Source of the DNA: a virus
Length of the DNA stretch: 28,647 nucleotides
Virus record (IMG/VR): IMGVR_UViG_3300021960_000371
Coordinates: 1-28,647 of that record
Strand: one strand, 5' to 3'
Position numbers and translations under genes: made by a program. Positions 1 through 28,647 of this stretch are shown piece by piece; positions within the stretch are counted from its first letter, which is position 1, and each line of letters opens with the position of its first letter. The notes under the pieces were generated by a model. It worked only from the letters and a program-made list of their open reading frames with translations, did not search any database and was not told the DNA's origin.

Positions 1-1
1 T

Positions 2-2449
2 TTTACTTATAGTTGGTGGTGGAAAAGATATAATACAAGTACTGCTACGCAAAGAAGTAGTGTATTTACTGCTGGAACAGGTGGTGGTACGTATGTATTT
101 TTTCCATTTACAAATAGTTCTGTAATGCAAGCTAATTTTCAATTTACTGGTGGGAACTTTGTAGATAGTCGTTTAACAACAAACATGCAGTTTAGAGATC
201 TTTCAGCATGGTATCATTGTGTGTTAAGATTTGATAGCACACAGGCAACTGCTTCTAATAGAGTTCGTTTATACGTTAATGGTGTAGAGCCTACCTATTC
301 TAGTGCAACTGTTCAAACTGATATATCACAAGATGAAGATATATCATTTATGAATCAAAGTGGAGTAGTTCAATCTTGGGGTGGTATTACTGGTGTAGCT
401 ACAGGTCAAGAAGGTGTTGATGTTCAACTTGCAGACGTAATACTTTGTGATGGGCAAAGTTATGGTCCAGATTCTTTTGGTGAATTTAAAAATGGTGTAT
501 GGAAACCTGTTGATCCAAGTGGATTAACATTTGGTAATAATGGTTACTATCTTAAATTTGAATCTAGTTCTGATTTAGGAAATGATTCATCAGGAAATAA
601 TAATGACTTTACTGCTAATAATTTAGCAACACACGATCAAATGCTAGATACTCCAACCTTTAACTCTGATTCTAATGGTGGTAATTTTGCTACATATAAT
701 CCTTTAGTTCCACAAGGTGGTGCACAAAAATTAATGAGTTTAAGTGAAGGTAATCTTCATGCAGAATCAACAACTAATGATAAATATCATCAAATTATAG
801 GAACTATGGGTGTTAAAACTGGTAAATGGTATATAGAATGGTATATTGAAGCTGCAGGTTATCCTTCATGGTCTGTAGGGTGGCGTCATGGAAGTCAACT
901 ACAACTTTTTGATGGTGGCACACAATCTGGTAATGCTAATCTTGCTTATGTAGGTTATTTTACTGGTAGTAATGTTTATATTAAAGCATTTGGAAGTACT
1001 GCTACAGCAGATCCACAAGTTGCTTATTCTGGGTGGACTTCAGCAGGTGATGCACCTACTACTGGTGATGTTATGATGTGTGCTATAGATATGGATGCAG
1101 GTAAAGTTTGGTGGGGATTTAATGGAGAATGGGGAGATGTAGGTTCTGGAACAGGAAACCCTGCTACTGGTGCAAATGCATCTAATACTTGGACTGTTGC
1201 AGATTATACAGATCATATATTTCCTTTTACTCTTGCTTGGGCTAATCCTGTTACAGAAATAATAATGAACTGTGGACAAGAAGGTACTTTTGCTGGAAAT
1301 CTTACAGCAGGTGGAAATGCAGATGACACAGGTTATGGCAATTTTAAATATTCTGTGCCTTCTGGTTTCAAAGCATTATGCACAGGTAATCTACCAACAG
1401 CAGATGCAGTTGATCCTGCACAAACTAATGACAATTATCCACAGAAAATGTTTCAAGCTTTAACCTATACTGGTAATGCTAATAATTCACGTTCTATTAC
1501 AACTAGATTTGATCCTGATGTAATGTGGTTTAAAAGAACAGATGGTGTTAAAGCATGGAATAATTATAGTAAAACACAAGGAATAGGTGATACATCTTAT
1601 TATCAACAATTTGATAGCACAGCTTATGATGGTTATAACTCTGGTTCATATAAAGGAGTTATATCTACAGCTTCTACTTCTATGACTATAGGTGCAGTTG
1701 ATTATATAAATGGCAGTGGTCTGGAGTATGTAAGTTATTTATTTAATATGGGTGGTTCACAAGCAACTAATACTGATGGAAGTGTAACAAGCTATATATA
1801 TAATTCAGGTGCAGGAATGTCTGTAGGCAAATATACTGGAGAATCAGCTACACGAACAGTTGGTCATGGTCTTGGGGTAGCTCCAACATATATTATAGTT
1901 AAATCTATAGGAGCAGCACGAAATTGGGCAGTATATTATGGAGATAACACAGAAGCATTACAATTAAATAATACTAATGCAACAGATGTTGGTGTTTATT
2001 GGGCTAATACTTCTCCTACAAGTAGTGTATTTACTGTAGGTGATTCAAATGAAACTGGTAAAAGTGAACAATATATGTTTATGGCTTTTGCAAACACAGA
2101 AGGTTTTATAAAAGCAGGATCATACGTTGGCAATGGTGATGGTTCTAATGGTCCATTTGTTTACACAGGATTTAAACCTGCATTTTTGCTGGTGAAAAAA
2201 TTAACTGTAAATAACTGGAGACTACAAGATAGTGCAAGAGATCCATATAATCCTGTATACCACATGCTAGCACCAAATAGTACAGCAGGAGAAGATGCTT
2301 ATACAGATGGTACAGATTATAACGACTTTCTTTCAAATGGTTTTAAGTTAGCCAGAGGTGGAGATGCAGTAAACTGGAATGCAAGTGGAGCAACTTATGT
2401 ATATTTATCATTTGCAGAAAATCCATTTAAATACGCAACAGCAAGATAG
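2..2449 (+). CDS. Tail fibre / host-recognition protein with LamG- and SPRY-like domains, 5'-truncated
   Basis: The frame is open to the left window edge, so the true start lies outside; 815 residues are visible. The first internal ATG, at 125, is not a convincing start because coding character continues upstream of it. Near the visible N-terminus the sequence resembles a concanavalin/LamG-like fold (a WYHCVLRFDSTQATASNRV stretch followed by LYVNG). A second region has SPRY-like hallmarks (GKWYIEWYIEAAGYPSW, then VWWGFNGEWGD). The C-terminus ends in ENPFKYATAR, a tail I recognise from marine phage fibre proteins. Such proteins are modular beta-rich adhesins that bind host surface glycans. The next gene starts 9 nt downstream. 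The domain assignments rest on visual motif recognition; that it is a structural adhesin is fairly sure, and the exact receptor is unknown. Confidence 0.82.
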   Translation, partial: FTYSWWWKRYNTSTATQRSSVFTAGTGGGTYVFFPFTNSSVMQANFQFTGGNFVDSRLTTNMQFRDLSAWYHCVLRFDSTQATASNRVRLYVNGVEPTYSSATVQTDISQDEDISFMNQSGVVQSWGGITGVATGQEGVDVQLADVILCDGQSYGPDSFGEFKNGVWKPVDPSGLTFGNNGYYLKFESSSDLGNDSSGNNNDFTANNLATHDQMLDTPTFNSDSNGGNFATYNPLVPQGGAQKLMSLSEGNLHAESTTNDKYHQIIGTMGVKTGKWYIEWYIEAAGYPSWSVGWRHGSQLQLFDGGTQSGNANLAYVGYFTGSNVYIKAFGSTATADPQVAYSGWTSAGDAPTTGDVMMCAIDMDAGKVWWGFNGEWGDVGSGTGNPATGANASNTWTVADYTDHIFPFTLAWANPVTEIIMNCGQEGTFAGNLTAGGNADDTGYGNFKYSVPSGFKALCTGNLPTADAVDPAQTNDNYPQKMFQALTYTGNANNSRSITTRFDPDVMWFKRTDGVKAWNNYSKTQGIGDTSYYQQFDSTAYDGYNSGSYKGVISTASTSMTIGAVDYINGSGLEYVSYLFNMGGSQATNTDGSVTSYIYNSGAGMSVGKYTGESATRTVGHGLGVAPTYIIVKSIGAARNWAVYYGDNTEALQLNNTNATDVGVYWANTSPTSSVFTVGDSNETGKSEQYMFMAFANTEGFIKAGSYVGNGDGSNGPFVYTGFKPAFLLVKKLTVNNWRLQDSARDPYNPVYHMLAPNSTAGEDAYTDGTDYNDFLSNGFKLARGGDAVNWNASGATYVYLSFAENPFKYATAR

Positions 2450-2458
2450 GAATAAAAT

Positions 2459-3130
2459 ATGTGGGCACGAATAGAAAATAATAATATAGTAGAATATTAT
2501 GATAGAAAAAAATCTATAGTATTAAATAATGTACGTTATTCTTCTCAAATATTTACTATATGGACAGATGCACAACGTAAAGATTTAGGTATTGTACCTA
2601 TAGTTATTTTAGGATCACATCTTGATACTAGATTTTATATAGAACATAATCATTCAGATGCTATAGCAGAAGATGGTAATAGTGTTATAAGAACTATTGG
2701 AGTTAAAGCTGCTGATAGAGCTTTAGAAGATGTTAATGAAGTATGGACACAAGATGAAATAGATGATGGTCAAGCACCAGGTGGTACAAGTGCTAACGAT
2801 CCTAAATTAGATGCAGAAGGTAATCAAATAATTACAAGAGGTTTAAAATATAATGCTATACAAAAAGTTAAAGCACAACAAGCAGGATTTTTAGCACAAA
2901 CAGATTGGTATATAATACGTAAAGCAGACGCAGGTACAGCAATACCATCTAATATACAAACATGGAGAAATGCAATACGTTCTGATGCAACTGCTATTGA
3001 AACAGCAATAACTAATGCAGCAGATATGAATGCATTTATAGCATTACATACTGATACTTATAGAACTGTAGATGGTCAACAAGTAGTAGATGTAATAGCT
3101 AGAGTTAATCGTTGGACAGAATTGGAGTAA
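2459..3130 (+). CDS. Tail protein with C-terminal tail-assembly-chaperone-like domain
   Basis: A 223-aa protein following the fibre gene. Residues from about 125 onward contain KVKAQQAGFLAQTDWYIIRK and then IPSNIQTWRNAIRS. This matches the pattern of the phage tail assembly chaperone family (R..LL..TDW.....D....P....WR..LR) often found at the C-terminus of fibre-associated proteins. The N-terminal half (MWARIENNNIVEYY onward) resembles the short phage tail domains that carry an attachment peptide. An AGGA at 2448-2451 precedes the ATG by 7 nt. It probably helps fold or join the neighbouring fibres. The chaperone reading comes from the TDW motif; a minor virion component is the alternative. 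Confidence 0.62.
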   Translation: MWARIENNNIVEYYDRKKSIVLNNVRYSSQIFTIWTDAQRKDLGIVPIVILGSHLDTRFYIEHNHSDAIAEDGNSVIRTIGVKAADRALEDVNEVWTQDEIDDGQAPGGTSANDPKLDAEGNQIITRGLKYNAIQKVKAQQAGFLAQTDWYIIRKADAGTAIPSNIQTWRNAIRSDATAIETAITNAADMNAFIALHTDTYRTVDGQQVVDVIARVNRWTELE

Positions 3131-3133
3131 AAC

Positions 3134-4057
3134 ATGGCATCAACATATACAACTAGAATAAGATTGAATCAACAAGGAGATGGAGATAATCCTAATTCTT
3201 GGGGATCAGTTTTAAATAATGGTGTTATTAGTTTAGTTGATGAAGCTGTAGCAAAATATACTACTGTAAGTTTAGGATCAGCAGCAACTGTAACATTGTC
3301 TGCAGTAAATGGTGGTACTGATGTACCTCGTTCTGCATTCCTTGAAGCTAATGGAACTGTAGGTGGTGCTCATACTACTATAACAATGGTTATACCTAAT
3401 GTAACAAAAGGTTATGTTATTAATAATCAAACAACATATACAACAACAACTAATGCAATTAAAATAAAAACAGCACCTGGTGATGGTCTTATTATTCCTC
3501 AAGGAGCTATATCACAAATAGTAGTAGATACAGATGGAAGTGTATATTCAACTAATGCAGCAGGTTTAGGATTAGGTACAGCAGCTTCTGCAGATATAGG
3601 AGTATGTGCTACTAATGTTGCTGATGTATCTTTAGCAGATTTAAGATATGTAAGAACTTCTGTAACAGCTAATACTACAGTAAGAGGAGACTTTGTAGTA
3701 GAAGCAGGTTCATTAAAAGTAGGAACATCTGCTAGAGCATATAATCCTATTACAACACTAACAGATGCAGCAAGTATTACAAGTAACTTTGCTGTAGGAA
3801 ATAATTTCTTAGTTACTATAGGTGGAAATAGGACATTAGCTGCACCTTCTAATGTAGTAGCAGGACAAAGTGGTTCTATTTATATTATACAAGATGGTAC
3901 AGGCTCAAGAACTTTATCTTATAATACAGTTTTTCAATTTGTATCAGCAGCAGTTCCAACATTAAGTACAGGAGCTGGTGATGTAGATATGTTAGTTTAC
4001 ATGGCACGTAGTGCATCAACAATAGACGCAGTATTATTAAAAAACTTTGATAGGTAG
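3134..4057 (+). CDS. Tail fibre-like structural protein
   Basis: A 307-aa protein. The N-terminus (MASTYTTRIRLNQQGDGDNP, then NSWGSVLN) is a recurrent start in phage tail/fibre proteins that attach to the virion. The C-terminal third (about residues 205-307) contains NNFLVTIGGNRTLAAP, GQSGSIYIIQDGTGSRTLSY and PTLSTGAGDVD, a beta-rich module that is common at the end of marine phage fibres. The middle is rich in Thr, Ala and Val, as expected for a beta-helical or triple-stranded shaft. It starts 3 nt after the preceding stop. Role inferred: second fibre or tail-tip adhesin working with the LamG/SPRY protein. No enzymatic motif is seen. Confidence 0.72.
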   Translation: MASTYTTRIRLNQQGDGDNPNSWGSVLNNGVISLVDEAVAKYTTVSLGSAATVTLSAVNGGTDVPRSAFLEANGTVGGAHTTITMVIPNVTKGYVINNQTTYTTTTNAIKIKTAPGDGLIIPQGAISQIVVDTDGSVYSTNAAGLGLGTAASADIGVCATNVADVSLADLRYVRTSVTANTTVRGDFVVEAGSLKVGTSARAYNPITTLTDAASITSNFAVGNNFLVTIGGNRTLAAPSNVVAGQSGSIYIIQDGTGSRTLSYNTVFQFVSAAVPTLSTGAGDVDMLVYMARSASTIDAVLLKNFDR

Positions 4058-4060
4058 GTA

Positions 4061-5917
4061 ATGTCTTCTACAAGTTCTAAACTCGTAAAGATGGACTTTC
4101 AACCTGGTATTAGAAGAGAGTCCACACAATACGCAGAAACTAATTCTTGGTATGATACTAATAATGTACGTTTTCGTGCAGGTAAACCAGAGAATATAGG
4201 TGGGTATGAACAAAAAGTATCTGTTGCCTTTAATGGTTCAGGTCGTGATCTTATAGCATGGACTGATAATGATCAGTTTAAAAGAGCTATGTTTGGTACA
4301 GCTCAAATGTTATATGAACATAATGGTGATGAAATATTTGATGTTACACCTGTATCAGCTAGTGCATCTTTAACAAATGCATTTAGTGTAGCAGTTAGTG
4401 CTAATGTTGTTACAGTATCAGCTACAGCACATGGTAGAGCAACAGGTGATTTTGTATTCTTTACAAGTACTGGTACTATAGGTGGTAATATATTATTAGG
4501 AACAAGTACTTATCAAGTAAGTGTTAATAATGCAAATACATTTGCTATTAATGTAGCAACTACAGCAAGTGCTGCACAATCATCTTCTGGTAATGGTCAT
4601 ATACATTATCTATTAAAAACTGGTGTATCAAATGCTGTAGCAGGTTTAGGTTATGGTGCTGCATCTTATCAAGCTACTGTATGTGCTTCTGATACTAGAG
4701 GATGGAATCAACCAACATCTACAGGAGCTAGTGATTTCTCAAGTGAGATAACACAATGGAGTTTAGATAATTGGGGTGAAGATATATTAGCAAATAGAAG
4801 AGGAGGTGCTATTTATTATTGGGATGCAGATGCATCAACAAGTCCAGTAAGAGCAGCTATTGTAACTAATTCACCTACTACAGTAAACTCTATAGTAGTA
4901 TCTCCTAATGATAGACATGTTATTGCATTAGGAACAAATGAATTTGGTACTACAGCAAGTCCATCAGGAACATATAATCCTATGGTTGTAAGATGGTCTA
5001 ATCAAGAAGATTATTCTAATTGGACACCATCTATAAATTCTACTTCTGGTGAAGTTGTTATTGCTGATGGTACAAAAATAGTAGGAGCAAAAAGATCTCG
5101 TAATGCTATTAATATATGGACTGATAATTCTTTATGGGCAATGTCTTTTGTAGGTCCACCTTTTATATTTAATTTTTCACAGCTTGGTACTAACTGTGGA
5201 TTAATAGCACCACATGCTGCAGTTGATTATGATGGTAGAGCAGTATGGATGGGATATGATAACTTCTATGTATTTGATGGACAAGTAAGAAGTTTAGATT
5301 GTACAGTAAGAAGATTTATATTTGATAGATTAAATGTAGATCAAAAAGATAAAATATTCTGTGGAATAAATTCAGAGTTTAAAGAAGTTATTTGGTTGTA
5401 TCCTTCTACAAATTCTAGTGAATGTGATAGTTATGTAGTATGGTCTCCTGATGAAAACTATTGGTCTTATGGAGAAAGTATATTTACAACCTTTGCTGAT
5501 AAACATGTATTTGGAAATACAATTACAACAGGTGTAGTAGATGGAGTTAATAAATTATATAATAATGAAGTACAAGATATGTATACAGCAGATGGACAAC
5601 CTATGTCTTCATTTATAGAATCAGCAGATTTTGATATAGATTCTGGTAATGAGATTATGTTTTTAAATAGAGTTATTCCTGATTTTGATTTAAGTGATGG
5701 TAGTTTAACATTCTCAATAAAAACAAAAGACTTTCCTGAAAGTAGTACATCAAGAGAAAAACCAAATCCACCACATATAGTAACAAATTCTACAGCTAAG
5801 ATAGATATGAGAGCAAGAGGAAGGCAAGGGAGAGTCAGAGTATCTTGCAATGCAGCAGGTACTAGCTGGAAATGGGGTTCTATTAGATTAGCCATACAAC
5901 CAGATGGTAAAAGATAA
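4061..5917 (+). CDS. P22 gp10-like phage stabilisation protein (tail/head closure)
   Basis: A 618-aa protein whose N-terminus (DFQPGIRRESTQYAETNSWY, followed by NNVRFRAGKPENIGGYE) is typical of the phage stabilisation family related to P22 gp10. In P22 this protein joins the portal/gp4 ring to the tail hub and keeps packaged DNA from leaking out. The body contains the expected repeated aromatic and Gly-rich beta segments (VRWSNQEDYSNWTP, IWTDNSLWAMSFVGPPF, YDNFYVFDGQVRSL). It is longer than P22 gp10 (472 aa). It follows the fibre genes by 3 nt, and its stop overlaps the next start as TAATG, implying translational coupling. This is the best evidence in the window for a short-tailed virion. Confidence 0.85.
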   Translation: MSSTSSKLVKMDFQPGIRRESTQYAETNSWYDTNNVRFRAGKPENIGGYEQKVSVAFNGSGRDLIAWTDNDQFKRAMFGTAQMLYEHNGDEIFDVTPVSASASLTNAFSVAVSANVVTVSATAHGRATGDFVFFTSTGTIGGNILLGTSTYQVSVNNANTFAINVATTASAAQSSSGNGHIHYLLKTGVSNAVAGLGYGAASYQATVCASDTRGWNQPTSTGASDFSSEITQWSLDNWGEDILANRRGGAIYYWDADASTSPVRAAIVTNSPTTVNSIVVSPNDRHVIALGTNEFGTTASPSGTYNPMVVRWSNQEDYSNWTPSINSTSGEVVIADGTKIVGAKRSRNAINIWTDNSLWAMSFVGPPFIFNFSQLGTNCGLIAPHAAVDYDGRAVWMGYDNFYVFDGQVRSLDCTVRRFIFDRLNVDQKDKIFCGINSEFKEVIWLYPSTNSSECDSYVVWSPDENYWSYGESIFTTFADKHVFGNTITTGVVDGVNKLYNNEVQDMYTADGQPMSSFIESADFDIDSGNEIMFLNRVIPDFDLSDGSLTFSIKTKDFPESSTSREKPNPPHIVTNSTAKIDMRARGRQGRVRVSCNAAGTSWKWGSIRLAIQPDGKR

Positions 5918-6204
5918 TGGCACGTTATCCAGCAGTACCTAAAATATATGATTATTTAAAAGATAATCCTCAAGCTGATAGAATACACAGAGAAATATCA
6001 CAATGGGGTGCAGCATTAGTAAATCAATTAGATACTAGAGATGCTCAAGTAGATAATGCACCTTCTACAAAAATATATACAGTTGTAACTATAACTGATA
6101 TAGGTAGACCACGTAAAGGTGATATAGCTTATGCAGCATCTGCAGGTAAGTTTAAAGGTTATGTTAGTACAACAGCAACACAAGCATGGGAAAATTTAAA
6201 TTGA
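5917..6204 (+). CDS. Small conserved phage protein of unknown function
   Basis: A 95-aa protein that shares the A of a TAATG with the stop of the gp10-like gene, so it is probably translated by coupling. No signal peptide, TM segment or catalytic motif is visible. The second half (VTITDIGRPRKGDIAYAASA, then GKFKGYV) looks like a small beta-rich domain of the kind seen at fibre or tail-tip C-termini, including a GDIAYA stretch. Position between head-closure and ejection genes suggests a minor structural or assembly role. I do not recognise the family. Confidence 0.6.
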   Translation: MARYPAVPKIYDYLKDNPQADRIHREISQWGAALVNQLDTRDAQVDNAPSTKIYTVVTITDIGRPRKGDIAYAASAGKFKGYVSTTATQAWENLN

Positions 6205-6416
6205 AAAGTGATGAATTTTTTAAGTTTCTTAACGAAAGTACATATGTAGGTAATATAAATACAGGACAAATTATACCACCAAACATGTATAATTCACAAG
6301 AAATTGTAAAACCTATAGCAGACTCTTCAAAAATAGTGTATAATAGTAATAGTAATTTTATAGCTGATAATACAAAGCCACAGTCAAATTACATGAATGT
6401 CAAAGGAATAAAATAA
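6186..6416 (+). CDS. Small hypothetical protein
   Basis: A 76-aa frame that overlaps the end of the preceding gene by 19 nt and shares its last base with the next start (TAATG at 6414-6418). No Shine-Dalgarno is evident before the ATG, so expression would depend on coupling. Composition is polar and Asn-rich (YNSNSNFIADNTKPQSN), probably disordered, with no recognisable domain. The frame fills what would otherwise be an empty stretch of about 210 nt in a very compact operon, which is the main reason to accept it. It could also be a poorly conserved spacer. Confidence 0.5.
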   Translation: MGKFKLKSDEFFKFLNESTYVGNINTGQIIPPNMYNSQEIVKPIADSSKIVYNSNSNFIADNTKPQSNYMNVKGIK

Positions 6417-8932
6417 TGATGCCACCTACCAGAATAGAGCAGCTAAATAACTTTCAGGATGCAGTACAAAGTCCTGATGGATTAGATAGACTAAGAGCTT
6501 TACAAGCTGTTGAACAAGCTTTACCTTCGTCACAAGGACTTATGGGTATGCCACAAGTACAAGCTCCTATGCCTATGGTTCCTAGACAATATGGTGGTGA
6601 AGTAGGAACTGGTGGTTTAGTAGAAGTGTTAGATGATGGTACACAAGTATTTGATAGGACAGAAGAAGGCATACTAAACAGATCTCTACATGGTGGTATG
6701 TTAGAAGGTCAAACACAAACAGCATCAGCACCTAGTAGTTTTAGTGGTGGAGCAGATGCACTAGGTACATTAGCTAGTGGTACAACAGCTCCTTCAGGTT
6801 TTACTATATCAACTGGTCAAGATAAATATGGAAATACTATTGGTGATCTTACAGGTATGCAAGATTATTATGATTTAAATTTTGCAGCTAGAGATGCAGG
6901 TCAAGATACATTTATGTATGGTGATAAATTAATGCAAGTAGATCCTGGATATTTAAGAGGTGGTGGTATTAATCCTTTTATAAGTAATAGATTACCTGCA
7001 GGTTTACAACAAGAAGTAATAGATAGACCAGATCTTTTTACAAAAGTAGATAATTTATTTAATTTAAATACAATACAAAAAAAACAAGGAGATCCAACTG
7101 ATCCAGGATTTTATTCAGAAGCACCTTATTTACCAACACAAGATTTTAGTAGAGATATATCTGGACAGTATAATAGTTATTATGAAGCTAATCAAGCAGC
7201 TAAAGAAGCAGGTTCTCCAACATTTATGTGGGGAGATAAATTAGCAAAAACAGATCCAGGATTGCTACCTGATTATGTAGGAGGTCCTAAACCTTTTATA
7301 AGTAATGCAATACCTGAAAAATATATAAGTGCAGGTGTAAATTTACCTCCAGGATGGGCTAATATGTCAGCTAATCAACTAGCTAAATATCAACCTGGAT
7401 ATAAAGATCCTAATAGAATTACTTATGGACCAGCAAAACATGGAGGTCAAGTTATAAAAAAAGAAGGTGGAGGTCAAATAGATCCTTCACAAGCAGCACA
7501 AGGTTTAGCAAGTTTTGGTAGATATGGAGATAACATATTAGTCCATATGAATCCTGAAGAACTACAAGGACTAGCATCCCTTGGTAATATAACATACAAT
7601 CCAGTAACAGGATTACCTGAAGCATTTAGTCTTAAAGGTATATTTAAAGCTGTACGTAAACTTGCACCTGTTGCATTAGCGATAGCTGCACCTTATGCTT
7701 TTCCAACTATATCATCAACAGCTTTAGGATTTGGTTTAACCACAGGAGGTGGTGCATTTTTAGGAAATCTTATAGCAGGTGCTAAACCTAAAGATGCATT
7801 AAAAGGTGCTTTATTCTCAGGATTAACTGCAGGTGTTGGATCATACTTAGGTGGTGCACCTTCTGGATTTGGTGGTAGTGGTGCTTCAAATGTAGGAACA
7901 CAAGGTTTTGCAAATACTGGTTTAGGTGGAATAAATCAAGGCGTAACTCCTAATATAGCTGGAGCAAGTTCTGCAGGTACAAATTTAACAAAAGCAAGTT
8001 TTGCAAATACTGGTTATGGTGGAATAAATAAATTGCAACCATCTTCAATAGCATCAGAATTTACATCACCACCAACAACAACAGGTTTATCAAATAGAGT
8101 TATTGATGTTCCAAAACAAAGTTTTCAATTAGCACAAACACAACCAGTACAACCAACATTTAATCCTGATATACCTACAAATATGACAATAAGAGGAGAT
8201 TCTTTAAATCAATATGTTCAAAGTCAACAACCTGTAGCAAAAGTAGCTCCTCAACAATCAATAGGTATTTTTGATAAAGGTGGATTAAGTAGTGCTAATT
8301 TAAAAAGAATAGGACAAGATATATATAAAGATTATGCTAATCCAAAAGGTATAGCTAAACTTGTGGCTATGGATTTATCAACACCTGATTATGATGTTAT
8401 GTATGCTAATGAAGCTAGAGCAAAAGAACAACAATTAAAAGATGCAGGTTATACAGTTGATACTGGTTTTGATGGTCAAGTTGTTATAAAAGATTCTTCT
8501 GGTGTAACTTTACCAAGAAACTTAACAGCATCTATGATATTAGATAGAGCATTAGGAAGAGCACCACGTACTAACTTAGTAGCACGTACAGATTATGCTA
8601 CTGCTAAACAAGGTGGATTAATAAGTTTAAAAAATGGTGGTGAATTTAGTGGTATGGTTCCAGGTAATGGACATGGTATGGAAGATAATGTTTATATGCC
8701 TATAGTAGAAAAAGAAAATGGTAGTCAAGTAGGAACATTAGCTGTATCACCTTCAGAATATGTAGTAGATAGTTATACAATGGCAGCACTTGGTAATGGC
8801 AATGCAGATGCAGGTGCTAAAGTAATGGACAGAGTTGTTAAGCATGTACGTAAGAAAGCTTATGGAGATACAGAACAACCAAATGAAATAAGTGGGTTAG
8901 AAGCTTTAAAACCCATGATGGAAAGGGTATAA
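6416..8932 (+). CDS. Large internal virion / ejection-type protein with repeats and Gly-rich hydrophobic core
   Basis: An 838-aa protein. It carries two copies of a roughly 45-residue module (about residues 151-194 and 255-301) sharing a tandem-Tyr start, TFM(Y/W)GDKL, DPG and PFISN. From about residue 419 to 480 there is an Ala/Gly-rich weakly hydrophobic stretch (ALAIAAPYAF onward) with glycine-zipper character, as expected of proteins that enter membranes during DNA ejection. FANTG(L/Y)GGIN occurs twice around 500-540. The C-terminus has VPGNGHGMEDNVYMP (starting near 748) and VSPSEYVVDSYTMAALGNGN (777-796), a motif recurring in marine phage virion proteins. It lies directly before two other giant proteins in the order expected for ejection proteins. 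Function is inferred from context and composition. Confidence 0.65.
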   Translation: MMPPTRIEQLNNFQDAVQSPDGLDRLRALQAVEQALPSSQGLMGMPQVQAPMPMVPRQYGGEVGTGGLVEVLDDGTQVFDRTEEGILNRSLHGGMLEGQTQTASAPSSFSGGADALGTLASGTTAPSGFTISTGQDKYGNTIGDLTGMQDYYDLNFAARDAGQDTFMYGDKLMQVDPGYLRGGGINPFISNRLPAGLQQEVIDRPDLFTKVDNLFNLNTIQKKQGDPTDPGFYSEAPYLPTQDFSRDISGQYNSYYEANQAAKEAGSPTFMWGDKLAKTDPGLLPDYVGGPKPFISNAIPEKYISAGVNLPPGWANMSANQLAKYQPGYKDPNRITYGPAKHGGQVIKKEGGGQIDPSQAAQGLASFGRYGDNILVHMNPEELQGLASLGNITYNPVTGLPEAFSLKGIFKAVRKLAPVALAIAAPYAFPTISSTALGFGLTTGGGAFLGNLIAGAKPKDALKGALFSGLTAGVGSYLGGAPSGFGGSGASNVGTQGFANTGLGGINQGVTPNIAGASSAGTNLTKASFANTGYGGINKLQPSSIASEFTSPPTTTGLSNRVIDVPKQSFQLAQTQPVQPTFNPDIPTNMTIRGDSLNQYVQSQQPVAKVAPQQSIGIFDKGGLSSANLKRIGQDIYKDYANPKGIAKLVAMDLSTPDYDVMYANEARAKEQQLKDAGYTVDTGFDGQVVIKDSSGVTLPRNLTASMILDRALGRAPRTNLVARTDYATAKQGGLISLKNGGEFSGMVPGNGHGMEDNVYMPIVEKENGSQVGTLAVSPSEYVVDSYTMAALGNGNADAGAKVMDRVVKHVRKKAYGDTEQPNEISGLEALKPMMERV
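6866..7318 (+). repeat. Internal duplicated module inside the 838-aa virion protein
   Basis: Nucleotides 6866-6997 and 7178-7318 encode diverged copies of one protein module. Both copies begin with two tyrosines, contain AGQDTFMYGDKL or AGSPTFMWGDKL, then a DPG(Y/L)L turn, and end in PFISN. The repeat is clear at protein level but not at DNA level, so it is an old duplication. The copies lie about 104 residues apart. Further copies may exist in relatives. Confidence 0.7.
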
Positions 8933-8936
8933 AGAG

Positions 8937-11270
8937 ATGGGAATATTATCATCATTATTTCAAACAGGAGCACCTGTACAACAAGTAGCAGGTCCTGCAA
9001 TGGCAACTTCAAAGTTACCTGAAGAGTTAGCTCCATATTATAAAGATATACTTGGTAAAGCTCAAGCACTTTATAATGAAAGAACTGCTGAAGGTTTTCA
9101 ACCTTATCAAGGTCCTACGATTGCAGACTTTACACCTGAACAACAACAAGCTTTTACAGGTATATCAGGACTTGTAGGACAACAAGCTCCTGTGTTTCAA
9201 GAAGCTATGGACTTAACAAGATCTGCTGCAACACCTATGACATCAGAACAGATGACACAATACATGTCTCCTTATCAACAAGCAGTAACTGATATAGAAA
9301 AAAGAGAAGCTACTAAACAATATGAATCACAAGTAGTACCTGCATTAGCTGCTAAAGCTGCAACTACAGGTGGTTTTGGTGGTAGTAGACAAGCTATATT
9401 AGAAGGTATGGCTGCAGATACACAACAAAGATTATTAAGTGATATACAAGCTAAAGGTTCTCAACAAGCTTATCAAGATGCTGTAAAAAGATTTCAAGCA
9501 GATCGTACTGCAGCAGGTCAAGCAGGTGCACAACTTGCTACTATGGCTCCTAATCAATTTAAAGCACAACTAGGTGAACTAGGTGCATTACAAACTGTAG
9601 GTGAAGAAAGACAAAGGCAGCAACAAACAGCATTAGATGAAGCCTTTAGACAATATCAATTAGAAAGAAATTATCCTTATGATACTATGGGTAAATATCA
9701 AGCTATTGTAACTGGTGCTCCTGTAACACCTACAACATTTGCTCCTGCACAAGCTCCTGTTCCTTCTACAGCACAAACTTTAATAGGTGGTATAGGTACA
9801 TTAGCAAATGCTTATGGTCAGTTTACTGGTAAACCTGCAGCTACAATGTTTATGAAAAAAGGAGGTGGATTAAATGATCTTCCTGTTGTTCGTAGACAAG
9901 AAGGTAGACAAATATTTGTTCCTGAAATGGGTAGTGGTGAAGATTATTCAGTAACTAATGCAGGATCAGGAATGTTTCAAGGATTAACTTCACCTGATTT
10001 TTATCCAAGACTACCAGGTGAAACTGATTCTGCATATAGACAAAGACTTAGAGATTTAAAAGCAGGTGAAAAAACATATTATCCAGAAAGAATAGATGCA
10101 AGAGATGTATCTAAAAATATAAAAGAAGAAGTTTTAGGATCAAGTGATGTTAGTTATTTTCCAGTAAATAAAGCTGGAGAAATAGAAACAGAAATGGGTC
10201 CAGGTGAAGAACAGCTTACTGAAGATGAAAAAAGAAATAGATTAAGACAAATAGAAGCTGTTTCAGTTACTCCTAATATGGCTCAAATAGGAGCAAGTGA
10301 AGAAGTTAATAATGCAGGTACAGGTCTTGCACAATTATTTCCAAAGTCTGAACTAAATGTTCCAGCTCCACAAGAACAACAAATTGTTAATAGTGCTAAA
10401 GAAAATTTAGAATTAGTTAAATCTAATCCAGATACTACTGCTTCAGATCTTAAAGCAGCAGAAGAAGCTTATATAAATTCTATAAAAATGAGTGAACAAA
10501 GAGCTGCAGATAGAGCTGCTGAAATAGAAAAGCAAAGAAAAGAATCTCAATTTAGTAATGTAGCTCAGTTCTTTGCACGTTTAGGTACAGCAACTCCACG
10601 TAAAGAAGGCATTATGGGTTTAATAGATGCAGGATTACAAGTAGCTCCAGAAACTTTAGAAAAGATGGAAGCTACTAATATTAAAGCTAGAGAAGCTGCT
10701 AGATCATTAGAAGATAAACAAACAGACTTAGAAAGAATTAGATTAAAAGAAGATCTTGGAATTAAACTTAGTCGTAATGAAAGAAAAATAGCAAAAGAAA
10801 AAGTAGAAAGAGAAGAAGAACAATTTGAAAAATCTTTAAACTTTAAATATTCTGAATTACAAGCTAGTATTCAAGATTCTATTAGAGATGCTATTAAGAG
10901 TAATGAATTAACATCTTCAGATTTTAATAGTGTTAAAGGATTTATTGTATCTCAAACTGGTTCAGATTTTGAATTAGATGCAGATGGTAATTTTGTTAGA
11001 GTAGATGGTATAGCTTTAAAACCTGGTATGCAACAAGAAATTAATAACATTATGGGTAAGGCATATAGTATACTTGCAGAACTAAAAAATCTAAATGAAT
11101 TTAATAGAGTATATGCACCACAAATTTCTCAAGAAATTAATGCTGTACTTACTGCTAGTAATGTTAATGAAGATGAAGATCAAGATGAAGATGAATTAGA
11201 TACGAATGATCCACGAACTCAAAGAAATATAAATAAAGCAAAGATTATATTAGAAGAAGATAATAAATAA
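8937..11270 (+). CDS. Internal virion protein with Ala/Gln-rich helical N-terminal half and coiled-coil C-terminal half
   Basis: A 777-aa protein beginning 4 nt after the previous stop. Residues 1-290 are rich in Ala and Gln and contain ATTGGFGGSRQAILEG around residue 150. I recognise this GGFGGSR pattern from podovirus internal or structural proteins. Around residue 305 a KKGGGLNDLPVV segment resembles the KxGG motifs in the 838-aa protein and the lysozyme tail. Residues about 500-660 are Glu/Lys/Arg-rich with heptad-like spacing, probably a long coiled coil. Near the C-terminus lies an acidic stretch (EDEDQDEDELDTNDP). No enzymatic motif is visible. Position between two other giant proteins supports an ejection-complex role. 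Confidence 0.68.
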   Translation: MGILSSLFQTGAPVQQVAGPAMATSKLPEELAPYYKDILGKAQALYNERTAEGFQPYQGPTIADFTPEQQQAFTGISGLVGQQAPVFQEAMDLTRSAATPMTSEQMTQYMSPYQQAVTDIEKREATKQYESQVVPALAAKAATTGGFGGSRQAILEGMAADTQQRLLSDIQAKGSQQAYQDAVKRFQADRTAAGQAGAQLATMAPNQFKAQLGELGALQTVGEERQRQQQTALDEAFRQYQLERNYPYDTMGKYQAIVTGAPVTPTTFAPAQAPVPSTAQTLIGGIGTLANAYGQFTGKPAATMFMKKGGGLNDLPVVRRQEGRQIFVPEMGSGEDYSVTNAGSGMFQGLTSPDFYPRLPGETDSAYRQRLRDLKAGEKTYYPERIDARDVSKNIKEEVLGSSDVSYFPVNKAGEIETEMGPGEEQLTEDEKRNRLRQIEAVSVTPNMAQIGASEEVNNAGTGLAQLFPKSELNVPAPQEQQIVNSAKENLELVKSNPDTTASDLKAAEEAYINSIKMSEQRAADRAAEIEKQRKESQFSNVAQFFARLGTATPRKEGIMGLIDAGLQVAPETLEKMEATNIKAREAARSLEDKQTDLERIRLKEDLGIKLSRNERKIAKEKVEREEEQFEKSLNFKYSELQASIQDSIRDAIKSNELTSSDFNSVKGFIVSQTGSDFELDADGNFVRVDGIALKPGMQQEINNIMGKAYSILAELKNLNEFNRVYAPQISQEINAVLTASNVNEDEDQDEDELDTNDPRTQRNINKAKIILEEDNK

Positions 11271-14200
11271 ATGGCAGAAGTATTATCTCCATATAGTCGT
11301 ATATTTTCTAATGTTAATACAGAACTTGAAAATCTAGTTGAATCAGGTCAGTTACAATCTAATCAAGAAAAAATAGATTTTGTTAAAAGTAAAGGTTTAG
11401 ATATAAAAGCTTTTACAAAAGCTCAAGATGAGTATTATACATTACAAGATGAAGGTAAAGGTGATACAGTAGATTTACCTTATACTGCTGCTGTGCGTGT
11501 AGGTCTAGGTGCTTTAGGTAAAGTAGGTGAAGCAGTTGAAAGTGTAGGAGAAACTTTTGCACCAGAAACTACAGAAAGAATTAAAAAATTTATTAACTTA
11601 CCTGAGTCTGTAGAACGTAAACGTCAAGAGTTATTCTTTCCTTCACAAGGTGGATTTATAGAACAATCTGCAACTGAAATAGGTTCTTATATTATTCCAG
11701 GAACAGCAGCTTTTAAAGGATTAAGTTTAGGAGCTAAAGGTTTAAAATTAGCTAATGCTTCTAAAAAAGCTAAGATAGGTAAAGGTGTTTTATCTTTTGC
11801 TGGAGCAACTACTTTTATAGAAAAGCCTGAAAATAATTTTGTAAACATGATAGCAGATGAAGTAATACCTAATGAAGAAGGAAAACCTATAGGTACTGTA
11901 GGACAAATTGTAGAAAAATTAAAAGTTAATCCTGATGATACAGCATCAGCACAATATTTAAAAGCTTTTGTAAATAATCTTGTGTTAGAGGGAGCTTTTA
12001 TAGGAGCAGGAGCTGGAGCTATTAAAGCTGCATCTAAACTTCCTATGAAAGATTTTATAAAGTATGTAACAACAGGTGTTAAAAAAATTTATGAACGTAT
12101 TACACCTGCAGAATTAAGAGAAGTTGCTAAAGAAGCTGCTAGAAAAACTAAAAGTAAAACATTAGAGTATGGTACTTCTCGTATGGGTTTAAATAATAAA
12201 GCATTAGGACTTATAGTAAAGAAAAAAAATTCAGCTAAAGAAGCTATATCAGAAGCACAAGGAATGGCTTTAGCATTAAAACAAGCTATTAACAAAGAAC
12301 TTCCTAAATCTATTAGAACTGAACAAACTATGAAGATGCTTAATGCTGGACTTGCAGGTGATAAAAAAGTATTAAAAGATTTTGAAAGATATGGTAATGC
12401 TCCTGAAACTGTAAAAGCAATACAAGGAATGCGTAATGCTATAGATAAACTTTCTAAAGATGTTAAAGATGATGCAATAGGTAAGTTAAATATAACTATT
12501 GGAAATAATCTTGAAACTTATTTAAATAGAAGTTTTCAAATATTTGATGATCCTAACTATTTAAAAAATATTCCTGATGATGTAAAAGAAGAAGCATTAA
12601 AATATTTTAGAGGATTAAAAAGTAAGAATAATAAAAGACTTTTAACAGATGAAGAAATTGAAACAGTATATAAACACTATACAGAAGGTATGACTCAAGG
12701 TGAAAGAGGTGCACATATAAAAGGTATATCAGCAAGAGCTAATAAAATATTAACAAAAAGAAAAGATATACCTGTTCAAATACGTAATCTTTGGGGAGAA
12801 GTAAAAGATCCATATAAAAATTTTGTTAATACTTATACTAAGTTAGCTAATGTAGTAGCAGAACAAAAATTTAAAAAAGAAATAGTAGAAGAAGCTATTG
12901 ATGCAAAAAAAGCTACAAGAGAATCTATTCCAGGTTTTAAAAAAATAGCTGAAAATGCTGAAGGAGAAGAAACATTTTTAAAATCTTCAAGCATAGGTTT
13001 AGGAGGAATAAAAACAAATCTTAATAATCCTTTAAAAGATATTTTTTTAGATCCTACTTGGAAAAAAGCTATAGAACAAGGTACTGATGGAGATTTAAAT
13101 TTAGGTGATGGACCTATAGGAAAAGCTTTAAAAGGTTGGATGTCTTTAAAAGCAGGATCACAAGCAGCTAAAACTATTTATTCTGTACCTACACATGCAA
13201 GAAATGTTATAGGTAATTTTTTTATTATGGCAGCTAATGGTACAGTTAATCCTATGGATTTAGGTAGAGCAACAAAACAATCTTGGAAAAGATTTACAGG
13301 TAAATTAACTCCAGAAGATTATAAACAATTAGCAAAGTATCAAAGACTAGGTATTGTAGATAGTTCTGTAACTGCAGAATCTTTAAAGCAATCAGCAAGC
13401 GAAGGATTTAAAGTAGGTCCTAATGGTTTAATTGATAAAGCAGTAACAAAATCTGGTCTTAAATTTTTAAATAGAAAAACATTACAAGCATATGAAGCAG
13501 AAGATAATTTATTTAAAATAGCTAACTATGAAAATTTATTAAAAAATTATCGTAAAGCTTTTGCTAATTCAAATATGTCTGAAGAAGCATTAGAAAATTT
13601 TGTTGCTCAACGTACAAGAGATATGATGCCTAATTATAATCTTGTTCCTAAAGCATTAAAACTTACTCGTGCTTTACCTATAGGTAATTTTGTAGCATTT
13701 CCTGCAGAAATGGCACGTAATTCAAAAAATTTAGCTAAGTATGCATGGCAAGATATTAGTGGTAAAACAGCTAGAGATATGGGTATTACAGATCCTAAAG
13801 CTATAGCAGAATTAAGAAAGATAGGATTAAAAAGATTAGCAGGTATGACAACTGTTGCTTTAGCAGGTGATGAAGCTGTTGAAAGATCTAAAGCTATATT
13901 TGGAATAACAGATGAACAAGAAGCAGCTCTTAATCAAGTAGTTCCTGAATGGGAAAGAGGTACAAATAAAATATTTTTAAGTAATATAGAAAATGTTAAT
14001 GGTGATATAAAAGTAAATTATATTAACATGGGACAACTTGATCCTTATTCTTACTTAAAAGTTCCTGTTAAATTACTAACAAGTTCTATAATTAATAATG
14101 AAGATTATAATGAAACAGCTATAGATGATATGCAAAATCAAGCATTATATAGTATTATTCAACCTTATGTTGATCCAGCTATGACTATAGGAGCAATATT

Positions 14201-14852
14201 AAAAGAGTATAAAGGAGAAGGAGCTGTTGCAGATGAACCTATTTATAATAAATTAGGAAGAATTGCACTTAAAAGTTTTACACCAGGTACTATAGATTTC
14301 TTTATGAAAAGAAAACAATTTTTAGATTCACAAAAAGAGTATGGTGAAGGTGAAGAAAGAACTAAAAAAGGTTTTGATATTGGACCAGGTACTGTAAACT
14401 TAGCAGCTTTCTTAGGTGTTAAACAATCAACAGCAAATTTATCACAAGGTTTTAGTTTTAATGTAAATAAACCTATTAGTGATATGAATAAATCTAAAGA
14501 AGTATTTGTTAATACAATAGAAAGTTATCCTAGTAAATCTAAAGAAGATATTATAGATGCTTATAAAAAATCTCAACGTAATAAAATTAAACATGCACAA
14601 AGATTACGTACTATATTAAAGTCTTATAGAAAATTAGGTTTTGATGATCAAGATATTATTAAATCTTTATCAAGAGGTGGTTTAGGATCAACTAGAAGTT
14701 ATAAAGATATAAATCTTGCTGATAGAAATATATTTATGCCAGATCAAATTCCTAAACAAACTTTAAAAAAAGCTATGGATACACAAGCTGATATACCTAG
14801 AAAAGAAATTGAAAGAATACAACAACTATTATATAATACAGAGATAGACTAG
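11271..14852 (+). CDS. Giant internal virion / DNA-ejection protein
   Basis: A 1193-aa protein, the largest in the window, starting directly after the preceding stop. Hydrophobic Ala/Gly stretches (GTAAFKGLSLGAKGLKLA near 144-161 and LVLEGAFIGAGAGAIKAA near 238-255) could insert in a membrane. The rest is mostly Lys/Glu/Asn-rich helix. The SVPTHARNVIGNFFIMAANG segment near residue 640 resembles a conserved region of giant internal proteins in marine podoviruses. No transglycosylase or protease motif was found by eye, so any peptidoglycan-cutting activity is unproven. By analogy with T7 gp16-type proteins it would travel with the genome into the host envelope. The functional call is inferred from size, composition and gene order. 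Confidence 0.7.
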   Translation: MAEVLSPYSRIFSNVNTELENLVESGQLQSNQEKIDFVKSKGLDIKAFTKAQDEYYTLQDEGKGDTVDLPYTAAVRVGLGALGKVGEAVESVGETFAPETTERIKKFINLPESVERKRQELFFPSQGGFIEQSATEIGSYIIPGTAAFKGLSLGAKGLKLANASKKAKIGKGVLSFAGATTFIEKPENNFVNMIADEVIPNEEGKPIGTVGQIVEKLKVNPDDTASAQYLKAFVNNLVLEGAFIGAGAGAIKAASKLPMKDFIKYVTTGVKKIYERITPAELREVAKEAARKTKSKTLEYGTSRMGLNNKALGLIVKKKNSAKEAISEAQGMALALKQAINKELPKSIRTEQTMKMLNAGLAGDKKVLKDFERYGNAPETVKAIQGMRNAIDKLSKDVKDDAIGKLNITIGNNLETYLNRSFQIFDDPNYLKNIPDDVKEEALKYFRGLKSKNNKRLLTDEEIETVYKHYTEGMTQGERGAHIKGISARANKILTKRKDIPVQIRNLWGEVKDPYKNFVNTYTKLANVVAEQKFKKEIVEEAIDAKKATRESIPGFKKIAENAEGEETFLKSSSIGLGGIKTNLNNPLKDIFLDPTWKKAIEQGTDGDLNLGDGPIGKALKGWMSLKAGSQAAKTIYSVPTHARNVIGNFFIMAANGTVNPMDLGRATKQSWKRFTGKLTPEDYKQLAKYQRLGIVDSSVTAESLKQSASEGFKVGPNGLIDKAVTKSGLKFLNRKTLQAYEAEDNLFKIANYENLLKNYRKAFANSNMSEEALENFVAQRTRDMMPNYNLVPKALKLTRALPIGNFVAFPAEMARNSKNLAKYAWQDISGKTARDMGITDPKAIAELRKIGLKRLAGMTTVALAGDEAVERSKAIFGITDEQEAALNQVVPEWERGTNKIFLSNIENVNGDIKVNYINMGQLDPYSYLKVPVKLLTSSIINNEDYNETAIDDMQNQALYSIIQPYVDPAMTIGAILKEYKGEGAVADEPIYNKLGRIALKSFTPGTIDFFMKRKQFLDSQKEYGEGEERTKKGFDIGPGTVNLAAFLGVKQSTANLSQGFSFNVNKPISDMNKSKEVFVNTIESYPSKSKEDIIDAYKKSQRNKIKHAQRLRTILKSYRKLGFDDQDIIKSLSRGGLGSTRSYKDINLADRNIFMPDQIPKQTLKKAMDTQADIPRKEIERIQQLLYNTEID

Positions 14853-14861
14853 GAGACAACA

Positions 14862-15119
14862 ATGCAAGATATAATGTTATGGAATGCTATACTTACACTT
14901 GCTGTAGGTGCATTCCTATGGTGGATACGTAGTATTAATAATGATATAAATAAAATACGTGAAGATTTAAAAGATCATGCATTGAATGATGCAAAGACTA
15001 GAGAGTTTATGGCTACTAATTATTCTACACGTAAAGAAGTGTTTAATGAAATAAATAAACTACTAACAAGATTTGATAAGTTAGAAGAGAAACTAGATCG
15101 TTGGATGGAGAAACAATAG
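14862..15119 (+). CDS. Small one-TM protein with coiled coil, holin- or inner-membrane-spanin-like
   Basis: An 85-aa protein with one strong TM segment at about residues 6-22 (LWNAILTLAVGAFLWWI) followed by a charged helix that looks like a coiled coil to the end. An AGGAG at 14851-14855 lies 6 nt upstream of the ATG. It stands immediately before the lysozyme gene, the usual place of holin or spanin genes. A single N-terminal TM plus coiled coil fits an i-spanin (Rz-like) topology or a one-TM holin. The sequence alone does not separate the two. Confidence 0.6.
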   Translation: MQDIMLWNAILTLAVGAFLWWIRSINNDINKIREDLKDHALNDAKTREFMATNYSTRKEVFNEINKLLTRFDKLEEKLDRWMEKQ

Positions 15120-15142
15120 TATTATGTTTATTATTATTTTGT

Positions 15143-15147
15143 GGGAG
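15143..15147 (+). promoter_or_regulatory. Shine-Dalgarno GGGAG deciding the lysozyme start
   Basis: GGGAG lies 7 nt before the ATG at 15155, ideal spacing, and only 1 nt before the ATG at 15149. It favours 15155 over the upstream TTG at 15101, which has only a weak purine stretch before it and would overlap the preceding gene. Confidence 0.6.
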
Positions 15148-15154
15148 TATGTTA

Positions 15155-15766
15155 ATGGCTGATATGTCAGGTCAAAAACCTATGAGAATTTCTGAATTAT
15201 ATCCTGATGCTAGTGCTATAATTCGTAAATATGAATCAGTAAATCAATCAGGTAAACCACATCTTATTCCTTATTATGACAAAGATGGTGATAGATGGAC
15301 AGTAGGTTTTGGTAGAACAATAATGAGTGATAAGCAAAGAAAAAAATTAGGATTAACTAAAGACGAATTAAAAGAAAAATATACTATGACACCTGAAGAA
15401 ACAGAGATTGATTTTGATAATCAAATTAGATCTGCAATGAATGATGTAATAAAGTTACAAAATGAATTACCTGAAGGAGTAGAATTTACCAAAGACGAAA
15501 TAGAAGGTTTACTTCCTATAGCACAAAATGTAGGTTATACTAAACTTAAAGATCAAGGTATTAATGCTTTTAAATCTTTAAGAAAAGGAGATAAAGAAAG
15601 CTTTGGTTATCATTTATTTAATCCTGAAGATGGTTTTATTAAAAGTGGTGATAACATATTAAAAGGATTAGTAGAAAGAAGAGCAATGGAAAATTCTATT
15701 TACTCAAGAAATAAAGGTGGTATGGTTATGCGTAACTACTACGACTATGAACCAAGGAGTATTTAA
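15155..15766 (+). CDS. GH24-type phage lysozyme (endolysin)
   Basis: A 203-aa protein that cleaves peptidoglycan glycan strands (muramidase) at lysis. By comparison with T4 lysozyme the triad would be Glu27 in IRKYES, Asp44 in YYDKDGD and Thr49 in WTVGFGRT; the Asp-x5-Thr spacing matches T4, while the Glu-Asp spacing is longer. The GLVERRAMENSIY segment near the C-terminus matches the conserved GL..RR..E element. The start at 15155 has a well-spaced GGGAG. Using the upstream TTG at 15101 would add an 18-residue hydrophobic N-terminus (TIVLCLLLFCGSM) that could act as a signal-arrest-release anchor. The C-terminus carries an extra KGGMVMRNYYDYEPRSI tail beyond the lysozyme domain. The family is well supported; the start is the uncertain part. 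Confidence 0.85.
   Translation: MADMSGQKPMRISELYPDASAIIRKYESVNQSGKPHLIPYYDKDGDRWTVGFGRTIMSDKQRKKLGLTKDELKEKYTMTPEETEIDFDNQIRSAMNDVIKLQNELPEGVEFTKDEIEGLLPIAQNVGYTKLKDQGINAFKSLRKGDKESFGYHLFNPEDGFIKSGDNILKGLVERRAMENSIYSRNKGGMVMRNYYDYEPRSI
15754..15759 (+). promoter_or_regulatory. Strong Shine-Dalgarno AAGGAG before the cysteine-rich mini-ORF
   Basis: AAGGAG, 8 nt before the ATG at 15768, inside the last codons of the lysozyme gene. It has no other ATG at suitable spacing, so it supports real translation of the 36-codon ORF. Confidence 0.7.
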
Positions 15767-15767
15767 T

Positions 15768-15878
15768 ATGTCAGAATGTAAATGTAATAATCCAGATTGT
15801 ACTGGAGAGATTTGTCTATGTATTGAACTCAACCAATGTGATTGTGATTGCCATGAAAAAGATACTGATACTGATTAG
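15768..15878 (+). CDS. 36-aa cysteine-rich miniprotein (possible metal-binding peptide or leader peptide)
   Basis: A 36-codon ORF starting one base after the lysozyme stop with a near-perfect AAGGAG at 8-nt spacing. Eight of 36 residues are Cys (4, 6, 11, 16, 18, 24, 26, 28), followed by His29 and an Asp/Thr-rich end, with no signal peptide. The CxC, CxC and CxCxCH spacing suggests Zn, Cu or Fe-S binding in the cytoplasm. Alternatively, the run of eight TGT/TGC codons may act as a cysteine-sensing leader for the downstream gene, which starts inside this ORF (26-nt overlap) and has no Shine-Dalgarno of its own. I do not recognise a named family. Confidence 0.65.
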   Translation: MSECKCNNPDCTGEICLCIELNQCDCDCHEKDTDTD

Positions 15879-16395
15879 TGTTTGTTTTTTATTTACATTA
15901 CAAACCTATGCACAAACTAATACAGTAACATCTACCTCATCTACTGTATCTGGTACTACATCTGTAGATAGAACTCCCTCTACAGCTAGTGCTCCATCTA
16001 TTATGAATAGTAATCAAGATGTCTGTAGTTTTGCAGCTAGTGTTGCAATACAGTCACAGATACTAGGTATAGCAGGTGGTACTTCAGTACGTGATATGAA
16101 CTGTGAAAGACTTAAACTATCCAGATCTTTATATAGAATGGGTATGAAGGTTGGTGCAGTTGCTTTACTATGTCAAGACGAAAGAGTCTTTCAAGCAATG
16201 GAAATGGCAGGTACACCTTGTCCATACATGGGCAAAATTGGTTTAGATGCTGCAAAAGAATGGGCAGAGAATCCTGATAAAAGACCTGACTATGATAAAT
16301 GGGTAAAAGATAATGCTGTTAAAGAAGAAGAAATTGTTAATGATGAAGGTGCTCTTGGTATCTTCTCTGTTATTCTTATGTTGCTCTTTATCTAA
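15853..16395 (+). CDS. Exported four-cysteine protein of unknown function
   Basis: A 180-aa protein. I chose the ATG at 15853 because it begins a textbook signal peptide (MKKILILISVCFLFTLQTYA, cleavage expected after TYA); an in-frame TTG at 15823 would only add ten residues in front. After a Ser/Thr-rich linker the mature part has four Cys (in DVCSF, MNCER, LLCQD and TPCPY), likely two disulfides outside the cytoplasm. The stretch VCSFAASVAIQSQILGIAGG recalls a conserved protein of marine phages that I cannot name functionally. The C-terminus ends in the hydrophobic LGIFSVILMLLFI. It overlaps the cysteine-rich mini-ORF upstream and the next exported gene downstream. A lysis or envelope role is inferred from position. 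Confidence 0.7.
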   Translation: MKKILILISVCFLFTLQTYAQTNTVTSTSSTVSGTTSVDRTPSTASAPSIMNSNQDVCSFAASVAIQSQILGIAGGTSVRDMNCERLKLSRSLYRMGMKVGAVALLCQDERVFQAMEMAGTPCPYMGKIGLDAAKEWAENPDKRPDYDKWVKDNAVKEEEIVNDEGALGIFSVILMLLFI

Positions 16396-17872
16396 TGCAC
16401 AGATGTTGCCAGAAGGTGACACAGTTACACAAGAGATAGAGACTGAGCACTTAGGTGAAGGACATATAGATACAATAACAGAAACAACTACAACTGTTGA
16501 ACATAAAACAACAGGTGATATACTACATAAAGATACAGGTGTCGTAACCAGTAGGTACGAGGGAGATATGGATCAAGATTGGGGAGGGATTGGTTCAGCT
16601 AGTATGCTTAATTGTGATGCATACTTTGGTACAGGTACATGTGGTAAAGGAACGTCTACTTCACATTCAACATTTGATCAATACATAGACATAAGTGAAT
16701 TTTATATATCAGATGGTGGTGCTTTAGAATGGGAACTACAAATGCATCATTCACAAGCAAACACTACAGGATATTTTCAAACAAAAGGATATAATAATAA
16801 TGTTCTACAATGGGACACAGGACAGATTACATTAGAGAATAATCAAACACCTACAACATACACAGGAACGTATGATTTTGCAGGAGATTTAGATAAAGTA
16901 TTTATAAGAGTGGGTGGATCTAATAATTATTTCTTTGATAATGTAGAATACACAGTTAATTACAATCATATAACTACATCAGTAGAGACATGGATAGAGA
17001 TTGTTCAGCCTGGATTGATGGAAGATCAGATAACAGTAGAATTAATAGAGCAATATGATGTTGCTACACCAGAAGAACAATATCAAATGGATGAAATGAT
17101 GGAAGAGTTTGATATGGTTATGACCTTTGATATGCCTACTATGGACTATCCAATGGAAGAGATAGCTATAGAGATGCCAATAGAAGTTGATACTATAGGT
17201 ACTATGATGGAAGAATATAATGAAGGTACTATATCATATGAAGAAGTTATAACAGAAGTTCAAGAAATTGTACAAGAGATACAAGATATAGGTATGGATG
17301 TTGAAGTATCAATGCCTACATTAGAAGAAGTTAAAGAGGTTGTTATAGAAGAATCAGTAGAAGTTGAACCTGTTGTAGAAGTTATAGAAGAAGTTACTGA
17401 AGAGCCTGTTAAAATTGTAGAAGAAACTAACGAAGAACCTACAAAGGAGGTTGCTGATGTTTCTGAAGACAATAACATGGAAGAGATTAAAGAAGAAGTT
17501 AAAGAAGAGTCTGAACCACAAGAGAAGGAAGTTGCGAATAAGGATATGGAAACAGAAGAAGTGGATCAGAATGAGCCAAAGAAATTAGAAGTTACTAAAC
17601 AACAACAAAAGAAACAAGATAAAGCTAATCAAGTATTAGATACAATACAATCACAGTATGATCCTGTAGCACAACTAACAACCATAGCATTAGTTACTGC
17701 TCTTGGTCCTGATATACAACAGTATCAGCAACAAGATATAATGCAACAGATGCAATGGTATGAAGCAGAAGAAATATATAATGATGTAATAATGTCTGAT
17801 CCTCTAGGAGATTATATCTCTGTTAGATCTAACTTACAAATGGAAAGGATGATTCAGCAACAATATGAGTGA
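16340..17872 (+). CDS. Exported acidic protein with beta-rich domain and Glu/Val-rich low-complexity region
   Basis: A 510-aa protein. I chose the ATG pair at 16340/16343 because the next residues form a signal peptide (KVLLVSSLLFLCCSLSNA, cleavage before Gln); an upstream start at 16313 would only add basic residues. Residues about 20-220 look beta-rich and contain GGALEWELQMHHSQANTTGY, DTGQITLENNQTPTTYTGTY and FIRVGGSNNYFFDNV, like a small jelly-roll. Residues about 230-420 are strongly acidic with quasi-repeats of EE, EV and VE. The last 80 are Gln-rich. It overlaps the preceding gene by 56 nt in another frame and the next by 8 nt. No enzymatic motif was seen. It may be periplasmic or surface-exposed; function unknown. 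Confidence 0.68.
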   Translation: MMKVLLVSSLLFLCCSLSNAQMLPEGDTVTQEIETEHLGEGHIDTITETTTTVEHKTTGDILHKDTGVVTSRYEGDMDQDWGGIGSASMLNCDAYFGTGTCGKGTSTSHSTFDQYIDISEFYISDGGALEWELQMHHSQANTTGYFQTKGYNNNVLQWDTGQITLENNQTPTTYTGTYDFAGDLDKVFIRVGGSNNYFFDNVEYTVNYNHITTSVETWIEIVQPGLMEDQITVELIEQYDVATPEEQYQMDEMMEEFDMVMTFDMPTMDYPMEEIAIEMPIEVDTIGTMMEEYNEGTISYEEVITEVQEIVQEIQDIGMDVEVSMPTLEEVKEVVIEESVEVEPVVEVIEEVTEEPVKIVEETNEEPTKEVADVSEDNNMEEIKEEVKEESEPQEKEVANKDMETEEVDQNEPKKLEVTKQQQKKQDKANQVLDTIQSQYDPVAQLTTIALVTALGPDIQQYQQQDIMQQMQWYEAEEIYNDVIMSDPLGDYISVRSNLQMERMIQQQYE

Positions 17873-18443
17873 AGTAGAATATCAAGGTATTAAAGTAAAA
17901 GGTGGTAGATTATTTTTAATTTTCCCATTACTAGGAACTTTAGCTGGTGCAATATGGGCAGGATTTGAAGGCTATGCTAGATGGGTTGCTATGGAGGAAA
18001 AGATAAATGAATATGTGGCTCCTGATCTTTCTGGTTTTACTTTAAGACTAGAAGTATTAGAGGAAAGAATAGTATCATTACAAGAGAATGTTGATATAGA
18101 AACCAGTACATTAAAAGAACTAGTAGGTGCAGCACAAGATGATGCACGTACTATACGTACTGATATAAGGAATGATGTACATGAAGCACATGATCAAATA
18201 GCTAATGTAGACAAGAGATCAAGAGCTACTGAACAAGATATAAGAACTTCTCTTAGACAAACAGAGACAGATCTTAGAACTATGATTGATCATGCAAATG
18301 ATAGGTTTGATTCTAAAAGGACAGCAATCGAGTCTGATGCTCAACGAAGAATAGAACTAATAGATAGTAAATTAGCAGCATTAGAAACAAAGTTAAGGGA
18401 GATGCTACAACGAGCTTTAGATAATCCTTTAGCAGGACAGTAA
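17865..18443 (+). CDS. Membrane-anchored long coiled-coil protein
   Basis: A 192-aa protein, last gene of the plus-strand block, starting inside the end of the previous gene (8-nt overlap). A short polar N-terminus is followed by one TM segment (LFLIFPLLGTLAGAIWAGF, about residues 16-34). From about residue 55 to the end it is highly charged and heptad-like, with many Arg/Asp/Glu and repeated DIRxxL- and DLRTMI-like units, consistent with a long coiled coil outside the membrane. The topology fits an inner-membrane spanin subunit or a scaffold; no lipobox partner is obvious. Its stop codon directly abuts the stop of the terminase small subunit gene on the other strand. Confidence 0.68.
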   Translation: MSEVEYQGIKVKGGRLFLIFPLLGTLAGAIWAGFEGYARWVAMEEKINEYVAPDLSGFTLRLEVLEERIVSLQENVDIETSTLKELVGAAQDDARTIRTDIRNDVHEAHDQIANVDKRSRATEQDIRTSLRQTETDLRTMIDHANDRFDSKRTAIESDAQRRIELIDSKLAALETKLREMLQRALDNPLAGQ

Positions 18444-18851
18444 TTAGAACCCACATTTTTTTATAAGTTCATTTACTTTCTTTTTACCTAGTATCTTTAG
18501 TGTGTCTACTATACTAGCATCTAGTCCTTCAGGTGATACATCTACTTCTTTCTCACTCTTAGCACCTCTAATACGAGACAATAATTCTAATGCTTTGATA
18601 GCACTATTAGTATGACCATTAGCTTTAGCAAACTCATACTGTTTTTCTATTTCAGTTATTACATCTACTGAAGTCTCTAACGTATTCTCTAGTTCTTCAA
18701 TACGTTCTTTAATCTCTCCATTTTGTAGATTTCTATAGCCTTGATTGTAAGCAGATGAAGCAGCATATCCTGCAGTCTTTGCAGCTTCTGTTGCATTTCT
18801 ATGCAGGATATAAGCCTGTGCAAACTTCTCTTGTTTATCGTTAAGTGCCAT
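18444..18851 (-). CDS. terS: Terminase small subunit
   Basis: A 135-aa protein. The N-terminal half (LNDKQEKFAQAYILHRNATE, then AAKTAGY) is the helix-turn-helix DNA-recognition pattern of the Terminase_2 small-subunit family, followed by a charged helical oligomerisation region (IKERIEELENTLETSVDVI) and a C-terminal tail. It recognises the packaging site and loads DNA onto the large terminase, which is not in this window. It is the last gene of the minus-strand unit, coupled by TAATG to the gene before it, and its stop abuts the stop of the convergent plus-strand gene with no gap. The length is normal for the family. Confidence 0.85.
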   Translation of the reverse strand: MALNDKQEKFAQAYILHRNATEAAKTAGYAASSAYNQGYRNLQNGEIKERIEELENTLETSVDVITEIEKQYEFAKANGHTNSAIKALELLSRIRGAKSEKEVDVSPEGLDASIVDTLKILGKKKVNELIKKCGF

Positions 18852-19183
18852 TATATTTCTTGATCACTTTCTAATCTCCATTCAATAGTACCATCCTCTT
18901 TCTTTTCAAAACGATCTGAATCTACATGAGGTGTGATCTTCCAATCGCTATCTCTGCGAGTTGTAGCATCACACTTTGCATCAACAATCTTTATATCTTC
19001 TGGAGAATCTATATCAAAATCTATGAGATCATCATAGTAAGGACCTACTTTAGTTTGGAATGTATAAGATAACATTCTTTCGCAGTTCTCTAAACTTAGA
19101 TCTTTAGAGTAAGGTGCACTTTCAAATGTAGTACACTCCCCACGAAAACAAATGAGGAGCATAGCTACGTGAAATATTTCCAT
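18851..19183 (-). CDS. Small hypothetical protein, possibly exported
   Basis: A 110-aa protein linked by TAATG overlaps to both neighbours, which strongly supports the frame. The N-terminus (MEIFHVAMLLICF) is short and hydrophobic and could be a weak signal or anchor. The rest is acidic with Cys residues in GECTTF, ENCERM and DAKCDAT, compatible with disulfides if exported. No family is recognised. Neighbouring genes upstream are small membrane proteins, so an envelope location is plausible but unproven. Confidence 0.62.
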   Translation of the reverse strand: MEIFHVAMLLICFRGECTTFESAPYSKDLSLENCERMLSYTFQTKVGPYYDDLIDFDIDSPEDIKIVDAKCDATTRRDSDWKITPHVDSDRFEKKEDGTIEWRLESDQEI

Positions 19184-19308
19184 TATTCTGCTTGAGTAGT
19201 AGTTGGTGGTTTAGGCATAGGCAATTCAGGTGTATCGTCTTGAGAAAAATACCACCCACCAAAGGCAATTATTCCTACAACTATTCCTGCTATTATATAT
19301 TTTTTCAT
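19183..19308 (-). CDS. 41-aa single-TM small membrane protein
   Basis: A 41-codon ORF on the minus strand joined to both neighbours by TAATG overlaps at 19183 and 19308, so it fits exactly between two accepted genes. It begins MKKYIIAGIVVGIIAFGGWY, one Gly-zipper TM helix with a basic N-terminus, followed by a short Pro/Thr-rich tail ending in Glu. It is likely an inner-membrane protein with a short outside tail. The hydrophobic segment could alternatively serve as a signal peptide. Function unknown; a holin-like or membrane-organising role is only a guess. Confidence 0.72.
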   Translation of the reverse strand: MKKYIIAGIVVGIIAFGGWYFSQDDTPELPMPKPPTTTQAE

Positions 19309-19664
19309 TAGAATTTAAACTCCTGTTCAAAAAATATAACTCCATCATCATCTATGTTAGTTTCAAACTGATTCATATCTTTACCAGTTTGTCTAGTCCA
19401 ACCTATTTTAAATGAGTCACCATCTGATTGTTTATATTTACCAAATAATCTAAGTTTACTTTTTTGATCTTCATCCATATCAAAGTAATACCTATACCCT
19501 GCAGACCATTGACCTGTCTGTATAGAATCATTTGCTTCAGCTTCTTTAGTAGAAGGTCCAAATATAGAACCTATTATAATAATACCTACGAGTATTGCTG
19601 CAATAATATACGCAATCTTCTTAGTTTTATCTGTGGTAGCTTCAGTCTTAATCTTCTTAGCCAT
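19308..19664 (-). CDS. Small membrane-anchored protein with beta-rich outer domain
   Basis: A 118-aa protein with AAGGAG 7 nt before the ATG. A basic N-terminus is followed by one TM helix (IAYIIAAILVGIIIIGSIFG, about residues 17-36). The remaining 80 residues show alternating hydrophobic and polar residues (WSAGYRYYFDMDE, KSKLRLFGKY, FKIGWTRQTGKD, VIFFEQEFKF), like amphipathic beta-strands. The last residues FKF recall an outer-membrane beta-strand end, although a TM helix in front argues against a classical porin. No named family recognised. It is coupled by TAATG to the 41-aa membrane protein. Confidence 0.65.
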   Translation of the reverse strand: MAKKIKTEATTDKTKKIAYIIAAILVGIIIIGSIFGPSTKEAEANDSIQTGQWSAGYRYYFDMDEDQKSKLRLFGKYKQSDGDSFKIGWTRQTGKDMNQFETNIDDDGVIFFEQEFKF

Positions 19665-19732
19665 GTTATTTCTCCTTGTAGAGTTTTAGCAGATGAGATC
19701 CACTCCCATTCTGATTCATTATATGGAAACAT
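19586..19732 (-). CDS. Possible 48-aa ORF in the gap before the 118-aa membrane protein gene
   Basis: This frame starts with MFPYNESEWEWISSAKTLQG, has an AAAGGAG about 11 nt upstream, and fills the 74-nt gap after the methyltransferase gene. Its second half overlaps the 118-aa gene in another frame and becomes Arg/Leu-rich, which looks like an overlap by-product. It may be a coupling ORF that carries ribosomes to the next start, or chance. No homology is recognised. Confidence 0.3.
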   Translation of the reverse strand: MFPYNESEWEWISSAKTLQGEITWLRRLRLKLPQIKLRRLRILLQQYS

Positions 19733-19738
19733 GTGTGC

Positions 19739-20383
19739 TTATTCTCCTTTTATACATGTTCCTATTATACCTTTTTTTGATGTAGAAGTCAAGTATATTT
19801 TTAAATCTTTATAGTCTTCCCATACATGTTTTGCTTTATCTACCCACCACTCATGGTCAAATAAAGATACATGTACATTCTCTCCTTTATATTTACCTGT
19901 AGTAAATGTTTTTATAGCAGGTTCACAAGATACATTTATAAATACTGTTTTGTTAGCCAAACTACATATCTCTCTGATAATCCAATCTAAATCTTCTTCA
20001 GGTATATGTTCAAGTACATCAGTACATATTACTAGATCAGATTTTTTAGTAGGTAATTTATTATGTTCTGGTACACCTGGATCATATAAAAATAAATCTT
20101 CCACTCCCCACCATAGATGTAAAGGTTTGTCAAAGTTAGGTATTCTCTTTTTACTATTCATATATTTATATTGTTCTTTATAAGGATAACCTTTACCACA
20201 ACCATAATCTAAAATAGATTTACAATTATTATGTCTTATTATATCATATATATCTATAGCAAAAGGTATTAAACTTATACCTTGAAACTTACCCTCTTCT
20301 TCATGTAAATGTTTATAAGCTTCTATAAGCTCTAAATATTTTTCAGAAGGTTTAGGTTTCTTAGGCATTACATAATCATCCAT
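19739..20383 (-). CDS. Class I SAM-dependent methyltransferase
   Basis: A 214-aa protein. The start at 20383 has GAGG 9 nt upstream and overlaps the preceding stop by 8 nt; an ATG at 20422 would overlap by 47 nt and looks less likely. Motif I is SILDYGCGKG (about residues 56-65), the SAM-binding glycine loop, and DLVICTDVLEHI (116-127) is the Methyltransf_11/25-type post-motif. These are typical of small-molecule, lipid or sugar methyltransferases rather than base-specific DNA methylases, since no NPPY or PCQ motif is seen. Encoded after two glycosyltransferase genes, it probably methylates a sugar or surface glycan made by them. The substrate is unknown. Confidence 0.82.
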   Translation of the reverse strand: MDDYVMPKKPKPSEKYLELIEAYKHLHEEEGKFQGISLIPFAIDIYDIIRHNNCKSILDYGCGKGYPYKEQYKYMNSKKRIPNFDKPLHLWWGVEDLFLYDPGVPEHNKLPTKKSDLVICTDVLEHIPEEDLDWIIREICSLANKTVFINVSCEPAIKTFTTGKYKGENVHVSLFDHEWWVDKAKHVWEDYKDLKIYLTSTSKKGIIGTCIKGE

Positions 20384-22697
20384 CAAATGTTTCCTCAAAG
20401 GTTGGTTTTTTAGGTGATACATTCCATAGAGCAGTAACTAAAGTATCTTCACCATATAAATTTAAATTCATTTCCATAGGTGGATCATTAAAAGTTCTTT
20501 CACAATCTTGTGCCATAGCTAATAACTCACCAGTAGTCCAGAAGTACTGCTCACCTACACCTACCTTAAAGTATTTAGGTTTAGGTTCTTCATCTTCAGC
20601 ACCTGTAGTTTCTTTCTTTTGTTCTTCAGTAGGTTCTTCCATACAAGAATCAAAACCAAAGAGATCAAAGTTTCTAAATCCCATAGTATGCATGATACCT
20701 AGAGCTCGCATAGCAGCACACGTACCACCTGTAATAAGAGTAGCTCCTTGAGGTATACCTATATCAGGATTAAGAGTAACAGAATTATTAACCATCTTTT
20801 TATTTTGTTCTGCAGGATCACGCAATGATTCTGTAAATGCGTGCCATCCATGTATCTCTGCACCTTTATCTATTAAGTATTCAGTAACAGAAGGATCAGT
20901 CATAGATGCTACAAAGAACTTTGTTTTCTTTTCTATCTTTTTAAATAATTCTTTTCTTACTACACCATGTGTACTTACACCTGTAATAGGTCTAGGATCA
21001 AGAACAATACATGCCCAAGGTAGTATACCATTATCTACAAGTTTAGGATAAGAATGTTTAACACATACAATTTTACTATCAGGATTGTTTTTTATATGTG
21101 TTTTTAATTTATTAATATTTAAGTAAGGACCACCTGATACAAGAATAACATTACCATTATGTAATGGAAACTTACCTAACCATCTATCAATAAGTTTTAA
21201 ATTCTTTTTAATATTATCTCTAATAAAATCTTTAGGTACACAGTCTCTAGGATGTACAACTATAGGTACGTTTAATAATTTTTTAGGTAGATCAGGAAGT
21301 TTTTTATCACTTAATACAACTACTAAATGTGTATGTCCACCACCACGTACTAAATCTTGTGAAGGTATTACCCATCTACGTATACCATCTTTCTTTCCTT
21401 TAGGTAAACTTTCTACAATTTTATTTGTACCATGATATTTTTCTGGTGCATTATTTTTATCTTCATCTTCTCTAAAATAATTATCTATAACAACAACAGG
21501 ATTATGTTTTAAATTATCATAATCACTTTTAGTTGTAGCTATACTATTACCACCACCTATCAAAACAAAGTCAGCATTTAAATCATCACAATCTTTTAGT
21601 ATATCTCTGGAGTTACCTTTACCTAACTCAAATGTAAAGACTTTCTTTTTCTCCATCATCTTCTTTCTAAACTCTTGCAATCTTTTTATAACTGCAGACT
21701 TAGTATTGTGAGCTTTCAAATTAAATTCTTCAGCGTCTGTTTCAGGTGTACCATCTTCAAATAAATCAAAACCTCTATATAATATTTCATCTTGATTTTC
21801 AAATGCAGCAAGAGCCATCTCAATAGCACGACCACCATTCCAAGTACCTACTTCTATAATAGATTTAGGTTTGTACTCTCTTATAACATCAGCTAATTGT
21901 TTATATCTATTAGGTACAATATCTTGAGAGACTGTATCTTCTGATAAAGCTACTAATCTATTACCTTGATCATCCCTAATAGCTAGGTTCTTTATATTAT
22001 CTATACCTTCAAAGTGGGTAATGTAATCATTAATTTGTGGAAGATCTTGTATCTTCATACCATGAGCTTTATAAATATTTAGTAGTCTTTCAATTAAGAA
22101 AGAGTCATGCCACTCTCTATACTGTAAAAGTTCTCCTGATATATAAGCACCACGTAAGTCTCCAAGTAAATCAAGAGCAGGTCTTTTATTTAAATTAAAA
22201 GCTATGAAAGAAGTATCAAGATAAAATGTTTTATCTGGATAATGTCTAACACCTCTGTAAGCTACATCACAAGCTTCAGGTAGCATACCTAGTATATCAT
22301 TAACAACTAATCTTTTAGATGCAAGAGAGTCAGCATCAATCCATATCAACCAACCTGCATCTTTAGATTCTTCTGCTAATTCAAAAGCTTTTTCAGTTAA
22401 TGCAAAAACTTTATGTGACCATCTAAGAGAATCAAGATGCCAATTATAAGGTATAGTATTATTCTCTGTGCCATTATGTTCTTGATTAACTTTTAAAAAA
22501 TCTCTGTATTCTTCTACATCTTCTAAAGATTTTAACTTTATATCTTTTATAGAATAATTTTTAGGATCAAAGTCATGGTGATAAGCTGTAAAATTTATAG
22601 AAGGTTCCCAATTATTTTTGATAGATTTAAATAAATGATGTCCCACATCTGTATATATAGTCTCATTAAAAGACGTAACAAAATTTATTTTTGTCAT
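20376..22697 (-). CDS. Three-domain fusion: GT-A glycosyltransferase-like, methyltransferase-like, DUF115/Maf-like
   Basis: A 773-aa protein. Residues 1-240 look like a GT-A glycosyltransferase, with WLIWIDADS at 116-124 supplying a DxD-type metal site. Residues about 260-460 resemble a Rossmann methyltransferase of the Methyltransf_24 type (SIIEVGTWNGG at 279-289; the expected acidic residue in FVLIGGGNS, 377-385, is replaced by Gly). Residues about 510-760 match DUF115, the Maf/motility-accessory-factor glycosyltransferase-like family: VILVSGGPYL (517-526), GILPWACIVLDPRP (557-570), and TGGTCAAMRALG to FDLFGFDS (656-684). In bacteria Maf proteins glycosylate flagellin with nonulosonic acids. 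It shares ATGA with the GT8-like gene upstream. It probably builds or attaches a modified glycan; the acceptor is unknown. Confidence 0.72.
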   Translation of the reverse strand: MTKINFVTSFNETIYTDVGHHLFKSIKNNWEPSINFTAYHHDFDPKNYSIKDIKLKSLEDVEEYRDFLKVNQEHNGTENNTIPYNWHLDSLRWSHKVFALTEKAFELAEESKDAGWLIWIDADSLASKRLVVNDILGMLPEACDVAYRGVRHYPDKTFYLDTSFIAFNLNKRPALDLLGDLRGAYISGELLQYREWHDSFLIERLLNIYKAHGMKIQDLPQINDYITHFEGIDNIKNLAIRDDQGNRLVALSEDTVSQDIVPNRYKQLADVIREYKPKSIIEVGTWNGGRAIEMALAAFENQDEILYRGFDLFEDGTPETDAEEFNLKAHNTKSAVIKRLQEFRKKMMEKKKVFTFELGKGNSRDILKDCDDLNADFVLIGGGNSIATTKSDYDNLKHNPVVVIDNYFREDEDKNNAPEKYHGTNKIVESLPKGKKDGIRRWVIPSQDLVRGGGHTHLVVVLSDKKLPDLPKKLLNVPIVVHPRDCVPKDFIRDNIKKNLKLIDRWLGKFPLHNGNVILVSGGPYLNINKLKTHIKNNPDSKIVCVKHSYPKLVDNGILPWACIVLDPRPITGVSTHGVVRKELFKKIEKKTKFFVASMTDPSVTEYLIDKGAEIHGWHAFTESLRDPAEQNKKMVNNSVTLNPDIGIPQGATLITGGTCAAMRALGIMHTMGFRNFDLFGFDSCMEEPTEEQKKETTGAEDEEPKPKYFKVGVGEQYFWTTGELLAMAQDCERTFNDPPMEMNLNLYGEDTLVTALWNVSPKKPTFEETFDG

Positions 22698-23461
22698 ATC
22701 ATATAATCCCTATCAAATTCAATAATACCTTTCATCTTCAACCAATCAGCATCACTACACCATTCAACTGCATACTTACCTTCTATTGCTCCTCTTGGTT
22801 TCCAATCTTTAAACCAAGGACCACCTGTTGTAAAATGTACATTCTTTGCATCCATGTCTTCTGGTGAATGACCATCTAACCAATTCCATTCTTCAGGTAT
22901 TCTACCTATGTCTGCTTCTTTATCTGGCAACCAACCAAATCCATGTAACCATCTACCTGTTTGTGTATTAACTACTTTAGGAGTAAGTTGTTTATTTAAA
23001 GCATGTTCACAATTAAACATCATAAGACTTGACCAGTTCTTTCTACGATAAGGATGTTGTTCTTTACCATCCATCTTTGTAGTTTTTTCTGGTTCATATT
23101 TATGATGAACACAATATACAGGATAATAATCCATATCACATAAATCAAATAGATCATTAACGTCTGCACGTAAGTACATATCTGAATCCATAAACAAAGC
23201 TTTACCTTGATACATATTTAAAGCAGGTACTAAGAATCTACTGAAACTAAACTCTGTAGAGAAAGGTTTACCATCTATAACATCATATGGTTGACCATGT
23301 ATTAACTCAGACTTACGTGTATATATACCCATGTGTTCTAGTATATCTCTCTTTAATGGTACGATACGTATGTTCTTACCTGATATTCTTTCTATAGTAA
23401 ACTTTAAAACTTCGTATGCTGTATCTTCTTTTGGATCATATCCTATGTAAACTGTATTCAT
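22694..23461 (-). CDS. GT8-like glycosyltransferase
   Basis: A 255-aa protein with a GT-A fold signature: N-terminal NTVYIGYDPKEDTAYEV, nucleotide-binding beta-strands, STEFSFSRFLVPAL (68-81), and the metal-binding DSD at 92-94 in KALFMDSDMYLRADV. The segment NWSSLMMFNC (142-151) and a late HFTTGGPWF are also typical of this phage-encoded group. It should transfer a sugar from a nucleotide donor. GGAG lies 5 nt before the ATG, and a strong hairpin precedes it (23477-23512). It overlaps the next gene by ATGA, so the two glycosyltransferases are probably made together. Acceptor candidates are virion proteins, host LPS or another phage glycan; the sequence does not decide. Confidence 0.8.
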   Translation of the reverse strand: MNTVYIGYDPKEDTAYEVLKFTIERISGKNIRIVPLKRDILEHMGIYTRKSELIHGQPYDVIDGKPFSTEFSFSRFLVPALNMYQGKALFMDSDMYLRADVNDLFDLCDMDYYPVYCVHHKYEPEKTTKMDGKEQHPYRRKNWSSLMMFNCEHALNKQLTPKVVNTQTGRWLHGFGWLPDKEADIGRIPEEWNWLDGHSPEDMDAKNVHFTTGGPWFKDWKPRGAIEGKYAVEWCSDADWLKMKGIIEFDRDYMI

Positions 23462-23476
23462 TTTATCTCCATGTTA

Positions 23477-23512
23477 TGAGGGAGTGAAAGGAAATATAAA
23501 AACACTCCCTCA
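23477..23512. promoter_or_regulatory. Perfect 10-bp stem-loop between hsp20 and the GT8-like gene
   Basis: TGAGGGAGTG at 23477-23486 pairs with CACTCCCTCA at 23503-23512 around a 16-nt AT-rich loop. On the minus strand, where the genes lie, no U-run follows the stem, so it is not a canonical intrinsic terminator for that strand. On the plus strand CTTTT follows. It may be an mRNA processing or stability element that sets hsp20 apart from the glycosyltransferase message, or a weak terminator for stray plus-strand transcripts. Confidence 0.7.
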
Positions 23513-23520
23513 CTTTTAGG

Positions 23521-23937
23521 TTAGTGTATTGATATTTCTTTTGGTCTTTGTTCTTCAGGTATGTTATGTGTTAAACTAACACTCAATACACCATCCTCAA
23601 ACTCAGCACCTCCAACCTCTATATTCTCTGCAAGAGTAAAATCTTTAGAGAAAGATCTTCGTGCTATATTCTTATGAAGATAATCTCCATTAGAATTTTT
23701 AGAGTTAGACTCACCTTTTATAGTTAAGGTGTTGTCTTTTAACTGTATACTTAACTCGTCTTTCTTAAAACCTGCAACTGCAAGTTCTATTTTGTAGTTA
23801 CTTTCTCCTTCCTTTATGATATCATAAGGTGGATATTCGTTAGTAGTTAAGTTATTGTTGCTGTGTAGAGATACTAAGTGATCCATCAAATGATCAAACC
23901 CTATAGCATATCTATTTATATTATGAAATACACTCAT
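23521..23937 (-). CDS. hsp20: Hsp20 family small heat-shock protein (IbpA-like)
   Basis: A 138-aa protein with an alpha-crystallin domain at about residues 36-128: YPPYDI, then YKIELAVAGFKKDELSI, LTIKGE and the diagnostic DGVL (115-118). The C-terminal tail carries the oligomer-locking I-x-I motif (ISI, 135-137). It is closest in feel to the IbpA/HspH group of proteobacteria. It is an ATP-independent holdase that could protect folding of virion proteins. AAAGGA lies 6 nt before the ATG. A near-consensus sigma70 promoter 56-84 nt upstream makes it the first gene of a minus-strand unit that runs to terS. Hsp20 genes are known in cyanophages and other marine phages, so presence alone is not novel. 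Confidence 0.92.
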   Translation of the reverse strand: MSVFHNINRYAIGFDHLMDHLVSLHSNNNLTTNEYPPYDIIKEGESNYKIELAVAGFKKDELSIQLKDNTLTIKGESNSKNSNGDYLHKNIARRSFSKDFTLAENIEVGGAEFEDGVLSVSLTHNIPEEQRPKEISIH

Positions 23938-23971
23938 TTTTTATCCTTTCATTAAGCGATTAATAGAACCC

Positions 23972-24002
23972 ATTATGGCATTCTATAATGTAATTATGGC
24001 AT
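23972..24002. repeat. Direct repeat ATTATGGCAT x2 over the hsp20 promoter, 21 bp apart
   Basis: Identical 10-mers at 23972-23981 and 23993-24002 (plus-strand reading), with start-to-start spacing of 21 bp, two helical turns. One copy covers the -10 box of the minus-strand promoter; the other lies just past the expected transcription start. This geometry suits a regulator binding both copies on one DNA face. AT-richness makes some repetition expected, so the operator idea is an inference. Confidence 0.45.
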
Positions 24003-24021
24003 AGTTTACAAAAAATGTCAA
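23993..24021 (-). promoter_or_regulatory. Sigma70-type promoter for hsp20 and the downstream minus-strand unit
   Basis: On the minus strand, TTGACA (24021-24016, perfect -35) is separated by exactly 17 nt from CATAAT (23998-23993, 5/6 match to TATAAT). Transcription should begin near 23986, leaving a leader of about 50 nt before hsp20. The stop codon TGA of the DUF1289-like frame lies within the -35 box, so promoter and coding sequence are interlocked. No comparable promoter was seen elsewhere on this strand in the window. Confidence 0.75.
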
Positions 24022-24305
24022 GAACTTTTTTTGAACCTACCTAGTCTATGAAACAATGCTTCTAACTGTTTCTTCTTATCAGATGGTATAGCAAAATCAT
24101 CTTGCGTCTTCAAAGTAAATAATATTAAATCTCTTATCAACTCTGCATCTGCTGTTGAAAATACTGGTTTACTTTCTTTCATTATCTTTTCTCTCTCTTC
24201 ATCATTATAAAAAGCCCACTCAGCTATTTGTTTACTTGTTCTAAAACAACCAATACAAACTTCATTCTCTAGTGTACATACACCAATACAAGGTGAACGA
24301 ACTAT
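24018..24305 (-). CDS. DUF1289-like cysteine-motif protein lacking a canonical start codon
   Basis: The stretch downstream of the reductase gene encodes a 95-residue frame with RSPCIGVCTLENEVCIGCFR and then IAEW, a close match to DUF1289 (a small predicted Fe-S-type family with CxxxC...CxxC; here Cys 6, 10, 17 and 20). The remaining 55 residues are a helical extension. The frame has no ATG, GTG or TTG between the in-frame TGA at 24320-24318 and the conserved Cys. The nearest possible initiator is ATA at 24305, which overlaps the reductase stop. An ATG exists at 24323 but is followed at once by TGA. Options are an ATA start, ribosomal frameshifting from the reductase, an assembly error or a decaying gene. 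The strong motif shows it was recently or still is coding. Confidence 0.6.
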   Translation of the reverse strand: MVRSPCIGVCTLENEVCIGCFRTSKQIAEWAFYNDEEREKIMKESKPVFSTADAELIRDLILFTLKTQDDFAIPSDKKKQLEALFHRLGRFKKSS

Positions 24306-26236
24306 ATGTCCACCAACTCACATACACCTGCAGTACAAGCAAGTTCTTGTGATCCTTTCGTGTTATCTTCTTTTTCAAAGTCTTGTAACTTATTCCAATC
24401 AATATTAGTTGGCATAGCTTTAGCTAACTTCTTATAAGTCTTCTCATCTATATCTTGATAAGGTGCTTGTTGATATGTATGATCAGAGAATGGTAAGAAA
24501 GATACACCACTTAGATACTCAAAGTTTTCCCAACACCATGCACCAACAGGAACCCACTCTTCTTCCTTAACACTTATAGTTACAGAAGGTTTATGTTCAC
24601 ACCAAGACTGTGCATAAACTTTCCAAATCTCTAATTGTTCAATAGCAGTCATGTCTGTTCTGCATACTGAACCTTTAGGTGACATCATAGGAAAAGAAAA
24701 TACAGTTGTATGTTCTGGTTTCATTACATCAGGTTCATTAGGTATACCAGATGCTTTCATAAACTCAGTCAATGGATCTTTGTTATCACCTCTTACTGTT
24801 CTAATGTAGTAAGGATTATGTCTAGCATGTATACCACTAGCACTATCTACTAACTGACTTACAGTACCTGAAGGTTTAACACAAGTGATAGCTGTTGATT
24901 GTGGTATGCCTAACTTATCTGCTAAAGCTTTGTTAGTATCTACTGCATGTTTCTTTAATGTTTCTAATCTAGGTGCAAGTCCATCAATAGTATTTAACTC
25001 AATACAATCCATGATACCTGTAAGAGACACACCAAGTAATCTTTCTTCTTCTGTATTGTTCTGCCATCTCTTACGAAGATAACCAAAGTTTGTAAAGGTA
25101 GATTGTATTGTACCTAATATAGTAGCAAGCTTAACTTTCTTTACTAGTGTAGTCATAGTATCAGTAGAACGACACACAACTTCAGTTAAGTTACAGAATT
25201 GATTAGGTCTAAGAATAATTTCACTACAAGGATTAGTACCAAAGTCCCAATCAGGATTACGTCTACCATTCTCAGCAGCCTTAGCTTGAGCTGATGCTCT
25301 ATTGAACATACCTCTCTCACCTGATTTACTTTCATATAATGACAACCATTCTTTCATAAAGATACCTGGATCTGGTTTCTCTGTGTAAGCAACAGAGTTA
25401 TTAGCTAATGCTCTTTGTGGATTTTCATTCCACCATTCACCCATCTTAGCACCACGTATTCTTTGATCAGATAAGTTAGATAAAGATATAAGTGCTGATC
25501 TACGTACACCACCTACAACTACAACCTCACCTGTCTTACATACAATGTCATGGCATTCCATAGAGGAAAGCTTTCTACCTCTTGCACTTTTAAATTTAAG
25601 AATAGTAAAGTCAAATAAATCTACAAGAGGTTGAGGTCCACTAGCTCTACCACCAAATGTTTTTAATCTTTTACCTGCAGGTCTAACTTTATTTACATCT
25701 ATCTTAGGAACTCTACCTGTGTAAAGATAAGATATTAAATCTCTAAATGCTTTTGCCCAACCTTCTTTAGAATCAACAACAGATACTACATCTTCTGTAT
25801 GTTCAAACTCTACATCAGGAACAGTAGGTAACTTATCAGCATACTGTCTTTCAACAGAGAAACCTACACCTGTGCCATTCATAAGTATATATAACACTTC
25901 ATCAAATGCTCTTGGACTATCAATAGGAATATAAGAACAGTTATAACCTGCAACATTCTCTCTATCTAATGCATCACCTGATGTCATCAAAGCTCTCATA
26001 GATGGCATAACTTGTAAAGAAAGTATAGCTTCTTCTAAATCATTCCATTCTTTCTTTTTAATTACTCCATCATAATTATTATCAATATGTTTTTTAAAGA
26101 AAGATATAAGTCTATTTACAGTTTCACTCCAACTCTCTCTTCTACCTTCTTCTTCTAACCATCTTGAATACCTAGACATATGTATAAATGATTGATACTC
26201 TGTAGGTAAATAATTACTTCCCATTAATGATGCCAT
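24302..26236 (-). CDS. nrdJ: Class II (adenosylcobalamin-dependent) ribonucleotide reductase
   Basis: A 644-aa protein that reduces ribonucleotides to deoxyribonucleotides using coenzyme B12. Compared with the Lactobacillus leichmannii enzyme, the key residues are in place: Cys100 in GYNCSY and Cys348 in NQFC as the active-site redox pair, the thiyl-radical Cys337 and Glu339 in NPCSEI, and the C-terminal shuttle pair Cys634/Cys639 in CTAGVC. The Cys337-Cys348 spacing (11) and the 634-639 spacing (5) equal those of the L. leichmannii enzyme (408/419, 731/736). It is about 95 residues shorter than that 739-aa enzyme. The start directly follows the stop of the DUF3310 gene. It feeds phage DNA synthesis without oxygen- or partner-subunit-dependence, provided the host supplies B12. 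Confidence 0.95.
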   Translation of the reverse strand: MASLMGSNYLPTEYQSFIHMSRYSRWLEEEGRRESWSETVNRLISFFKKHIDNNYDGVIKKKEWNDLEEAILSLQVMPSMRALMTSGDALDRENVAGYNCSYIPIDSPRAFDEVLYILMNGTGVGFSVERQYADKLPTVPDVEFEHTEDVVSVVDSKEGWAKAFRDLISYLYTGRVPKIDVNKVRPAGKRLKTFGGRASGPQPLVDLFDFTILKFKSARGRKLSSMECHDIVCKTGEVVVVGGVRRSALISLSNLSDQRIRGAKMGEWWNENPQRALANNSVAYTEKPDPGIFMKEWLSLYESKSGERGMFNRASAQAKAAENGRRNPDWDFGTNPCSEIILRPNQFCNLTEVVCRSTDTMTTLVKKVKLATILGTIQSTFTNFGYLRKRWQNNTEEERLLGVSLTGIMDCIELNTIDGLAPRLETLKKHAVDTNKALADKLGIPQSTAITCVKPSGTVSQLVDSASGIHARHNPYYIRTVRGDNKDPLTEFMKASGIPNEPDVMKPEHTTVFSFPMMSPKGSVCRTDMTAIEQLEIWKVYAQSWCEHKPSVTISVKEEEWVPVGAWCWENFEYLSGVSFLPFSDHTYQQAPYQDIDEKTYKKLAKAMPTNIDWNKLQDFEKEDNTKGSQELACTAGVCELVDI

Positions 26237-26587
26237 TTATTTTTCCTTTCCATACTTCTTTTCTAATATTAACTCTGCATAGTGTATTACTTTTCTAATA
26301 TCTTCTATACCATTTTTTGTTTTGTGACGAGTTATATATTTTACCACATTACCCTCTAAGAAGTCAAGATTATTTTTAACAATATAATCTACAGGTTGTA
26401 TAGCACAGTCTTTATAATGATTGCCACCTATTTGTTTATCACTAGGTTTAGTTTTCTTAAACCTTTCTTTATTAATTAAACTTTCTTCTGCACTACGTCT
26501 AGCCATATATTGTTCGTGACTTTCTCTTGACCACCCTCTATCTTGTTCAGGATTTATCCAAGACTCTTCTGATTCTTTGTCTGACAT
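26237..26587 (-). CDS. DUF3310 protein (T7 gp1.7-like nucleotide kinase domain)
   Basis: A 116-aa protein. Residues about 51-110 hold the DUF3310 pattern: KQIGGNHYKDCAIQPVDYI, then LDFLEGNVVKYITRHKTKNG and EDIRKVIHYAEL. In T7 the gp1.7 protein, which contains this domain, is a nucleoside monophosphate kinase, so a nucleotide-metabolism role fits the position next to the reductase. Many DUF3310 proteins are uncharacterised. The first 50 residues are polar and probably disordered. AAAGGA lies about 8 nt upstream of the ATG. It overlaps the preceding gene by 41 nt. Confidence 0.85.
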   Translation of the reverse strand: MSDKESEESWINPEQDRGWSRESHEQYMARRSAEESLINKERFKKTKPSDKQIGGNHYKDCAIQPVDYIVKNNLDFLEGNVVKYITRHKTKNGIEDIRKVIHYAELILEKKYGKEK

Positions 26588-26882
26588 ATTTTATTTCCTT
26601 TGAGTTAATTACTTTAATTGCAAAACTTCTTGTATACTGTGCATCCATACCTGCATTCTCACAGACATACTCAAAGTTATCACATGTTACACCTACACTA
26701 CAGAAGAACCATGCACGAGCATTAGCTCTTTCAACACTTGTACGTGGTGATTCTACTTTAGTCTTTTCTTTTGTTGCATCTAACAATGCTTGAAATATAA
26801 CAGATAAAAATAACATGCGTTCAGGACTACTGTTCTCATGCTCTTGTATCTCTGTTAATATCTCAATATATTCTTCATTCAT
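26547..26882 (-). CDS. Conserved-looking small phage protein of unknown function
   Basis: A 111-aa protein coupled by TAATG to the gene before it and overlapping the DUF3310 gene by 41 nt. It is mostly helical, with ANARAWFFCSVGVTCDNFEY then VCENAGMD, a pattern (ARxWF...FxxVCxxAGxD) I associate with small uncharacterised phage proteins next to replication genes. The FEYVCENAGMDAQYTR part could be a helix-turn-helix-like unit, so a DNA-binding role is possible. Nothing catalytic is visible. Confidence 0.62.
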   Translation of the reverse strand: MNEEYIEILTEIQEHENSSPERMLFLSVIFQALLDATKEKTKVESPRTSVERANARAWFFCSVGVTCDNFEYVCENAGMDAQYTRSFAIKVINSKEIKYVRQRIRRVLDKS

Positions 26883-27109
26883 TAGTCTTCTTGAGTTATT
26901 TCATCTCTAAATGTATCAACTAACATAGATGCAGCTTCTTCTGCTTCAGCAGCTAGTTTAATTTGTTTAATAAATTCATCAATAACTTGGGGATGTTCTC
27001 CTATACCAACAGGATGTTCCAAGTATATACGTGCAGTAGCTATAGCTTTATCTCTTTGAGAATGAAACTCAGCTAGTGCTGTGTTGTACATTGCTTCCTT
27101 TACTGACAT
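26882..27109 (-). CDS. Small hypothetical protein
   Basis: A 75-aa, Ala/Glu-rich, almost wholly helical protein with no Cys and no recognisable motif. Its start overlaps the end of the endonuclease gene by 10 nt and has GGAGG about 8 nt upstream; its stop shares TAATG with the next gene. The tight coupling on both sides supports a real gene in the replication/nucleotide block. Function unknown. Confidence 0.62.
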   Translation of the reverse strand: MSVKEAMYNTALAEFHSQRDKAIATARIYLEHPVGIGEHPQVIDEFIKQIKLAAEAEEAASMLVDTFRDEITQED

Positions 27110-27906
27110 TTATTTTCCTCCTTTCCTATTAATTTTACTTTAACTATATCTTTATGTTTATACATATTTATTTTTTTACCTTGCTGTATTTTATATCCTA
27201 TTTTTAAATGTCTTAAAGCTGCCCAATCATAATTATTATCTATAGCAAACCTAGATAAATTATCAACAATAATAACTTTACCACATTTAAATTCTAATTT
27301 ATGTGCACCTAAAGCATTAGAATTTTTATCTCCAATCATTTGTTCTCTAATTTTTGCTTTAACTTCTTTATTATCATAATTATTTTTTCTCATTCTTTCT
27401 TTATATTCTAAATCATTTTCTCTTTTTTTAAGAGATTTACTTTTTCTTTTTTGAACTTCAGGATTATCATGGTTTCTTTCTCTCATTTTTTTAATATGAT
27501 CTGGATCTTTATACAATTCAACAGGAGGAAAAAATTTACCACCCACATATGAATTATAAAATGCAGGTTCATCGCTACCTTCTATAGTAGAAGTAAGAAC
27601 ATTCCATTTTACTTGATAATACATTTCATAATAACGTAAACTTCTTTTGTTTTTATACTCTGCAATTACTTCAAATGTAAAATGTTCTTTACCTATCTTT
27701 TCTATATCTGCATTTAAATATTTAGATGATCCTGTATATATTTCCCATTTATGTTTTCTTTTTTTCTTACCCATAGAAAAATATTGTTTACAACCTACAT
27801 ATGCTTTAGTAGTTTTAGTATTCGTTATAAGATAAACAAACCCAAACTTATCTAGGTTAGGTACGAAAGGTTCTTCAGTACCATATCTAATCCAATGACT
27901 TACCAT
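27100..27906 (-). CDS. GIY-YIG homing-type endonuclease
   Basis: A 268-aa protein. Its N-terminal domain shows GIY-YIG features: FVYLI (23-27) and AYVG (35-38) for the GIY and YIG strands, EIYTGSSKYLNADIEK (55-70), and Glu94 in YYEMYYQ as the metal-binding Glu, with a conserved-looking Asn in FYN (118). Residues about 135-195 hold lysine-rich units (DNPEVQKRKSK, DNKEVKAKIRE, GDKNSNALG) resembling NUMOD3 DNA-binding repeats, and VDNLSRFAIDNNYDWAALRH near 213-232 resembles a NUMOD-type helix-turn-helix. It is therefore probably a free-standing mobile endonuclease inserted between the exonuclease gene (7-nt overlap) and a small gene. A host-DNA-degrading role is the alternative. Confidence 0.75.
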   Translation of the reverse strand: MVSHWIRYGTEEPFVPNLDKFGFVYLITNTKTTKAYVGCKQYFSMGKKKRKHKWEIYTGSSKYLNADIEKIGKEHFTFEVIAEYKNKRSLRYYEMYYQVKWNVLTSTIEGSDEPAFYNSYVGGKFFPPVELYKDPDHIKKMRERNHDNPEVQKRKSKSLKKRENDLEYKERMRKNNYDNKEVKAKIREQMIGDKNSNALGAHKLEFKCGKVIIVDNLSRFAIDNNYDWAALRHLKIGYKIQQGKKINMYKHKDIVKVKLIGKEENKCQ

Positions 27907-28647
27907 GTTGTAACCTCTTCTACATTAGGAGCTTTCTTAACTTTCGTAAGATACCTGTTTCCATTTGCATAATTGAATACACGTAACCCTTTACCTTCAT
28001 TCGCATCACTCCAACAAGTACGCTTATGTTCACAATAAAAGCAACCAAAAGCGAGCTTGCGATTGCCACTAGCACCATCAGGCACATCATCATAACATCT
28101 ATCAGGTGGGTTAGCTTTATCCATTGCTCCTTTAAGATAGTCAATCCTTTCTTTAGCATTAATCATCTCCAAAGAATGAACAGGAGTTAAACATATGTTC
28201 CCATTCTGTTTATCTATTGCAAGAAAAGCAGCTTCATCTACTCCATTACCTTCAGCATAAGCAGAGATCTGTGCTATATAACCAAAGGGATCATCAGAGT
28301 ATAACTTATTCTTAGAAAACTTTTCAAAGCTTCTACCTGATGCACTCTTACAATCAACTAACACTCCATCTATAACACAATCCTGGTGTCCTTTTATTCC
28401 ATTGACATGTACTGTTTTTTGTAGGTCAGTTACTGTATGTCCTGCAAGTCTTGAGAAAAGAATTAATAAGTCTTCTAACATATGACCATATAAAAACTTA
28501 ACTCTTGTACTAGGTTCTAAAGGTTTAGGTTCTTCTTTAGAATTTTTGTCATACCATAATTGTCTAGCAGGTTTACCTATAGCAGAGAGTCTTAGGTTAC
28601 GTCTCTTAACAGGCACCTCATTTAAAAAGTTTCTTAGTGTTTCTTTA
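27900..28647 (-). CDS. PD-(D/E)XK (Cas4/RecB-like) exonuclease, 5'-truncated by the window edge
   Basis: The frame is open through 28647, reading ETLRNFLNEVPVKRRNLRL, so the gene probably starts outside; a GTG at 28616 has no good Shine-Dalgarno. Numbering from that GTG, the nuclease core has Glu48 in GHMLEDL, Asp79 in GHQDCVIDG, Asp88/Lys90 in VDCKSAS, and the QxxxY helix in AQISAYAEG. This is the RecB-nuclease order. The C-terminal GCFYCEHKRTC (192-201), with Cys174 before it, resembles the Fe-S-binding cysteines of Cas4/AddB-type nucleases. It likely processes DNA ends in phage replication or recombination. No CRISPR context exists here, so it is not called cas4. Confidence 0.83.
   Translation of the reverse strand, partial: KETLRNFLNEVPVKRRNLRLSAIGKPARQLWYDKNSKEEPKPLEPSTRVKFLYGHMLEDLLILFSRLAGHTVTDLQKTVHVNGIKGHQDCVIDGVLVDCKSASGRSFEKFSKNKLYSDDPFGYIAQISAYAEGNGVDEAAFLAIDKQNGNICLTPVHSLEMINAKERIDYLKGAMDKANPPDRCYDDVPDGASGNRKLAFGCFYCEHKRTCWSDANEGKGLRVFNYANGNRYLTKVKKAPNVEEVTTW

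Follow-up and report, generated by a model that had tools for sequence, protein, structure and literature searches.

Among the described systems closest to the locus presented here, the chlorovirus PBCV-1 encodes A064R, which combines two glycosyltransferases (GTs) and a methyltransferase in one protein and, together with the separate methyltransferase A061L, produces a methylated glycan of the capsid (PMC9614988). At its N-terminus, Maf has a degenerate Rossmann domain, in which methyltransferase-like motifs are weak (PMC11339370). The active site of MycE/ThnM1 holds Asp275, His278 and Asp304, with D-x-x-H spacing (PMC9275233), and a His serves as the general base (PMC9539859). In pelagimyophages, GT8 genes have been interpreted as modifying the host O-chain (PMC7029224). 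Among the papers searched, we found none of use that joins DUF115 or MptE-like domains with phage glycosylation.

Layout of the cassette

We analyzed a viral DNA stretch of 28,647 nucleotides (the window), which carries a gene cassette that probably serves to decorate a protein, or the cell surface, with a methylated glycan. A sequence-only reading had described three overlapping genes, and the corresponding open reading frames were located, all on the minus strand. The features discussed below are:

23993..24021, minus strand: sigma-70-like promoter, TTGACA-17-CATAAT with TG (11 of 12 consensus matches), 5' of hsp20 and the cassette
23963..23986, minus strand: leader hairpin directly after the promoter (predicted leader fold -7.7 kcal/mol)
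23521..23937, minus strand: hsp20, small heat-shock protein gene, first behind the promoter (phrog_432, E 1.7e-42)
23476..23513, minus strand: 11-bp hairpin in the hsp20-GT8 gap, just 5' of the GT8 ribosome-binding site (gap fold -19.8 kcal/mol)
22694..23461, minus strand: P0001, GT8-type glycosyltransferase, 255 aa (DSD at residues 92-94, HFTTGGPW at 209-216)
20376..22697, minus strand: P0002, three-domain fusion, 773 aa
21978..22697, minus strand: P0002 domain 1, GT-A glycosyltransferase, residues 1-240
22329..22337, minus strand: P0002 DAD metal/nucleotide motif, residues 121-123
21300..21950, minus strand: P0002 domain 2, methyltransferase fold, predicted to be catalytically dead, residues 250-466
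21546..21557, minus strand: P0002 G381-G382-G383-N384, replacing the active-site D-G-G-H
21480..21485, minus strand: P0002 D405-N406 at the second metal-ligand pair, which is DD in the clade with the intact motif
20418..21257, minus strand: P0002 domain 3, DUF115/MptE-like, residues 481-760
19739..20422, minus strand: P0003, separate class I SAM methyltransferase, 227 aa
18444..18851, minus strand: terS, downstream landmark outside the cassette (phrog_51, E 1.1e-20)

The start of P0003 is probably Met14, at position 20383. The position of the cassette between RNR and terS is conserved in related contigs.

A GT8-type enzyme next to a three-domain fusion

The structure of P0001 matches LgtC (Z 17.8) and glycogenin (Z 17.1), and D92, D94 and H209 are invariant among 22 homologues. 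From its position in HFTTGGPW, H209 is likely the C-terminal metal-ligand His, so that the fold is accompanied by both the DxD and the C-terminal His expected of GT8. This bears out the earlier assignment as GT8-like; because the Pfam GT8 score lies under the cut-off (20.9 versus 24.3 bits), we call P0001 "GT8-type" and not a member of Pfam GT8.

All three domains of P0002 are present in 113 of 126 distinct related contigs (99-43% identity), the remainder being mostly truncated by contig ends. A frameshift-made or chance fusion is thereby rejected, as is the case of separate genes among these contigs, and the fusion is genuine. GT8 lies upstream of it in 111/111 contigs where upstream DNA is present. 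A single relative, L150, came from genome_contigs, where its contig is assigned to a Sneathiella MAG. No match was obtained in 50,697 phage records, either with P0002 (tblastn) or with the region (blastn). Profile searches of the PDB with the sequences of the fusion and its three domains returned no significant match, so the fold assignments for P0002 rest on structure comparison, using an AlphaFold model with a mean pLDDT of 82.6 and a pTM of 0.49, in which domain packing is unreliable.

Domain 1 (residues 2-247) matches 4ayl, a GT6 structure, with Z 14.4, and D121, A122 and D123 are invariant in 32 homologues, in agreement with the GT-A-like domain and the DAD motif at 121-123 read from the sequence. 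Domain 2 resembles COMT, TrmR, TomG and SafC (Z about 15). In the profile searches and structure prediction suggested for the three domains, all three folds were matched and DUF115 passed its cut-off; TylF and Methyltransf_24 hit the middle domain under theirs. PF01973 (DUF115/MptE-like) scores 44.3 bits on residues 494-687 (cut-off 34.6); it also matches in 32/32 members.

Domain 3 matches both MptE (8sd5, Z 15.7) and Maf (5mu5, Z 18.2), the latter aligned to model residues 248-760 with an rmsd of 14.7 despite its Z of 18.2. The MptE match, which covers most of the domain, could mean that DUF115 here is a pterin pyrophosphokinase and that the fusion serves cofactor metabolism. We regard this as highly improbable, since the domain is fused to GT-A and methyltransferase folds, adjoins GT8 in all relatives with that DNA and is matched by Maf too; it is the third fusion domain in full-length relatives, not a stand-alone HPPK of the MptE type. 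The label "Maf-like" in turn proved too strong. The Maf/PseD model NF050051 scores 17.3 bits against a cut-off of 670, and DUF115 reaches about residue 760 of 773, leaving no room for the C-terminal helical-bundle domain of Maf, which together rule out membership in that family.

Loss of active-site residues in the middle domain and its association with P0003

The middle domain has the fold and the SAM motif of TylF/Methyltransf_24 but not the D-x-x-H motif, which reads G381-x-x-N384, confirming the suspicion that the usual acidic residue is missing. At this site, 37 of the 126 contigs carry GN, 86 DH and 3 DN. In the window's clade, D-G-G-H has become G-G-G-N, which leaves neither the Asp metal ligand nor the His general base of this family. 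The sister clade keeps an intact D-x-x-H ... DD pattern, and its middle domain scores 44.9 bits with Methyltransf_24, over the cut-off of 26.3. The domain consequently looks dead in the window's clade, where the catalytic residues are gone, but not in the sister clade, where it looks intact. For the same reason, the proposal of one protein with all three activities is probably wrong for this phage.

The domain nevertheless stays under constraint (median dN/dS 0.285, about 0.29), and none of its SAM-motif residues E282, G284, W286, N287, G289, R290 and D311 varies among 32 homologues, N287 being read together with the nearly invariant G288. Such conservation would also fit a live domain with a changed, metal-independent chemistry. 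P0003 would then methylate another position, in the way that A061L acts after A064R, which sets a precedent for the use of two methyltransferases (PMC9614988). D405-N406 resembles the D-N pair of COMT, which would agree with this reading. Yet the Asp metal ligand and the His general base were both lost in one clade, the sole one with P0003, and we consider a live domain unlikely.

P0003 itself matches phrog_24759 (E 7e-20) and falls just under the Methyltransf_23 cut-off (25.8 versus 27 bits); its aligned homologues share DYGxGK and DVxEH motifs. Its identification as a separate SAM methyltransferase stands, with the Methyltransf_23 score marginally short. The gene follows the fusion in 30/30 contigs with the dead motif versus 0/79 with Asp at the site. 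Even the deep dead-motif members L150, L089 and L090 (49-55% identity to the window) carry it wherever downstream DNA is present. When relatives were surveyed for whether the three genes stay together, GT8 thus proved constant, while P0003 was restricted to dead-motif contigs. Motif loss and P0003 map to one tree branch; the link, drawn from sequence comparison, is accordingly a strong association and not a proof by independent repeats that P0003 replaced the domain. Three further contigs form a small lineage of their own (DN...NN), in which the active site is eroded and P0003 is absent.

As a more speculative extension, to which we give little weight, the dead domain might sense SAM and serve as a docking platform to recruit P0003, forming a split pseudoenzyme-enzyme methyltransferase within the glycan machine. 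This phage family, in which the domain ahead of DUF115 exists in an intact and a dead version, may also show the origin of the degenerate N-terminal domain of Maf.

Expression signals

The promoter pattern has a single match in the window, although 29 of 100 shuffles yield one too. It is kept in relatives, never more than once in a locus, and lies directly 5' of GT8 where hsp20 is absent. Among contigs spanning RNR and GT8, hsp20 is found in 23/29 with the dead motif versus 3/47 with the intact one. A promoter ahead of hsp20 had been taken to indicate late use: a conserved promoter-like site is indeed there, but late-only expression is unsupported, the site being sigma-70-like and hsp20 missing in many relatives. 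A hairpin like that of the leader is present in many hsp20-bearing relatives, and in L019, L025 and L027 the position of the hsp20-GT8 hairpin is taken by a strong stem whose sequence differs. An Rfam search of the window gave no match.

A putative glycan assembly line and its possible acceptors

Judging from sequence and models, the components are a GT8-type enzyme, GT-A and DUF115 domains (the latter of GT/pyrophosphotransferase fold) around a methyltransferase fold, and a separate class I methyltransferase. Both DxD motifs (P0001 and P0002 domain 1) are invariant in homologues; together with the transferase folds and the conservation of the fusion and its neighbours, this agrees with the compact glycan-making unit envisaged earlier. 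We favour, with somewhat better than even confidence, a soluble phage-encoded assembly line that draws on sugar donors of the host to make an O-methylated glycan, methylation having moved to P0003. No PF02348, as a sign of a phage-made CMP-sugar donor, was found in nine related records, so the host presumably supplies the donors.

GT8 and the GT-A domain would add sugars in turn, using host nucleotide-sugars, and the DUF115 domain may add a further sugar, possibly nonulosonic, or provide the link to the acceptor. A methyl group would cap the product. In the intact-motif clade, the fused domain would supply it as an Mg-type sugar O-methyltransferase. In the window's clade, the middle domain would persist as a scaffold that binds SAM, with P0003 carrying out the methylation in trans.

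Among possible acceptors we rank first, at slightly under even confidence, a structural protein of the phage that would receive the glycan in the cytoplasm, ahead of virion assembly. A host-envelope glycan ranks second: the cassette could alter LPS or surface glycans, blocking superinfection or the sticking of progeny to debris. The fold of P0001 is nearest to LgtC, an LPS galactosyltransferase, homologous GT8 and GT-A gene pairs occur in pelagimyophage sugar clusters such as that of Mosig, published opinion on pelagimyophage GT8 genes favours O-chain change (PMC7029224), and a sigma-70-like promoter would permit use from early infection. However, the cassette shows no GtrA/B-type membrane partner, and the DUF115/Maf and A064R precedents concern protein glycosylation, so we entertain envelope remodelling only tentatively. 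Phage glycosyltransferases can also act on DNA, and the cassette lies near nucleotide-metabolism genes (RNR, exonuclease), but base hypermodification is very unlikely here: the folds match sugar and protein transferases, and PF00303 (thymidylate-synthase-type base hydroxymethylase) is absent from nine related records of 29-62 kb, some of them fragments.

If the assembly line modifying a protein or surface is real, uncultured marine podophages make their own methylated glycans via a fused enzyme and so provide a counterpart, among viruses of bacteria, to A064R of the chloroviruses. The sister clades would then form a natural before/after pair, in which a catalytic domain dies yet stays and its job passes to a separate gene.

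Comparison with known systems

Like A064R with A061L, the cassette pairs a viral multidomain protein holding two GT domains and a methyltransferase domain with a separate methyltransferase. The domains of A064R (GT34-like, new GT, methyltransferase) are all active and serve a eukaryotic host, their order and families differ, and DUF115 is lacking; the architectures are alike in kind, and we see a putative functional parallel without claiming homology. P0002 shares the central DUF115 domain of the Maf flagellin glycosyltransferases (PF01973), but has a GT-A domain in front and no flagellin context. Its middle domain has the fold of the Mg-dependent sugar O-methyltransferases TylF, MycE and NovP (Methyltransf_24, COMT fold), whose D-x-x-H ... 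DD pattern the sister clade retains, whereas the window's clade has G for the metal-ligand Asp and N for the base His. Finally, in the cluster of Pelagibacter phage Mosig EXVC030M, a pelagimyophage, the GT8 homologue Mosig_00188 (42%) lies beside Mosig_00189, which is homologous to domain 1 but stands alone (hmmsearch E 1.2e-23). Unlike P0002, Mosig_00189 is unfused, no DUF115 was found in the Mosig sugar cluster, and the neighbouring genes encode other methyltransferases without clear homology to the middle domain or P0003.

A conserved cassette around a three-domain fusion

The sequence-only reading had placed three overlapping ORFs on the minus strand of this virus record (28,647 bases), and all three were found there:

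22694-23461, minus strand: P0001, ORF of a GT8-type glycosyltransferase
20376-22697, minus strand: P0002, ORF of the 773-aa fusion protein
19739-20422, minus strand: P0003, ORF of a separate SAM methyltransferase (some homologues begin at Met14)

The overlap between P0001 and P0002 is 4 bases; that between P0002 and P0003 is 47 as called and would shrink to 8 with the Met14 start of those homologues. The cassette is flanked 5' by hsp20 and a ribonucleotide reductase (RNR) gene and 3' by two small function-unknown genes and terS, and the structural genes of the window lie on the opposite strand. Even the closest of the named phages, all marine podoviruses (pelagiphages HTVC023P, HTVC027P and HTVC115P; Roseobacter phages CRP-901/902), are distant, the link being two window proteins with ~30-36% identity. 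Elsewhere in the window lies the gene of a 268-aa protein (27100-27906, minus strand). Its first half matches phrog_447 (NAD synthetase label), and most of the protein is covered by matches to homing endonuclease families; several relatives have a version of ~137-144 aa.

In P0002, PF01973 (DUF115/MptE-like) exceeded its Pfam cut-off, methyltransferase models remained below theirs, and no Pfam model matched domain 1. Structures were compared through an AlphaFold model based on 32 homologues (mean pLDDT 82.6; pTM 0.49, making domain packing unreliable): residues 2-247 resemble GT-A enzymes (4ayl, Z 14.4), ~249-466 COMT-type O-methyltransferases (Z ~15), and 481-749 MptE (8sd5, Z 15.7). Maf 5mu5 aligned across two domains with Z 18.2 and an rmsd of 14.7; P0002 as a Maf protein was rejected. 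For P0001 the structure matches are LgtC (Z 17.8) and glycogenin (Z 17.1), and D92, D94 and H209 are invariant among homologues; P0003 carries the class I methyltransferase motifs DYGxGK and DVxEH.

The cassette is real and conserved. Scanning viral contigs with two queries, P0002 and the divergent relative L036, adding one genome contig and taking out duplicates by hand, we obtained 126 distinct contigs. All three domains are present in 113 of these, the GT8 gene lies 5' of the fusion wherever upstream DNA suffices (111/111), and the position between RNR and terS is common to both clades described below. The architecture extends beyond this group, since an uncultured Caudovirales protein of 28% identity, the top match in a viral structure library, looks like a full-length relative. 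A GTA_holin_3TM gene separates the fusion from terS in some relatives. Holin-like genes were seen between cassette and terS in contigs L095 (8301-8705, plus strand; GTA_holin_3TM by scan) and L150 (11069-11473, plus strand; resembling the former), and none at the corresponding place in the window.

An altered methyltransferase domain with a companion gene

The middle domain typically reads IDGGHSYET...FDDYF in the sister clade (~43-50% identity to the window) and IGGGNSIAT...IDNYF in the window's clade, the motif being changed at residues 381 and 384. Site residues are DH/DD in 86 contigs, GN/DN in 25, GN/DH in 12 and DN/NN in three. The middle domain of L044, from the sister clade, passes Methyltransf_24 (44.9 bits; cut-off 26.3). 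In the sugar O-methyltransferases MycE/ThnM1, Mg2+ is bound by Asp275 and Asp304, and the active site includes His278 (PMC9275233); a histidine serves as general base (PMC9539859). The spacing Asp275-x-x-His278 equals that of 381-x-x-384, and motif and fold together suggest that the two sites correspond. SAM-motif residues are invariant in both clades, and the middle domain is still under purifying selection, given its dN/dS of 0.285 in the window's clade (Nei-Gojobori; GT-A 0.417, DUF115 0.222).

P0003 follows the fusion in 30/30 contigs that have the GN motif and judgeable downstream DNA, and in none of the 79 with Asp at 381 and terS present, 17 further contigs that end too early being left out. 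This association is perfect, but it represents a single change without independent repetition, because every GN-motif row falls on one side of a single fully supported branch in a tree from which the motif columns were left out. The GN-motif clade is deep: L150, L036, L089 and L090 share 49-55% identity with the window and keep P0003 wherever downstream DNA is present. In the sister (intact-motif) clade, L069, L073 and L080 show the methyltransferase site eroded a second time, independently (D-N plus NN), and lack P0003, which counts against a strict need for this gene. Another relative of that clade, L155, has an ORF (7277-8107, plus strand) that reads, from sequence, like a cytosine-C5 DNA methyltransferase.

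Promoter-like site and hairpins

Three features precede the cassette genes:

23993-24021, minus strand: sigma-70-like promoter-like site, TTGACA-17-CATAAT with TG before the -10 hexamer, ~55 bases 5' of hsp20
23963-23986, minus strand: leader hairpin following the promoter site (single-sequence folding)
23476-23513, minus strand: strong pre-GT8 hairpin (single-sequence folding)

One match to the promoter pattern is not rare by chance (also in 29/100 shuffles). The site is kept in relatives at a roughly constant position, the extended pattern is single-copy in each of the 34 loci having it, and where hsp20 is missing (L011-L013, L016) the site lies immediately 5' of GT8. The site stays with the cassette, and the extended pattern also occurs in some intact-motif contigs. 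By single-sequence folding, much of the window's clade has the pre-GT8 hairpin; a stem is kept in L002, L019, L025 and L027 although its sequence differs between them. The two hairpins are possibly mRNA stabilisers or processing sites.

Putative function and known parallels

Neither a thymidylate-synthase-type enzyme nor a CMP-sugar synthetase was found in nine related records (29-62 kb); the former absence argues against DNA hypermodification, the latter suggests host donors. In our judgement a virion protein is a plausible, if tentative, acceptor, the parallels with A064R and Maf speaking slightly for it. We rate a change of host O-chains, with an envelope glycan as acceptor, as somewhat less likely; others favour it for the GT8 genes of pelagimyophages (PMC7029224).

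The fusion probably joined pre-existing modules, since the GT8 gene adjoins an unfused GT-A gene in Pelagibacter phage Mosig and the pair is adjacent in 49/80 related contigs. Besides this pair, the Mosig sugar cluster (L082, 2833-8667, minus strand) contains a putative sulfotransferase gene plus two function-unknown genes, Mosig_00185 and 00187, ~28% alike to each other. The closest working parallel to the cassette is chlorovirus A064R with A061L (PMC9614988). We read the cassette as a new variant among the known viral multidomain glycan machines, made more interesting by its dead-looking middle domain and companion methyltransferase.
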